Assembly: GCF_000226295.1 (NCBI RefSeq)
Contig: NC_016025.1
Span: 620,001-684,000 of the forward strand
Length of the DNA stretch: 64,000 nucleotides
Direction: 5' to 3'
From: Chloracidobacterium thermophilum B
GTDB taxonomy: Bacteria > Acidobacteriota > Blastocatellia > Chloracidobacteriales > Chloracidobacteriaceae
Part shown: positions 1-64,000 of the stretch, in pieces
Layout of the letters: every line of letters starts with the position of its first letter
Position numbering within the stretch: position 1 is the stretch's first letter
Program-made: the position numbers and the translations under genes
The notes under the pieces: generated by a model
Database searches by the model: none
Told to the model about the DNA's origin: nothing
Seen by the model: only the letters and a program-made list of their open reading frames with translations

Positions 1-335
1 GCATCGTCGTGTCGTGCCAGAACCAGCGGTCACAGCATCAGAACCGTGAAGTGGCCATGAAAGTGCTCAAATCACGGCTCTATGAACTCGAACTCGAACG
101 CCGGCGGGCCGAGAGCGCCAAGCTGGAGGCCGCCAAGCGGGACATTTCCTTTGGTTCCCAAATCCGCAATTACGTGCTACACCCCTACCGCCTGGTCAAA
201 GACACCCGCACCAAGCTGGAGCGCAGCGATGTGGAGAGTGTACTCGACGGCGATCTGGATGATTTCATCAAGGAATACCTCGTGGCCAGGAGCCGCCAAC
301 CCGATGGCATCCTCGTGGCTGGCGATGACGAATGA
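1..335 (+). CDS. prfB: Peptide chain release factor 2, C-terminal part (cut by window start)
   Basis: RF2 recognises UGA and UAA stop codons on the ribosome and triggers peptide release. Only about the last 110 residues are inside the window. They contain the segment just after the catalytic GGQ loop: CQNQRSQHQN, then MKVLKSRLYELE, the GSQIRNYVLHPY motif, a TRTKLERSDVESVLDGDLDDFI segment in pieces typical of RF2, and a short acidic tail. The reading frame runs off the left edge, so the start, the tripeptide anticodon and the programmed frameshift site (if any) are not visible. RF1 differs in this C-terminal region. ftsK follows closely on the same strand. Confidence 0.95.
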   Translation, partial: IVVSCQNQRSQHQNREVAMKVLKSRLYELELERRRAESAKLEAAKRDISFGSQIRNYVLHPYRLVKDTRTKLERSDVESVLDGDLDDFIKEYLVARSRQPDGILVAGDDE

Positions 336-371
336 GCCTCAATCGTGGTTGGGGTCCCCTTTGGCGGTCGT

Positions 372-3167
<2,796 letters not shown>

Positions 3168-3192
3168 CCGGCCCGGAAGTCACCCAAATGTC

Positions 3193-3227
3193 GTTGGGGA
3201 AACGGCTGGCTTTTCCGTTTCCCCAAC
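3193..3227. terminator. 13-bp perfect hairpin between convergent ftsK and gap
   Basis: GTTGGGGAAACGG at 3193-3205 pairs perfectly with CCGTTTCCCCAAC at 3215-3227, with a 9-base loop. It lies in the 95-bp gap between two convergent genes, where a bidirectional terminator is expected. There is no long T-run after either arm, so the mechanism is uncertain. Confidence 0.7.
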
Positions 3228-3262
3228 TTGGCGCAGACGGCAGTGCCGACCGTGCCTAAGCC

Positions 3263-4276
3263 CTAGAGACCCTTTTCGGCCATGAACTTGATGAGGTCGC
3301 GCACGCGGCAGCTATAGCCCCACTCGTTGTCGTACCACGACAGCACCTTGACCAGATGACCGCCGATGACGCGGGTGAAAGAGCCGTCCACGATGGATGA
3401 ACGGTCATCGCCCCGGTAATCAATCGAAACCAACGGTTCTTCGGAGTAACCCAGAATCCCCTTGAGTGAACCTTCGGCGGCTTCACGCAACGCGGCATTG
3501 ACGCCGGCCTTGTCGGTTGCCTTGGCGACTTCAAACGTCACATCCACGAGCGAGACATTTGGCGTCGGAACGCGCACGGCAATGCCATCGAATTTGCCCT
3601 TGAGTTCCGGCATGACGAGTTCGACGGCCTGGGCTGCGCCCGTCTTGGTGGGAATCATCGAAAGCGCCGCGGCCCGCGCCCGGCGCAGGTCGTCGTGCGG
3701 CAGGTCGAGAATCCGCTGGTCGTTCGTGTAACTATGCACGGTCGTCATGATGGCTTTTTCGATACCAAATGCCGTATGGATGACTTTGGCAACTGGAGCC
3801 AGGCAGTTCGTCGTGCAGGACGCATTCGAGACGACGTGGTGCTGCGCCGGATCGTAAGCCGACTCGTTGACCCCCAGCACGATGGTCAGGTCTTCGTTTT
3901 TAGCCGGGGCCGAAATGATGACCTTCTTGACGCTGTCGCGCAGGTGGCCCACGGCTTTGTCCTTGTTGGTGAACAGACCCGTGGACTCGACGACGATTTG
4001 CGCCCCGGTCGAAGCCCAGTCAATCTCGCCCGGACTGCGCACCTTGAACACCCGGATGGGATGCCCATCCACGGCAATGGTGTTCTCATCGGGCGCCGTC
4101 ACGGTGTGGTTGGTCAGGTTGCCCAGAATGGAATCGTACTTGAGCAGGTGTGCCAGGGTTTTGGCGTCGGTCAGGTCGTTGACCGCCACGAACTCGATGT
4201 CTGTGTGCCCCAGCGCCGTCCGCAGAATGTTGCGCCCAATGCGCCCGAACCCGTTGATGCCGACTTTGACTGCCAT
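3263..4276 (-). CDS. gap: Type I glyceraldehyde-3-phosphate dehydrogenase
   Basis: Glycolytic and gluconeogenic enzyme interconverting glyceraldehyde-3-phosphate and 1,3-bisphosphoglycerate with NAD(P). The 337-residue product starts with the Rossmann motif [10 protein letters not shown]. The catalytic motif [12 protein letters not shown] places the nucleophile at Cys154, and the C-terminus has [12 protein letters not shown]. The upstream reading frame stays open for almost 600 bases, but the family N-terminus [11 protein letters not shown] and a GGAGG ribosome-binding site a few bases upstream fix the start at 4276. It appears monocistronic, convergent with ftsK and divergent from the membrane-protein gene at 4412. 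Asp34 in AVND suggests NAD preference; this is an inference from the family. Confidence 0.97.
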
Positions 4277-4352
4277 AATGCCTCCGTGTGGGATGTAAGG
4301 GGTTGAAGCGTCAGGAAAGGAACTCATGCTCCGTGCCGAAACTAACACATCC

Positions 4353-4369
4353 GGCCGCCAAATGCGGCC
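4353..4369. other. Small inverted repeat in gap / membrane-protein divergent region
   Basis: GGCCGC at 4353-4358 and GCGGCC at 4364-4369 form a perfect six-base stem with a five-base AT-rich loop. It lies between the divergent starts of gap and the 4412 gene, so it could be an operator or a 5' leader structure. Function unknown. Confidence 0.35.
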
Positions 4370-4411
4370 TTGCGGGGAGATTCCCATCCGTAGCCTGCCG
4401 GAGGTCTGCTG

Positions 4412-4879
4412 ATGTCCGGTAGTCTGGCTTGGTGGGTGCTGAGCCTCAACACGGCAACAGCGCTCTACATGACGGGCGTGATCTGGCTCATACAGCAGGT
4501 TCACTATCCGCTGTTTCGCCACGTCGGGATGGACGCCTTCACCGACTATCATCACCGGCACGTGGCGGCCATTTTCCCGGTCGTTGCCCTGCCCATGCTC
4601 ATCGAAGGACTGTCCGCGGCGTGGCTTGCCTTCCAGCCGCCGCCCGGCATTGCACGCGGGCTGCTCTGGGGCGGGCTGGCCTGCGTCGGGCTGGCGTTTG
4701 GCGTCACCGCTCTGGTTTCCATACCGTGCCATGACCGGCTGGCTGCGGGCTTCGATGCAACGACGCTCCAGACGCTGGTGGCCACGAACTGGTGGCGTAC
4801 CCTGGCCTGGACGCTCCATGGCATCCTGAGTCTGGCGGCGCTGGTGCAATTCGGTTGCCAAAAACCGCCGGCCGACTGA
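4412..4879 (+). CDS. Conserved four-helix integral membrane protein, function unknown
   Basis: I do not recognise a characterised family. The 155-residue product has four hydrophobic segments, near residues 6-28, 50-72, 80-105 and 125-147. Histidines cluster between helices 1 and 2 (QQVHYPLF, then DYHHRHVAA), with others at IPCHDRL and TLHGIL. That pattern would suit heme or metal binding, but this is only a thought. It follows gap divergently and ends 81 bases before an SDR gene. The start ATG-4412 has a GGAGG-like stretch (CCGGAGGTCTGCTG) upstream. Confidence 0.8.
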
Positions 4880-4960
4880 CGATGCGCGCCATACATCGGG
4901 GACGCCCGGACGGACGCTCCCTTACTCCCGTGCCCCTACTCCCGTGGATGAGGAAAAGCG

Positions 4961-5797
4961 ATGCCTTCACCGCAAACGTGGTTCATTACCGGCGTTTCGA
5001 CCGGTTTCGGTCTGGAACTTGCCAAACTTGCCCTTGAACAGGGCCACACCGTGGCCGGAACGGCGCGGCGACCTGCTGACCTGGCCGCCTTTGAAGCACT
5101 CGCGCCCGGTCGCGCCCATGCGTTCCATCTCGATTTGACAGAAGCCGGCACCGTGCCGGGGGTCGTTGCCCAGGTCATCGAACGGCTCGGACAGGTGGAT
5201 GTTGTCGTCAACAATGCCGGCTACGGAACGGCTGGCGCCATCGAGGAAGTCACCGACGAGCAGATTCGCCGCCAGATGGAGGTCAACTTTTTCGGCGCGT
5301 TGGCCGTGATGCGGGCCTTTCTGCCCTACCTGCGCCGCCAGCGAAAGGGCTGGATTCTGAACCTGTCTTCGATTGCCGGTGTGCTGGCCAATCCCGGACT
5401 GGGGCTGTACTGCGCCAGCAAATTTGCCCTTGAAGCCGTCTCGGAGGCGCTGGCGAAGGAAGTTGCGCCGCTGGGCATCAAGGTGGTCATCATCGAGCCG
5501 GGTCCCTTTCGGACGGACTTTGCCGGGCGCTCGCTGGTTGTTGCGCCGGCCATCCCGGACTACGCCGCCACGGCCGGTGCCATGCGCCGTTACTTTGAGC
5601 AGGCGAATGGCAGGCAGGCAGGCGATCCGGTCAAAGCCGCGCGCGCCATGCTGGAACTGGTCAATATGGAGAACCCACCTCTGCGGCTGGCAATGGGCAA
5701 CCGCGCCGTGGACCTCATTCGGAACAAGCTCGAAAGCCAACTGGCCGAACTGGCGCAGCATGAAAGCTGGGCCCGTTCCCTTGATTACGACGCCTGA
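4961..5797 (+). CDS. Short-chain dehydrogenase/reductase (SDR family)
   Basis: NAD(P)-dependent oxidoreductase of classical SDR type; the substrate cannot be told from sequence. TGVSTGFGLELA at residues 10-21 is the nucleotide-binding glycine motif (Phe replaces the more usual Ile). The NNAGYG motif is present, and the catalytic Ser is in LNLSSIAG. Tyr and Lys are in YCASK, followed by IEPGPFRTDF. The 278-residue length suits the subgroup often annotated 'oxidoreductase/retinol dehydrogenase-like'. A GAGGA ribosome-binding site seven bases upstream supports the start. It lies 22 bases before the EF-P gene and is probably cotranscribed with it. Confidence 0.93.
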   Translation: MPSPQTWFITGVSTGFGLELAKLALEQGHTVAGTARRPADLAAFEALAPGRAHAFHLDLTEAGTVPGVVAQVIERLGQVDVVVNNAGYGTAGAIEEVTDEQIRRQMEVNFFGALAVMRAFLPYLRRQRKGWILNLSSIAGVLANPGLGLYCASKFALEAVSEALAKEVAPLGIKVVIIEPGPFRTDFAGRSLVVAPAIPDYAATAGAMRRYFEQANGRQAGDPVKAARAMLELVNMENPPLRLAMGNRAVDLIRNKLESQLAELAQHESWARSLDYDA

Positions 5798-5819
5798 TGG
5801 ATGCACGGGAGGAGTTGCC

Positions 5820-6392
5820 ATGCTTTCAACATCCGACTTCAAACGCGGGGCCTACATCCTCGTGGATGGTGAACCCTACACCGTCCTGGACTGGACGGTT
5901 CAGACGCCCTCGGCGCGGGGCGCGGCAACGCTTGTCCGCACGCGCGTGCGCCACGTTCTGACCCAGGCCGTCCTGGAAAAAACCTTCAAATCGGGTGACA
6001 AATTCGATGAACCCGACATTGACCAGCGGGAAGTGCAGTTTTTGTACGAATCCGGCGGCGAGTATGTCTTTCTCGACCAGGAAACCTATGAGCAGTACAC
6101 CCTGCCGGCCCCGGCGATGGAGCGGCTGACGCCCTATCTGACCGAAAACGCGCAGCTCAAAGCGCTGTTTTACGAAGGGAACCTGGTCAGTGTGGAGCTG
6201 CCGCAGTTTATGGAGTTTGAGGTTGTGGAAACCGAACCCGGCGCGCGCGGCGACACGGCCGCCGGCAAGGTGACGAAACCGGCGCGCATCAGCACCGGCG
6301 CGAGCGTCAAAGTGCCGCTGTATATCGAAGTCGGAGAACGTATCGTCGTGGATACCACGACCGGCGAGTTTGCCCGCCGTGCCAAATCCTGA
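5820..6392 (+). CDS. efp: Elongation factor P family protein with EfpL (YeiP)-like loop
   Basis: EF-P binds between the ribosomal P and E sites and relieves stalling at proline stretches. The 190-residue protein has the three family domains: KOW-like N-terminus (KRGAYILVDGEPY), the middle OB domain (FLDQETYEQYTLP) and the C-terminal OB domain (PARISTGASVKVP, YIEVGERIVVDTTTGEF). The loop that carries the modified lysine in EF-P reads TPSARGAATL. This matches the longer loop of EfpL/YeiP (SPTARGAATL in E. coli, from memory) and puts Arg33 at the tip. No EpmA or EarP gene is nearby. The start is fixed by a GGGAGGAG site five bases upstream. It may be the cell's only EF-P or a paralogue. Confidence 0.92.
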   Translation: MLSTSDFKRGAYILVDGEPYTVLDWTVQTPSARGAATLVRTRVRHVLTQAVLEKTFKSGDKFDEPDIDQREVQFLYESGGEYVFLDQETYEQYTLPAPAMERLTPYLTENAQLKALFYEGNLVSVELPQFMEFEVVETEPGARGDTAAGKVTKPARISTGASVKVPLYIEVGERIVVDTTTGEFARRAKS

Positions 6393-6577
6393 ACGTTTTG
6401 CCCAAACGCTACCTGCCACAGGCCGCAGTTGGCTGACATTCACCGGAAAGCGCGCCGTTGTAAAAAAATGTTTTCGGTCTGGTCAGGGAGAATTGATTGC
6501 GCCATATTGGGTGTTTTCCACTCCCTGTCCAAACCGAAGACGGGGCTGACTTCCGTTTTTTCTCCTGTCCACAGTCA

Positions 6578-8593
6578 ATGCTCAAATCTACGCTCTCTGT
6601 TCTGTTTTGTCTGGCGTTGGGCAGCGCCCTGCTGACACCGGCCGCCGCTCAGTCCGAGCGGCCCGGTGAGGTTACACCGGCGCGCAGCTATGCCATCGTC
6701 AACGCCCGTCTTGTTCCAGTTGCCGGTCCGCCCATTGAACGGGGCACGATTGTCATTCGCAATGGCCTCATTGTCGCCGTTGGCGCGGATGTCAAACCGC
6801 CGGCCGATGCGCGCCAACTGGATGGCACGGGCCTGACGGTCTATCCCGGTCTCATGGAAGCCGTTGGGCACCTTGGTTTTGCACCAGCGCCGCCGGCCAC
6901 GCCGCCACCAGCGGGACCTGTCCGGGCCGCACCGGGGACGACGCCTCCAGCCGTACCGGTTGGCGGGCTGGCCAACTCGACCCGTCCGACCGGCTTTCAA
7001 CCGGAGTTGCTGGCCGCCGAACTCGTCCGCCCGAACGGGGACGGACTGGAAGCCGCCCGGCAGGCCGGCTTCACCACGGCGCTGACCATTCCGCGCGACG
7101 GCATCGTTCTGGGGCGGTCGGCTGTCATTGCCCTGGCGGCCGATTCGCCCCGTGAAATGGTCATCCGCACGCCTGTGGCGCTGCATATTGCCTTTCGGGT
7201 GGTTTCCGGCAGCGGTTATCCCAACTCCCTTATGGGCGTTTTTTCCATGGTGCGGCAGGCATTTCTCGATGCCCAGCAGTACCAGGCGCACTGGGCGGCC
7301 TACCGCGCCAACCCACGGGGCATGAAGCGGCCGGCGGATGACCCGTCGCTCGAAGCCCTGCTTCCGGCGCTCAACCGCGAACTGCCCGTGGTCTTCCACG
7401 CCGACACCGAACGTGAAATCATCCGGGCACTCGACTTTGCCCGCGAATTCAACCTGCGCCCCATCATTGCCGGTGGGCGTGAAGCCGAAAAGGTGGCCGA
7501 CCGCCTGAAGGCGGCCCAGGCGGCTGTGCTGCTGTCGCTGAATTTCCCCAAGCGCACCACGGCCTTTGCGCCCGAAGCTGATCCGGAACCGCTTTCCCTG
7601 CTCCGGGCGCGCATAGCAGCGCTCAAAACGGCGGCAGCACTGCACAGCGCCGGCATTCCCTTTGCTTTCCAGACCGGCGGGCTGTCCCCGGCAGAAGCCC
7701 TGTCAAACGTCAAAAAGGCCATTGAGAATGGCCTGCCGGCTGAGGCGGCGATTCGCGCGCTGACGCTTCGGCCGGCAGAAATGTTCGGTCTGGCCGACCG
7801 CCTTGGAAGCCTCGAAGCTGGTAAGGTCGCCAACCTGGTGGCCGTGCGGGGAGACCTTTTTGATGCCAGGCGCAAAGTGGCCTTCGTCTTCATTGACGGG
7901 GCCATGGTCAACCTGCGCGGCTCCAACGTCACGCCAGGCGAGATCGCCGGCACGTGGGAGACAAAAGACCTGAAGCTCACCTTCAGCCGTGAGAACAACG
8001 AACTCAAGGGCAAGGTGCGCATAGGCGACACCGACATCGAGGTACGTGAACTGCGTCTCGGTCTGGATGAAGACGCTTCTCTTTCCACAGTACGATTCGT
8101 TGCTGACCTGCCACGGGATGGCGCAACCAGGGCGGCGATCTTTACCGGCAAGTACACGAGTGACGAACTGCGCGGAACCTTCACCGTGGACGGGAAAGCC
8201 GAACCCGAACGCCTGTTCAAACGGGGCACGGCTCCGCCGGCGACGCCGGGCGCGGCAGCAACCGGCACAGCCAATGGGTCGGGAGCGGTCTTTGACTTTA
8301 CCGGTACCTGGAACCTCACCATCTCCTTCGGACCGCAGAGCCTTCCGGCAACGATGACGCTCCGGCAGGAAGGCACGAATGTGTCAGGGACGTTGAGCCT
8401 GGGGCCGGTCGGCACCGTGGAGTTGAGCAACGGACGTGTCACCGGCAACCGCATGGAAGCCACGGCCCGCGTGGATTTCGGCGGCCGCAGCGTTGAACTC
8501 CAGCTCAGCGGCACCGGCAACGGCAACAGCCTCGAAGGGACGGTGACTTCTCCGCAAGGTACAGCGGCTTTCAGCGGCACACGCCCCCAGTAA
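6578..8593 (+). CDS. Exported amidohydrolase-like protein, metal ligands lost
   Basis: A signal peptide (MLKSTLSVLFCLALGSALL, then TPAAAQ) is followed by an imidazolonepropionase-like amidohydrolase fold to about residue 440. A C-terminal tail of beta-rich repeats contains two similar blocks (AGTWETKDLKLTFSRE and TGTWNLTISFG). The hallmark HxH after the first barrel strand is replaced: YPGLMEAVGHLG instead of GxIDxHxH. The last-strand metal Asp is also missing (FQTGG). The His in VVFHAD remains. Catalysis by the usual binuclear mechanism therefore looks unlikely. The reading frame opens at 6497, but the ATG at 6578 starts directly at the signal peptide. Its stop codon overlaps the PhyH start (TAATG), so the two genes are coupled. 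Confidence 0.85.
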   Translation: MLKSTLSVLFCLALGSALLTPAAAQSERPGEVTPARSYAIVNARLVPVAGPPIERGTIVIRNGLIVAVGADVKPPADARQLDGTGLTVYPGLMEAVGHLGFAPAPPATPPPAGPVRAAPGTTPPAVPVGGLANSTRPTGFQPELLAAELVRPNGDGLEAARQAGFTTALTIPRDGIVLGRSAVIALAADSPREMVIRTPVALHIAFRVVSGSGYPNSLMGVFSMVRQAFLDAQQYQAHWAAYRANPRGMKRPADDPSLEALLPALNRELPVVFHADTEREIIRALDFAREFNLRPIIAGGREAEKVADRLKAAQAAVLLSLNFPKRTTAFAPEADPEPLSLLRARIAALKTAAALHSAGIPFAFQTGGLSPAEALSNVKKAIENGLPAEAAIRALTLRPAEMFGLADRLGSLEAGKVANLVAVRGDLFDARRKVAFVFIDGAMVNLRGSNVTPGEIAGTWETKDLKLTFSRENNELKGKVRIGDTDIEVRELRLGLDEDASLSTVRFVADLPRDGATRAAIFTGKYTSDELRGTFTVDGKAEPERLFKRGTAPPATPGAAATGTANGSGAVFDFTGTWNLTISFGPQSLPATMTLRQEGTNVSGTLSLGPVGTVELSNGRVTGNRMEATARVDFGGRSVELQLSGTGNGNSLEGTVTSPQGTAAFSGTRPQ

Positions 8594-9633
8594 TGACGGG
8601 TAAGCCGCCCGCAAACCAGAGAGCAATGCTTGGATCGTGGCTGAAAACGTTTTTCCCCGGACGCCGCAGCATCCCGGACAAGGCGGCGGAACCTGACTTT
8701 GATCCCCAGACGCTGCCCTGGATTGACCGCCCGGAAGCCGATCTCGAAGGCTATCTGCGCGGCCTTTCCAAGGCGGAACAGGACATGTTCGGGCCGGCAC
8801 TGCGGTCGTGGCGCGATCTGGGCTATGCCATCTTTCCCCAGGCGGTCAGCCACGAGTTGATTGACGCCTACCTGGCCGACATCGAAGAACTCTATGCACA
8901 GCGGCGCTGGCGGGCGCTCGTTCTGGGAGAAAGTTTTGGCGTCCAGCCGGTGCAGGCGTTGTCCCGGGAAACACTCGAAGGCGAACATCACCTTCGGCTC
9001 ATGGACTTTCACAACCACTCGGTGGCCGGGAAGAAACTGGCCCTCAACGCCAAGGCCGTGACGTTTCTGCGCCATGTGTTTCAGGACGAGGTTGTGGCCA
9101 TGCAGTCGCTGACCTTCATCCACGGCTCGGAACAATGGACGCACCAGGACTTTCCCTACGTCGTGGCGCAGATTCCCAGCCACCTGGCTGCTTCCTGGAT
9201 TGCGCTGGAGGACGTGCACCCGGACGCCGGCCCGCTCGGTTATTTCCCTGGTTCCCACCGGCTGCCCAAGTTCAACTTCGGGAACGGTCTCTTTCTGACG
9301 CCGGAATCGCCGCTCCGGGAAGATGCCTTCCGGGAACACCTGGAAAGACACTGCGCGGCACGGGGCATCGAACGCCAGGTTTTTCTTCCCAGGAAGGGCG
9401 ACATGTTCGTGTGGCACGCTGCGCTGGCCCACGGCGGGACGAAGGTCAACAATCCCAACCTGACGCGCAAATCGTTCGTGACGCACTACTCATCGCTGCG
9501 CGCCTACCCACGCGACCGCCGCGCGCCGGAGATTATCCCCAGGCGTTGGACATGGAATGGCGCACACCTGTACGAAAACCCCCTGCTCCCGGAAGAAGAA
9601 AACAGCTTCCGGCGCGGAGAAGCCGTCGAATGA
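8593..9633 (+). CDS. Phytanoyl-CoA dioxygenase (PhyH) family protein
   Basis: Fe(II)/2-oxoglutarate-dependent oxygenase fold of 346 residues. The facial triad is visible as HQD at His184/Asp186 and the distal His in LAHGG (His280). Arg292 in NPNLTRKSF is a plausible 2-oxoglutarate anchor. The substrate is unknown; relatives hydroxylate lipids, amino acids or antibiotics. No signal peptide is visible, so it is cytoplasmic. It is translationally coupled to the upstream amidohydrolase-like gene (TAATG) and followed about 100 bases later by a second amidohydrolase. An internal ATG at codon 12 is a possible alternative start. Confidence 0.88.
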   Translation: MTGKPPANQRAMLGSWLKTFFPGRRSIPDKAAEPDFDPQTLPWIDRPEADLEGYLRGLSKAEQDMFGPALRSWRDLGYAIFPQAVSHELIDAYLADIEELYAQRRWRALVLGESFGVQPVQALSRETLEGEHHLRLMDFHNHSVAGKKLALNAKAVTFLRHVFQDEVVAMQSLTFIHGSEQWTHQDFPYVVAQIPSHLAASWIALEDVHPDAGPLGYFPGSHRLPKFNFGNGLFLTPESPLREDAFREHLERHCAARGIERQVFLPRKGDMFVWHAALAHGGTKVNNPNLTRKSFVTHYSSLRAYPRDRRAPEIIPRRWTWNGAHLYENPLLPEEENSFRRGEAVE

Positions 9634-9740
9634 GGGAGCTTGTCAACCGCCTGACGAACCGGCCGGCCCCACGTGGCGGCACGACACCGCCCCAGTCGGC
9701 AACCTGCCATCACCCCGCTCGGAGGTCTGAGGACGTTTGT

Positions 9741-11171
9741 ATGCTGAACACCACACCCTTACGCTTTGCCCTCGCCTGTGGGCTGGCCACGGCGCTCGGC
9801 TTCGGAACGCCGGCCCGGACGCCAGCCCAGCAGAAGGCCCAGACACCAACGCTCATCAGGAACGCCACCCTGCTGACCGTCACCAAAGGCACACTGGAAA
9901 ACAGTGACCTGCTTATCGAGAACGGCAAGATTGCCAAAATCGGCAAGGGTCTGACAGCTCCAGCCGGCGCGCGGGTCATTGATGCCACGGGGAAGTACGT
10001 CCTGCCGGGCATCATTGACTGTCACTCGCATTCGATGATTGACGCGGTCAACGAGGGTTCGCTTTCGGTGACTTCCATGTGCCGCATCCGCGACGTGCTC
10101 AACCCGAACGACGTGGATTTGTACCGCGCTCTGGCTGGCGGTGTTACGACGCTGAACCTGCTGCACGGTTCGGCCAACGCGATTGGCGGACAAAACCAGG
10201 TCGTCAAGATCAAGTACGGGCGGCCCATCGAGGAATTCCTGTTCCCCGATGCTCCGCCGGGCATCAAGTTTGCTCTGGGTGAAAATCCCAAGCGGTCGAA
10301 CTTCCGTTTTCCGGGCCAGACGCAGCGGTATCCCAACTCACGCATGGGCGTGGAGGAAACCATCCGTGATGCCTTCGTGCGGGCGCGGGATTACAAGCGC
10401 CAGTGGGATGACTACAACGCCGCCAAAGCCCGTGGCGAAAATGTCGTAACGCCCCGGCGGGACTTGCAGCTTGAGCCGCTCGTTGAGGTGCTGGAAGGCA
10501 AACGCTACGTGCATGCGCACTGCTACCGCGCCGAAGAAATCCTGATGCTGATGAATCTGGCCGAGGAGTTCGGCTTTCGGGTGCGGACGCTCCAGCACGT
10601 GCTGGAGGGCTACAAAATTGCCCGTGAAATTGCCAAACACGGCGCCGGCGCTTCCGCCTTTGCCGATTTCTGGTCCTACAAGGTCGAAGCCTACGACGCC
10701 ATTCCGCATGACGCCGCCCTGATGACCCGCGCCGGTGTCATTGTCTCGCTCAACTCGGATGATGACGGACGCGCGCGCCGGCTCAACATGGAAGCCGCGC
10801 GCGTCATGAAATACGGCGACCTGACCGAAAACGAGGCGCTGCGGCTCATCACCATCAACCCGGCCATTCAGTTGGGCATTGACCGGCGGGTTGGCTCACT
10901 GGAAGTCGGCAAGGATGCCGACCTGGCGATCTGGACGGCGCATCCTCTGAGCGTCTATGCCCGTGTTGAGACGACGTTCATAGACGGCGAAGTGTTTTTT
11001 GACCGGCAAACCGACCTGGCGCGACGCGAGGCATTGGCCAGGGAGCGCGCCGAGCTTGAAGCGGCGGAAGTCAACCGTCCACAGGGTGGCGGCGCACCGC
11101 CGCCGGTGCCGGCCCGCCGCCGTCCGGCCTACAGCTTCGGCGACAACTGCATGCAGATGACAAAGGAGTAA
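9741..11171 (+). CDS. Exported amidohydrolase with intact metal site
   Basis: A 476-residue secreted or periplasmic enzyme of the imidazolonepropionase-like amidohydrolase group; the substrate is probably a cyclic amide or dipeptide, by family only. The signal peptide is in the first 30 residues (to TPAQQ). The binuclear metal ligands are all visible: HSH at His95/His97, His in YVHAHCY, His in TLQHVLEG and Asp in SLNSDDD. The frame is open far upstream (from 9135), overlapping PhyH out of frame. The signal peptide and a TGAGGA site set the start at 9741. It is followed eight bases later by a paralogue that has lost these ligands. Confidence 0.9.
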   Translation: MLNTTPLRFALACGLATALGFGTPARTPAQQKAQTPTLIRNATLLTVTKGTLENSDLLIENGKIAKIGKGLTAPAGARVIDATGKYVLPGIIDCHSHSMIDAVNEGSLSVTSMCRIRDVLNPNDVDLYRALAGGVTTLNLLHGSANAIGGQNQVVKIKYGRPIEEFLFPDAPPGIKFALGENPKRSNFRFPGQTQRYPNSRMGVEETIRDAFVRARDYKRQWDDYNAAKARGENVVTPRRDLQLEPLVEVLEGKRYVHAHCYRAEEILMLMNLAEEFGFRVRTLQHVLEGYKIAREIAKHGAGASAFADFWSYKVEAYDAIPHDAALMTRAGVIVSLNSDDDGRARRLNMEAARVMKYGDLTENEALRLITINPAIQLGIDRRVGSLEVGKDADLAIWTAHPLSVYARVETTFIDGEVFFDRQTDLARREALARERAELEAAEVNRPQGGGAPPPVPARRRPAYSFGDNCMQMTKE

Positions 11172-11179
11172 GCGCGACG

Positions 11180-12526
11180 ATGAGAGCTGTTGGTCAACTT
11201 CGTTGGTTTCGGCTGGTAGCGGGCCTTGGCTTTTGCCTGGCCCTGACACTTGACGCCCTTGCCCAGCAAAAGCTGGATATTGCGCCGCGCGTGACCGTGG
11301 CCATCCGCGACGCCCGACTGGTGACGGTCAGCGGAGAAACCATCGAGCGCGGCACGCTGGTCATCCGGGACGGCCGGATTGCCGCCGTCGGTGCCACGGC
11401 GGCCATTCCCTCCGGGGCGCAAATCATTGACGGCAAGGGATTGACGGTCTATCCCGGCATGATTGACGCGGCGACATCGCTGGGCCTGGTTGAAATCCCG
11501 GCCGTAGCCGCCACGGTGGATCAGGGCGAAGTCGGCGATTACAACCCGAACGCGCGCGCCATCGTGGCCGTCAATCCGCACAGCGCCCACGTGCGCGTCA
11601 CACGCTACAACGGCATCACGAATGTGGCGACAATGCCTGATGGCGGCGTCATCTGTGGACAGGCAACCTTTATCAACCTCTACGGAACGTCGCCGCAGGA
11701 AATGGCGGTTGTACCGTCGCTGGGGTTGGTCATCAACTTTCCACGGCTGAACACCGGTGGCGGGGGGCCGTTTGCAGCGTTTCGCCAGCCGCCGCCGGCC
11801 AACATTGCCGAGGCCATTGCGACGCGCAACCGGCGTGTCGAGGAACTCCGGCAGGTGCTGCGCGAAGCCGCGGATTACGGCCGCGCCAAAGCCGCCGCGG
11901 CCGCCGACCCGAACATCCCGCGTCCGGCGACAAACGTTGTGTATGAAAGCCTGCTGCCGGCGCTGCGCGGTGAAATGCCGGTGTTTTTCCGGGCTGACCG
12001 GGCGCAGGACATTCACGCCGTGCTGGCCTTTGCCGAGGACATGGGGCTGCGCCCGATTATCGTTGGGGGCAATGACGCATGGATGTGTGCGGCGGAACTC
12101 AAAGCCAAAAACGTCCCGGTCATTCTGACAGGCGTGCTCGACCTGCCCAGCCGGGAAGATGATCCCTACGATGTGCTCTATGAAAATGCGGCCAAGCTGC
12201 ACCAGGCGGGTGTGAAGTTCTGCATCTCGACAGGCGACAACGGGGCGCACGTCCGCGATCTGCCCTATCACGCCGGGATGGCGGCGGCGTTTGGCCTCAG
12301 CCCCCAGGCGGCTCTGCGGGCGGTGACGCTTTCGGCGGCCGAAGTGCTGGGCGTCAGCGACCGTCTGGGATCGCTCGATGTGGGGAAAATGGCGAACGTC
12401 GTGGTCGCCGATGGCGATCTGCTCGAACCCCGGACGCGCGTCAAATATGCCTTCATTGACGGCCGTCCGGCACAACTGACGAGTCGCCACACGGAACTCT
12501 ACGAGCAGTTCAAGGAACGGAAATAG
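11180..12526 (+). CDS. Exported amidohydrolase-like protein, metal ligands lost
   Basis: A 448-residue paralogue of the two upstream amidohydrolases, with a signal peptide (LVAGLGFCLALTLDALAQ). The barrel strands are recognisable (TVYPGMIDAATS, FFRADRAQDIHAV, LSAAEVLGVSDRLGSLDVGK). However, HxH is replaced by AATS, the strand-5 His by Arg (FRAD) and the final Asp region by STGDNGAH. The C-terminal composite-domain strand VKYAFIDGRP is kept. AAGGAG ten bases upstream supports the start. It is probably cotranscribed with the active paralogue just upstream and may be its partner subunit. Confidence 0.87.
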   Translation: MRAVGQLRWFRLVAGLGFCLALTLDALAQQKLDIAPRVTVAIRDARLVTVSGETIERGTLVIRDGRIAAVGATAAIPSGAQIIDGKGLTVYPGMIDAATSLGLVEIPAVAATVDQGEVGDYNPNARAIVAVNPHSAHVRVTRYNGITNVATMPDGGVICGQATFINLYGTSPQEMAVVPSLGLVINFPRLNTGGGGPFAAFRQPPPANIAEAIATRNRRVEELRQVLREAADYGRAKAAAAADPNIPRPATNVVYESLLPALRGEMPVFFRADRAQDIHAVLAFAEDMGLRPIIVGGNDAWMCAAELKAKNVPVILTGVLDLPSREDDPYDVLYENAAKLHQAGVKFCISTGDNGAHVRDLPYHAGMAAAFGLSPQAALRAVTLSAAEVLGVSDRLGSLDVGKMANVVVADGDLLEPRTRVKYAFIDGRPAQLTSRHTELYEQFKERK

Positions 12527-12632
12527 CGCCAGTTTCCGATAATCATCGGATGTGTCAGGATTTGGTGTGCGTCCGCCACAGGGCTTATTCCAAATCCCCG
12601 CATCCTGTGGATTCGCGGGACTGAGGGCAGGC

Positions 12633-13601
12633 ATGCTGGAACCCGACGCGAAAGGCAGCATCCATCTGGCTGACAACCTGGACGTGCTGGCTTGCCTGCC
12701 GTCGGCTTCGGTGGACCTCATCTACATTGACCCGCCGTTCAATACCGGCCGGGTTCAGCGCCGGACTCAGCTTCGGACGGTACGCTCGGACACCGGCGAC
12801 CGGATTGGTTTTCAGGGGCGGCGCTACGCCAGCCTGGTCATCGGCCGCCGGTCTTTTGGCGACGAATTCGACGACTACCTGGCATTTCTGGAACCGCGTC
12901 TGGTGGAAGCGCACCGGGTGCTGGCCGCGCACGGCTCGCTGTATTTCCACGTGGACTACCGCGAAGTCCACTACTGCAAAATCCTGCTCGATGGCATCTT
13001 CGGGCGGGAGAAATTCCTGAACGAAATCATCTGGGCGTATGACTACGGCGGCCGTCCGCGCCGCCGCTGGCCCGCGAAGCACGACAACATCCTGTTCTAT
13101 GTCAAAGACATTGAGGGGTATGTGTTCAATCAGGAGGCCATTGAGCGCATTCCCTATATGGCGCCGGGGCTGGTTGGCCCGGAGAAGGCGGCGCGGGGAA
13201 AGCTTCCCACGGACACGTGGTGGCACACGATTGTGCCGACGAACAGTGCCGAAAAGACGGGCTACCCGACCCAGAAGCCGCTGGGCATTCTGCGGCGGAT
13301 CATTCAGGCGTCATCGCTGCCCGGCGCGCTGGTGCTGGATTTCTTTGCCGGCAGCGGCACAACCGGCGCGGCGGCGCTGGAACTCGGCCGCCGTTTCCTG
13401 CTCGTGGACAACAACCCGGAGGCGCTGGCGGTGATGGCGCAGCGGTTTGACGGCGTGGAAGGCATCACGTGGGCCGGCTTCGACCCAACGCCATACCAGA
13501 AAGACCGGACAACAGCCGCTCCGGTTTTGGGCAGCGGGACAAACGGCGGAATGCAAACCGCACGGGCGAATGTTCATTTGCCCCAGAGACTTCCCGGCTA
13601 G
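12633..13601 (+). CDS. Site-specific DNA methyltransferase (N6-A or N4-C), orphan
   Basis: Transfers methyl groups from SAM to an exocyclic amino group in DNA. The catalytic motif DPPF is N-terminal (residues 33-36) and the SAM-binding FFAGSGTTG is C-terminal (from about residue 237), the beta-class order. The target-recognition part lies between them (EIIWAYDYGGRPRRRW, KHDNILFYVKD). YPTQKP precedes the SAM motif, as is usual. At 322 residues it is a complete enzyme. A GTG start at 12552 is possible, but the ATG here begins just before the conserved part. No endonuclease gene is adjacent. The last four bases overlap the stop of the convergent membrane-protein gene (CTAG). Confidence 0.9.
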   Translation: MLEPDAKGSIHLADNLDVLACLPSASVDLIYIDPPFNTGRVQRRTQLRTVRSDTGDRIGFQGRRYASLVIGRRSFGDEFDDYLAFLEPRLVEAHRVLAAHGSLYFHVDYREVHYCKILLDGIFGREKFLNEIIWAYDYGGRPRRRWPAKHDNILFYVKDIEGYVFNQEAIERIPYMAPGLVGPEKAARGKLPTDTWWHTIVPTNSAEKTGYPTQKPLGILRRIIQASSLPGALVLDFFAGSGTTGAAALELGRRFLLVDNNPEALAVMAQRFDGVEGITWAGFDPTPYQKDRTTAAPVLGSGTNGGMQTARANVHLPQRLPG

Positions 13602-14209
13602 GTATCCATCGGATGCCGCCGTTCGGCCAGAACGGCCAGCCCAAAGGCCAGCACCGCCTGGGCCAGAAGCCACGTCCGGGCGGTGTCCCCCCGAATCAGA
13701 AACACATCCGGTAGAAAGACAATCGGCGTGCCGGGGCTTTGCGTCATCGCATCCCAGGCGAGGTGACTGGCCACGCCGACGGCCAGCCCATAGCCGACCG
13801 CACGCCACAGCCGATGCTCGAACGTCAGCCCAACGACGACCAGCGGAATGAGCACCGAGTGCGTCAGAAACCACCGGTGCCAGGGCATTCCCAGCCACAA
13901 AATGTCCCAGTCCGGTATGGGGTAGTGGGTAAACTGCCAGAGCCAGTCAGCCCACGTCCCCGGACGGTCAATGTGCCCCGGCAGAAAAAACAGCGCACTG
14001 GACCCCATCAGCAGCGCCAGCCAGAACCCTGCCTGTGACAGCCGTACGGGCGAGGGGTCTGCGTCCGCACGTGCGGAGGCGGCTTCTGACGCTGGCTCTG
14101 ACCGTGGTGATGCGGTCGCCTTCAGTTTCTTCGCCAGCGCAAAAAAGCCCCACGCGCACGCCAGACCAGCCAGCGCGTGTTGCAGCCCGTTCCAGAAGTA
14201 GGGGTTCAT
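13598..14209 (-). CDS. Membrane-bound metal-dependent hydrolase-like protein (YdjM/DUF457 type)
   Basis: A 203-residue integral membrane protein. It resembles the YdjM/DUF457 group: an Asp pair in YPIPDWDILW, then a histidine-rich helix start HRWFLTHSVLIPL, and GVASHLAWDAMT. These His/Asp residues could bind metal. Catalytic activity is a family annotation, not demonstrated here. Several hydrophobic segments are seen at about 8-27, 58-75, 110-130, 135-155 and 180-195. It is convergent with the DNA methyltransferase and upstream of nothing obvious. The next minus-strand gene (14239) ends 29 bases before its start, so both may share a transcript. Confidence 0.75.
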   Translation of the reverse strand: MNPYFWNGLQHALAGLACAWGFFALAKKLKATASPRSEPASEAASARADADPSPVRLSQAGFWLALLMGSSALFFLPGHIDRPGTWADWLWQFTHYPIPDWDILWLGMPWHRWFLTHSVLIPLVVVGLTFEHRLWRAVGYGLAVGVASHLAWDAMTQSPGTPIVFLPDVFLIRGDTARTWLLAQAVLAFGLAVLAERRHPMDT

Positions 14210-14238
14210 GGCAGATGCCGTTCCCTTGCCAGTCCGGG

Positions 14239-14628
14239 TCAGTAGCCAAGCCCACGGTTCGCCAGCGCCGAATTCAGAAACAGCTTGACGCCAATTGCCA
14301 TGAGGAAGGCAGAGACGAGAAACTCAAAAAGTGTCGTCGGGAGCAGTACGGCGCGCCCGGAAAAGACAACCAGAATACCGCTCAGCCCCAAAAGACCAGC
14401 TCCAATCCAGCGGGCCTGCCCGCGCAAAAACACCACGGCCAGCAGTCCGGCCAGTGCCAGCAGCACCGTGCCGGCGGCGGCAATGCCATACCACCAGCCA
14501 TACCACCAGCCGCGGCCGCTGCTGTAAAACAAGCCCCCGCTGCCGGTTGTCAGGACAATTTTGCGTCCGAGTCCGTAAATACCCGCCAAAAAGCAGCCGA
14601 TGCCGATCAGTCCAGGTATTCCGCGCAT
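14239..14628 (-). CDS. Small four-helix membrane protein, unknown
   Basis: The 129-residue product is almost entirely hydrophobic, with four likely helices. I do not recognise the family. A striking WWYGWWYG segment near residue 40 is encoded by a perfect 12-base tandem duplication (14485-14508). AAGGA eight bases upstream of the ATG supports the start. It sits upstream of the YdjM-like gene on the same strand and divergent from the methyltransferase gene at 14867. Confidence 0.65.
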   Translation of the reverse strand: MRGIPGLIGIGCFLAGIYGLGRKIVLTTGSGGLFYSSGRGWWYGWWYGIAAAGTVLLALAGLLAVVFLRGQARWIGAGLLGLSGILVVFSGRAVLLPTTLFEFLVSAFLMAIGVKLFLNSALANRGLGY

Positions 14629-14866
14629 AGCCGTTTCCTTTCAGGATGATTCCGGGCCGTGCCCGCGAGCGTTGAACTTCGCCCAGTACAAGCTGGAAAT
14701 GTGTCGCCATTATGACGGAGGGACAAGACGGATACAACCGGAGAAACCTCCCGGCGCCGGAAAAACCGTGACCCGACCGGCAAGCCAGGCCGACAACGGG
14801 AAAGCTTCAGGAACGACACCGCTACGGCTTGCGTTTTCCCGCCGACCGTCATTAGCTTTTCCACCT

Positions 14867-15628
14867 ATGACGCAGCCGGAATCTGCCGCCCCAACCCCCG
14901 CTGCCCTGGCCGGTGAAGACTGGTTCGGAAGCCCATACTACGCCCTGCTCTACCACCACCGGGACGAAACCGAAGCCTGTTTCTTCATTGCCAACCTCGT
15001 ACGACATCTGGAGCTGCGCCCCGGCGACCGCGTGCTGGACATCGGCTGCGGACGCGGCCGCCACGCTACCTGCCTCCACGAACACGGCCTCGAAGTGGAC
15101 GCCTTCGACATCTCCCCGGCCTGTATTGCCGTCGCCCAGCGCTACGCTGGTGCAACCCTGCGGTTCCACGTCCACGACATGCGGCTGCCCTTTGCCCGTG
15201 GCGGCTACCGCAGCGCCTTCAACATGTTCACCAGCTTTGGCTACTTTGCCGACGACGACGAAAATGCGCGCGTCGTTGCCGCTGCCGCCCAGGCGCTTGA
15301 TGCGGGCGGCTGGTTCGTCCTCGATTTTCTCAACGCCCACTGGGTTGTTCCCCGCCTGACGCCCTTCAGCGTACAGGTCATCGGCGGCATCCGCTTTGAA
15401 ATCCAACGCGAATACCGGGATGGCTTCATCCTCAAGACGATTGCCTTTGAAGATGGCGGCCGGTCGTTCCGCTTTGTCGAGCGCGTCAAGGACATCCGCC
15501 TGCCCATGCTGAAGGACTTTTTTGCAGCCGCCGGTTTGCACGTCCAGTCCACTTTCGGCGACTATGACCTTTCGGCATACGTGGCGGATGCTTCGCGCCG
15601 GGTCATTCTCATCGGACGCAAACCCTGA
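14867..15628 (+). CDS. Class I SAM-dependent methyltransferase
   Basis: A 253-residue small-molecule or lipid-type methyltransferase. Motif I VLDIGCGRGRHA lies at residues 56-67. The acidic end of strand 2 is in VDAFDISP, and motif IV is around NMFTSFGYF. The C-terminal half resembles the Methyltransf_25 or tellurite-resistance-like group; the substrate is unknown. The reading frame opens at 14600, but the upstream part is low-complexity translation and the ATG at 14867 matches the family N-terminus. It ends nine bases before an ABC permease gene and is probably cotranscribed with it. Confidence 0.88.
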   Translation: MTQPESAAPTPAALAGEDWFGSPYYALLYHHRDETEACFFIANLVRHLELRPGDRVLDIGCGRGRHATCLHEHGLEVDAFDISPACIAVAQRYAGATLRFHVHDMRLPFARGGYRSAFNMFTSFGYFADDDENARVVAAAAQALDAGGWFVLDFLNAHWVVPRLTPFSVQVIGGIRFEIQREYRDGFILKTIAFEDGGRSFRFVERVKDIRLPMLKDFFAAAGLHVQSTFGDYDLSAYVADASRRVILIGRKP

Positions 15629-15637
15629 CCTTTCCCG

Positions 15638-16732
15638 ATGCTGTTTCAACTTGTCTGGTCAAATCTACGGCACCGGCCCGTGCGGACGGCGCTCAGCGCC
15701 TTTGGCGTGGCGCTGGCCGTCACCCTCATTCTGGTCAATGTCGGTCTGGTCAACGGCTCCCAGCGCGGACGCGCCCAGCGGGAAACAAACGTCCGGGCGG
15801 AACTGATGTTCTGGCGCGATTTCAACCTGACTTCCACCTCGGCGCTGGTTATGCCAATCCAGTACACCGACCGCCTGCGGCAGATTGCCGGCGTGGCCGA
15901 CGCGGCTCCGGTAGGGCAGTATCTCAAACCAAGCGACTATGGCATCGGCGTGGAAATCATCGAGGGCATCGAGTGGGAAAGCTACCAGCGCCTGACCGGT
16001 ATCCGCCTTCAGGCCGGGACGCCGCCGGTTGAGGAATACGACGCCATTGTGGATGCCGAGTTCATCCGTACCCGGCGGGTGGCCATCGGCGATACGGTCA
16101 TGGTTTTTGAACGCCCCTTTCGGATTACGGGCGTGTATGTGCCGGAAGCCGGTACGGCCCGCTTCAAAATGCAACTTGCCACGATGCAGAAGCTGCTCGC
16201 CGCCCCGGAACGGTGCACGTTTATCTATGTCAAGTGCACCAACCCGGCTGAACAGGAAGCCGTCGCCGCCCACATCGTTGAGGAACTGCCCGACAACACG
16301 GTGATTTTCATCCGCGACCTGCCGGCGGCTTACGAGCAGGGCATTCCGGCGCTCAACACCTTTCTCAAACTGGTCATCGGGCTGGCGGTGGCCGTCGGCA
16401 TCACGTTTGTTTTTCTGACGATGTACACCACGATCGCCGAACGCAAGCGGGACATCGGGATTCTGAAATCGCTTGGCGCGTCGCCGTGGTGGATTATCCG
16501 GGCCATCGAAGCCGAGGCGCTGTTTGTCGGCCTGCTCGGTCTGCTGCTGGGCATTGGAGCCGCGTATCTGGCCGTTGCCGGCATCACGGCGTTTACCGCT
16601 CTGCGCCCGGAGATTGAACTCCGCTGGCTGGGCCTGGCAGCACTCATCAGCCTGCTCAGTACGGCGCTGGGCGCACTGTATCCGGCCTGGCGGGCGGCGC
16701 GGCTTGACCCGGTGGAAACTCTGGCTGAATAA
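15638..16732 (+). CDS. ABC-type transporter permease, FtsX/MacB type
   Basis: A 364-residue permease of the FtsX-like family. An N-terminal helix (about residues 18-40) is followed by a large periplasmic MacB-like domain. Three C-terminal helices follow (about 243-270, 295-320, 330-350), with the family signature KRDIGILKSLGAS. It would export or extract lipids, lipoproteins or peptides with an ATPase partner. No ATPase gene is adjacent, so the partner must be encoded elsewhere. It lies just after the SAM methyltransferase gene on the same strand. Confidence 0.9.
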   Translation: MLFQLVWSNLRHRPVRTALSAFGVALAVTLILVNVGLVNGSQRGRAQRETNVRAELMFWRDFNLTSTSALVMPIQYTDRLRQIAGVADAAPVGQYLKPSDYGIGVEIIEGIEWESYQRLTGIRLQAGTPPVEEYDAIVDAEFIRTRRVAIGDTVMVFERPFRITGVYVPEAGTARFKMQLATMQKLLAAPERCTFIYVKCTNPAEQEAVAAHIVEELPDNTVIFIRDLPAAYEQGIPALNTFLKLVIGLAVAVGITFVFLTMYTTIAERKRDIGILKSLGASPWWIIRAIEAEALFVGLLGLLLGIGAAYLAVAGITAFTALRPEIELRWLGLAALISLLSTALGALYPAWRAARLDPVETLAE

Positions 16733-16890
16733 CACTGGTTCGGAAAACGAAAGGCTGCCGGAACAGACGGACGGGAAAGGTATAAACGGCACTCGTGCGT
16801 CCGGCCGGACGCTACGCTATAGTGACCGGGCCAGGCGTAACCTGTCCTGCACTCCCAAGTTCATCTCCACACAACCGAGGACCTTCTCTG

Positions 16891-18096
16891 ATGGGCTTCA
16901 TCTCCGGCAATCCACCCCTGACCCGCCCGGATGCCACGTTTGCCGTTCCGACCGAAATCAAATACGGGATTGGCAAAGTCGGCAACCTGACCGTTGAACT
17001 CCAGCTTGCTCCCGATTTGGCCGAACGCACCCGCCTTGCCGTCTTTACCGACGCCGGCGTGGCGGCCGCCGGTTTGCTCGATGTTGTCCGGCAGGCCTTT
17101 GCCGATTCGGATTACACCATCGTGGCCGTCATGGACGACGTACCGGCTGAATCAGACACGGAGTATGTCAAGCGTGCGGCCGCCAGACTCAACGAAGCGC
17201 AGGTATCGCTCATCGTGGCCGTGGGCGGCGGCAGTGTCATGGACACGGCCAAGATTTCGGCTGTCATTGCGGCTTATGGCGGGGAAGCCAGTGAGTATGA
17301 AGGTGGGTTTATGGTGCCCGGCCCCATCACCCCGATTCTGGCCATTCCCACCACGGTTGGCACGGGCAGTGAAGTCACGTTGGCGGCGGTTGTCAAAGAC
17401 AACGTCCAGCGCCGCAAACTCACCATCGCCAGCCCCTTCCTGTTTCCGCGCATGGCGATTCTCGACCCCAACATGGTGGCGACGCTGCCGGCCAAACTCG
17501 TTGCCTGGACGGGATTTGACGCGCTCACCCATGCCATTGAGGCCTATTCCTGCGTTGAGCGCGAACCCATTTCGGCCGCGCTTGCCCTGAGCGCCATTGA
17601 ACTCATTGCCGACAATCTGGAAGCGGCTGTCCGGGAGCCAGGGCCGACCGAAGCCCGCGCCAAAATGCAGTATGCGGCAACCATGGCCGCCATGGCGTTT
17701 TCCAACTCGCCGGTTGGCGCGGTGCACGCGATTGCCCACTCCGTCGGGGCATTGTTTGGCGTGCACCACGGGCTGTCCAACTCGATTGCCCTGCCCTTTG
17801 TCATGGAGTTCAACCTGCCGGCGGTGGCGACCTACTACGCCGCCGTTGCCCGCGCCATGGGCATTGCTGACACCGGGCAATCCACCGAGGCGTTGGCAAC
17901 GGCCGCCATTGCCGCCGTACGTGAGCTGAAGCAACGGTGCGGCGTCCCGATGCAGTACCGGGAAGTCGGCGTGCCGACGGATGCCGATACAGCGGCGGCG
18001 ATTACCGACCTGACCCTGGAAGACATCTGCCTGTCCTTCAATCCGGTGAAAGGTGAGCGTGAGGACATCCTCGCCCTGGTGATGCGCACCCTGTAG
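16891..18096 (+). CDS. Iron-containing alcohol dehydrogenase
   Basis: A 401-residue group III (Fe-dependent) NAD(P) alcohol dehydrogenase. The glycine-rich AVGGGSVMDTAK binds the cofactor, and PTTVGTGSEVT is the classic family signature. The metal ligands are visible: Asp in TGFDALTHAIEAY, and the histidines of AIAHSVGALFGVHHG. Likely substrates are butanol, lactaldehyde or another aldehyde; sequence alone does not say. The frame is open from 16795, but ATG-16891 is the better start. It stands 51 bases upstream of the type III secretion operon on the same strand, with no obvious functional link. Confidence 0.92.
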   Translation: MGFISGNPPLTRPDATFAVPTEIKYGIGKVGNLTVELQLAPDLAERTRLAVFTDAGVAAAGLLDVVRQAFADSDYTIVAVMDDVPAESDTEYVKRAAARLNEAQVSLIVAVGGGSVMDTAKISAVIAAYGGEASEYEGGFMVPGPITPILAIPTTVGTGSEVTLAAVVKDNVQRRKLTIASPFLFPRMAILDPNMVATLPAKLVAWTGFDALTHAIEAYSCVEREPISAALALSAIELIADNLEAAVREPGPTEARAKMQYAATMAAMAFSNSPVGAVHAIAHSVGALFGVHHGLSNSIALPFVMEFNLPAVATYYAAVARAMGIADTGQSTEALATAAIAAVRELKQRCGVPMQYREVGVPTDADTAAAITDLTLEDICLSFNPVKGEREDILALVMRTL

Positions 18097-18146
18097 CCCC
18101 GCCCCGGCGCGGGTGGCCGAACAGCGAATCGAGGGAGCACCGCCCC

Positions 18147-19457
18147 ATGAGTCAAACCCTGGATGATCCCTTTGCTTTTGACCTGTTTGCCCAGCCCGTG
18201 GCCCCGGTTGAACCGGAAGTGGCGCCTCCACCAACGGAGGAGCCACCGGCCCGCGAGCGGCACTGGACGGACGCGCTGCCCAAATGCTCCCGGGCCGAGG
18301 TCGAGGCCAGCCGCAGACTGGGCAGCGTTCCGACCTGGCTTTTCGGGGCGATGTTCCGGGCGGCAGCGCCCCGGCTGCTGACCATTCTCCGTACGCCGCC
18401 GGAACTGTTCGGGATGACTTCCTTCGGTTGGTCTGAAGTCAGCGCAGCCGAACTTGGGCAAACCACAGACAGTCACCGTTTCTGCGCCACTTTTGGCGTT
18501 GGTCAACCGGGAGCGACTCTGTTTCTGCAAACGGACGCCAGCTTTGCGGCGGCGCTTGTGGAACGGATGCTGGGCGGCAACGGCACACCACCGGACGGTC
18601 TGCGCCAGGTCACTTCGGCCGAGGCAGCGGCGCTGGAGTTTTTGCTGCTTACCCTGGCCTGGGATGTCAACGCCTTGCTTGGCGAGCCGACGCTGCGGCT
18701 GACATCCTGCGCGCGCTGGCTGTCCTTTGGACATTTCCAGTCGGCCGCCACGTCCGACACCCCGACCCGCTATCTGGTGGGCACCGTCAGCCTGAAGTTT
18801 GCCGAAGCCGTTGGATTTGCCGAATTCATCCTGGACGCGGCAACGCTCGAAGCATTTCGCCAGGTGGGCAGCCACCTCTTGGCGCGGCCGGTTTCCGACC
18901 CCACACTGGCGCTCATTCGCCAGAAGCACGTGGCTGAGCTGGCCAGGGTGCAGCCGACGTTTTCCGCCGCACTGGTCATCGGACTGGTCGAAGCGACCTA
19001 CGGAGAGCTTCGCACGCTCGAAATCGGCGACTTTGTCATCCTCGAAACAATCCAGTCGGTGCTCCAGCCGGGCGGCATCGGGAGCGTCACGGTAGGCGTT
19101 CCAGAAACCCTGATGCTGTTCGGTGAACTGGATGACGAATTTCGCTTGACCATCCAGGACATCGTTCCCACATTACCCATGCTTTCGTCTGAGGAAACTT
19201 CCATGCCGACTGAAGAAACGGCCACGCCACCGGCCGTATCCCTGGATGACCTTGCCGTGACGGTACGCATCGAGCTGGCGGCGCGCCGCCTGCGCCTTGA
19301 GGAAGTGGCCCAGTTGCGCACAGGGTACGTCCTTGAACTCGGTTGCAAGCCGACCGATCCGGTGACGCTGACGATTGATGGCCGTCCCATTGCGCGCGGT
19401 GAACTCGTGGATGTCGAGGGCCGTCTGGGGGTACGCATCACCCAGGCACGGAGCTAA
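18147..19457 (+). CDS. sctQ: Type III secretion C-ring protein SctQ (YscQ/HrcQ; FliM-FliN-like)
   Basis: A cytoplasmic sorting-platform or C-ring component of a type III export machine. The 436-residue protein has a divergent N-terminal region and a middle FliM-like core (about 60-250). It has two SpoA domains: SpoA1 at about 262-330 (LARVQPTFSAALVIGLVEA, then GDFVILE) and SpoA2 at about 365-436 (LDDLAVTVRIELAARRLRLEEV, ending RLGVRITQA in pieces). Two SpoA domains in one chain is the SctQ arrangement; flagella usually split them between FliM and FliN. It heads an operon with FliO-like, SctR and SctS genes at spacings of a few bases. A ribosome-binding site inside the gene precedes SpoA2 (separate entry). 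Confidence 0.85.
   Translation: MSQTLDDPFAFDLFAQPVAPVEPEVAPPPTEEPPARERHWTDALPKCSRAEVEASRRLGSVPTWLFGAMFRAAAPRLLTILRTPPELFGMTSFGWSEVSAAELGQTTDSHRFCATFGVGQPGATLFLQTDASFAAALVERMLGGNGTPPDGLRQVTSAEAAALEFLLLTLAWDVNALLGEPTLRLTSCARWLSFGHFQSAATSDTPTRYLVGTVSLKFAEAVGFAEFILDAATLEAFRQVGSHLLARPVSDPTLALIRQKHVAELARVQPTFSAALVIGLVEATYGELRTLEIGDFVILETIQSVLQPGGIGSVTVGVPETLMLFGELDDEFRLTIQDIVPTLPMLSSEETSMPTEETATPPAVSLDDLAVTVRIELAARRLRLEEVAQLRTGYVLELGCKPTDPVTLTIDGRPIARGELVDVEGRLGVRITQARS
19191..19205 (+). promoter_or_regulatory. Internal Shine-Dalgarno and ATG in sctQ (predicted SctQ-C start)
   Basis: GAGGAA at 19191-19196 is followed six bases later by an in-frame ATG at 19203 (codon 353). Translation from here would give an 84-residue protein that is just the second SpoA domain. 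SctQ genes of Yersinia, Salmonella and others make such a C-terminal product by internal initiation, and it joins full-length SctQ. Confidence 0.6.
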
Positions 19458-19460
19458 GCC

Positions 19461-19862
19461 ATGCTGGCGCTCATCGGATGGCAGGCCACCACTGAACCGC
19501 TTCCGCCAACCGGCGGCGGTTTCTTTTGGGCACTGCTCCAGACCCTCGTCGCGCTGGGGATTGTCTGTAGCGTCGCTTATGTCACCCTGCGGGTTGTCCT
19601 GCCGAAACTGGGCGGCCTCGGTCTGCGCCGGCCGACCGGGTTGATGCACATTGTGGACGTTCTGCCGCTCGAACCGCGCCGGACGCTGTATGTCGTTGAA
19701 GTCAACGGAAAGTACCTGCTGGTCGGCGTGTCGGAAGCCGGACTTCAGGTGATGGAAACCCTCGATGCGGCTGCCGTCGAGAAGCACCTGGCAGCACGTG
19801 AGACCTCTCAACCGCCGCCGCTGCTGGCGCAGTCCGTCGGGCGGTGGCTGATGCGAAAGTGA
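19461..19862 (+). CDS. FliO-like small membrane protein of type III export operon
   Basis: A 133-residue protein with one transmembrane segment (about residues 20-48). A cytoplasmic stretch resembles FliO (IVDVLPLEPRRTLYVVEVNG, then YLLVGVSEAGLQVME). FliO is a flagellar assembly chaperone for FliP; injectisomes normally lack it. GGAG seven bases upstream of ATG supports the start. The gene lies three bases after sctQ and seven before sctR/fliP, exactly where FliO sits in fliMNOPQR operons. Sequence similarity in this family is weak, so the call rests on the motif plus position. Confidence 0.75.
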   Translation: MLALIGWQATTEPLPPTGGGFFWALLQTLVALGIVCSVAYVTLRVVLPKLGGLGLRRPTGLMHIVDVLPLEPRRTLYVVEVNGKYLLVGVSEAGLQVMETLDAAAVEKHLAARETSQPPPLLAQSVGRWLMRK

Positions 19863-19869
19863 GGCGCGG

Positions 19870-20634
19870 ATGGCATTGCGTTCTGGTCTTGTGAAAGCCG
19901 TGGCGACGCTTTCCCTCTTTGCCGGGATGGGCATCAGTTCGTCTCTGGTGGCGACGGCGCAGGGGGCGCTTCAGGCGAACCCGGTGGTGTTGGTTGTCAC
20001 CCTGGGCGCGCTGGCGCTGGCTCCGTTTGCGCTCATCATGATGACCTCATTCGTCAAAATCTCGGTTGTCCTTTCCATCCTCAGAAACGCGCTGGGCACG
20101 CAGCAGGTGCCGCCCAACCAGGTTATCACCGGGATTTCGCTCATTCTGACGATATTCATCATGGCGCCTGTCGCTGAGAAAATGCTGGAGGAAGCCGGCC
20201 TGTCGGACGCCACCGCGCCGGTTTTCACGGAAATGCGGGCGGATACGCTGTTCAAGGCGCTGGACAAGGGCAAGGAGCCACTCCGTGCCTTTCTCGAACG
20301 CAATGCCCACGAAGCCGACCGCCGTCTGTTTCTGGGGCTGGCCCAGCGTCTGGCGCAGAAAAACGGCAAGGACCCGAATGCCATTACGGTACGGGATTTC
20401 CGCGTCGTCGTGCCGGCGTTTGTCACCAGCCAGTTGACCGAGGCGTTTCAGATTGGCTTCCTGCTGTTCATTCCCTTTCTCGTCATTGACATGCTCGTGT
20501 CGAACATCCTGCAGGCGATGGGGATGTTCATGCTGTCGCCGACAATGATTTCCCTCCCTTTCAAGCTGCTGCTCTTTGTGCTGGTCAAGGGCTGGGTGAC
20601 GCTCATCCAGAATCTCGTGCTCAGCTATGCCTGA
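19870..20634 (+). CDS. sctR: Type III export apparatus protein SctR/FliP
   Basis: A core inner-membrane export-gate protein (five copies in the R5S4T1 complex). The 254-residue product starts with a cleavable-looking signal (to about residue 32), a FliP-type trait. The conserved block that follows is closer to SctR: LAPFALIMMTSF, then VVLSILRNALGTQQVPPNQV. The second half has FVTSQLTEAFQIGFLLFIPFLVID in pieces, then ISLPFKLLLFV, standard for both. FliO-like upstream and FliQ/SctS downstream form a compact operon. I keep the SctR symbol as provisional, because flagellar and non-flagellar features are mixed. Confidence 0.9.
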   Translation: MALRSGLVKAVATLSLFAGMGISSSLVATAQGALQANPVVLVVTLGALALAPFALIMMTSFVKISVVLSILRNALGTQQVPPNQVITGISLILTIFIMAPVAEKMLEEAGLSDATAPVFTEMRADTLFKALDKGKEPLRAFLERNAHEADRRLFLGLAQRLAQKNGKDPNAITVRDFRVVVPAFVTSQLTEAFQIGFLLFIPFLVIDMLVSNILQAMGMFMLSPTMISLPFKLLLFVLVKGWVTLIQNLVLSYA

Positions 20635-20658
20635 CGGCTTCATTCAACAGGGGTGCCC

Positions 20659-20928
20659 ATGCAGACATTTTTGACGCTGGCCAACCAAACCCTCTGGCTG
20701 ATTCTCATTTTGTCCCTGCCGGCGCTGGTGGTGAGTCTTGTCGTGGGGCTGGTCATCAGCCTGCTGCAAGCCCTGACGCAAATTCAGGAGCAGACGCTGA
20801 CGTTCGTGCCCAAGATGATTGCTACCGTACTGACGCTGATTTTCTTTGGAAGCTGGACGTTTACCCAACTCATCACCTTTACGCAGCAGGTGATGTCCTA
20901 CATTCCGAAGGTCAGTGCACTGCCGTAG
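20659..20928 (+). CDS. sctS: Type III export apparatus protein SctS/FliQ
   Basis: An 89-residue two-helix export-gate subunit, the exact usual length. The inter-helix motif LLQALTQIQEQTL followed by FVPKMIATV is diagnostic for FliQ/SctS. The N-terminal ALW-type segment (NQTLWLILILSLPALVV) resembles SctS, while the FFGSWTF end of helix 2 resembles Gram-positive-type FliQ. AGGGG five bases upstream fixes ATG-20659 rather than the GTG two codons earlier. It is the last gene of the sctQ operon. The next member of the complex, SctT/FliR, is encoded at 32197. Confidence 0.92.
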   Translation: MQTFLTLANQTLWLILILSLPALVVSLVVGLVISLLQALTQIQEQTLTFVPKMIATVLTLIFFGSWTFTQLITFTQQVMSYIPKVSALP

Positions 20929-21005
20929 TACGAACACCTCATCCGCCTGTGGAGCCGTCATGGCGCTGGCGCGGGCAGGGTTGGAAAAGGCAGGGAGCCG
21001 GCAGC

Positions 21006-21638
21006 ATGCGGTACGCCCCTGAAAGGCATCACCGCCGTTCAATCCGCCTGAAGGACTGCGATTACACCCGGATGGGGGCGTATTTTGTCACCCTCTGCAC
21101 GCAGGGGCGGGTGTGTCTGTTTGGGGAGATCGTGGCGGGTGAAATGCGGTTGAATGAATACGGGGAAATTGTGCAGAAGGAATGGTTTCGTTCGGCGGAA
21201 ATCCGTCGGGAAATCGTGTTGTTTTCGGATGAATTCGTGGTGATGCCCAACCACATTCACGGCATTGTGCGGATTGTGGAATCCCCCAACGCCCACGTAG
21301 GGGCAACCGGCCCCACGGCAGGGGCAACCGATGCCACGGTAGGGGCGACCGACGCCACGGTAGGGGCGACCGGCCGGTCGCCCCTACTACAAGGCCCCGC
21401 CAAACGTTCATTGGCATCGTTCGTTGCCGGGTTCAAATCGGCCGTCACCAAACGCATCAACGAACACCGTGGCACGGCCGGCGCCATCATCTGGCAACGC
21501 AATTATTACGAACACATCATCCGCCACGCGGAATCCCTCAACCGCATCCGCGCCTACATCCTGGACAACCCCCTTCAATGGCATCTGGACCACGAACGCG
21601 CGCCGGCAACCGACGCTCCCCCGTGGGCGGACGAATGA
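21006..21638 (+). CDS. REP-associated tyrosine transposase (RAYT, Y1/HUH family)
   Basis: A 210-residue single-strand DNA transposase relative of IS200. The HUH motif is in VMPNHIHGIVR. The catalytic tyrosine is probably within the WQRNYYEHIIR segment, and LNRIRAYILDNP is a RAYT signature. The N-terminal HHRRSIRLKDYDY-like start (HHRRSIRLKDCDY) is also typical. RAYTs mobilise short REP-type palindromes rather than themselves. Between the HUH and Tyr parts, residues about 97-125 are an unusual insertion of seven-residue Val-Gly-Ala-Thr repeats. These are translated from 21-base DNA repeats that end in a perfect palindrome (separate entry). The start is uncertain: a GTG at 20949 is also in frame. 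Confidence 0.9.
   Translation: MRYAPERHHRRSIRLKDCDYTRMGAYFVTLCTQGRVCLFGEIVAGEMRLNEYGEIVQKEWFRSAEIRREIVLFSDEFVVMPNHIHGIVRIVESPNAHVGATGPTAGATDATVGATDATVGATGRSPLLQGPAKRSLASFVAGFKSAVTKRINEHRGTAGAIIWQRNYYEHIIRHAESLNRIRAYILDNPLQWHLDHERAPATDAPPWADE
21297..21387. repeat. 21-bp tandem repeats ending in a 28-bp perfect palindrome, inside the RAYT gene
   Basis: Three 21-base units begin at 21297, 21318 and 21339 (cores GTAGGGGCAACC, GCAGGGGCAACC, GTAGGGGCGACC). A fourth start at 21360 completes a perfect 28-base palindrome, GTAGGGGCGACCGG and its reverse complement, to 21387. GTAGGGGC...GCCCCTAC palindromes are typical REP-like elements, so the transposase gene seems to carry its own substrate-like repeat, in frame. 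Confidence 0.85.
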
Positions 21639-21648
21639 GCGGTGTGGC

Positions 21649-21676
21649 TTGGCGTACAGGCCGGACGTGGTATGGT
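21649..21676 (+). promoter_or_regulatory. Possible sigma-70 type promoter for the 21741 gene
   Basis: TTGGCG at 21649-21654 and TATGGT at 21671-21676 are 16 bases apart, just after the RAYT stop and 65 bases before the next start codon. The -35 and -10 boxes each have four of six consensus bases. Confidence 0.4.
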
Positions 21677-21740
21677 TTGAGCGTCCCCAGGAAATGAATG
21701 CACGTCGGTGTCACGCGCAACCGAAGTCTGGAGAACTCAC

Positions 21741-21935
21741 ATGTACTGGCTCATCAGCTTCCTGCTGCTGCTGTATCTCGCCGTTGGGATTTACACCTTC
21801 ATCCAGGCGCTCAAGATGCCGGGCAACCTGGTCGCCGCAGCCCTGGCCGGTGCGTTCTGGCCGCTGTTCTGGCTGGTCGGGAAGCAGGAAAGAGAGCGAC
21901 GACTGGGCGGCAGGCGGGGCGGCTATCTGCCCTGA
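21741..21935 (+). CDS. Small two-helix membrane protein, unknown
   Basis: A 64-residue product with two hydrophobic segments (MYWLISFLLLLYLAVGIY and VAAALAGAFWPLFWLVG) and a basic C-terminus (ERERRLGGRRGG). It could be a small inner-membrane or phage-shock-like protein, but I recognise no family. GGAGA nine bases upstream and a possible promoter further up support it as a real gene. A reading start at 21708 is also open. Confidence 0.6.
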   Translation: MYWLISFLLLLYLAVGIYTFIQALKMPGNLVAAALAGAFWPLFWLVGKQERERRLGGRRGGYLP

Positions 21936-21980
21936 GCCAGTGGGTTATTCCACAGCCGTGGCGCGGTGTCACAGCAGGAC

Positions 21981-22004
21981 CGGTCTGACTGCTTTGCCAG
22001 ACCG
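21981..22004. terminator. Hairpin after the 21741 gene
   Basis: CGGTCTG at 21981-21987 pairs with CAGACCG at 21998-22004, followed by TTGTTT. It is a plausible factor-independent terminator with a short T-rich tail. Confidence 0.45.
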
Positions 22005-22110
22005 TTGTTTACCACAACCGGCCATGCCAATGAAGGTTTCGCCCAACACCCATCATCGTGTATGCTCCTGACAGGCATTCACCTCCCTCGCGTTTACGGA
22101 GAAGTCTCAC

Positions 22111-22398
22111 ATGAGTTCGACTGAAGGCAATTTCTCAAATCTTCCCCTGTCGGAAAAAGTCTTCCATCTGCACCAGGTTGGCGTCGAAACCACGCTTTCG
22201 GTGCTGAAGTTCATCCCAAGCCTCCCGTTCAAAGGGCTTGATGCCATTGGCGAACTGACGGCGCTGCCCGTCTCTGCCATGCGCGGCATCATGGCGGGTT
22301 TGTCTGGGACGCCAGCCACGACGGATACCGCTGCACCAGCCGCCAAGAGCGCGGCCAGCGAGGAGCCAAAGCGCATCGTCCTCACTTCAAAATCTTAG
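22111..22398 (+). CDS. Small protein, unknown
   Basis: A 95-residue soluble-looking protein with no recognised domain. The middle (VLKFIPSLPFKGLDAIGELTALP in part) is amphipathic. The C-terminal 30 residues are Ala/Thr/Ser-rich and end with a basic tail. GGAGAAG upstream of the ATG is a good ribosome-binding site. The leader GGAGAA..TCACATG resembles that of the preceding small gene. A T-tract hairpin follows within 100 bases, so it looks like an independent unit. Confidence 0.6.
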   Translation: MSSTEGNFSNLPLSEKVFHLHQVGVETTLSVLKFIPSLPFKGLDAIGELTALPVSAMRGIMAGLSGTPATTDTAAPAAKSAASEEPKRIVLTSKS

Positions 22399-22480
22399 CG
22401 AAGGCTTGGGAGTGTTCCCCAGGTCGATTGCTGCACCCCAGCGTAACGGAAGGGACAGGCTGCCCCCAATCCCACACGTT

Positions 22481-22502
22481 GCCGGGGTTCGGCCGGTTTT
22501 TT
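22481..22502 (+). terminator. Likely terminator after the 22111 gene
   Basis: A short GC stem (GCCG/CGGC or CCGG/CCGG, loop about GGTTC) is followed immediately by six T residues at 22497-22502. The stem is short, so strength is uncertain. Confidence 0.5.
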
Positions 22503-22529
22503 CTCTCAAAGCTGTGTCGGGAGCGTTCG

Positions 22530-22559
22530 TTGACACAGTCGGCTGAAATTCAGTAAAGA
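22530..22559 (+). promoter_or_regulatory. Sigma-70 type promoter of the iron-sulfur carrier gene
   Basis: TTGACA (perfect -35) at 22530-22535 and TAAAGA at 22554-22559 are 18 bases apart. The start codons at 22589 or 22604 are 30-45 bases further on. Confidence 0.55.
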
Positions 22560-22603
22560 CCAATCAGGTCACCGAATCTCTATTTTGGATGAGGCGTGCG
22601 GTC

Positions 22604-22939
22604 ATGATTTTTTTGACAGCCAAGGCAGTTGAAGAAGTAAAGAAGTTTATGGCATCCGAAAACATTGGGGCAGAAGGCGGATTGCGGGTCCGCGTCATGC
22701 CTGGCGGGTGCTCAGGCTTTCAGTACGGACTCGACGTGGAAGATGCCCCACGTGAGGATGATGAAATCATCGTCCACGAAAGCAACGGCGGCATCCGCCT
22801 GTTCGTGGACCCCTTCAGCGGGCAGTACCTGGAAGGCGTGGAAATTGACTATGTGTCGAGCGTGATGGGTTCAGGCTTTACGTTCAAGAACCCCTCGGCA
22901 ACCGGCTCGTGTGGCTGTGGTTCTTCGTTCACGGTATAG
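22604..22939 (+). CDS. Iron-sulfur cluster carrier/insertion protein, IscA/ErpA (HesB) family
   Basis: A-type carrier of 111 residues that receives Fe-S clusters from a scaffold and delivers them to apo-enzymes. The three conserved cysteines are present: one in PGGCSGF and two in SCGCGSSF near the C-terminus. DYVSSVMGSGFTFKNP is the family signature. It is not in an isc or suf operon here. It has its own promoter-like sequence and a terminator hairpin after it. That solitary setting favours ErpA, but the A-type subfamilies cannot be separated reliably by eye. An ATG five codons upstream (22589) is the alternative start. Confidence 0.95.
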   Translation: MIFLTAKAVEEVKKFMASENIGAEGGLRVRVMPGGCSGFQYGLDVEDAPREDDEIIVHESNGGIRLFVDPFSGQYLEGVEIDYVSSVMGSGFTFKNPSATGSCGCGSSFTV

Positions 22940-23000
22940 CGCTGAACCGGCTTCCACAACTGCGACAAAAAACATCAACCCAACATCAGGCTCAAGTGCA

Positions 23001-23033
23001 AAAGCGCCAGGGAAGTTACCTTGGCGCTTTTTC
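23001..23033 (+). terminator. Rho-independent terminator after the Fe-S carrier gene
   Basis: AAAGCGCCA at 23001-23009 pairs perfectly with TGGCGCTTT at 23022-23030 and runs into a T-tract. The A/T flanks make it usable from both strands, which suits the convergent TerB-like gene. Confidence 0.85.
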
Positions 23034-23060
23034 TGCTGCGGGCAATCTGTCCAAGAGGTT

Positions 23061-23555
23061 TCAAAGCTTGGCGATAATTTCCCGACCGCGCTGTTCAATG
23101 GCTATGCTGTCGAGCGTCCACTGGATAAAATCGCGCGCTGCGTCGGTGTTCAGGCCAAACAATCCGGCAATTTCAACGAGCTTCAAACGCTCCTCGTCCG
23201 CCAGGTGACCATCTGCGACGGCCACTTCAACGCAGGTCTGATACAACGCCCGGCGCAGGAGCGGGTTGGTAACAGGCTTGATGACTTTTTCAATCGGCGA
23301 TGGACCCGCAAGCTCGGCTTCGACAGCCGCTTTGACATCGTCATCGAGAATGGAAAGACCAGTCTGGTGAATGAGTCCGTAGAGCATCACGCGCTCTTCC
23401 TCGGCTACTTTGCCATCGGCGGCTATGATGTTGGCCACACCGCGCACGAAGGCCAGCAACTCTTCCCGTGGAAAACCAGCAAAGGGTTGGTCATCTTTCG
23501 GGACTTCATTTGGGTCCTCCGTTGAAGGTACGTCAGGGGTCGTGTTGTCTTCCAT
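23061..23555 (-). CDS. TerB-like (tellurite-resistance/DjlA N-terminal) domain protein
   Basis: A 164-residue acidic protein. Two helical repeats resemble the TerB fold, each with an Asp-Gly turn: NIIAADGKVAEEERVML and EVAVADGHLADEERLKL. These acidic loops bind metal ions in TerB. The role here is unknown; similar single-domain proteins accompany kinases and stress systems. It is cytoplasmic, with no signal peptide. The upstream gene on the same strand is the Ser/Thr kinase. It is convergent with the Fe-S carrier gene. Confidence 0.75.
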   Translation of the reverse strand: MEDNTTPDVPSTEDPNEVPKDDQPFAGFPREELLAFVRGVANIIAADGKVAEEERVMLYGLIHQTGLSILDDDVKAAVEAELAGPSPIEKVIKPVTNPLLRRALYQTCVEVAVADGHLADEERLKLVEIAGLFGLNTDAARDFIQWTLDSIAIEQRGREIIAKL

Positions 23556-23715
23556 AATCGGAAGCCCCTCCAGGCATTCAAGAGATTCGGCTCACCGAGC
23601 ACCAGGGTCAAAGCCCACGGGAAAATACTTGACCCACAACACCCGAAACAAGGCATTTTCGTCCGGCGTGAGAGGGTAAGCCCATTACAACCAGACCTGG
23701 CACCAGACATTGGTG

Positions 23716-25566
23716 TTATAACCCTGTGCAGTCGCGAAACCGGCTCTCCGCCCGGCGGGTATCGCGCCAGGCACCTTCCAGCAGCGAGCGGTCACGTCCA
23801 AGTTCCCGCCGTTCTGATTCGGCAAGCCGGTCAGGAGGCTGGGACATATCGAAATCCCTTCGCGCAAAGGCATTTCCCAGGTTGCGGACCGAAACACCGT
23901 AGTTGTGCAGGGCATCCCGAAGCTGCTGGTAGCGCTCTCCCAAAGTGCGGTACTCTGCTGCGCATGTGTCTGGCGTCGTGGCGCGCGACCACTTTTCAGC
24001 GGCCTGCGCCACCTGGCTTTCAGCCATCTCAACCCGCTGGCGATGTGAGTCAATGGCTGCCGGATGCAAGGTGGTCGCCTGCTGCAGTTCACGCAGCAGT
24101 GGGTCTTCCTGCCCATCCAGCGCAAGTGGTTCAACTGCCTGGTAAACCTGTTGTGAGACCTGGTCAAAGCGGGTGCGCAGCGCATCAGACACTGACGCCG
24201 ATACCGGAGAGGGGGCTTTGTCCGTTACAGAGGGAGAGGAGCCTCCATCAGTTGCACTGGAAGTTTCAACCCCTGAACCGGCCGCACGACCCTTCATGAG
24301 ATACACCCCTATCCCCAGCAACAGCCCAACAACCAGCAAAGCTGCTACCGCTACAGCCCACACGGGAATCCCCAACCGTGAAGGCGAGGGGGCGGCATCG
24401 GGTGTGGCATATCCAGTCGGGGGAGGTAGAGCGTCCCGGTGGGCCGTCTGGCTCAGGGTGAGCGTCCTGGAGACCAGCGATGGCTGGTCTGGGCTGCCAG
24501 CCGCAGGAAGCGTTGGAGACAGCCCGGAGGGACGTGTCGGCGACACCCGTGAAGTCGTGATATTGCCCGTTGCTTCAGCGATGCCGGGCGGCGTTGTGGA
24601 TGGCGGAGTGGGCAGGGGCGTATCGAGCACCGCCGCGATGAGGTCGGTCCCGCTGCCGAGCAACGGTGCGCTCGTCTCTCCAATCAGAGTGCCCTGCCGT
24701 GCCGCCCGGAAGCCAGCCAGAAAATCCAAAGCCGTTGCGGGACGCCCGTCCGGCTTTTTGGCCAATGCCCCAATGACAAAGGCCTCCAGCGACTCCGGCA
24801 GCTCCGGCGCGTGCGTCCGCAGCGGCGGCGGCGGCGCTGTCAGATGCATGGAAACAATTTCACCAATTGTCTTGCCCTGAAACGGCAGTACCCCGGTCAG
24901 CATGCGATACAGAATCACGGCCAGACTGTAGAGGTCAGCGCGGGGATCAATGTCGCCGCCGTGAATAAACTGTTCCGGGGAGGCATAGAGCGGCGTTCCG
25001 ATGGCCTGGCTGACCTTGCCGACGCCCTCATCCAGCGATTTGGCAATCCCAAAGTCGAGAATTTTGACCTGCTCGGTCGGCTGGCCCGCTCCGACGAGGG
25101 CAATGTTGGCCGGTTTGAGATCGCGGTGCACCAAACCCGACCGGTGGGCATAGTGGAGGGCATCGCAGATTTGACTCAGGATGCGCTCAATCCGGTCAAG
25201 CGGAAACTTCCTGCTCCGCTGGAGTTCATCTTCAAGCGTTGGCGACTCCAGCAACTCCATCGCCATGAAGGGTGTGCCATCCGGCAGGGTGTCGGCATCG
25301 GTGACGGAGATGATGTTGGGATGAGACAGTCCGCCGGAAATTCTGGCTTCCCGGTGAAAAGCCTCCGCAATGGTCGTATCCGCCGCAGCAACGTCAGGCT
25401 TGAGCACCTTGAGCGCCAGGCTGCGGTTGATTCCCAAGTGCTGGGCCAGATAGACAATGCCCATACCCCCAATGCCCAGCACCGCATCCAACCGATACTT
25501 GCCGTTGATGACGGTGCCCACCAGGTGATAGGGGTCAGACAGGTTTTGACGGCGTGGGTTGGACAT
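23716..25566 (-). CDS. Membrane-anchored Ser/Thr protein kinase (PknB-like)
   Basis: A Hanks-type kinase of 616 residues. The kinase domain spans about 24-286: glycine loop GIGGMG, Lys53 in ALKVL, catalytic loop HRDLKPAN at 147-154, DFG at 171-173 and ASPEQF. A Pro/Ser/Thr-rich linker follows, then one membrane helix at about 398-424, and a roughly 190-residue extracytoplasmic helical region without PASTA repeats. That region carries scattered cysteines (TCAAEY, DCTGL) and may sense an envelope signal. GAGGG five bases upstream sets the start at 25566 rather than 25587. It leads the signalling block with the TerB-like gene downstream. Confidence 0.95.
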   Translation of the reverse strand: MSNPRRQNLSDPYHLVGTVINGKYRLDAVLGIGGMGIVYLAQHLGINRSLALKVLKPDVAAADTTIAEAFHREARISGGLSHPNIISVTDADTLPDGTPFMAMELLESPTLEDELQRSRKFPLDRIERILSQICDALHYAHRSGLVHRDLKPANIALVGAGQPTEQVKILDFGIAKSLDEGVGKVSQAIGTPLYASPEQFIHGGDIDPRADLYSLAVILYRMLTGVLPFQGKTIGEIVSMHLTAPPPPLRTHAPELPESLEAFVIGALAKKPDGRPATALDFLAGFRAARQGTLIGETSAPLLGSGTDLIAAVLDTPLPTPPSTTPPGIAEATGNITTSRVSPTRPSGLSPTLPAAGSPDQPSLVSRTLTLSQTAHRDALPPPTGYATPDAAPSPSRLGIPVWAVAVAALLVVGLLLGIGVYLMKGRAAGSGVETSSATDGGSSPSVTDKAPSPVSASVSDALRTRFDQVSQQVYQAVEPLALDGQEDPLLRELQQATTLHPAAIDSHRQRVEMAESQVAQAAEKWSRATTPDTCAAEYRTLGERYQQLRDALHNYGVSVRNLGNAFARRDFDMSQPPDRLAESERRELGRDRSLLEGAWRDTRRAESRFRDCTGL

Positions 25567-25628
25567 CTCAGCCCTCGGAATGACCATGGGCCGGCAGCAG
25601 GTTCACGCCCGGCGCGCCCCCCACCAGC

Positions 25629-27005
25629 TCATAGTGGGAATCGAAAAATCTTTGTCGCCCTGGTATCCGTGAACTGGATTTCCCGGATGCCACTACTGCG
25701 CAGCAGCGGTAGGTTGCCGCCTTCACTGATGGACAGGGCACGATACAACTGCCCGGCCGTCGGTTCGTCAATCGAGTCATGCATAATACGCAGAATATCC
25801 TGTGCGTCGCCAACCAGCTCAATCCGCGCGCCAGCGCGTCCGAACTGCTCATTCATAAGCCTGACCAACGAAGCCCGAACACGGTCGAGGGAGACCGTCC
25901 GTGGAATGTCACTGCGCCAGCGCGGCCCAAGCTCCCGGATGCGGGCATTGTCGCGTGCCGTCACCATCTCCATCTTGTATTTGTAGTCGTAGTCAATATC
26001 CACGTCAGCAATGCCCCGCGCCACAATCTGCAGGTTCAGCAGGGCACCATCCGGCAGGAAGGCATACACCAGCAACCGTCCCTCCCGGTCGCGGTGGCCA
26101 CGGGCGGCATTGACCGGATCATACTCAAAGCGCAGGCGCTTGCCCTGCACCAGTTTGACGGTTTCAAGCCGGGCCGCTTCACCAGCTTTGGCGGTGCTGT
26201 TCTGCACCCCGATGAGGGAAACCAGCCCTAACGTCGGCACATCGAGTACCGCACAGCTTTCAACCCGTATGTCACTGTAGGTCGCTTTAGGGTCAAGTTC
26301 CGGGGCCAGGGGCGCAGTTGGTACCCCGGACACCGACGGACCCAGGGCGCTGCCGCTTATCTCACGTCCCGTCGTGGCCATACCAGATGCTGCCTCAGAA
26401 TACCCACCATCAGCCGGAGCTTCCTCTTTCTCTGGAGGCATAAAGGCCGGTTCTTCATAGACACGCCCTTCGCGCTTGGCGATGGCTTCGGGTGATTCCG
26501 TAGCCTGCGCCCAGACGCCCAACCTGGCCTTCCGGGCCTGATATTCCGCAGCCAGCAGAATGTTTTTCGTCCGCACGTCAATAAAGTGCTGGCTGAAGTA
26601 ATAGGCATCGCCATCGCGCAGGATTTCGGCATTGAGCAGCTTCCGGCTTGGCAGCAGGTAGATGTAGGACAGTTGCCGCCCATACTTGTCCCGGTGTCCC
26701 AGATCGAGGTTCTGGTTTTCAAGCCAGACCTCAACACTCTTGCCCAGAACGAGCTGCCGAACTCGTTCCCGCGCCTGTTCGGCCGCCGGCCCTGAAGGAG
26801 GGGCGAGGATGCCAATCAGGCGTACAATCGTCCCATCTTGCAGCACAACGGTATCACCGGTCAGAACCTGCTTGATGGTTGTAATCTTCGTTGAGGTTCC
26901 CGTTGCCACCTGAGCCGCTACCGGCAGAGACAGCCACCCGGCGATCAACAGCCCCAGCGACGCAGCGACGCAGGGAAACCTGCCTGAAATCCAACGCTTC
27001 ACCAT
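25629..27005 (-). CDS. Exported protein with two staphylococcal-nuclease-like domains
   Basis: A 458-residue protein with a signal peptide (to about residue 31, VAAQ). It has two SNase (TNase) folds. The first, about 42-160, has GDTVVLQDGTIVRLIGI and HRDKYGRQLSYIY. The second, about 240-345, has GHRDREGRLLVYAFL. The Asp and Glu that normally follow the RLIGID motif are replaced (RLIGILAPPS). The second domain shows only the Arg-containing strand. So the usual Ca-dependent nuclease chemistry may be lost. The C-terminus (about 370-458) has an unassigned alpha/beta part. It is adjacent to the kinase gene on the same strand, about 60 bases upstream of it. Confidence 0.8.
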   Translation of the reverse strand: MVKRWISGRFPCVAASLGLLIAGWLSLPVAAQVATGTSTKITTIKQVLTGDTVVLQDGTIVRLIGILAPPSGPAAEQARERVRQLVLGKSVEVWLENQNLDLGHRDKYGRQLSYIYLLPSRKLLNAEILRDGDAYYFSQHFIDVRTKNILLAAEYQARKARLGVWAQATESPEAIAKREGRVYEEPAFMPPEKEEAPADGGYSEAASGMATTGREISGSALGPSVSGVPTAPLAPELDPKATYSDIRVESCAVLDVPTLGLVSLIGVQNSTAKAGEAARLETVKLVQGKRLRFEYDPVNAARGHRDREGRLLVYAFLPDGALLNLQIVARGIADVDIDYDYKYKMEMVTARDNARIRELGPRWRSDIPRTVSLDRVRASLVRLMNEQFGRAGARIELVGDAQDILRIMHDSIDEPTAGQLYRALSISEGGNLPLLRSSGIREIQFTDTRATKIFRFPL

Positions 27006-27095
27006 GGATGCAAACCTCACTTGGGCAGAACACTGCCACGGTTGGTTGGCGTCACGGCCTGTCACCGGGAGTAAGGGAGACAGCCGCCGGCGCCG

Positions 27096-27917
27096 TCACT
27101 TCGGACCATAGGCATGAAAGAGGCGTGGCACATAGAGGTCCAGCATGCGCCGCCACCACGGCCAGTCATGATTGACATCATAGCCCCACAGATCGAGCGA
27201 GTGCGGAATCCCACGGCTGTACAGCACCCGTGACAGGTCACGCGACCGCTCCGGTGCCTCATAAGCCCCCTGCCCTGAAATGATGTGAATATCCGTATGG
27301 TACCGCAACAACGGCAGGAAGTAGTCGTCGTTCAGATTCTGCAGGTACTCAATGGGGTTGTTGAAGTACACATCATCGTTGTGAAACCCATCACACCACG
27401 GGCGGATGTCATACGAACCGGACATCGCGATCAGGGTGTCAAAAAGGTCTGGATTTCGGAACACGGAGTTAGCCGCGTGGTAGGCACCAAAACTGGCTCC
27501 AGTCGCAGCAATCTTGATAGGCGAGCCACCACAGTCGCTGCGGATAAATGGGCATACTTCACGAGCAACATAGTAACTGTAGGCCGTTTGGCGCGCTGCC
27601 CGCTGGGCTGGATGCAGGTGCTCGTTCATCCAGCTTTCACGGTTGATACTGTTGATGGAGTAGATTTTGACAATCCCGGCATCAATGTAGGGACGCAGTA
27701 CATCAATCACCAGAAAACGCTCGTATTCCTCAAAGTCGGCCGCCGCCGTGGGGAACATCAACAACGGCTTGCCATAGTGGCCATACACGGCAATCGGCAT
27801 TTCCTTGCCAAGGTGTGGACTAAACCAACGGTGGACTTGTTTACGCACAGATGTATGAGTCTCCAGGGGAAAGATGAATGGGACGGGATGAAGCGGATTT
27901 GGGCGCGACGATACCAT
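27096..27917 (-). CDS. Putative esterase (alpha/beta hydrolase, esterase D-like family)
   Basis: A 273-residue cytoplasmic hydrolase of the 'putative esterase' family. The nucleophile elbow is GASFGAYHA. The acid residue is probably in the HIISGQGAYE region, and the catalytic His is in VNHDWPWW near the C-terminus. EMPIAVYGHYGKPLLMFP is the usual N-terminal strand pattern. The substrate is unknown. No signal peptide is visible. The next minus-strand genes on either side are the SNase-like and TPR-REC-DUF4388 proteins. Confidence 0.88.
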   Translation of the reverse strand: MVSSRPNPLHPVPFIFPLETHTSVRKQVHRWFSPHLGKEMPIAVYGHYGKPLLMFPTAAADFEEYERFLVIDVLRPYIDAGIVKIYSINSINRESWMNEHLHPAQRAARQTAYSYYVAREVCPFIRSDCGGSPIKIAATGASFGAYHAANSVFRNPDLFDTLIAMSGSYDIRPWCDGFHNDDVYFNNPIEYLQNLNDDYFLPLLRYHTDIHIISGQGAYEAPERSRDLSRVLYSRGIPHSLDLWGYDVNHDWPWWRRMLDLYVPRLFHAYGPK

Positions 27918-27974
27918 GAAGCCACACCGATGTGCAGGCTGTTTTGAACCCGGTTGTGAGCCGCGCTGGTGTGA

Positions 27975-29477
27975 CTAAAGCCGGGCTGGAGCCGGAACGA
28001 GCAGGCCTTCACGGCGCAACTCAACCACCATCTGCATAGACTCCAAATCCCCCTCCAGCGACTGTAAGCACTCCCGGAAGGTGCGCTGCCCGTCAAACAA
28101 CGCCTTGAGAAAGCTGATTTCCGAAGCAAAATCCTCCGGGACCACCAAAGAGGCAAAGGTGTCACTCACGATGTATGGACGGTCCAGGTCCGGCTCGGCA
28201 TCGAGCAGGGACTGGGTTTCGTCATAGCGGCGGACAGCTTCCAGCAAAAGCTGCTGCGTTGTCAGGCAAATCTGGGCTGGGCGTTCCACAGGAGTGCTCC
28301 GAAAGGAAAACTCACCGCGCACCCAGCCGATGACGATGTACACCACGCGCGCCCCCTGGTACGACGCCAGCTCAGCATCCAGAATTTGTCCCTCGCGGAT
28401 GTATATCCGCGCCTCGCGCCCGGCGGCAGTCACCTTGAGCAGCCCGGTTTTACGCCCCCCTTCAATGATTTGGAGCACTTCAGGCAGGGAGACTTCCTGA
28501 AGCCTGCCGCGAAAATCGGCATTGGGTTGCAGCCGACGCAACAGGTTCTTGACACGAAAGGTCAGTTCGACGGCACTGAAAGGTTTGACCCAGTAATCCT
28601 CGACGCCCCGCTCAAAAGCGGCCAGCCGCTCCTCCGGCTGTCCCTTGGATGACAGGCACACGAAGGGCACGTCCCGGAGCGTGGGATGCCGGCGCGTCCA
28701 ATCGAAAAACTGGCGGCCATCCATCCGGGGCATCAGCAGGTCGCAGATAATGAGTGAGGGCTGGTGTCGCAGCGCGACTTCCTGCGCCGCCTCGCCATCC
28801 TCGGCCGTGAGTACGGTGCAGCCCAGGCGGCGCAGACACAGATTCAGCACTTCACAGGTGCCCGGCTCATCATCCACCACCAGAATGGTCTGGTCAGGAA
28901 ACTGCTCCCGGTGTTCGGAGCTGAATGACCGCTCCCCGCCAGGGTCCAGCCATGTACCACGCGCTCCCTGGGCCCATTCCTGCCGGTTGATGTTGACCAG
29001 ATCAACGAGTTCCTTGCGGTACTTGGCATCCTGCTCGCCCAGCGGCGGCAGAGTTTCGACATAGCCACGGGCTGCGGCCAACTCGTGGTGGGTCAGAAGA
29101 AGTTCGACGACCTGTTGTGCGCGCTCAAAAGCATCACTGTAGCGCCCCAACTGGATCATCAGTTCCACCATCAACCGCAGAAGCCGCAGGCGTTCGTCGC
29201 TGGTGGCCAGGCGCTCCGCGCGCCGGAAGTAAGCCAACGCCGTCTCAGGATTTCCCTGCAACCGATAGAGTTCCCCAATGCGACAGAGCAGGTCCACCGC
29301 CTGCCGGCTCTGACCGGCCTGCTGATAGGCATCGCTCAACTGCTGCATCAGGAAAGTGTCTTCCGGGGCAGCCGCCAGTTTCCGCTCCAGTTCCTCGATG
29401 TCGTGTCGCTGGCGGATGTCGGCAATGAGTCCAACGACCTGTTCGCGCATCGAGCGAACCTTGTCAAACAGGCCCAT
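27975..29477 (-). CDS. Response regulator with TPR, REC and DUF4388 domains
   Basis: A 500-residue cytoplasmic signalling protein. The N-terminal part (about 25-150) is TPR-like helices (LMQQLSDAYQQAGQSRQA, GNPETALAYFRRAERLA). The receiver domain (about 195-315) has ILVVDDEPGT and Asp246 in CDLLMPRMDG. A DUF4388 (PatA-like) domain follows at about 325-420 (LQEVSLPEVLQIIEGGRKTGLL in part, IYIREGQILDAEL). The C-terminal 80 residues are unassigned. DUF4388 regulators are common in Acidobacteriota, Deltaproteobacteria and cyanobacteria, often linked to gliding, pili or development. The cognate kinase is not adjacent. A related DUF4388 protein lies at 59070. Confidence 0.93.
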   Translation of the reverse strand: MGLFDKVRSMREQVVGLIADIRQRHDIEELERKLAAAPEDTFLMQQLSDAYQQAGQSRQAVDLLCRIGELYRLQGNPETALAYFRRAERLATSDERLRLLRLMVELMIQLGRYSDAFERAQQVVELLLTHHELAAARGYVETLPPLGEQDAKYRKELVDLVNINRQEWAQGARGTWLDPGGERSFSSEHREQFPDQTILVVDDEPGTCEVLNLCLRRLGCTVLTAEDGEAAQEVALRHQPSLIICDLLMPRMDGRQFFDWTRRHPTLRDVPFVCLSSKGQPEERLAAFERGVEDYWVKPFSAVELTFRVKNLLRRLQPNADFRGRLQEVSLPEVLQIIEGGRKTGLLKVTAAGREARIYIREGQILDAELASYQGARVVYIVIGWVRGEFSFRSTPVERPAQICLTTQQLLLEAVRRYDETQSLLDAEPDLDRPYIVSDTFASLVVPEDFASEISFLKALFDGQRTFRECLQSLEGDLESMQMVVELRREGLLVPAPARL

Positions 29478-29646
29478 GCTTGAACCGCTCCGTGGCTTTC
29501 AGCTAGGTTTCCCGGCGGTATGCAAGTCTAGCACAGGCCCCCGGATGGGAAACCAACGCCCCTGCCATCCAAAACGCCCGGACGAGTTTATTGAACGCTG
29601 TATTCAAACCCCAACGGCATAGCCAGACATCACATGACCAGACCTC

Positions 29647-30042
29647 ATGAGTGACGTGATCCCTGCCATTGAACATCCACGCGGGTTGGAACGCGCGTTG
29701 GAATACGACCGGCGCCCCTGGGGGCAGTATGTTGTTCTCGACGAAGGCCCAGGTTACAAGGTCAAACGCATCGAAGTTCTGCCGGGCCGGCGCATGAGCT
29801 ACCAGAAGCACACGCGGCGGCATGAGCACTGGATCGTGGTGCAGGGACGCGCCCAGGTGACACTCGACGGCCACGAACACCTTGTCCACACCGGCGAAGC
29901 CGTGGATGTGCCGGTAGGCGCAGCGCACCGCATTGCCAACCCGGATGACATCCTGCTGGTGCTCATCGAAGTTCAACGTGGCGACTACCTGGGCGAAGAC
30001 GACATCATCCGGCTTCAGGACGACTACGGGCGCGCAACCTAG
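29647..30042 (+). CDS. Cupin, mannose-6-phosphate isomerase type II C-terminal-like
   Basis: A single cupin domain of 131 residues like the isomerase part of bifunctional ManC. RPWGQYVVLDEGPGYKVKRI is the entry strand, with metal ligands in the cupin-1 motif (QKHTRRHEHWIVVQG) and the cupin-2 motif (VPVGAAHRIAN). Stand-alone versions interconvert mannose-6-phosphate and fructose-6-phosphate, or merely bind sugars. No nucleotidyltransferase domain is attached. It faces away from the DUF4388 regulator (divergent) and is convergent with pncB. Confidence 0.88.
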   Translation: MSDVIPAIEHPRGLERALEYDRRPWGQYVVLDEGPGYKVKRIEVLPGRRMSYQKHTRRHEHWIVVQGRAQVTLDGHEHLVHTGEAVDVPVGAAHRIANPDDILLVLIEVQRGDYLGEDDIIRLQDDYGRAT

Positions 30043-30090
30043 CGACACGACCGGCAGCCACGGCAGCCTGTCCACTGTCCCTGGCTTCGG

Positions 30091-31557
30091 CTAGTGACCA
30101 CCGTTGCGCGCCTGCAGAATCAGCCGCATCTTCAGGTCGTAGAGGGATTGTTCCAGCCCTACCGGGTAGATGTGCGGATTGACAAACCGCTTCAGCCCCG
30201 GCGCCAGCCGGGCCAGCCCTGATTGCGCCCGCTGCCGGACGGCTTCCAGGGACGGCATCCCATACACACACTCACCGCGCCGAAAAACCGGCACGAGCAG
30301 GTCTTCGTACGTCGCCTCAGCCGGGATGCGCTTGCGCCGGGTCGGATCGAGGGGGTCAATAATGACGCACCCGGAAGCCGGCGGTGAGGGAAGGTCATAG
30401 ATGGCGTCGCCGATGAGTTCGCCATCCACGCTGTAGCGCCGCACCTGGTGAATACCCGGCGTCGAAATCTTGATGGACTGCTCCGACAGCTTGATGCAGT
30501 AGCGCCAGGAGTCGTCACCACGGTCACGCAGCGCCGTCAGCTTATAGACGCCGCCCAACGTCGGCTGGTCGTAGCCGGTCACGAGTTTCGTGCCCACGCC
30601 CCACACGTTGATGCAGGCTCCCTGCTGCTTGAGGCTGTTGATGATGGTTTCATCGAGGTCATTGCTGGCAACGATGCTGGCGTCCGGGAAGCCGGCGGCA
30701 TCGAGCATTTTGCGCGCTTCGATGCTCAGGTAGGCCAGGTCTCCCGAATCAAGCCGGATACCGATCATTTCATGGCCCTGCTCGCGCAGCCAGCGGCCAA
30801 CCTCGATGGCATGGCGCACGCCTTCGAGCGTGTCGTAGGTATCCACCAGAAAGACACAGTTGTTGGGCATCGCCGCCGCATAGGTGCGAAATGCCTCCAG
30901 CTCGTCGCCAAAGGACATCACCCAACTGTGGGCATGCGTGCCGCGTACCGGAATGCCATACACCTTGCCAGCCAGGACGTTCGAGGTCGCCGCACAGCCG
31001 CCGACATAGGCCGCCCGGCTGGCCGACAGCCCCCCATCCGGTCCCTGCGCCCGGCGCAGCCCAAACTCGATGACCGGTTCCCCCTGCGCCGCCAGGCAAA
31101 TCCGCGCCGCTTTCGTGGCGATGAGGGTCTGGAAGTTGATGATGTTGAGAATGATGGTTTCAAGCAGTTGGGCCTGCACGAGCGGCCCCGTCACCCGCAC
31201 GAGTGGCTCGAAGGGAAAGACAATCGTGCCTTCGGGGATGGCGTCGATGTCGCACACCAGCCGAAAGTCGCGCAGCGTCGCCAGAAAGTCAGGCTCAAAC
31301 AGCGGCTGACCATCCCGCCCCGGAAGGCTGGCCAGATAAGCCAGGTCACTGTCATCAAAAGTAGCTTCTACCAGCATTTCGATGAGCGAGTGCAGCCCAC
31401 AGGCAATGGTAAAGCCACCGTCGAACGGGTGCCGGCGGAAAAACATCTGGAAGACAGCTTCTTTTTCGCCGCGCCCCGACTTCCAGTAGGCTTGCGCCAT
31501 GGTGAGCTGATACAAATCGGTCAATAATAGGGACGGAACGGGCCGTGTCGTCGGCAT
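30091..31557 (-). CDS. pncB: Nicotinate phosphoribosyltransferase
   Basis: The NAD salvage enzyme that joins nicotinate and PRPP, using ATP. The 488-residue protein has the N-terminal TDLYQLTMAQAYWKSG signature. EFGLRRAQGPDGG and GTHAHSWVM contain the active-site His. VGTKLVTGYDQP is the C-terminal phosphate-binding segment. It has the longer length of the PncB group found in many Gram-positive and other bacteria. The frame extends three codons to a TTG, but ATG-31557 has GGAGAG ten bases upstream. It is convergent with the cupin gene and divergent from the DUF427 gene. Confidence 0.95.
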   Translation of the reverse strand: MPTTRPVPSLLLTDLYQLTMAQAYWKSGRGEKEAVFQMFFRRHPFDGGFTIACGLHSLIEMLVEATFDDSDLAYLASLPGRDGQPLFEPDFLATLRDFRLVCDIDAIPEGTIVFPFEPLVRVTGPLVQAQLLETIILNIINFQTLIATKAARICLAAQGEPVIEFGLRRAQGPDGGLSASRAAYVGGCAATSNVLAGKVYGIPVRGTHAHSWVMSFGDELEAFRTYAAAMPNNCVFLVDTYDTLEGVRHAIEVGRWLREQGHEMIGIRLDSGDLAYLSIEARKMLDAAGFPDASIVASNDLDETIINSLKQQGACINVWGVGTKLVTGYDQPTLGGVYKLTALRDRGDDSWRYCIKLSEQSIKISTPGIHQVRRYSVDGELIGDAIYDLPSPPASGCVIIDPLDPTRRKRIPAEATYEDLLVPVFRRGECVYGMPSLEAVRQRAQSGLARLAPGLKRFVNPHIYPVGLEQSLYDLKMRLILQARNGGH

Positions 31558-31669
31558 ACGGTTCAACTCTCCATCGCGCTGTCAAACTCCTGACTGTGCC
31601 AGCAGGGGCTGTAACTGTTCCGCGTTGGCCTCCGTTTGGCAAGCCATTCTTTCCTGTACGCTAAGGCTT

Positions 31670-32164
31670 ATGCTTCCAAAACCCATTCCGCCACAACCCG
31701 GACAGGAATCCGTCTGGGACTATCCGCGCCCACCCCGGCTGGAACGCACGGCGAAGCGGCTGCGCGTCGTCTTCGCCGGCACAACCATTGCCGAAACGAC
31801 CCAGGGCTGGCGCGTCCTCGAAACGAGCCATCCGCCGGTCTATTACTTTCCGCCGGCGGACATCCTTCCTGATGTCCTTGTGGCCACGCCCCGCACGTCC
31901 TACTGCGAGTGGAAAGGCATGGCTCAGTACCACAGCGTACGGGTCGGACAGCGGATCGCACCGGATGCGGCCTGGAGTTACCCGCGGCCGACGCCTCCGT
32001 TTGCCCCCATTGCCGGTTACGTCGCTTTTTACGCTGCTGCCATGGACGCCTGCTACGTGGACGATGAACTGGTCGTCCCCCAGCCGGGCGGTTTTTACGG
32101 CGGCTGGATTACCAAAGACATCGTTGGGCCGTTCAAAGGCGTTCCCGGCTCGTGGGGCTGGTGA
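31670..32164 (+). CDS. DUF427 domain protein
   Basis: A 164-residue protein of the DUF427 family, of unknown biochemical role. SVWDYPRPPRLERTAKRLRV in part, then the conserved LETSHPPVYYFP and ADILPDVL. TSYCEWKGMAQYHSV holds the conserved Cys-Glu-Trp-Lys-Gly, and IAGYVAFYAAAMDACYVD closes the fold. Conserved Glu, Cys and His residues suggest an enzyme. The reading frame is open from 31625 but the conserved part starts near ATG-31670. It lies 32 bases upstream of the sctT/fliR gene on the same strand. Confidence 0.9.
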   Translation: MLPKPIPPQPGQESVWDYPRPPRLERTAKRLRVVFAGTTIAETTQGWRVLETSHPPVYYFPPADILPDVLVATPRTSYCEWKGMAQYHSVRVGQRIAPDAAWSYPRPTPPFAPIAGYVAFYAAAMDACYVDDELVVPQPGGFYGGWITKDIVGPFKGVPGSWGW

Positions 32165-32196
32165 CGCGCCAACTTGTGAGGGCCGGCGCATGAGGT

Positions 32197-33039
32197 ATGA
32201 CGGACCCGATTGGCTTTATTGATGCACTGTTGCGCCTGCTCGACGTGCAGGTGTCGGTCGCGGCGCTGCTCGTGCTGGGCGGACTGGTCTTTGCCCGCAT
32301 GCTGGCCTTTGTGACCGTCGTGCCCTTTTTCGGCGGACAGAGCGTGCCCAACCAGATCAAGGTCGCCGAAGCCGTGGCGTTCGTCCTGCTCATCGTGCCG
32401 GGCCTAAGCGCCAGCGTGCCGGAACTTGCCCTGCGCGGCGGGCCCTTTGGCTTTGCCATTCTCGTCATCAAGGAAGTGGCCGTGGGGTTTACCCTGGGCT
32501 TTGTCGCCTCGCTGGTTTTTGAGGCCATTCAGGTTGCCGGGCGCATCATTGACGCGCAGCGGGGCGCGATGATGGGCGAGATGCTCAACCCCATGCTTCA
32601 GGAACAGGTCTCCGAACTGGGGCAGTTCAAGCTTCAGGTGGCTATTGTCATTTTTCTGGCGCTGGGCGCGCACCGGTTGGTCATCGAAGCCCTGTTTCGC
32701 AGCTTTGAACTCATCCCCGTGACGGACTTTCCCAAGCTGGGCACGGGCCTGTCGCCAGCACTGACCAGCATCATCCTGCTGACAGGTGAAATCCTGACGC
32801 TTGGCGTCCGCCTGGCCGCGCCTGCCATGGCTGCCCTGCTGCTGACCGATGTGTTTTTCGGACTCATCAACCGCGTTGCGCCGCAGTTCAACGTGTTCTT
32901 CCTCAGCATGCCGGTCAAGATGGCGCTTGGTATTTTCATCGTCATGCTGTCGCTGGCCATCTATGCCGAACAGTATCAGGCGGCTTTCAGGGAGGCACTG
33001 CAAGCCTTCGAGGTGCTGATGCGGCAGCTTGCGCCGTAG
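32197..33039 (+). CDS. sctT: Type III export apparatus protein SctT/FliR
   Basis: A multi-helix core export-gate subunit of 280 residues that completes the R-S-T complex with the proteins encoded near 20 kb. The segment [17 protein letters not shown] matches the SctT-type block (IDxQRGA, ..DP) rather than the FliR form. [14 protein letters not shown] is strongly SctT/FliR. About six helices are visible. It is not in the sctQ operon but 11 kb away, between the DUF427 gene and the hybrid kinase. SctU/FlhB and SctV/FlhA are not in the window. Confidence 0.9.
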
Positions 33040-33109
33040 GTTACTATGGCGGATTACAGTCCCCCCAGATACACCCGGCCTGCCTTCACTGCCGCACACC
33101 TTGCCCGTT

Positions 33110-35526
<2,417 letters not shown>

Positions 35527-35530
<4 letters not shown>

Positions 35531-36171
35531 AGCCATCCAATCCAAAACCGACGACAGCAACGTTGTTTGACCCAGCCTTTGCGCAGCGGCTGGTGCTGCT
35601 CAACGGACTGTTTCCGCTGGCGCTGTGCGGATGGGACGGATTCCTGGGCCAGCTTGGGGCAAACCCGCTGGAGTTCATCCTCCGCCTGACCGGTGGGCTG
35701 GCGCTGGTCTTTCTGACCCTGACCCTGACAGTAACCCCCCTGGTGGCTTGGTTTGGTCCGCCCTGGCTCATCCGGCTGCGGCGCACGCTGGGACTGCTGG
35801 CGTTTTTCCATGCCAGCCTGCACTTCACGGCTTATGTCTGGTTCGACAAGATGTTTGACCTGGCGGCCGTGGGTGTGGATGTCCTGCGCCGGCCGTTCAT
35901 CCTGTTCGGCATGCTGGGTTTTCTCGTCATGATTCCGCTGGCGGCCACATCCACCAACCGGATGATCAAGCGGCTGGGCGCGGCGCGCTGGAAACGCCTG
36001 CACCGCCTGACCTACGTGGCAGCCGTGGCTGGCGTCATCCACTTCTACCTGTTTGTCAAAGCCGATACGACCATGCCGCTGGCCTTTGCCGCCATCGTCG
36101 GCCTCCTGCTGGTCTATCGCTGGTTGCGGGCGCAGCAGATCACCACGCTCGGCCTCGACGCCAGACGCTGA
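35527..36171 (+). CDS. msrQ: Heme-binding membrane subunit of methionine sulfoxide reductase (MsrQ/YedZ)
   Basis: A 214-residue ferric-reductase-like six-helix protein. In MsrPQ it passes electrons to periplasmic MsrP, which repairs oxidised methionines in envelope proteins. Conserved heme histidines are in [12 protein letters not shown] and in [28 protein letters not shown] is the family signature. The TTG start overlaps the kinase stop (TTGA), so translation is coupled. The catalytic molybdoprotein msrP is not adjacent, though it usually lies next to msrQ. Confidence 0.92.
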
Positions 36172-36192
36172 CGGCATCTGGACGGAACAACT

Positions 36193-36207
36193 TGAAAACA
36201 GTTTTCA
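36193..36207. promoter_or_regulatory. Fur-like 7-1-7 palindrome before feoA
   Basis: TGAAAAC-A-GTTTTCA is a perfect 7-1-7 inverted repeat, 75 bases upstream of the first feoA start. It fits the TGAnAAT-n-ATTnTCA pattern of Fur boxes except at the innermost pair. Ferrous-iron uptake operons are classic Fur targets. Confidence 0.6.
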
Positions 36208-36281
36208 TTTCACTTACGGTTGACGGCTGCCATGGTGGCCTCCGGCCACGTGATGCCGACGACCGAGGTATGCCCTGACCT

Positions 36282-36551
36282 ATGAAACGCTGGCTTGCCG
36301 CCTTACGCCCTTCCTCGGCAACTTCCGCCACACCCCAAACCCTGGCCGATGTCCCGGCCGGCGAGCGCGTGCGCGTCCGGCGGCTGCTCGACATGGACGG
36401 CGCGGAAACCCTGCGGGAGCGCGGGCTGTGTGAGACTTCTGAAGTGCGTGTCATTGCGGACGGCGATCCGCTGGTGTGTTCCGTGCTCGGCGTACGGATG
36501 ACCCTCAACCGCCATACGGCGCAGGGCATTCTCGTGGAGCGCCTGCCATGA
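36282..36551 (+). CDS. feoA: FeoA domain protein (first copy)
   Basis: An 89-residue SH3-like FeoA protein that assists the FeoB ferrous-iron transporter at the inner face of the membrane. LADVPAGERVRVRRLLD is the family N-strand; the middle RERGLCETSEVRVIADGDP and the end VRMTLNRHTAQGILVE fit. It is longer than usual because of a 20-residue Ser/Ala-rich N-terminal extension. Its stop overlaps the next feoA start (ATGA). Confidence 0.9.
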   Translation: MKRWLAALRPSSATSATPQTLADVPAGERVRVRRLLDMDGAETLRERGLCETSEVRVIADGDPLVCSVLGVRMTLNRHTAQGILVERLP

Positions 36552-36775
36552 CACTCGATGCCCTGGCCATCGGTGCGACGGCCCGCGTCGAGCGCGTCCG
36601 GGGCGGGCGGGCCGTTGCCCAGCGCCTCCAGGAAATGGGTCTGACGACCGGCGTTGTGGTCAAACTCATCCGCATTGCCCCGCTGGGCGATCCGCTGGAA
36701 ATCGAGCTGCGGGGCTATCGGCTGTCGCTGCGCAAGGACGAGGCCGCTGCCATTGAAGTCTCCCCAGGTGAGTAA
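36548..36775 (+). CDS. feoA: FeoA domain protein (second copy)
   Basis: A 75-residue typical FeoA: LDALAIGATARVERVRGG, RLQEMGLTTGVVVKLIRIAPLG in part, and YRLSLRKDEAAAIEV. It overlaps the first feoA by four bases and lies five bases before feoB. The divergent sequence from the first copy argues for an old duplication with separate roles rather than a recent one. Confidence 0.93.
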   Translation: MTLDALAIGATARVERVRGGRAVAQRLQEMGLTTGVVVKLIRIAPLGDPLEIELRGYRLSLRKDEAAAIEVSPGE

Positions 36776-36780
36776 CGTTC

Positions 36781-38973
36781 GTGAGTGACGAAACACCTTC
36801 CCGCCGGCTGGCGTTGGTCGGGAACCCCAACTCTGGCAAAACGACGCTTTTCAATGCCCTGACGGGCCTGCGCCAGAAGGTCGGCAACTATCCGGGCGTC
36901 ACGGTCGAGAAAAAGGAAGGCCGCCTGACCGTCGGCGAAACGGAAGTCACCCTCATTGACCTGCCAGGGGTCTATAGCCTTTCAGCGCGTTCGCTGGACG
37001 AACGCATCACGCGCGATGTCGTTCTGGGACGACAGACCGACACGCCGCCGCCGGAGGGCATTCTGGCCATTGCCGATGCCAGCAACCTGGAACGCAACCT
37101 GTACCTTGTCACGCAGGTCATGGAACTGGGGCGGCCCGTCTGGCTGGCGCTCAACATGATGGACCTGGCAGAAGCCAAAGGTCTCGTCTTCGATCTCGAC
37201 CGGCTTTCCCAGGGATTGGGAATTCCCGTCGTGCCCATCGTCGCCAGCAAGGGCATCGGGCTTGAAACCCTGCGCCGGAAACTCGTCGGGCCGTTGCCTG
37301 CGGTACCCACCCGGCAGTGGCGACTCCCGCAGGTCATCGAAGCCGAAGTTTCGGCACTCGCGGAACAACTGCGCCAGCGCCGGTGGGCAACGGATGCCGC
37401 CGCCGAAGGTGAAGCCATCCGGCTGCTGCTCAACGAGCCGGCCGAAGACGACACGCCGCCACCGGCGGACATCCAGGCGGCTGTTGCGGCGGCGCGGGAA
37501 CGGCTGGAAGCCATGGGCATCGAGTGGTGGAGCGCCGAGGCCGAAGGGCGCTACGGCTGGATTCAAACCCTGTGCCGGGCGGCCATCCAGCAACCGGGCC
37601 AGTTTCAACGCACCACCAGCGACCGGATTGATGCCATCGTCACGCATCGCCTGTGGGGGCCGGTACTGTTTGCCGGCCTGATGCTGTTCATCTTCCAGAG
37701 CATCTTCACCTGGGCGCAGGTGCCGATGGATGCCATCGGCTGGATGATGGACCGGTTGGGCGCGCTCGTCCGGGAACGTCTCCCGGCCGGCGAACTCAAC
37801 GACCTCGTGGTGGACGGCGTCATTGCTGGCGTTGGCGCGGTTGTTACCTTCCTTCCGCAGATTCTCATCCTGACCCTGTTCATTGCCCTGCTCGAAGACA
37901 CAGGCTACATGGCGCGGGCGGCGTTCATCATGGACCGGCTGATGCGCCGGGTGGGACTCAGCGGCAAGTCGTTCATCCCGCTGCTTGGTTCCTTTGCCTG
38001 CGCCATTCCGGGCATCACGGCGACGCGCACCATAGAAAACGCCAAAGACCGGCTGGTGACGATTCTCATTGCGCCGCTGATGAGCTGTAGCGCGCGGCTG
38101 CCGGTCTATGCCCTGATGATTGGGGCCTGTTTTCCGGCCGACCGGCGGCTGTGGGGGGTGTTTTCCCTGCCCGGCGTCGTGCTGTTTGCCATGTATGCCC
38201 TGGGCATCCTGGCGGCGCTGGCGATGGGCTGGCTTTTCAAGAAAACCCTGATTCGTGGAGCATCGCCACCGCTTATTCTGGAACTGCCCCCATACCGGCT
38301 GCCTTCCCCACGGACCGTCCTGCTGACAATGTTTTCCGCCGGCGGCCAGTTTCTCTACCGCGCCGGGACGGTCATCCTGGCCATCTCGATTGTCCTGTGG
38401 TTTCTGGCAACGCATCCCCGGTCGGTGGCACTCAGCCGGGACTACGCCGCTGAGCGCGCAGCCATTACCCAGACCGGGCAGATGTCCAGGGAAGAAGCGG
38501 CCGACCGGCTTCAGGTGCTCGAACGGCTCGAAAAAGCCGAACGGCGGGAACGCAGTTTCATCGGGCAGGCCGGCAAGCTCATCGAGCCGGTCATTGCGCC
38601 GCTGGGATTCAACTGGAAAATCGGCGTCGGCATCATCTCGGCATTTGCGGCGCGGGAAGTGTTCGTGGGAACGCTGGCTATTGTCTATGGCATCGGCGAT
38701 GACGAAGACGCCGCTGGCAACCAGGCGCTGCATGCGGCGCTGCAAGCCGACCGTCACGCGGATGGGCGGCCGGTGTTTTCGCCTCTCGTGGCGGTGTCGG
38801 TGATGGTCTTTTTCGTACTGGCGATGCAGTGCATGTCCACGCTGGCCGTCGCCTGGCGGGAGACGAACAGTTGGCGCTGGCCCGTGGTGATGTTTGCCTA
38901 CATGACGGTGCTGGCCTACGTCGGCAGCCTGCTCGTCTATCAGGGAGGCCGGTGGCTCGGCTTGGGACAGTGA
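36781..38973 (+). CDS. feoB: Ferrous iron transporter B
   Basis: A GTP-linked Fe(II) permease of 730 residues. The G domain has G1 GNPNSGKT at residues 14-21, NYPGVTVEKKEG (G2 region) and DLPGVYSL (G3); NMMD is G4. A helical GDI-like spacer follows, then two Gate domains with many helices (RAAFIMDRLMRRVGLSGKSF in part, and PLMSCSARLPVY with the conserved Cys). The GTG start directly follows feoA. It is convergent with the copper ATPase gene, six bases away. Confidence 0.97.
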   Translation: MSDETPSRRLALVGNPNSGKTTLFNALTGLRQKVGNYPGVTVEKKEGRLTVGETEVTLIDLPGVYSLSARSLDERITRDVVLGRQTDTPPPEGILAIADASNLERNLYLVTQVMELGRPVWLALNMMDLAEAKGLVFDLDRLSQGLGIPVVPIVASKGIGLETLRRKLVGPLPAVPTRQWRLPQVIEAEVSALAEQLRQRRWATDAAAEGEAIRLLLNEPAEDDTPPPADIQAAVAAARERLEAMGIEWWSAEAEGRYGWIQTLCRAAIQQPGQFQRTTSDRIDAIVTHRLWGPVLFAGLMLFIFQSIFTWAQVPMDAIGWMMDRLGALVRERLPAGELNDLVVDGVIAGVGAVVTFLPQILILTLFIALLEDTGYMARAAFIMDRLMRRVGLSGKSFIPLLGSFACAIPGITATRTIENAKDRLVTILIAPLMSCSARLPVYALMIGACFPADRRLWGVFSLPGVVLFAMYALGILAALAMGWLFKKTLIRGASPPLILELPPYRLPSPRTVLLTMFSAGGQFLYRAGTVILAISIVLWFLATHPRSVALSRDYAAERAAITQTGQMSREEAADRLQVLERLEKAERRERSFIGQAGKLIEPVIAPLGFNWKIGVGIISAFAAREVFVGTLAIVYGIGDDEDAAGNQALHAALQADRHADGRPVFSPLVAVSVMVFFVLAMQCMSTLAVAWRETNSWRWPVVMFAYMTVLAYVGSLLVYQGGRWLGLGQ

Positions 38974-38979
38974 CCCCGA

Positions 38980-41301
38980 TCAGGGAAGCGGGGCGGCAAC
39001 GGCCCGCGGCCGCCATTTCAGCAGCCGCAGCGCATTCGTCAGCACAAACAGGCTTGACAGCCCCATGGCCGCGCCGGCCGCAACAGGTGAAAGTTGCAGA
39101 CCGAACGCAGGGTACAGTACGCCTGCCGCCACCGGGATGAGCACGACGTTGTAGGCAAAAGCCCAGAACAGGTTTTGCCGGATGTTGCGCATCGTCGCCC
39201 GCGCCAGATCGCGTGCCTGCAGAACGCCGACCGGATCACCGGACATGAGAATCACATCTGCCGCCTCGATGGCCACATCCGTTCCGGTGCCCAGGGCAAT
39301 GCCCACGTCGGCAACGGCCAGCGCCGGGGCGTCGTTGATGCCATCCCCGACAAAAGCCAGCCGCCCGCGCTGCCGAAGCCTCCGCACGATGTCAGCTTTG
39401 TCGGCCGGACGCGCCCCGGCAAACACCTCATCAATCCCCAGGCGGGCGGCAACCGCCTGGGCCGTTGCCGGATGGTCGCCCGTGACGAGGACGACTTCAA
39501 GCCCCTGGGCGCGCAGGTGGGCCACAGCCGCGGCCGCCGTTGGCTTTATCTCATCGGCTACGGCCAGCACCGCCGCCAGGCGACCATCCAGCGCCGCGTA
39601 CATGGGCGTTTTCCCGGCGCGCGCCAGTTCAGCGATGACCGGCGCGCCGGCTTCAGTCGCCACGTTCAGATGCGCCATCAGCCGGTCGGTGCCCACCGCC
39701 ACGTGATGCCCGGCCACCGTTGCCGTGACGCCCTGCCCCGGCAGCGCCGTGAAGTCGGTTGGCGTCGGCAGCGGCAGGCCGCGCGCCTCGGCCTCCGCCA
39801 CGACGGCCCGGGCAATGGGATGCTCCGAAGGCTTCTCCACCGCCGCCAGCCAGCCCAGCAGGTCGGTTTCCGACACTTCCGGCGGCAGGTCACAACCGTG
39901 CAGGTCAGTCAGCCGAGGGTGGCCGGCCGTCAGCGTGCCGGTCTTGTCAAAGACGACCACCCGCAGTTCGTCCAGCATCTGCAGGGCGCTGCCCTTGCGA
40001 AAGAGAACGCCAAGCCGTGCCGCCTGGCCGGTGCTGACCAGAACGGAGGTCGGCGTTGCCAGTCCCAGGGCACAGGGACAGGCAATGATGAGAACGGACA
40101 CGGCGTTGACCAGAGCCAGCTCAAAGGTTGCCTGCCACCACCAGACACCGAACGTGACCAATGCCACGCCGAGAACCGCCGGTACGAACCACCGTACCAC
40201 CCGGTCGGCGACATCCTGAATGGGCGGCTTGGACCCTTGCGCCGCCTGCACCAGCCGGACGATGCCCTGCAACACGGTCTCTGCGCCGACGCGACTGGCG
40301 CATACCACGAGATAGCCCTGGCCGTTGACCGTTCCGCCGATGACCTCCGCACCAACGGTCTTATCCACCGGCAGCGGCTCGCCGGTCAGCATGGACTCGT
40401 CCACGAAAGAAGCGCCTTCCACAACCGTCCCATCCACGGGGATGCGCTCGCCGGGACGCACGACGACTTCATCACCCGGATGGATCAGCGCCACCGGCAG
40501 CTCGAAGGTCTGCCCGCCGCGCCTGACCTGGGCCGTTTTTGGCTGCAATGCCAGCAGATGGCGAATGGCCGCGCCCGTTCGCCCCCTGGCGCGCGCCTCG
40601 AAATACCTGCCCAGCAGTACCAGTGCCACGACGGTTGCCGACGCCTCGAAGTACACGTGCGCCGTCCCGGGCGGAAAGGCCGCCGGAAAGCACACAACGG
40701 CGACGGAGTAGCCGTAGGCCGCCGTCGTCCCCAGCATCACCAGCGTGTTCATATCCGGCGACCAGACGCGCGCCGCAGCCCAGCCAGCGCGGTAAAAACG
40801 CCATCCCGGGCCGAACTGCACCAGTGTCGCCAGCAGCAGGCCGATTCCGCGCCACGTACCTTCATCCAGGACGGCCAGCCGGGCATGATGCAGCGCCGGG
40901 ATGAGCATCGGCAGCATCTCCAGGGCAAACAGCGGAAGCGCCAGCAGCCCGGCAACAAGCGCCTGCCGGCCAAGTTGACGCAGCTCCAGCATCGCCGCCT
41001 CATCGGCCGCTGTCTCATCTTCGGTCGCTGTCGGTGGGACGACTTCGTAGCCGGCCTTTTCAATGGCGGCATGCAGGGCCGGCAGGTCGGTCATCCCCGG
41101 CTGGAACGTCACCACGGCCTGCCCGGCAGCCAGACTCACCGCCGCCGCCGTTACGCCCTCCACCCGCCGCAGCACGCGCTCGATACGGCTGGCGCAGGCA
41201 GCACATGTCATGCCGTTGATGCCGATGACGGCCGTTTCAATTTCGGCCGCCGGTGTCGCTGGGTTTGACGACGCCGGTGCAGCAGAAGTCAGCGGCAGCA
41301 T
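38980..41301 (-). CDS. copA: Copper-translocating P1B-type ATPase
   Basis: Exports Cu(I) across the inner membrane. The 773-residue protein has an N-terminal heavy-metal domain with Cys33/Cys36 (MTCAAC). The P1B helices carry CPC in [12 protein letters not shown] (about residue 406), the marker of Cu/Ag transport. DKTGTLT is the phosphorylation site, and DGINDAPAL closes the nucleotide domain. It has one metal-binding domain, with a separate CopZ-like gene just upstream that overlaps it (TGATG). Specificity for Cu(I) is a family inference. A GTG one codon earlier is possible. Confidence 0.96.
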
Positions 41302-41501
41302 CACACCACCTGAAAGCCGGCGTCCTCGACGGCTGCCGCAATCTGCGCCCGGTTGACGGTTGCCGGGTCATAGGCCACGGCGGCGCGCCCGATTTCCACC
41401 CGCCGCACTTCGACGCCGGCCAGCGACCGCAGCGCCGTCTCGACCGCCTGTATGCAGTGGCTGCAACTCATGCCTTCAATTTCGATGGTTTCTTCGTGCA
41501 T
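41301..41501 (-). CDS. copZ: CopZ-like copper chaperone (HMA domain)
   Basis: A 66-residue heavy-metal-associated domain. The metal motif is GMSCSHC (MxCxxC), and the ferredoxin-like strand order ends DAGFQVV. It is translationally coupled to the copper ATPase downstream, so it most likely hands Cu(I) to it. The reading frame extends upstream to 41750, but that part is antisense to the NHLRC2-like gene and not domain-like; ATG-41501 is the natural start. Confidence 0.92.
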
Positions 41502-41559
41502 GGCTTTCACTTCCCCGGATGTACTTCCGGCCTTGTCAGACCGGCGGCGGCACAGCACC

Positions 41560-43599
41560 ATGCGCCGCATGAAACGCTTGTGGCTGGTATGTTGTATCAC
41601 GCTCCTGGGCTTTGTTCTGCCGATGCTGCCCGTCGCCCTGCCGGCGGCCGCGTTTTCACCGATGCCGGATTCACCTTCCCTGTCTCGTCCGACCCTGCAA
41701 ATGGGCCCGGTCCGCGCGCCCGAACTGGAAGGCGGCATGGCCTGGTTCAACGTTCCGGGCCCGCTGTCGCTCGCCCAACTGCGCGGGAAAGTCGTCCTGC
41801 TCGACTTCTGGACCTACTGCTGCATCAACTGCCTGCACGTCATTCCCGACCTGAAAGCCCTTGAAGCCAAATATCCCAACGAACTGGTGGTCATTGGCGT
41901 GCATTCGGGCAAGTTCAAGACCGAAAAGGAAACGAACAGCATTCAGCAGGCCGTCGTGCGCTACGACATCCGGCATCCCGTCGTCAACGACGCCAACTTT
42001 GCCATCTGGAATGCCTATGCCGTTCGCGCCTGGCCGACGCTGGTGCTCATTTCGCCGGATGGCTACGTGGCCAGCCGCTACGCCGGCGAAGGCCACCGCG
42101 AGGAACTCGACCGCGACATTGCCGCCCTGATTGCTGAAGCCCGGAAAAAGGGAACGCTCAAGCTGGACCCGGTTGAAATCACACCGCGGCCATTCCAGGA
42201 AACCGACAGCCCGCTTCGCTTTCCCGGCAAGGTGTATGCCGACGCCGCCAGCCAGCGGCTGTTCATTGCCGACACCAACCACCACCGCATTGTCGTTGCC
42301 GGCTTCGACGGCAAGGTGCTCGACACCATCGGCTCCGGCGCACCCGGCACGCGGAACGGGCCGTACAACTTTGCCGAGTTTCAGTATCCCCAGGGCATGG
42401 CGCTCGATGGCGATTTCCTGTACGTCGCCGACACGGGCAACCACCTCCTCCGGCGCGTCAACCTCAAAACCAGGATGGTTGAAACCGTTGCCGGCACCGG
42501 CAAAAACGAACGCAGCCGGCAGACCGGGCCAGGAACGAGTGTCGGCTTGAGTTCCCCGTGGGACCTGGCCATTCACCAGCGCACCCTGTTCATCGCCATG
42601 GCCGGCGCGCATCAGATTTGGCAGTACAACCTCGATACCGGCGTGGTTGGTCCTTATGCCGGCACAGGCGCCGAAGGACGGCAGGACGGCACACTGGAGA
42701 CGGCTGTTTTTGCCCAGCCGTCGGGGCTGTCCACCGACGGCAAGCGGCTCTACGTGGCCGACAGTGAAATCAGCGCCGTGCGGGCCATCGATCTGGCAAC
42801 GGGGCAGGTGACAACGCTGGCCGGCGGCGATCTGTTCGACTTCGGCGACACCAACGGCAAGGGCGAAAATGCCCGGTTCCAACATCCTTTGGGCGTGGCG
42901 GCCGCCGAGCGCAAGCTGTATGTCGCCGACACCTACAACCACAAACTGCGCACCATTGACCTGCGCACGCGGTTCGTCTCGAACCTCATCGGCAGTGGCA
43001 TGCCGGGGCTTCAGAATGACCTGCCGGCGCTGTTTCACGAACCCGGCGGGCTGTCCTACGCCGCCGGAAAACTGTTTGTCGCCGACACGAACAACCACGT
43101 CATCCGGCTTGTGGAGTTTGAGCCGACGCGGGTAAGCACCTTTGCCATTGACAAACTCACGGCCCCGACGCCCATCAAACTCAAGGATGACGCCCTGCCC
43201 AACGAAGAGCAGATTGGCGTCCCGACCCAGCGCCTCACGCCCGGCGCAGGTGAAATCGTCGTGGACATCCAGCTTCCGCCGGGCTTCAAGTACGCGCCCA
43301 CGGCCGAGCAGCGGTACTTTGTCAGCATCGAGGCCGGCACCGAAGGCCTGACCATTCCGGCCAAGGCCATGGCGGTCACGTCGTCCAAGCTGCGGTTTCC
43401 CGTCAGTATCCCCTACACGGTGACGGCCAACGGCATGGGCGCGTTCGATGTTGTGGTTTCCGTCACCTTCTGCAAGGAAGGCAACGAAGGCTTCTGTTCG
43501 GTGGCCACCTACCGGTTTCACGTGCCGTTTATCGGGCGGCCCAAAGGCAGCACCAAGCGGCCCGTCCTCCTGAAATCCATTCCCCCGCCGACGCCATAA
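41560..43599 (+). CDS. Thioredoxin-like plus NHL beta-propeller protein (NHLRC2 type)
   Basis: A 679-residue exported protein with a signal peptide (to about residue 30). It has a thioredoxin/AhpC-type domain with the redox pair Cys88-x-x-Cys91 in WTYCCINCLH, then six or so NHL repeats (FIADTNHHRIVVAGFDG, YVADTGNHLLRRVN, YVADTYNHKLRTID). A C-terminal beta domain (about 560-679) lies outside the propeller. Human NHLRC2 has the same domain order and the TYCCINC motif. The molecular role in bacteria is unknown; redox or protein-binding functions are likely. It precedes aguB by 36 bases, with a 12-bp duplication between them. Confidence 0.93.
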   Translation: MRRMKRLWLVCCITLLGFVLPMLPVALPAAAFSPMPDSPSLSRPTLQMGPVRAPELEGGMAWFNVPGPLSLAQLRGKVVLLDFWTYCCINCLHVIPDLKALEAKYPNELVVIGVHSGKFKTEKETNSIQQAVVRYDIRHPVVNDANFAIWNAYAVRAWPTLVLISPDGYVASRYAGEGHREELDRDIAALIAEARKKGTLKLDPVEITPRPFQETDSPLRFPGKVYADAASQRLFIADTNHHRIVVAGFDGKVLDTIGSGAPGTRNGPYNFAEFQYPQGMALDGDFLYVADTGNHLLRRVNLKTRMVETVAGTGKNERSRQTGPGTSVGLSSPWDLAIHQRTLFIAMAGAHQIWQYNLDTGVVGPYAGTGAEGRQDGTLETAVFAQPSGLSTDGKRLYVADSEISAVRAIDLATGQVTTLAGGDLFDFGDTNGKGENARFQHPLGVAAAERKLYVADTYNHKLRTIDLRTRFVSNLIGSGMPGLQNDLPALFHEPGGLSYAAGKLFVADTNNHVIRLVEFEPTRVSTFAIDKLTAPTPIKLKDDALPNEEQIGVPTQRLTPGAGEIVVDIQLPPGFKYAPTAEQRYFVSIEAGTEGLTIPAKAMAVTSSKLRFPVSIPYTVTANGMGAFDVVVSVTFCKEGNEGFCSVATYRFHVPFIGRPKGSTKRPVLLKSIPPPTP

Positions 43600-43609
43600 G
43601 TCGTGCGCC

Positions 43610-43633
43610 CTGAGTTACCAACTGAGTTACCAA
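43610..43633. repeat. Perfect 12-bp tandem duplication before aguB
   Basis: CTGAGTTACCAA occurs twice in direct succession (43610-43621, 43622-43633), ending two bases before the aguB ATG. It places no canonical Shine-Dalgarno in front of the start, so aguB translation may depend on the upstream gene. Confidence 0.9.
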
Positions 43634-43635
43634 CG

Positions 43636-44532
43636 ATGAAAGTCCAGCCATTTACGATTGGCCTCGTGCAGATGCGGTGCGCTGCCGACCGTACGGAAAA
43701 TCTCGACCGGGCGGCGCACTTCGTCCGGGAAGCGGCCGACCGGGGCGCGCGGGTGATCTGCCTGCCCGAACTCTTTCAGTCGCCCTACTTCTGCCAGATG
43801 GAGGACACGGCGCTGTTTGACCGCGCCGAACCGTTCGACGACAGTCCTTCCCTGCGGGCAATGCAGGCTGTGGCGCGGGAGACGCGGACGTACCTCTTCG
43901 TGCCGTTTTTTGAACGGCGGGCGGCCGGCCTCTACCACAACAGCGTGGCGCTCGTGGATGACCGGGGCGACATCCGCGGGCTGTACCGCAAGATGCACAT
44001 TCCCGACGACCCGGCCTACTACGAAAAGTTTTACTTCACGCCCGGCGACCTGGGCTTCGTCGCCTTCGACACGCCCTACGGACGCTTAGCCTCGCTTATT
44101 TGCTGGGATCAGTGGTTTCCCGAAGGCGCACGGCTGGCGGCGCTGCGCGGCGCGACGGTGCTGTTTTATCCCACGGCCATCGGCTGGCATCCCTACGAAA
44201 AGGAAACCCACGGGGCCGCCCAGCGCGACGCCTGGCGGACGGTGCAGCGTGGGCATGCCATTGCCAACGGGATGTATGTCGCGGCGGTCAACCGGATTGG
44301 CTTTGAACCGTCGCCAACCGATGAGCTGGGCGGACTGGAGTTCTGGGGCAGTTCCTTTGTGGCCGACCCCCAGGGCGTGATCGTGGCCGAGGCGCCGACG
44401 GATGAAGAAACCATCCTGCTCGCCGAGGTCAACCCCTCCCGACTGGAAGACGTACGGCGCAACTGGCCCTTTCTGCGTGACCGGCGCATTGAAGCCTACG
44501 ACGGGCTGACCCGGCGCTTTCTCGATTCGTGA
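43636..44532 (+). CDS. aguB: N-carbamoylputrescine amidase
   Basis: Hydrolyses N-carbamoylputrescine to putrescine, CO2 and ammonia, the last step of the arginine-agmatine polyamine route. The 298-residue nitrilase-superfamily enzyme has the triad Glu (LPELF), Lys (YRKMHIPD) and Cys156 (ICWDQWFPE). FFQSPYF-like (LFQSPYF), EKFYFTPGD and YPTAIGWHP are signatures of this subfamily. It lies in one stretch with aguA; between them is a phosphatase gene split by an IS607 element. The stop overlaps the start of that gene (TGATG). Confidence 0.93.
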   Translation: MKVQPFTIGLVQMRCAADRTENLDRAAHFVREAADRGARVICLPELFQSPYFCQMEDTALFDRAEPFDDSPSLRAMQAVARETRTYLFVPFFERRAAGLYHNSVALVDDRGDIRGLYRKMHIPDDPAYYEKFYFTPGDLGFVAFDTPYGRLASLICWDQWFPEGARLAALRGATVLFYPTAIGWHPYEKETHGAAQRDAWRTVQRGHAIANGMYVAAVNRIGFEPSPTDELGGLEFWGSSFVADPQGVIVAEAPTDEETILLAEVNPSRLEDVRRNWPFLRDRRIEAYDGLTRRFLDS

Positions 44533-45315
44533 TGCAAAGCATGTGGCGCAGGGGTTGGCTGGCGGGCTTCTGGGTGCTGTGGCTCGTCTTTTCGGGTGTG
44601 GCCCAGCCGGAGACCCCGCCGGAGACGTCGCTCTCCCTGGATGAACCGGTGAAGCTTTCTGTCTGGAAATACCGGCCGGGTGATGATCCGCGCTGGGCGG
44701 ACCCCAACCTGGATGACCGGGACTGGAAGGTGCTGCACCTCGACACCCAGGCTTTCACCGAAGCCGGGTGGCGCTCCGGGCCCGGCTGGTATCGCACCAC
44801 GGTGGTTGTTGCCGACCAGTCCCCGTTGGGTCTCCTGGTCGCCCATGCCATCTCGCACTCCGCCTATGAAGCCTATGTCAATGGCCACAAGGTCGGCCAG
44901 CTTGGCCGCCTTGCGCCGCAGCCGTCGTTCCCCAATGGCTTTACTTATGCGCCGCTGCGGATTCCGGCGGAAGCTTACGGTGGTCAGAACCGGCTCGTCA
45001 TTGCCATTCGGACGTGGGAAAAGCTGAGTCCGCCGCTGGTCAGAGGGGGGGCATTCTACGGCGCCCAACTTGGTCATCCTGACCGGCTTGACCGCGATCT
45101 GCAGAAGTTGCGCGCTGAACGCATGCAAAGGGATATAGCGCGGGTGGCCACGGCCCTGACCATTGGCTTTTTCGCCGTCTATCATCTGTATCTCTACTTC
45201 AGCCTTTATGTTTACCAGGGGAGAAGCAGTCAGCGGGAATACCTCTGGCTGAGCCTGTTTGCGGCCGGCTACGCCCTGAACTCGCTCTCGCTCGCCAATC
45301 TTTTGCTGGAGCCGG
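44532..45315 (+). pseudogene. 5' part of a membrane SpoIIE/PP2C phosphatase gene interrupted by IS607
   Basis: Encodes a signal peptide, an extracellular jelly-roll-like domain (WKYRPGDDPRWADPNLDD in part, RSGPGWYRTTV) and the first two helices of a 7TM region (ALTIGFFAVYHLYLYF, LWLSLFAAGYALNSL). The rest (further helices plus PP2C domain) resumes at about 47352. The two pieces join in frame at a shared GG, giving 714 residues. It is of the 7TM-linked SpoIIE type that signals through serine phosphate removal. The join site is inferred, not proven. Confidence 0.85.
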
Positions 45316-45323
45316 ACTCTAGC

Positions 45324-45352
45324 TTGCCGTATAGTACGCGATAGTGTATAAT
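45324..45352 (+). promoter_or_regulatory. tnpA promoter
   Basis: TTGCCG at 45324-45329 and TATAAT at 45347-45352 are 17 bases apart. The predicted start falls at the ATG at 45360, suggesting a leaderless tnpA transcript. Confidence 0.65.
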
Positions 45353-45359
45353 AATGCTC

Positions 45360-46427
45360 ATGGAAAGCACTATAAGCACAGGCAAGGCGGCAAAACTCCT
45401 TGGTGTCTCGGTCAAGACGTTGCAGCGTTGGGAACGCGAAGGAAGGCTGATTCCGGTGGCCCGAACGGACAGCAACCGCCGCCTCTACACTGAGACGCAG
45501 ATCCGTGAGTTCATCGGTTTGCGGCAGGCCAACCATGCGCCAACAAAGCTTGTCGCCTACTGTCGGGTATCGAGTGCGGCGCAGAAGCCGGACCTGGCGA
45601 ATCAGCGCAAAGTGCTGGAAGAGTTCGTGGTGGCGAAGGGATTGGCGGGGGTCGGGTTTATCGAGGAAGTGGGCAGCGGGCTGGACTTCAGGCGCAAGCG
45701 GTTTCTGGCCCTTATGGACGAGATCGGGCGACGGGAAGTCAGGATGCTGATCCTCGCTCACCGGGACCGCCTCACCCGTTTCGGCTTTGAGTGGTTCGAA
45801 CATTACGCCCAAACCCATGGCTGCGAAGTGCTGGTCCTCAACCAGGAACGGCTGTCTCCCGAACAGGAAATGGTGCAAGACTTAATGACCATCGTGCGCT
45901 GTTTTTCGTCCCGGCTGTACGGTTTGAGGAACTATCGAAAGAAGTTGGATGAAGCGCTGAAACAGGATGCGAATGACGTCAAAAAGGCCCAACAATGCAA
46001 CCAACCCACAAGATCGCTCTTTGTCCGACTCCTGAGCAGGTGGACTGCTTCAAGCGCGCCTGCGGCACGGCGCGGCGTGTTTGGAACTGGGCGCTCAATG
46101 AGTGGAACAGGCAATACGCGGCAGGCGGCAGGCCAAACGCCATGGCGCTCAAAAAACAGTTCAACGCCATCAAGTACACCGACCCGCAGTGGCTCGATGA
46201 GAACGGTCGGCCTTGGTTGCAAGACATTCACCGGGATGCCCACGCCCAGCCGTTCAGGAATCTCGCCAAAGCCTGGGAACGGTTCTTCGCCAAGGGGGGC
46301 AAAGAAGCGCACGAGCCACGGCTCAAGAAAAAGGGTCGTTGCCGCGACAGCTTTTATGTTGCCAACGACAAGTTCACCCTGGAAGGCAAGACGATCCGTC
46401 TGCCCAGGATCGGTGAAGTCGCCATGA
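45360..46427 (+). CDS. tnpA: IS607-family serine recombinase TnpA (reading frame abnormally long)
   Basis: MerR-type helix-turn-helix first (TGKAAKLLGVSVKTLQRWER in part), then a small serine resolvase with the nucleophile Ser in YCRVSS, an HRDRLTRFGFEW segment and the C-terminal FSSRLYGLRNYRKKL. Catalyses element excision and insertion. The recognisable protein ends near residue 205. The open frame continues 150 codons into tnpB in another frame with low-quality sequence, so the normal stop is missing. That could mean a mutated stop or a frameshift. The functional domains are intact. Confidence 0.9.
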   Translation: MESTISTGKAAKLLGVSVKTLQRWEREGRLIPVARTDSNRRLYTETQIREFIGLRQANHAPTKLVAYCRVSSAAQKPDLANQRKVLEEFVVAKGLAGVGFIEEVGSGLDFRRKRFLALMDEIGRREVRMLILAHRDRLTRFGFEWFEHYAQTHGCEVLVLNQERLSPEQEMVQDLMTIVRCFSSRLYGLRNYRKKLDEALKQDANDVKKAQQCNQPTRSLFVRLLSRWTASSAPAARRGVFGTGRSMSGTGNTRQAAGQTPWRSKNSSTPSSTPTRSGSMRTVGLGCKTFTGMPTPSRSGISPKPGNGSSPRGAKKRTSHGSRKRVVAATAFMLPTTSSPWKARRSVCPGSVKSP

Positions 46428-47329
46428 CCAAGGAGCTGCGCTTCGCGGGCAGGATTTTGGGCGCAACGGTTTCTCGCACCGCGGATCGTTGGTTTGTGGC
46501 CATACAGGTCGAGGTGCCTGATGCGCAATTTTATCGGCGTCGCACGTCGCACGAGGTCAACGGCATTGACCTGGGCATCAAGGCTGCCGCAACGATCTCC
46601 AGCGGTGAAGTCATCGAGGCGCCAAAGCCGCTCAAAGCAGCGCTGCGCCGTCTGGAAATCCGTAGCCGACGTCTCAGCCGCAAGCTGGAAGCCGCCAGGA
46701 AGGCAGCCGGATTTGAACGCCATGCCCGCCTGCCTGAAGGAACGCGCCTGCCGGTATCGAACAACCGGCAGAAGTCCGCTGCGATATTGGCACGGCTCTA
46801 TGCCCGCATTGCCAATATCCGAGCGGATTTCACCCACAAGCTCACGACTCGACTCTGCCGCGAAAACCAAGCGTTGGTGATCGAGGATTTAAACGTCAAA
46901 GGGATGCTGGAGAACGAGAAACTCGCCCGCGCCATCTCTGACGTGGGTTTTGGGATGTTGCGCTCGCCGTTGGAATACAAGGCCCGGCGCTACGGTACTC
47001 AGCTTACCATCGCTGATCGCTGGTATCCAAGTAGCCGACTGTGCTCCATCTGTGGCTGGAAGAACGAGGCGCTGACATGGAGAGATCGAACATGGGTGTG
47101 TGCTCAATGTGGTGCGCACCATGACCGTGACCTCAATGCGGCGCTGAACCTGAAACGGCTGGCAACCGAAACTGCCCTACCCGTGGCGAGTCCGTCCAGC
47201 AATGGCGGCGCTGCGGCGGGGACCGTCCCCGCCGTAGTCGGGAAAGTCACGCCTGTCAGATACGACGGTGGTCAACAGGACACGTCGGGGCAGGAAGAGA
47301 ACCGTGCGCACTTTTGCGCACATTCTTGA
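45995..47329 (+). CDS. tnpB: TnpB RNA-guided nuclease of IS607-type element
   Basis: A 444-residue TnpB, the transposon ancestor of Cas12. RuvC residues are intact: Asp192 (GIDLGIK), Glu297 (VIEDLNV) and Asp379 (HDRDLNAA). The zinc-ribbon has two CxxC pairs (CSIC, CAQC). It cuts DNA opposite a guide taken from sequence next to the element, favouring element retention. It overlaps the end of the tnpA frame. A guide-RNA (omega RNA) scaffold is expected at its 3' end (see hairpin). Confidence 0.95.
   Translation: MQPTHKIALCPTPEQVDCFKRACGTARRVWNWALNEWNRQYAAGGRPNAMALKKQFNAIKYTDPQWLDENGRPWLQDIHRDAHAQPFRNLAKAWERFFAKGGKEAHEPRLKKKGRCRDSFYVANDKFTLEGKTIRLPRIGEVAMTKELRFAGRILGATVSRTADRWFVAIQVEVPDAQFYRRRTSHEVNGIDLGIKAAATISSGEVIEAPKPLKAALRRLEIRSRRLSRKLEAARKAAGFERHARLPEGTRLPVSNNRQKSAAILARLYARIANIRADFTHKLTTRLCRENQALVIEDLNVKGMLENEKLARAISDVGFGMLRSPLEYKARRYGTQLTIADRWYPSSRLCSICGWKNEALTWRDRTWVCAQCGAHHDRDLNAALNLKRLATETALPVASPSSNGGAAAGTVPAVVGKVTPVRYDGGQQDTSGQEENRAHFCAHS
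47304..47321 (+). ncRNA. Hairpin at the 3' end of tnpB, likely part of the omega RNA or right end
   Basis: GTGCGCA at 47304-47310 pairs perfectly with TGCGCAC at 47315-47321 (loop CTTT), 30 bases before the inferred element end. TnpB guide RNAs come from the tnpB 3' end and run past the right boundary. Only the hairpin is seen; the RNA limits are inferred. Confidence 0.5.
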
Positions 47330-47351
47330 TAGCAGTACGTCTCCCTGCTGG

Positions 47352-48712
47352 CCTACAACCAGCTCAACGTGGTCTCCATCCAGTTTCAGCTCATCACGGG
47401 CACTGGCTTCCTGTTCAGCTTTCTCAAGCTTCCCCCGCCGCGGTGGGTGCGCTGGTTTCAGATCACGCTGGGCCTGGTGATTTTGGGCACGCTTGCCCTG
47501 CCCGGCTGGTTTTTGCAAGGTCTGGTCCGCAGTCTGATATTTGCCGTTCCCGTGGCCGCCCTGTTGGGCTTCACGAGCATTCTGGTCGGACGTGAGGCGT
47601 GGCGGGGCAACGTGGCCGCCCGAACCCTGTGTTTTTCCATGGGGCTGATCATACTGGCCGAAGCGGTCCAGATTACAAAAACCATCGTCCTGCCCATGGT
47701 TGAACCCCAGTCGGCGGTGGCCATGTGGTTCGCCGGCCCGGTTGCGGGCTACCTGGTGGAAATCAGTTTCGGGGCGTTGCTCCTGACCATGGCCGGGGCT
47801 GTGGCGCGGCGCTACCGGGACGAGCTGGATGCCATCAACCGCAATCTCGAACACATGGTGGCCGAGCGGACGGTCGAAGTGCAGCGGCAGCGCGATGAAC
47901 TGGAGCAGAAAAATCAGGACATCGAAGACAGTCTGCGCTACGCACAAACCATGCAGCAGGCCGTGCTGCCGGACATCAAAAACCTGCACGCGACCTTTGC
48001 CGAGGCCTTTGCACTGTGGAAACCACGTGACATCGTCTCCGGCGACTTTTACTGGTTTCACCAGACCGAACGGGCCTGTCTGGTGGCCGTGGCCGACTGC
48101 ACCGGCCACGGCGTTCCGGGCGCGTTTATGTCCTTCATCGGCAACGATCTGCTCACTCAGATCGTCGTCGAGCGCAAGATTGACGACCCGGCCCGCATTC
48201 TGGCCGAACTGGACGCCGGTGTGCAGCGTGCCCTCAAGCAGGGCAGCCACGAGTCGGTCAGCGTGGAAGACGGCATGGACATCGGCATCTGTCGCTTTAC
48301 GGCCGACGGGGTGACGTTTGCCGGCGCGCGCCGTCCGTTGTATGCCGTCGCCGACGGACAGTTGACCGAATATGCCGGCTCACGGCATCCCATCGGGGGA
48401 CGGGCGCGCAAGCCACGTCACTTCGAGAACGTCGCCGTTGCCATCACGTCGCCGATGATGCTTTACCTGACCACGGACGGTTTCGCCGACCAACCGGATG
48501 CCCAGGGCAAACGGTTCAAGACGGGTCCACTTATGCAACTCCTGCGCGACATCGCCACCCGCCCGGCCGGGCAGCAACGGGCGGCGCTCGAAACGGCGCT
48601 GGACGAACATCAGGGCCACACCGCGCAACGTGATGACATCACGATTGTCGGTTTACGGCTTGATGCCTCACTGGTTCGCTGGAATGGAAGCACCACCCAT
48701 GCAACTCCTTGA
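47352..48712 (+). pseudogene. 3' part of the interrupted membrane SpoIIE/PP2C phosphatase gene
   Basis: Continues the gene broken at 45315. It has the remaining membrane helices (about five), a coiled coil (HMVAERTVEVQRQRDELEQK in part) and a PP2C/SpoIIE domain with GDFYWFHQTE, CTGHGVPGAFMS, ARRPLYAV and LTTDGFADQPD. The metal-binding aspartates are intact. The region is translated in frame from 47333 onward, but no start codon suits it. It overlaps the aguA start by 14 bases. A related intact, soluble phosphatase is at 56550. Confidence 0.88.
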
Positions 48713-49838
48713 TGCGGCCCCGGCCGCCCTTGGTTTTCGTCATCCGGCCGAATGGGAGCCCCAGGCGGCCACCTGGCTGGCGTTTCCCCACAACCGTACG
48801 GACTATCCGGGCAAGCTCCGGCCCGTGCAGTGGGCCTACGGGGAAATCATCCGCAAGCTGGCCGACCGGCAGCCGGTTCACGTGGTCGTTCAGGATACGA
48901 CGCTCCAGGCGCAGGCCCGGAATATGCTGCGGCGCGTCGGGGCCAACCTCGCCCAAGTACGCTTTTTTCGCGTCCCGACCAATCGCGGCTGGTTGCGCGA
49001 TGCCGGGCCGATCTTTGTCGTCCGTGACCGGGACGGCGCACGCGAAGCCGCCATCTGCAAGTTTCGTTTCAACGCCTGGGCCAAATACCCGGATTTCCGG
49101 CTCGACGACGAGCTGGCCCTGCGGCTGGCAAAGCAGCTTGGCTTTCCGGTGTTCGTTCCGCATGCCAAAGGGCAACCGGTTGTGCTGGAAGGCGGAGCCA
49201 TAGATGTCAATGGGCAGGGCGTGGTCATGACGACCGAAGAGTGTCTGCTCGATACGGTGACGCAGCCGCGCAACCCGCACCTGTCACGGGCGGAAGTGGA
49301 GGCCGTACTGCGCGACACCCTGGGGGTTTCGACCGTCTGGTGGCTTGGGAAAGGCATTGCCGGTGACGACACCCACGGCCACGTGGACGATCTGGCCCGG
49401 TTCGTCAATCCGACGACACTGGTGCTGTGCGATGAAACCGATGCCAGCGATGCCAACTACGCAGCGCTCAAGGAAAACCACGAGCGCGCGCAGGATTTCC
49501 GGCTGCCCGACGGCTCACGTCCCGAAGTCATCCGTCTGCCGATGCCGCGCCCACTCGTCTTTGCCGGCCAGCGATTGCCAGCCAGTTATGCCAACTTTTA
49601 CATCGCCAACGGGCTGGTTCTCGTGCCCACGTTCAACGATCCCAACGACCGCGTGGCGCTTGGCCTTCTCGGTGAGTGCTTTCCGAATCGGACTGTGTGC
49701 GGTATCCATGCCGTGGATTTGGTCTGGGGGCTGGGCACCCTGCACTGCCTGACTCATGAACAGCCAGCCGGTGTACCGGCCGCTCCCGAACCGGCACCGA
49801 CTTCCCCACAGGGTGCAAGTTTGGTCAAAACGGACTAG
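48699..49838 (+). CDS. aguA: Agmatine deiminase
   Basis: Converts agmatine to N-carbamoylputrescine, the substrate of AguB encoded 4 kb upstream. The 379-residue guanidino-modifying enzyme has the N-terminal FRHPAEWEPQAATWLAFPHN in part, RFFRVPTNRGWLRDAGPIF in part, GDDTHGHVDDLARF with the catalytic His, and the nucleophile Cys350 in LGTLHCLTHEQ. The start is at the ATG with GGAAG upstream; another ATG five codons earlier (48684) is possible. The downstream gene begins 81 bases later. Confidence 0.95.
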   Translation: MQLLDAAPAALGFRHPAEWEPQAATWLAFPHNRTDYPGKLRPVQWAYGEIIRKLADRQPVHVVVQDTTLQAQARNMLRRVGANLAQVRFFRVPTNRGWLRDAGPIFVVRDRDGAREAAICKFRFNAWAKYPDFRLDDELALRLAKQLGFPVFVPHAKGQPVVLEGGAIDVNGQGVVMTTEECLLDTVTQPRNPHLSRAEVEAVLRDTLGVSTVWWLGKGIAGDDTHGHVDDLARFVNPTTLVLCDETDASDANYAALKENHERAQDFRLPDGSRPEVIRLPMPRPLVFAGQRLPASYANFYIANGLVLVPTFNDPNDRVALGLLGECFPNRTVCGIHAVDLVWGLGTLHCLTHEQPAGVPAAPEPAPTSPQGASLVKTD

Positions 49839-49918
49839 GATCGCTGGCCGTACCCGTGCGGTGTCTGCCCCCCAGGCGCCGATACCATTGCCCGTCACGT
49901 GGAGTATCGAAAACCCCT

Positions 49919-50935
49919 ATGGCAAGCTGGCAGGCAGCAGCGCTCGCGCGCTTCATCGCCTTCAAAATCAAGCGCAAGCCAACCTCGCAGGACGAAATGC
50001 AGATCGTGCGTCAGGCGCGACAGAAGCTGGGACACATGCCCGGCTACGTTCAGCCGGCGATTCCTGCAGACCTGCACATCCGTACCGTATCCCTGACCAC
50101 GCTGGACGGCGACGTCATCCGGGGCGAGTGGCTGGCCTGGAAGACGGACTATCCGCCCGCCACAGTGCTGTATCTCCACGGCGGAGGCTATGTCGCCTGT
50201 TCGCCACGAACCCATCGCCCCATCACCGTAACGCTGGCCACGCTTCTGCGCGGACGGGTCTTCGCGCTGGATTACCGGCTGGCCCCGGAACACCGCTTCC
50301 CGGCAGCTCTCGATGATGCTGTTGCCGCCTACCGCTGGCTGATTGAAGGGCAGCGGATGGCCCCGCGCCAACTCGTCCTGGCCGGCGACTCGGCAGGCGG
50401 GGGGCTGACACTCTCCACCCTGGTCCGGCTGCGTGAGCTGGGTCTGCCCCAACCGGCTGGCGCGGTGCTCTACTCGCCCTGGACGGATTTGGCCGGCACG
50501 GGTGAAACGCTCGAAACCAATACCGACCGGGATGTGATGTTTTACGGCGCGGGTATCCGCCTTGCCGGCCGCATTTATGCCGGGGACACACCGCCCGACC
50601 ACCCACTGGTTTCACCGCTTTACGCTGACCTGCATGGGCTTCCCCCGTTGCTGGTCTTTGCCAGTTCCAGCGAAGTGCTGCTTGACGATGCCCGCCGCCT
50701 TGCAGCACGTGCGGAAGCTGCCGGTGTTTCGGTCGAGTTGCACATCGAAGCCGACCTGCCGCATGTGTGGCCGATTTTCTGCCGCCTTATCCCGGAAGGA
50801 CGGCGCACGCTGGCGGCGACGGCGGCGTTCATCCGGCGCGCCGTCAACCACGCTTCGTCCTCAAATTCTCAGCTTCCAGGGTCTTCCATCCATGACTACC
50901 GCCTCGCTGCAAGCACTGCTGTCACGGCTCATTGA
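49919..50935 (+). CDS. Alpha/beta hydrolase, hormone-sensitive-lipase family
   Basis: A 338-residue esterase or lipase. HGGGYVACSP carries the oxyanion hole HGGG; nucleophile Ser is in GDSAGGG. YRLAPEHRFPA and SPWTDLAGTG are HSL-family signatures, and the catalytic His is in DLPHVWPIF. An acidic residue between them is expected in FASSSEVLLDD. The substrate is likely a short acyl ester. The 3' end overlaps the next gene by 44 bases in another frame. Confidence 0.93.
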   Translation: MASWQAAALARFIAFKIKRKPTSQDEMQIVRQARQKLGHMPGYVQPAIPADLHIRTVSLTTLDGDVIRGEWLAWKTDYPPATVLYLHGGGYVACSPRTHRPITVTLATLLRGRVFALDYRLAPEHRFPAALDDAVAAYRWLIEGQRMAPRQLVLAGDSAGGGLTLSTLVRLRELGLPQPAGAVLYSPWTDLAGTGETLETNTDRDVMFYGAGIRLAGRIYAGDTPPDHPLVSPLYADLHGLPPLLVFASSSEVLLDDARRLAARAEAAGVSVELHIEADLPHVWPIFCRLIPEGRRTLAATAAFIRRAVNHASSSNSQLPGSSIHDYRLAASTAVTAH

Positions 50936-51749
50936 CTACGCCGGGCTGTTCCCGCCGGCGGCGCTGGATTTGGCAAACGCCGTGGAGAACTACCGGCGTT
51001 TCCGCACCTCGGCCGATGCCTGGATGCTGGGGGCATTTGTGCTCCCGGCCGGCCAGGTCAGCGCTTTCCAGTCGGCAACCCAGATGGCGGCCTCGCCGGA
51101 CGACCCACCGTTCCGCTGGCCGGTCAGCCTGCTCGTTGAAGCTACCGATCTGCCCCCGGACGGATTGCATGTGGTGGCGGTCGAAGCCAAAACCAACGAT
51201 CCGGCCGTGGTACGGCGGCTCGTGGAACGCTGGCCCACAGCTCAGGTCTTCATCGAACTGAATCCGACGGACGAGCGCGAAGTGATGTGGGGCACGTTGC
51301 GCGAGTTGGGGGCTGGGGCCAAAATCCGCACCGGCGGACTGACAGCCGAGGCGTTCCCTTCGCCTGAAACTGTGGCGAGCTTCATCCTCCGCGCTGCTGA
51401 CTGGCGGGTGCCGTTCAAGGCCACGGCCGGACTCCATCATCCCATCCGCGCCATGTATCCCCTGACCTACGCCCCTGACAGCCCGCAGGGACTCATGCAC
51501 GGTTTTCTGAACGTCTTTCTGGCAGCCGCCTTCGCCTGGCACGGCATGGCCCCGGACAACGTCGAACGGGTGCTCCTCGAAGAAGACGTGTCGAACTTTC
51601 AGTTCACGGACGCCGGTGTGACCTGGCACTGCCAGACCCTTCCGACCGAAGCTATCGCGGCGGCGCGGCAGAGTTTTTGCCGCTCTTACGGCTCCTGCTC
51701 CTTTGACGAACCACGCACCGATTTGCGCACCCTTGGTCTTCTGGACTGA
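50892..51749 (+). CDS. Conserved protein of unknown function (LFPPAAL family)
   Basis: A 285-residue soluble protein. I recall the N-terminal pattern LIDYAGLFPPAALDL from uncharacterised proteins of diverse bacteria, but know no function. Later conserved-looking parts are EMWGTLRELGAGAKIRTGG-like (VMWGTLRELGAG, KIRTGG), ATAGLHHPIR and MHGFLNVFLAAAF. These Arg/Gly/His clusters could be an active site. It overlaps the HSL hydrolase by 44 bases and is followed 23 bases later by proA, so all three are probably one operon. Confidence 0.8.
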   Translation: MTTASLQALLSRLIDYAGLFPPAALDLANAVENYRRFRTSADAWMLGAFVLPAGQVSAFQSATQMAASPDDPPFRWPVSLLVEATDLPPDGLHVVAVEAKTNDPAVVRRLVERWPTAQVFIELNPTDEREVMWGTLRELGAGAKIRTGGLTAEAFPSPETVASFILRAADWRVPFKATAGLHHPIRAMYPLTYAPDSPQGLMHGFLNVFLAAAFAWHGMAPDNVERVLLEEDVSNFQFTDAGVTWHCQTLPTEAIAAARQSFCRSYGSCSFDEPRTDLRTLGLLD

Positions 51750-51772
51750 CCCATCTGGATTTGCCCTGCCGT

Positions 51773-53041
51773 ATGTTTGAACTACGCCACCACCTCATAG
51801 CTGCGAAACAAGCCAGCCGCCGGGCCGCCACCCTCGATGCCAACCTCAAACATCAGGTCCTGCTGGCGCTGGCCGATGCCATTGACGCCCGGCGCGCCAG
51901 CCTGCAGGCCGCCAATGCGGAAGACCTGGCTGCGGCTGAACGCGCCGGGCTGGCCGCGCCGCTGCGGGACCGCCTCGCGCTGACCGACAAAACGTTGACT
52001 GCCATGGTCGAAGGTTTGCGGGAGATAGCCGCCCAACCCGACCCGGTTGGCGAGATTGCCGAACTGCGCCGGCGCCCCAACGGCCTGCTCGTGGGACGGA
52101 TGCGGATTCCGCTGGGGGTTGTGGCCATCATCTATGAATCGCGCCCCAATGTGACCGTGGATGCGGCGGCGCTGTGCCTCAAGGCCAGCAATGCCGTCGT
52201 GCTGCGCGGCGGCTCGGAGGCGTTTCATTCCAACCAGGCGTTGGGGCAGTTGATGGGCGCGGTGTTGGAATCGTTCGGTCTGCCGCCGGCGCTGGTGACG
52301 GTCATCCCCACGCCCGACCGCGCCGTGGTGGCTGAGTTGCTGGCCTGTGATGACCTCGTTGATCTTGTGATTCCACGCGGCGGAAAGGAACTCATCCGCT
52401 TTGTTGCCGGGCACTCACGGATTCCGGTCATCAAGCACTATGAAGGTGTCTGCCACACCTATCTGGATGCCAGCGCCGACCCGGCCATCGCCGTCCCGGT
52501 TGTGGTCAACGCCAAGGCGCAGCGCCCGGCGACGTGCAATGCCACCGAAACCCTGCTCATTCACGCGGCTGCCGTCGAGACCTGCCTGCTCCCGACAGTT
52601 CAGGCGCTGGTGGCGGCCGGCGTCGAGCTGCGCGTCTGTGAGCGTACCCAACAGGCGTTGCGCGAGCGGGGCTATGCGTCCGACCGGATCGTGGCGGCAC
52701 AGCCCACTGACTTTGGCTGCGAGTTTCTGGACAACATTCTGGCCGTCAAAATCGTGGACGACTATGCCGCCGCCGTGGCGCACATTCAGACCTACGGTTC
52801 ACAGCACACCGAAGCCATCATCACCCGCGACCATGCGACAGCCATGCGCTTTCTCCGCGACATTGACTCCTCCACCGTCGTGGTCAATGCCTCAACCCGC
52901 TTTGCCGACGGGCAACAACTCGGTCTTGGCGCTGAAATCGGCATCAGCACGACCAAACTCCATGCCTTTGGCCCGATGGGTGCCCGCGAACTGACGACGC
53001 AGAAGTTTGTCGTTCTGGGCGAAGGACAGACCCGCACCTGA
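51773..53041 (+). CDS. proA: Gamma-glutamyl phosphate reductase
   Basis: The second step of proline synthesis: NADPH-dependent reduction of gamma-glutamyl phosphate to glutamate semialdehyde. A 422-residue aldehyde-dehydrogenase-fold enzyme with the catalytic Cys255 in [38 protein letters not shown] and [14 protein letters not shown] are ProA signatures, and the C-terminal [14 protein letters not shown] ends it. proB (glutamate kinase) is not adjacent, unlike the common proBA operon. The ATG-51773 start is preferred to a TTG four codons earlier. Confidence 0.96.
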
Positions 53042-53153
53042 TGCCGAAGGGCTGGATTTACGGGGCAAAAGGGCTGTTTGGACAGCCCGGCTTCGTGTAG
53101 GATGTCGCTGCCTTGACCTCAATCATCTTCACCGACAAGGGGTTGCTTTTTTG

Positions 53154-54362
53154 ATGACGCGCGACGCTTTCATCTTTGACGCGATTCGTACCCCGCGCGG
53201 CCGTGGCAAAGCTTCCGGTGCGCTCTACGAAATCAAGCCAATTGATCTTGTCACCCAGCTTTTGCGGGAGCTTCAGCGGCGCAACGGCTTCGCCACTGAC
53301 GAAGTGGACGACATTATCCTTGGCTGCGTGACGCCCATTGGCGACCAGGGTGCCAACCTTGCCAAGACGGCGGCGCTCTATGCCGGCTATGCCGAAACCG
53401 TTGCCGGACAGCAAATCAACCGGTTCTGCGCTTCGGGTCTGGAGGCCGTCAATCACGCAGCCATGCGGGTGCGCTCCGGTTGGGAAGACCTCGTCATTGC
53501 TGGCGGCGTGGAGTCCATGAGCCGTGTGCCCATGGGTTCCGACGGCGGCCCGATGATGCTTGATCCCAAAGTCAGCGCCACGCTCCGGTTTGTGCCACAG
53601 GGCATCGGGGCGGATTTGATCGCGACGCTCGAAAACTTTTCGCGCGAAGACGTGGACGCCTATGCCTTGCGTTCGCACCAGCGCGCAGCCCAGGCGACCG
53701 CCAATGGCTATTTCCAGCGTTCACTCGTTCCCGTTACGGATTTCAACGGAATGCTGGTGCTTGACCGCGACGAACACATCCGCCCGGACACGACGCTCGA
53801 AGCCCTGGCACAGCTTAAGCCTTCCTTTGCCGAAATGGGTGAGATTGGCTTCGACGCCGTGGCGCAGTTGCGCTATCCCGGCGTCGAGCGGATTCGGCAC
53901 GTGCACACGGCCGGCAACTCGTCCGGGATTGTGGACGGTGCGGCGCTGGTGCTCGTGGGCAGCCGCGAAAAGGGCGAAGCCCTTGGTCTGAAGCCCCGCG
54001 CCCGGATTGTCGCGGCGGCCGTGACCGGCAGCGAGCCAACCATTATGCTCACCGGCCCGATGCCGGCCACGCGCAAAGCCCTGGCCAAGGCCGGGATGAC
54101 GACGGCCGACATTGACCTCTTTGAAGTCAACGAAGCCTTTGCTTCGGTTGTCCTGAAATTTGCCCGCGATATGAACGTTGATCTCGACAGGATCAACGTC
54201 AACGGAGGGGCAATTGCGATGGGGCACCCCTTGGGCGCGACCGGTGCGATGCTGCTCGGCACGGCGCTCGACGAACTGGAACGTCGCCAAAAGGCCACGG
54301 CGCTCATCACCCTGTGTGTCGGTGGCGGCATGGGTATTGCCACCATCATTGAACGGGTCTGA
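53154..54362 (+). CDS. fadA: Acetyl-CoA acyltransferase (beta-oxidation thiolase)
   Basis: The final step of fatty-acid beta-oxidation: thiolytic cleavage of 3-ketoacyl-CoA. A 402-residue thiolase with all active residues: Cys92 in [10 protein letters not shown], His358 in [10 protein letters not shown] and Cys388 in LCVGGGMG. The gene just downstream (32 bases) codes for a multifunctional enoyl-CoA hydratase/3-hydroxyacyl-CoA dehydrogenase, so they form a FadAB/FadIJ pair. AAGGGG upstream and the family N-terminus [16 protein letters not shown] fix ATG-53154. The frame extends back to 53007 without family sequence. Acetoacetyl-CoA thiolase is a weaker alternative. Confidence 0.92.
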
Positions 54363-54394
54363 CCAGGCGGAGAATCTGACCAGAAAGGGAGCCT

Positions 54395-56527
54395 ATGGTG
54401 TTTCGGTACGAAAAGGACACGGATAACATTGTTACCATCACAATGGACATGCCGCAGCGGTCGGCCAACGTCATCAACGCCGAGTTCAACGCAGCGCTGG
54501 CGGAAACCTTCGCCCGGCTCAAGGCCGAAACCGAGCTGACGGGTGTCATCATCACCTCGGCCAAAAAGACGTTCCTGGCCGGTGCCGACCTGGAGCCGAT
54601 GCTGGAAGTGCGTGATCCGGCGGCATTGTTTCAGGAAATTCAGCAGGTCAAGCGCATTTTTCGCGGCATGGAAACGTTTGGAAAACCCTTTGTCGCGGCT
54701 ATCAATGGTGCGGCGATGGGCGGCGGTCTGGAGCTGGCGCTGGCGTGCCACTACCGCATTCTCATTGACCGCCCGGACGCGCAGGTGGGTTTGCCGGAAG
54801 TGACCCTGGGACTCATCCCCGGCGGCGGCGGCATCACGCGCCTGACGCGCCTGCTGGGGCTTGAAACGGCGCTCCCGCTGTTGACCGAAGGCAAACGGCT
54901 CTCTCCGGCGGAAGCCAGGGCGCTGGGCATCGTCAACGAACTGGCGGCAACCCCCGAAGAACTCATTGCCAAGGCCAAAGCCTGGATTCAGGCCAATCCA
55001 GAACCACGCCAACCGTGGGATACGAAGGGCTACCGGCTGCCCGGCGGCGATGTGCGGACGCCCAAAGTAGCGCAGATGATCACGGCCGCTCCGGCCGTGC
55101 TGCTCAAGAAAACCCGTGGGAACTTCCCGGCCCCGCTGGCCATTCTGAGCGCCGCCGTGGAAGGGACGCTGGTGGATTTCGACACGGCCGACCGCATTGA
55201 ATCGCGCTACCTGGCGAACGTGGCTACAGGGCAGGTCGCCAAAAACATGATCGCGGCCTTCTGGTTTCAGCTCAACAAGATCAATGGCGGCGGCAGTCGT
55301 CCGGCTGACATTCCACCGGCAACCTTTTCCAAAGTCGGCATCCTGGGTGCCGGGATGATGGGCAGCGGCATTGCCTACGCCTGCGCGACGGCCGGGCTGG
55401 AGGTCGTTCTCAAGGATGTCACGCTGGAGCAGGCCGAAAAGGGCAAATCCTACACGGAAAAGGTCCTCCGCCCACGGGTTGAGAAAGGGCGGATGAAGGA
55501 AGCCGACCTGGCGGCGATACTGGCGCGCATCCACCCGACGACCAGGGCCGAAGACCTGCGCGGCTGTGAACTCATCATCGAGGCCGTCTTTGAAGACCGG
55601 GCCGTCAAGAAGGAAGCCACCCAGGAAGCCGAAGCGCAACTGGCGCCAACGGCCATTTTTGCCTCAAACACGTCCACCCTGCCGATTACCAGTCTGGCTC
55701 AGGTGTCCGAGCGGCCGGAAAACTTCATCGGGCTGCACTTCTTTTCGCCCGTGGACAAAATGCCGCTGGTTGAAATCATCGTCGGCGAAAAGACTTCGCC
55801 GGAAACCCTGGCGCGCAGCTTTGATTTCGTCCGGCAGATCAAAAAGACGCCCATCGTGGTCAACGACCGGCGTGGGTTTTACACCTCGCGGGTGTTTGCC
55901 ACCTACACCTCGGAAGGAATGACGCTGTTGCTTGAAGGCCAGCCGGCCAGCGTCATCGAGGCCGCCGGGATGCAGGCCGGGATGCCGGTTGGCCCGCTGG
56001 CCGTTTCGGACGAAGTGAGCCTGAAGCTGATGCACTACGTGCGCCAGCAGACGGAACGCGATCTGGCAGCGGAAGGCAAACCCATCCCGGAGCAGCCGTC
56101 GAATCGCGTCCTCGACGCCATGCTGTCCCAGGGGCGCGCTGGCAAGGCGGCCGGAGCCGGTTTCTACGAATATCCGCCCGAAGGCAAAAAGTTCCTCTGG
56201 CCGGGTCTGCGGGAACTGTTTCCGCCCCAGGCACCTCTGCCCTTCGCGGATATTCGTGACCGGTTGCTGTTCATTCAGGCGCTTGAAACCGTTCGCTGCC
56301 TCGAAGAAAACGTGGTGCGTTCGGTGGCGGATGCCAACATCGGCAGCCTGTTTGGCTGGGGTTTCCCGGCCTACACCGGCGGGACGTTGCAGTTCATCAA
56401 CGGCTACGGCGTTCGGGCTTTTGTCGAACGCGCCCAGGCCCTGGCCGCCAGGTACGGAGAACGGTTCACCCCGCCGGCGCGCCTGCTCGCCATGGCGGAA
56501 GCGGGCGAGTCGTTCCCCATGCAGTGA
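54395..56527 (+). CDS. fadJ: Multifunctional enoyl-CoA hydratase / 3-hydroxyacyl-CoA dehydrogenase
   Basis: Middle steps of beta-oxidation: hydration of enoyl-CoA and oxidation of 3-hydroxyacyl-CoA with NAD. 710 residues, typical for FadB/FadJ. The N-terminal crotonase domain has NGAAMGGGLELALAC and GLPEVTLGLIPGGGG. The dehydrogenase Rossmann motif is GILGAGMMGSGIA (about residue 310). IGLHFFSPVDKMPLVEII in part contains the catalytic His. Two C-terminal 3HCDH domains complete it. AAAGGGAG before ATG is a good ribosome-binding site. It is cotranscribed with the thiolase and perhaps with the phosphatase 22 bases downstream. Confidence 0.96.
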   Translation: MVFRYEKDTDNIVTITMDMPQRSANVINAEFNAALAETFARLKAETELTGVIITSAKKTFLAGADLEPMLEVRDPAALFQEIQQVKRIFRGMETFGKPFVAAINGAAMGGGLELALACHYRILIDRPDAQVGLPEVTLGLIPGGGGITRLTRLLGLETALPLLTEGKRLSPAEARALGIVNELAATPEELIAKAKAWIQANPEPRQPWDTKGYRLPGGDVRTPKVAQMITAAPAVLLKKTRGNFPAPLAILSAAVEGTLVDFDTADRIESRYLANVATGQVAKNMIAAFWFQLNKINGGGSRPADIPPATFSKVGILGAGMMGSGIAYACATAGLEVVLKDVTLEQAEKGKSYTEKVLRPRVEKGRMKEADLAAILARIHPTTRAEDLRGCELIIEAVFEDRAVKKEATQEAEAQLAPTAIFASNTSTLPITSLAQVSERPENFIGLHFFSPVDKMPLVEIIVGEKTSPETLARSFDFVRQIKKTPIVVNDRRGFYTSRVFATYTSEGMTLLLEGQPASVIEAAGMQAGMPVGPLAVSDEVSLKLMHYVRQQTERDLAAEGKPIPEQPSNRVLDAMLSQGRAGKAAGAGFYEYPPEGKKFLWPGLRELFPPQAPLPFADIRDRLLFIQALETVRCLEENVVRSVADANIGSLFGWGFPAYTGGTLQFINGYGVRAFVERAQALAARYGERFTPPARLLAMAEAGESFPMQ

Positions 56528-56549
56528 CCCCTGGCAGCCAGAGCGCTTG

Positions 56550-57908
56550 ATGAACCATCCATCCCAACAACCGCAACCTGTCACTGTTTTTACCATTAGT
56601 GTCCCGGAAGGTGTCCGGCGCGAGCTGAGCCAGGCGTTCGGCTCGCGCTTCAGGTTCGTGTCGGTGGCCAATGAAGCCGACCTGCGGGAGCAGGCCGGCC
56701 GGGCCACAGCCCCCATCATCCTGTGTGGCGACTGCCCCGGCGTGGTCTCCGGCGAAGCCATCGTGGGGGGCCTTGCCAAGTGGCACAAAACCGCCCAAGG
56801 CATCCTGCTCATTGAAGCCAACCGTATCGTCAGCGCGCTCGGAACGCCGAATGCCCTGCGCGATTTCCGCTACATCGGTCTGCCGCTGGATGTGTTCGCC
56901 GCGCGTCAGACGCTGGAAGCTGCGGCCGAAGTCGCCGCGCTGCGGCAGGAAAACCAGACGCTCATCCACGATCTGGAGCGGTATCTGGCGACGCTGCGCG
57001 GAGCCTCGGAAGAGCGGGTCAAACAGGTCGCACAGGAACGGGATGAATACCGTCGGCAGAACATGCGCATGCTGGACAGCATCCGCAATGCCGAGCGAAT
57101 CCAGCGCGCCATTTTGCCTTCCGAGGCCAAACTGGACGCGCTTATCACCCAGTATTTTCTCATCTACAAACCACGGGATATTGTATCGGGTGATTTCTAC
57201 TGGACACATATCGTCAAGGACGAAGAACACACCGTGTTCTACCTGGCGGTGGCCGACTGCACCGGGCACGGCGTGCCGGGGGCGTTTCTCTCGATGGTGG
57301 GCACGACGCTGCTCAACCAGATCGTCGCCCAGAACCCGCATCACCCACCCGGCACGATTCTCGAACAGTTGCACGATGGGCTACTGCACTCACTGCGCCA
57401 GACCAGCCAGCAGCTCGACATTGACGACGGAATGGAAATCTGCCTCTGCCGGCTGGATGGCTCCAAAGTCACGTTTGCCGGGGCGCGCCGCCCACTGTAC
57501 GTCGTCTCCCAACAGGACGAGCGGCGGTGGGACTTCAGGGAAATCAAAGGCGACCGGCGTACGATTGGCGGCGGTCGCAGACGGGAAGGCTGGCGGTACA
57601 CCAACCACGAACTCGAACTGCCACGTGGGGCTATGCTCTACCTGACGACGGACGGCTATGCTGACCAGTCCAACTTGCAGTCCGAACGCTATGGGGCGCG
57701 GCGCCTGCGCGACAAGTTGCGCGAAGTCGCCCCGATGACCTGCCCTGGTCAGCGCTTTGTGCTCGAAAAGGAGATGAGCCAGTTCCAGCAGAATGAGCCA
57801 CAGCGCGATGATATGACCATCTTTGGTGTGCGGTTGCCGATTATGTCGGCCGCAGCCCTGCAACTGCCCTCCGGGGCTTTCAGCGTCACCGGCAATCTCA
57901 TCCTCTAG
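56550..57908 (+). CDS. SpoIIE-type (PP2C) Ser/Thr phosphatase, soluble
   Basis: A 452-residue cytoplasmic phosphatase. The N-terminal 120 residues are receiver-like in shape (LGTPNALRDFRYIGLPLDVF) without clear phosphoacceptor residues. A coiled coil follows (about 125-185). Then comes the PP2C-SpoIIE domain: RAILPSEAKLD, GDFYWTHI, DCTGHGVPGAFLSMVG in part, RRPLYVVSQ and LTTDGYADQ. It is related to the interrupted membrane phosphatase at 44532-48712. It sits 22 bases after the beta-oxidation gene but has no metabolic role that I can see. Confidence 0.93.
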   Translation: MNHPSQQPQPVTVFTISVPEGVRRELSQAFGSRFRFVSVANEADLREQAGRATAPIILCGDCPGVVSGEAIVGGLAKWHKTAQGILLIEANRIVSALGTPNALRDFRYIGLPLDVFAARQTLEAAAEVAALRQENQTLIHDLERYLATLRGASEERVKQVAQERDEYRRQNMRMLDSIRNAERIQRAILPSEAKLDALITQYFLIYKPRDIVSGDFYWTHIVKDEEHTVFYLAVADCTGHGVPGAFLSMVGTTLLNQIVAQNPHHPPGTILEQLHDGLLHSLRQTSQQLDIDDGMEICLCRLDGSKVTFAGARRPLYVVSQQDERRWDFREIKGDRRTIGGGRRREGWRYTNHELELPRGAMLYLTTDGYADQSNLQSERYGARRLRDKLREVAPMTCPGQRFVLEKEMSQFQQNEPQRDDMTIFGVRLPIMSAAALQLPSGAFSVTGNLIL

Positions 57909-57924
57909 CGCCACCTCTGGCGGC

Positions 57925-57985
57925 ATGCGGCACGGTCAGTTCCCGGGGGCAGGGTGAAGTGCCCCTGTGGGCACCCGTGCCGCAT
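57925..57985. terminator. Nested inverted repeats after the SpoIIE gene
   Basis: An outer 11-bp pair, ATGCGGCACGG at 57925-57935 and CCGTGCCGCAT at 57975-57985, encloses an inner hairpin GGGGCA (57946-57951) / TGCCCC (57960-57965). Such a structure just after a gene end suggests a terminator; there is no T-tract after it. Confidence 0.6.
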
Positions 57986-58025
57986 CAGCCGCCATGGACG
58001 GTTCACCCGACCAGATAAATAAGCC

Positions 58026-58055
58026 TTTACACTGTCGTAAAGCGCGGCGTAACAT
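58026..58055 (+). promoter_or_regulatory. Possible promoter of the exported coiled-coil protein gene
   Basis: TTTACA at 58026-58031 and TAACAT at 58050-58055 are 18 bases apart. The start codon is about 98 bases further on. Confidence 0.4.
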
Positions 58056-58152
58056 AGATGGCACGGCAGTAAATTCTGGCGTTTCCGCTGCATCCGGCTT
58101 GGCACCGGTCTTCAGCGTGCGACCAACTTCCCAAACTGACGAGGAAGCTGCA

Positions 58153-59025
58153 ATGTCGTGGATGAAATGGCTCACGGCTGTGCTGTTTCTGTTTCTTTGC
58201 CTGGCTGTCAATCTGGTCAAGGTTGAGCCGGCTTTGGCACAGGACGGAGGCATATCCGACAGTGACCTACCAGCCGCCATCAAGGTGCTGCGGGGTGAAA
58301 TCGTGGCTCTGCAGGGCGAGCTTGCGAGCTATGTCGCCGGGTTGCAGGGGGGTGAAAAGGCGCGTCGCGGCAAGGGTTTTGAGGCTTACCGCAGGCAATT
58401 CGAGACGCTCGGTGGCAAGATTTCGAGCTGTCGTGAGCGGTTGCAGTATTTTCACGAGCAGGTGTCGCGGCTCTACCGCACCATGCCCACCTCTTCGCTC
58501 TATCTTGCCGCCCGGCAGGCCTACGCCGATGCCAAGCAGGACTTTGACACCCTGGCTTCAAACTTCTCCAGCAGCCCGCGCCCGGAGACCCTCCAGATTG
58601 CAGAAGTCCGGGTCATGGACGGACGGCTGGCCAAGCACCTTGCGCAGACGGTCCCGGAGCCAGCCCCGGTCAAGCCTGAACAAAGCATCGGGCGGGCGTT
58701 CCTCGAAGCTGACGACATACGCTACATCGGCAAATTCGACTCGGTCGAAGTGTATCTCATCACCATCAGGGACACTGCGTACTACGTGCTGACAGGTCTT
58801 CGGGAACGAGCCGTTGAAGCCGACGGACGTGTCACCGAGGTCGTACGGCAGACGATTCTTTACTCTGACGCCTTCCCATCCAAACAGACTGCCGGACGCC
58901 AGACTGACCAGCACTTTGAGGCCGTGCTGCAACAGAAATTCACCCTTCTGGCAGAGGATGAAAACACGACCAATCTGGTCCTGGATGAATTGCTCAAGGC
59001 GCGCAGCTATGCCCGCGTGGAGTAA
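58153..59025 (+). CDS. Exported coiled-coil protein, unknown
   Basis: A 290-residue protein with a signal peptide (MKWLTAVLFLFLCLAVNLV, then ALAQD). The first 120 residues after the signal are helical, with coiled-coil character (GEIVALQGELASYVAGLQGG, RRQFETLGGKISSC in part). The C-terminal half (IRYIGKFDSVEVYLITIRD in part, YYVLTGLRERAVEADG) is mixed alpha/beta. No family is recognised. GAGGAAG six bases upstream of ATG sets the start. It is convergent with the DUF4388 gene. Confidence 0.75.
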   Translation: MSWMKWLTAVLFLFLCLAVNLVKVEPALAQDGGISDSDLPAAIKVLRGEIVALQGELASYVAGLQGGEKARRGKGFEAYRRQFETLGGKISSCRERLQYFHEQVSRLYRTMPTSSLYLAARQAYADAKQDFDTLASNFSSSPRPETLQIAEVRVMDGRLAKHLAQTVPEPAPVKPEQSIGRAFLEADDIRYIGKFDSVEVYLITIRDTAYYVLTGLRERAVEADGRVTEVVRQTILYSDAFPSKQTAGRQTDQHFEAVLQQKFTLLAEDENTTNLVLDELLKARSYARVE

Positions 59026-59038
59026 CCCCGCCACTTGT

Positions 59039-59066
59039 CACTCGCTACTCGCCACTCGCTACTCGC
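59039..59066. repeat. Two perfect 14-bp tandem repeats between convergent genes
   Basis: CACTCGCTACTCGC occurs twice without gap (59039-59052, 59053-59066), made of two seven-base near-copies each. It occupies the 44-bp gap between the exported-protein gene and the DUF4388 gene and ends four bases before the latter's stop. A simple-sequence array, likely variable in length. Confidence 0.85.
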
Positions 59067-59069
59067 TAC

Positions 59070-59411
59070 TTACGGTACATTCCACTTCCCCGACGGCAGG
59101 TTCAGGACAAGGGCTGTCAGCTCGGGCCAAGACAACTCCAATGTCTGGTCAGGGGCGTAAAAGCCGGGCATGATGCGGAATTGCCCGGCCTGCCAGCGGA
59201 GTAGGGCAAGGAGCGCTGGCTCGCCGGCCAGCGTATTCAGTGTGGCGTGCACCACCCGGCCGTTTTCAAAGTATATCCAGCCGCGTTGTTCATCCTGTAC
59301 GAGTTCAAGCGCCGCCAGGCGACCGGCGCGGCAGAGAATCTGGGTGAGCGTCAGAAGGTCCAGGTCAGCAAGGTTTCCAGAAGTAGCCACGTGTTTCCTT
59401 GGGGTCTCCAA
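59070..59411 (-). CDS. Stand-alone DUF4388 domain protein
   Basis: A 113-residue protein consisting only of a DUF4388 (PatA-like) domain: LLTLTQILCRAGRLAALELV in part, WIYFENGRVVHATL, and LLRWQAGQFRIMPG. The start is uncertain; TTG-59411 or GTG-59390 would serve, and neither has a clear ribosome-binding site. It follows the REC regulator on the same strand by 30 bases, so the two may act together like the fused protein at 27975. Confidence 0.75.
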   Translation of the reverse strand: METPRKHVATSGNLADLDLLTLTQILCRAGRLAALELVQDEQRGWIYFENGRVVHATLNTLAGEPALLALLRWQAGQFRIMPGFYAPDQTLELSWPELTALVLNLPSGKWNVP

Positions 59412-59441
59412 ACGTCAATAGAGCCAGTGGCTTGGGGCGCA

Positions 59442-60383
59442 TCACTGCTTGAGGTGGCGACGGACACCCAGCAGCAGATCTTCCGTCTTGAAAGGTTTGG
59501 GCAGGTACTGTGCTGCTCCGGCCAGCCGGCTCTGCACCTTGTCCAGAAGGCTCTCCCGGCTGGAGAGCATGATCACCGGAATCCCGCGCCGTGATTTCTC
59601 CGCATGAATCTGTTTGCAGAGCTGGTAGCCATCCATCCCTCCCGGCAAGGCCGCATCAAGAATCACGAGATCGGGGGTGATGTCCTTGAGCTTGGCCAGT
59701 GCCTCGTAGCCATCCACTGCCGTGATGACCCGATAGCCATGGCTTTCCAAAGCCTGGGTGATGACCCGCCGCACCGTCAGGCTGTCATCCACGGCCAGGA
59801 TGACTTTGGCTCCGGGAGGCGGTTCGGGCCGGAGGCTGCGCTCGACTTTTTCCATCTCACCGGTTTTCCCGGAGACCGAACGCACTGGCGGAGGTGCCGG
59901 ACGCGGAGATGTGACCGCCGGCATCGTCTGCACCGTGGTTGCCGCCCGTGGTGGGATGGGCGATGGGGGGCGGTCCGGCGAAACCGAAGGCGGCGCCGAA
60001 AATGAGGGCAGATCGCTGACCGTCGGCGAATCCGGGGAGGGCGTAACCTGGTGCGCACCGGTCGAACCCGAACGCCCAGGTGGCTCTGGGGAACCTGTCA
60101 CGAGTGGTCTGGTCACGGCTGGCGGCTGGTCCTGTAACTGCCGGATTTTATCCAGCCATTCCTGAGCCTGGCGATTGGCCGGGTTGATGTTCAGCACCTT
60201 GGTCAGGCACCACGCAGCGTCCTTTGGCGTCAGCGATACCGAAGCCCGCCACATCCAGGCGACTTCGTTGTTTGGGTCAGCTTCGGTCACTTCGATGAGG
60301 AGTCCACGCGCGCGCGCCTTGTCGCCAGACTTGGCCGACTCAATGGCTTGCCGAAGCAATTCGTGCAGTTCGGTGGACGGCAT
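59442..60383 (-). CDS. Response regulator with N-terminal TPR-like part
   Basis: A 313-residue protein. The N-terminal 75 residues are TPR-like helices (AIESAKSGDKARARGLLIEV, NINPANRQAQEWLDKI). A Pro/Ser-rich linker of about 110 residues follows. The C-terminal receiver domain (about 190-310) has ILAVDDSLTVRRVI and the phosphoacceptor Asp243 in ILDAALPGGMDG; Lys is in LPKPFK. There is no output domain, so it acts through partners, possibly the DUF4388 protein downstream. The start at 60383 is the second ATG; the frame opens at 60422. Confidence 0.9.
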   Translation of the reverse strand: MPSTELHELLRQAIESAKSGDKARARGLLIEVTEADPNNEVAWMWRASVSLTPKDAAWCLTKVLNINPANRQAQEWLDKIRQLQDQPPAVTRPLVTGSPEPPGRSGSTGAHQVTPSPDSPTVSDLPSFSAPPSVSPDRPPSPIPPRAATTVQTMPAVTSPRPAPPPVRSVSGKTGEMEKVERSLRPEPPPGAKVILAVDDSLTVRRVITQALESHGYRVITAVDGYEALAKLKDITPDLVILDAALPGGMDGYQLCKQIHAEKSRRGIPVIMLSSRESLLDKVQSRLAGAAQYLPKPFKTEDLLLGVRRHLKQ

Positions 60384-60548
60384 GGCGTCTTTGACCGCGC
60401 CCCGGGGAAATAGGCGCTGCACACAACCAATCAGACCTGTGCCTTCAACTGTACCGGCTGGCTACAGCCGCTGTGCAGCCGATTGTATGGCGATTGGAAG
60501 GGTTACGCAACGCTGCCCTCACCTCTGCGCCCCCGGCTGGAGGTGGGG

Positions 60549-62297
60549 CTAATACCCGGCAGCCTGTCCGTCCTTGCGGGATTCGGAAGCTCCATAATAG
60601 ACGCCCTGTTCGGCATCCCACCGGATGGCCTGATAGCCGCCATAGTCCCCAACGGCAAAACCAACGCGGTGGCCTGACCGGACAAGTTCCCGTACGACTT
60701 CATACGAAAACCCCGTTTCCAACGTCACCATGCCGACCCCGGTGGCGCGCTCGCCGGTCGGCTCCGAAGAACCCTGGTGGTCTATGCGCGGTGCGTCGCC
60801 CGCTTCCTGAAGATTCATCCCAAAGTCAATGATGTTGATGAGTATCTGAACGTGCCCCAGCGGCTGGAAGCCGCCGCCCATCACCCCAAAACTCATCCAC
60901 GGACGCCCGTCTTTGGTGACGAAAGCTGGAATGATGGTGTGAAACGGACGCTTGCCGGGGGCATAGACGTTGGCGTGACCGGCTTCGAGCGAAAACATCT
61001 CCCCCCGGTCGTGCAGCATAAATCCCAGGCCGTCGGGCACCATCCCTGACCCCATGCCCCGGTAGTTGCTCTGAATGAGTGAAACCATCATGCCGTCCCG
61101 GTCGGCCGTGGTGAGGTAAATGGTGTCGCCAGCTTTGAGCGCCGGCTCGCCAGCTTCATACCGCGCGCCGGCCCGGACGGGATGAATCAGCTTGCGGCGC
61201 TCTGCGGCGTACGACTTCGACAGCAGTTCTGCAACCGGAACCTGGGCAAAGTCCGGGTCTGCATAAAACCTGGCGCGGTCTTCATAAGCCAGCTTTTTGG
61301 CCTCGACAAAATAGTGGATGTGCTCGCGGCTGCCGAAGCCGAACTTCGCCAGGTCATAGCCTTCGAGCAGGTTCAGCATCTGCAGGGCCGCCATCCCCTG
61401 CCCGTTCGGCGGCAACTCCCAGACATCGTAGCCGCGATAGTTGGTCGAGATTGGTTCCACCCAGTCGGAGCGATGGGCGGCCAAATCTTCGGCATCCAGA
61501 AAGCCCCCCTGCCGGGCCATGAAGTCGGCGATGACCCGCGCGATCTCTCCCCGGTAGAAGACTTCCCGCCCCCCGGCGGCAATCTTTTCGAGCGTGGCGG
61601 CGAGTTGGGGATTGCGAAACACATCGCCCTTGCGTGGGGTGCGACCGTTCGGGGCATACACGTCACGGACGTTGGGAAACTGCGCCAGCGCCGCGACATT
61701 GCGCTCCCAGTAGTAGGCAATGAGTTCGGAGACCGGAAACCCGTCACGCGCATAACCGATGGCCGGTGCCAGCAGGTCTTTCATCGGCAGCCGGCCAAAA
61801 CGCCCGTGCAGTTCAAACCAGCCGTCCACACAGCCCGGCACGGTGACGGGCAGTGGTCCGTAGGACGGGATGCGCGTCAGGTTCCGCCGCCGGAACTCAT
61901 CGAGGGTCAGGCGTTTGGGCGACCGCCCGCTGGCGTTGAGTCCGTGCAGGCGCTTTGTTTTGGGGTCCCAGACCAGCGCAAACAGGTCGCCGCCGATGCC
62001 ACAGCCGGTCGGTTCAACCACGCCGAGCACGGCATTGGCGGCAATGGCGGCATCCACAGCCGTGCCGCCCCGCTTGAGGATTTCGACGGCCACCTGCGTC
62101 GCCAGCGGCTGACTGGTGCAGGCCATGCCGTGGCGCGCGATGACTTCCGAGCGCGTCGCAAAGGCGCGCCCCGTAATGCGGTCTCCCGGCACCGGACGCC
62201 CCGGCACCCCACCGGGCGTTCCAGCTAGTGAATGACTGAGGCACACCGCCCCCAGAATGACAACGAGGATACGAGCCAAACCGGCTTTCCGGTTCAT
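60549..62297 (-). CDS. ggt: Gamma-glutamyltransferase (first copy)
   Basis: A periplasmic enzyme that cleaves and transfers gamma-glutamyl groups, for example from glutathione. The 582-residue proenzyme has a signal peptide. The self-cleavage Thr392 is in AGDTIYLTTADRDG. This segment diverges from the usual TTHxS: the second Thr and His are replaced by Ile and Tyr. NPTGCGIGGDLFA-like (EPTGCGIGGDLFA) and GSRDNGPSG-type regions are present (GFMLHDRGEMF, MGGGFQPLGHVQ). The frame opens upstream at 62339, but ATG-62297 starts at the signal sequence. A second copy lies at 62942. Activity may be more hydrolase than transferase. Confidence 0.92.
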   Translation of the reverse strand: MNRKAGLARILVVILGAVCLSHSLAGTPGGVPGRPVPGDRITGRAFATRSEVIARHGMACTSQPLATQVAVEILKRGGTAVDAAIAANAVLGVVEPTGCGIGGDLFALVWDPKTKRLHGLNASGRSPKRLTLDEFRRRNLTRIPSYGPLPVTVPGCVDGWFELHGRFGRLPMKDLLAPAIGYARDGFPVSELIAYYWERNVAALAQFPNVRDVYAPNGRTPRKGDVFRNPQLAATLEKIAAGGREVFYRGEIARVIADFMARQGGFLDAEDLAAHRSDWVEPISTNYRGYDVWELPPNGQGMAALQMLNLLEGYDLAKFGFGSREHIHYFVEAKKLAYEDRARFYADPDFAQVPVAELLSKSYAAERRKLIHPVRAGARYEAGEPALKAGDTIYLTTADRDGMMVSLIQSNYRGMGSGMVPDGLGFMLHDRGEMFSLEAGHANVYAPGKRPFHTIIPAFVTKDGRPWMSFGVMGGGFQPLGHVQILINIIDFGMNLQEAGDAPRIDHQGSSEPTGERATGVGMVTLETGFSYEVVRELVRSGHRVGFAVGDYGGYQAIRWDAEQGVYYGASESRKDGQAAGY

Positions 62298-62442
62298 GGT
62301 CACACTCCATTTCCACATTTGCGGGCACAGCCCAGGCACTTCAAAATGAATGCCAAGACTTGATGACCTTCACAACTTGGGAATGCCATGCCAACGCTTT
62401 CCCTTCCCCCCAAGTCAGATGCTTTCAACCACAGGGAACCGT

Positions 62443-62928
62443 ATGCCACCCACCAACCTGGAACGCTTCCAACGCCTCATCAACACCACCATGGCTGAAC
62501 ATAGCCCCTCGCCACTGGCACGCTGGCTGGGGGGAACACTCAGACACGCTGAACCGGGCAAGGCCACGTTCGTCTTTACCGTCCGCGAAGAAATGACCAA
62601 CCCGGCCGGCATCCTGCACGGGGGTGCGGCCGCAGCCATCATAGATGAAGTCATTGGAGCAACGGTTCACGGCACACTTGAGACAGAGTTTTTCTACACC
62701 TCAGTCAACCTGACCGTTGACTTTCTCGCCAGCGCACCGGCTGGGGCGACCATCACAGCAACCACTCAGGTCGTACGCCAAGGCAAAACCATCATCAATG
62801 TTGAGTGCTGGTTGCACGATGCGGCAGGCGTGCCGCTTGCCCATGCCACGAGTAACATGCTGCGTACCACCGTACCGGTGCGCAAACATGTTTCAGACCC
62901 AGTCCTACGAAGCCAGGCAAACGTATGA
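62443..62928 (+). CDS. Hotdog-fold acyl-CoA thioesterase (PaaI-like)
   Basis: A 161-residue thioesterase. The NPAGILHGGAAAAIIDEV motif holds the Asn/Gly/Glu-type active site of PaaI/4HBT proteins, and the C-terminal strand TTQVVRQGKTIINVE is normal. The substrate is probably an acyl- or aryl-CoA. The ATG at 62443 is 32 codons into a longer open frame whose first part has no domain character. It lies between two gamma-glutamyltransferase genes of opposite strand. Confidence 0.9.
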   Translation: MPPTNLERFQRLINTTMAEHSPSPLARWLGGTLRHAEPGKATFVFTVREEMTNPAGILHGGAAAAIIDEVIGATVHGTLETEFFYTSVNLTVDFLASAPAGATITATTQVVRQGKTIINVECWLHDAAGVPLAHATSNMLRTTVPVRKHVSDPVLRSQANV

Positions 62929-62941
62929 TGTGCTCCAGCCG

Positions 62942-64000
62942 CTAGTAGCCAACCGCGAGGGCGTCAGGGTTGCGGGGGTCACTGGCGCCCAACCGGATGC
63001 CGGTTTCATCAATCATGACGCCTTCCGCATCACCGTTGTAGCGCGGCACGATGTCCAGCCGGTGTCCTTTGGCCTCCAGCGCGCGTCTGGTGTCGGCGGT
63101 CATCCCATAAGGCTCCCACATCACCACATCCGGCAGCCACTGGTGATGCAGACGCGGCGCATCAATCGCCTGCTGGAGATTCATTTTGTGGTCAATGATG
63201 TTGATGACCACCTGCACCACGGTGGAAATGATGGTCGGCCCGCCGGGACTGCCAATGGCAAACCAGGGCCGGCCCTCCTTGAGAACAATCGTCGGCGTCA
63301 TGGACGACAGCGGACGCTTGCCGGGCGCAATGCAGTTGGCTTCTCCCTGCACCAACTGGTAGTAGTTCGGCACTCCCGGCTTGACCGCAAAATCATCCAT
63401 TTCGTTGTTGAGCAGAATGCCTGTCCCCGGGACGGTCACACCCGACCCATAGGGGCCATTGAGCGTGTAGGTATTCGTCACGATGTTCCCTTCGGCATCC
63501 ACGACGGTGAAGTGCGTCGTCTCGGCGGCTTCCGAAACTGGCGCGTCCAGTCCTGGACGGATGTCGGTGCTGGGTGTGGCGCGCTGCGGATCAATCGTCG
63601 CGCGGCGTGTCCGGGCGTAATCTTTCGAGATGAGTTCCGCAACCGGAACTTTGACAAAATCAGGATCGCCCATCAGGGTGGCCCGGTCGGCAAAGGCGCG
63701 CCGCATGGCCTCGATAAGCAGATGGCTGGCTTCCGCCGAGCCGGCCCCAAGGGCGGCCAGGTTGTCGCCTTCGAGCTGGTTGAGCACGTTGAGCAGTACA
63801 ATGCCGCCGGAGCTGGGTGGCGGGAAGGTGATGATCTCGTACCCCCGGTACGTCCCCCGGAGTGGCTCGCGTTCCACCGGACGGTAGTTCTTCAGATCAT
63901 CGAGGGTGATGTAACCACCATTGGCGGCCATGGCGGCAGCAATCCGCCGGGCGGTTTCGCCCTCGTAGAACTCGCGTGGTCCGCGCTTTTCCAGACGTGC
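62942..64000 (-). CDS. ggt: Gamma-glutamyltransferase (second copy, N-terminal part outside window)
   Basis: The C-terminal 353 codons or so; the frame continues through the right edge (the last visible segment reads RGPREFYEGETARRIAA). The canonical autoprocessing motif is intact: ETTHFTVVDAEG, with Thr as nucleophile and TTH as in E. coli. GPYGSGVTVPGTGILLNNEMDDF in pieces and IGSPGGPTIISTV follow, both standard. It is more canonical than the copy at 60549. It is convergent with the thioesterase, 13 bases away. Confidence 0.93.
   Translation of the reverse strand, partial: ARLEKRGPREFYEGETARRIAAAMAANGGYITLDDLKNYRPVEREPLRGTYRGYEIITFPPPSSGGIVLLNVLNQLEGDNLAALGAGSAEASHLLIEAMRRAFADRATLMGDPDFVKVPVAELISKDYARTRRATIDPQRATPSTDIRPGLDAPVSEAAETTHFTVVDAEGNIVTNTYTLNGPYGSGVTVPGTGILLNNEMDDFAVKPGVPNYYQLVQGEANCIAPGKRPLSSMTPTIVLKEGRPWFAIGSPGGPTIISTVVQVVINIIDHKMNLQQAIDAPRLHHQWLPDVVMWEPYGMTADTRRALEAKGHRLDIVPRYNGDAEGVMIDETGIRLGASDPRNPDALAVGY

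Follow-up and report, generated by a model that had tools for sequence, protein, structure and literature searches.

The locus examined here raises the question of whether a bacterium may relieve ribosomes slowed at proline with an arginine that carries no modification. Elongation factor P (EF-P) is usually thought to require a modified tip. A preliminary description of the gene, which lies in a 64,000-nucleotide stretch of Chloracidobacterium thermophilum B (NC_016025.1, positions 620,001 to 684,000; "the window"), pointed out an EfpL-like loop with Arg33 at its tip and no modifiable lysine. It proposed that, were this the only EF-P, the organism may resolve proline stalls with an unmodified arginine. 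The source genome consists of two contigs of 2,683,362 and 1,012,010 bases, and in this genus the two chromosomes measure about 2.7 and 1.0 Mbp (PMC8245765). The features discussed below are collected in Table 1.

Table 1. Features in the window (positions a..b or a-b with no prefix), on the other chromosome (C1) and in loci read from the same genome (L numbers).
Feature	Position	Strand	Basis or remark
Short-chain dehydrogenase/reductase of PRK06180 type; 22 bases separate its end from the efpL start	4961..5797	+	upstream neighbour
Ribosome-binding site GGGAGGAG, five bases ahead of the efpL ATG	5807..5814	+	sequence
efpL (P0001), encoding a 190-aa EF-P paralogue of EfpL type	5820..6392	+	ORF translation, Pfam, tree
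Extended loop TPSARGAAT, nine codons (residues 29-37); Arg33 at 5916-5918	5904..5930	+	sequence, alignment with E. coli EfpL, predicted strands
Gly144-Asp145-Thr146 codons, domain 3; counterpart of E. coli EF-P 144GDT146	6249..6257	+	alignment; role as reported in PMC11611912
Three amidohydrolase-like genes and a PhyH-like gene	6497-12526		named by eye
Second EF-P, 185 aa, Asn tip (HTPGNLRAMVQ)	C1:1362661-1363215	-	PF01132 and protein searches
Lysyl-tRNA synthetase	L322:1177-2715, C1 about 1,026,177-1,027,715	-	TIGR00499
Deoxyhypusine-synthase (DS)-family gene 1 (better match), beside speA and a QueD-like gene	L200:9341-10432, C1 about 2,458,341-2,459,432	-	
DS-family gene 2	L201:8533-9558, C1 about 1,894,533-1,895,558	-	best model homospermidine, far below cut-off

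The translated efpL ORF contains VQTPSARGAATL, in which residue 33 is arginine, and its product has all three Pfam domains, EFP_N, EFP and Elong-fact-P_C, above cut-off. An AlphaFold2 model made from a 30-row alignment (mean pLDDT 91.3) predicts strands at residues 18-28 and 38-45. These flank residues 29-37 as a nine-residue loop, with Pro30 placed three residues before Arg33. Letter for letter, the same loop occurs in two more Chloracidobacterium genomes (L005, L006). Three named Chloracidobacterium/Blastocatellia records of 88-91% identity (L212-L214), which may overlap with those two, also have it. In the phylum sample described below, an arginine tip with a proline three positions earlier was found in 60 of 60 proteins with a nine-residue loop; the motif is therefore not due to chance. 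A promoter and terminator scan gave no signal above that of shuffled sequences.

According to Sieber et al. 2024, the EfpL family is marked by a loop of more than seven residues between strands 3 and 4, an arginine tip and a proline three positions before it, and Acidobacteria are listed among its holders (PMC11611912). A 98-row tree was computed with the loop columns taken out and without EarP-type EF-P rows (support given as ultrafast bootstrap / SH-aLRT). All 40 of its nine-residue-loop proteins, including E. coli EfpL, fell on one side of a branch supported at 97/92, apart from EF-P, and the Chloracidobacterium protein formed with four other Blastocatellia EfpLs a five-row sub-clade (96/92). 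A quicker version of the tree gave the same EfpL grouping. The loop of the preliminary description is borne out by the ORF translation, and its EfpL likeness by the loop-free tree, the phylogeny against EF-P and EfpL that it had proposed as a check. By its sequence, the product is classed as an EfpL in the sense of Sieber et al. 2024 (PMC11611912).

In NCBI's narrow sense it does not count as a YeiP orthologue, because it scores below the cut-offs of the NCBIfam YeiP/EfpL equivalogs TIGR02178 (149.3 against 264.05 bits) and NF003392 (161.8 against 216 bits); the generic NCBIfam EF-P models are reached. The nearest solved proteins by sequence are ordinary EF-Ps (1yby, 150.6 bits, versus 116.4 bits for EfpL 8S8U). 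A Foldseek search with the model likewise returned ordinary EF-Ps as its first eleven matches, with 8S8U at ranks 12 and 14 and TM-scores of 0.64-0.66 for 8S8U versus 0.77-0.86 for several EF-Ps. The three domains, the nine-residue loop, the Arg33 tip, the preceding proline and the clade are shared with E. coli EfpL (YeiP, PDB 8S8U), at 36% identity. The two proteins differ at residues 144-146, which are GDT in Chloracidobacterium and GAS in E. coli, and at position 183, which is Phe in the Chloracidobacterium protein and Tyr in both E. coli EF-P and EfpL. In the phylum sample, position 183 is Phe in 54 of 60 EfpLs and Tyr in 118 of 120 EF-Ps.

An arginine tip is also the mark of the rhamnosylated, EarP-type EF-P, whose branch Sieber et al. 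place nearest to EfpL (PMC11611912), and the protein might be read as one of these. Its nine-residue loop and Pro30 are however the reverse of the EarP type, which has seven residues and no preceding proline, and on loop length and proline that identity was rejected as very unlikely. EarP itself was matched in 0 of 199 Acidobacteriota genomes in a search that was equally silent in its control genomes, so that its absence is unproven.

The premise that this is the only EF-P proved wrong. A PF01132 search and a protein search of the genome each returned exactly two EF-P proteins, EfpL and a second one on the other chromosome, with asparagine in place of Lys34. By NCBIfam this partner is an ordinary EF-P (TIGR00038, 236.2 bits over 185.8). 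It differs from EfpL in its seven-residue loop and its lack of an arginine tip, and from E. coli EF-P in lacking both the lysine tip and Asp145. Asparagine tips with a preceding proline are known in EF-P, and replacement of Lys34 by Asn abolished the activity of E. coli EF-P (PMC6544042). Since an asparagine tip is inactive in that protein, an arginine-tip helper would be useful.

The search for epmA, also suggested in the preliminary description, gave as its best match in the genome a protein of 263.4 bits, below the cut-off of 286.9. This is a 512-residue lysyl-tRNA synthetase (TIGR00499, 635.3 bits) with an anticodon-binding domain; the second match was under about 237 bits. EpmB gave no match in the genome at E 1e-5, with a positive E. 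coli control. Neither of the two factors has a lysine tip, and the enzymes of the beta-lysylation route were not found; with an arginine tip and no EpmA or EpmB found, EfpL does not resemble an EpmA-modified EF-P. The preliminary description had set against its proposal a standard EF-P accompanied by modification genes. A second EF-P does exist, but its tip is asparagine, and EpmA and EpmB were not found in the genome. A role for an unmodified arginine in proline rescue, alongside an Asn-tip partner, is therefore plausible by analogy with E. coli EfpL.

The C-terminal tail of the lysyl-tRNA synthetase, PPAASPPAAAPPPPAP, is rich in proline, and the enzyme is itself likely to be a client of the EF-P factors. 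A need for such factors is evident in the window, where 39 long ORFs, picked mechanically, have 11 PPP and 94 PP positions in 17,578 residues. The genome also gave one ABCF-linker match and one YebC match; the EF-P proteins are therefore not its sole means of relief.

A modifying enzyme next to the gene was considered as well. YmfI modifies EF-P in Bacillus, and the dehydrogenase upstream of efpL, ending only 22 bases ahead of it, might act on EfpL in the same way. Against this, the enzyme belongs to the PRK06180 type; none of the best 25 of its 217 matches is to a model named YmfI, and the EfpL tip has no lysine. Moreover, such a gene adjoins efpL in 4 of 84 loci, all of the genus (L206, L212-L214), and in 0 of the 80 others; in L253 a 33%-identical dehydrogenase lies about 2 kb from efpL. 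A modifying role was rejected as exceedingly unlikely on the enzyme type and the confinement of the adjacency to the genus. Because it is adjacent only in Chloracidobacterium, the dehydrogenase is probably not part of the EfpL system. On the other side of efpL, the block of amidohydrolase-like and PhyH-like genes has a whole counterpart in L206, of the same genus, and its amidohydrolase part recurs in L212.

The distribution of the two factors was followed in 199 Acidobacteriota genomes, 195 of which gave an EF-P match. From these, 180 EF-P sequences of 135 genomes and 62 families were read. They comprised the best-matching loci from both searches and genomes picked by hand among the matches listed, with the aim of at least one per genus, so the sample leans to relatives of the two Chloracidobacterium proteins. 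Of the 135 genomes, 118 count as fully read, with one sequence read if there was one match and at least two if there were more (in G188, two of three); the 17 partly read genomes were omitted from the genome counts.

EfpL and an Asn-tip EF-P occur together in 40 of the 118 fully read genomes, belonging to 18 families. An Asn-tip EF-P stands alone in 34 (33 without G010), a Lys-tip EF-P in 34, an Arg-tip EF-P in three and EfpL in two, and one genome has Lys-tip and Asn-tip proteins. Of the 44 EfpLs whose partner was read, 40 have an Asn-tip, three a Lys-tip and one an Arg-tip partner. EpmA was above cut-off in 22 of the 199 genomes; among those fully read it was found in 0 of 75 with an Asn tip, 9 of 34 with a Lys-tip EF-P alone and 2 of 3 with EfpL and a Lys tip. 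The single EF-P of G010 (L081) has an odd loop, VKIANRRAV, without the PG turn. It was kept as Asn-tip in the genome and residue counts and dropped from the kinship-aware tests.

The partner is thus of another kind than in E. coli, where that of EfpL has a beta-lysylated lysine. EfpL-like proteins of Myxococcota and Desulfuromonadales have a similar loop (PSARGAAT, PSARGAN) and fall in the same clade, and their EF-P partner was Lys-tip in 11 of 11 EfpL genomes in which it was read. This fits the published account, in which EfpL co-occurs predominantly with beta-lysylated EF-P (PMC11611912). In two Desulfuromonadales loci (L281, L287) the genes for EfpL and a Lys-tip EF-P are arranged head to head, with roughly 100-200 bases between them. 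Two Acidobacteriota EfpLs of another kind (L121 of G072, L127 of G146) group with E. coli EfpL and have GGS in place of GDT; the EF-P partner in G072 has an arginine tip on a seven-residue loop with proline (TPGRWKA).

In the raw rows EfpL goes with the asparagine tip (40 Asn-tip and 4 other rows with EfpL, 34 and 38 without; Fisher p about 1e-6 over 116 rows), the rows not being independent. In many Acidobacteriota the main EF-P belongs to a separate clade, 37 of the 98 tree rows (100/99), with Asn, Lys and Arg tips inside it; 13 changes of tip class are needed over the whole tree. Phylogenetically independent pairs differing in tip averaged 3.5 for and 0.0 against the association, of 7 (median p 0.25). 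Those differing in EfpL averaged 3.6 for and 0.0 against, of 13 (median p 0.125); this EfpL comparison omits three Asn-tip rows whose genomes have another copy that was not read. As a statistical claim the association was dropped, since it loses significance when phylogeny is taken into account.

A candidate for making the asparagine tip active is a DS-family enzyme. The Asn-tip EF-P would then be the main factor, activated by some modification, and EfpL an accessory as in E. coli. Strong PF01916 matches occur in 72 of 75 fully read Asn-tip genomes, 19 of 37 with a Lys tip and no Asn tip, and 0 of 4 with an Arg tip. Strong matches make up 150 of the 157 matched genomes, the seven weak ones (E 5.9e-5 to 6.6e-4) being excluded; with three of these (G093, G140, G162) the Lys-tip figure could be 22 of 37. 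Counted as raw rows, the gene accompanies 74 of 77 Asn-tip proteins versus 20 of 42 others (23 of 42 with the three weak matches). On the other side, kinship-aware pairs averaged 2.0 for and 0.2 against, of 8, and we are aware of no reaction of DS enzymes with asparagine. The better of the two DS genes of Chloracidobacterium adjoins speA, arginine decarboxylase, and with its QueD-like neighbour this points to polyamine synthesis. In G131 a DS gene follows a pyruvoyl-type arginine decarboxylase, identified by eye. DHS-like proteins have been proposed earlier to be connected with EF-P bearing a Lys or Asn tip (PMC6544042), but a Thermus DHS homologue makes a polyamine, caldomycin (PMC10981699). 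On the pair counts and the gene neighbours, modification of the asparagine tip by DS enzymes was given up as a claim and is kept as an unlikely alternative.

A further difference between the two factors lies in domain 3. In E. coli EF-P, residues 144GDT146 meet the E-site codon and Asp145 and Thr146 touch its bases, as described by Sieber et al. (PMC11611912). Residue 145 in the EfpLs of the phylum sample is Asp in 51 of 60, Asn in seven and Gly in two; 75 of 78 Asn-tip EF-Ps have Ala there. Where the two occur together (40 genomes), Asp145 is present in 37 of the EfpLs, the other three having Asn, and in none of the partners. Two of the three genomes with EfpL and a Lys-tip partner show the opposite, with Asp145 in the partner and Asn in EfpL, and EfpL has Asp145 in the remaining one; in the single genome with an Arg-tip partner neither protein has it. 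E. coli keeps Asp145 in EF-P (GDT) and not in EfpL (GAS), and in most of the sampled Acidobacteriota with EfpL and an Asn-tip EF-P this is reversed.

Mainly because this distribution mirrors E. coli, we considered that the roles may be swapped. EfpL would then be the main proline factor, reading codons and sufficient by itself, and the Asn-tip EF-P would be a specialised one. Asp145 is however also missing from EF-Ps of genomes in which no EfpL was read: 20 sequences with a Lys tip lack it, as do 37 with an Asn tip, including three whose genome has a further copy that was not read. The loss is therefore not caused by EfpL. The distribution of Phe and Tyr at position 183, given above, also speaks against swapped roles. 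Genomes with only an Asn-tip EF-P also exist, which suggests that this protein has some way of its own. We regard swapped roles as possible, at a tentative level. It is doubtful that in Chloracidobacterium and most EfpL-bearing Acidobacteriota EfpL is the main rescue factor, the EF-P having lost both its lysine and Asp145 and polyproline translation proceeding without modification of any EF-P.

The explanation that we consider probable is that EfpL, with an unmodified Arg33 and GDT codon reading, works beside an Asn-tip EF-P with no need of EpmA or EpmB. It is based on the family, the loop, the partner, the retained GDT and the failure to detect EpmA or EpmB in the genome; ribosome binding, lack of modification and activity of EfpL we infer. 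Counting against it are the NCBIfam EfpL/YeiP scores below cut-off, the closer match to ordinary EF-Ps in sequence and fold, Phe183, and the 34 genomes in which an Asn-tip EF-P without EfpL evidently suffices in some way. On ribosomes slowed at proline, EfpL would occupy the space between the P and E sites. Arg33, unmodified and borne on the lengthened loop, would be pressed against the CCA terminus of the proline tRNA, the GDT loop of domain 3 would read the E-site codon, and peptide bond formation would be helped. The Asn-tip EF-P would work alongside, and neither would need EpmA or EpmB. In E. coli EfpL, R33 was found unmodified by mass spectrometry, R33K did not rescue growth, and the contact of R33 with tRNA comes from a docking model (all Sieber et al., PMC11611912). 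From these E. coli results, together with the inactivity of an asparagine tip in E. coli EF-P, it follows by analogy that in Chloracidobacterium a large share of proline rescue could fall to EfpL.

The EfpL protein is itself of a known kind, in a family already recorded in Acidobacteria; its pairing with an Asn-tip EF-P is a modest new observation. A literature search found no experiment on an acidobacterial EF-P and no account of this pairing or of the mirrored Asp145, though the supplements of Sieber and of Volkwein may contain the raw pairing. EfpL has been studied so far as a helper of beta-lysylated EF-P. EfpL together with an Asn-tip EF-P, where EpmA was not found, offers a natural system for learning how far proline rescue goes without modification. 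The same pairing raises the question of what purpose the asparagine tip serves, in this genus and in many sampled members of the phylum.
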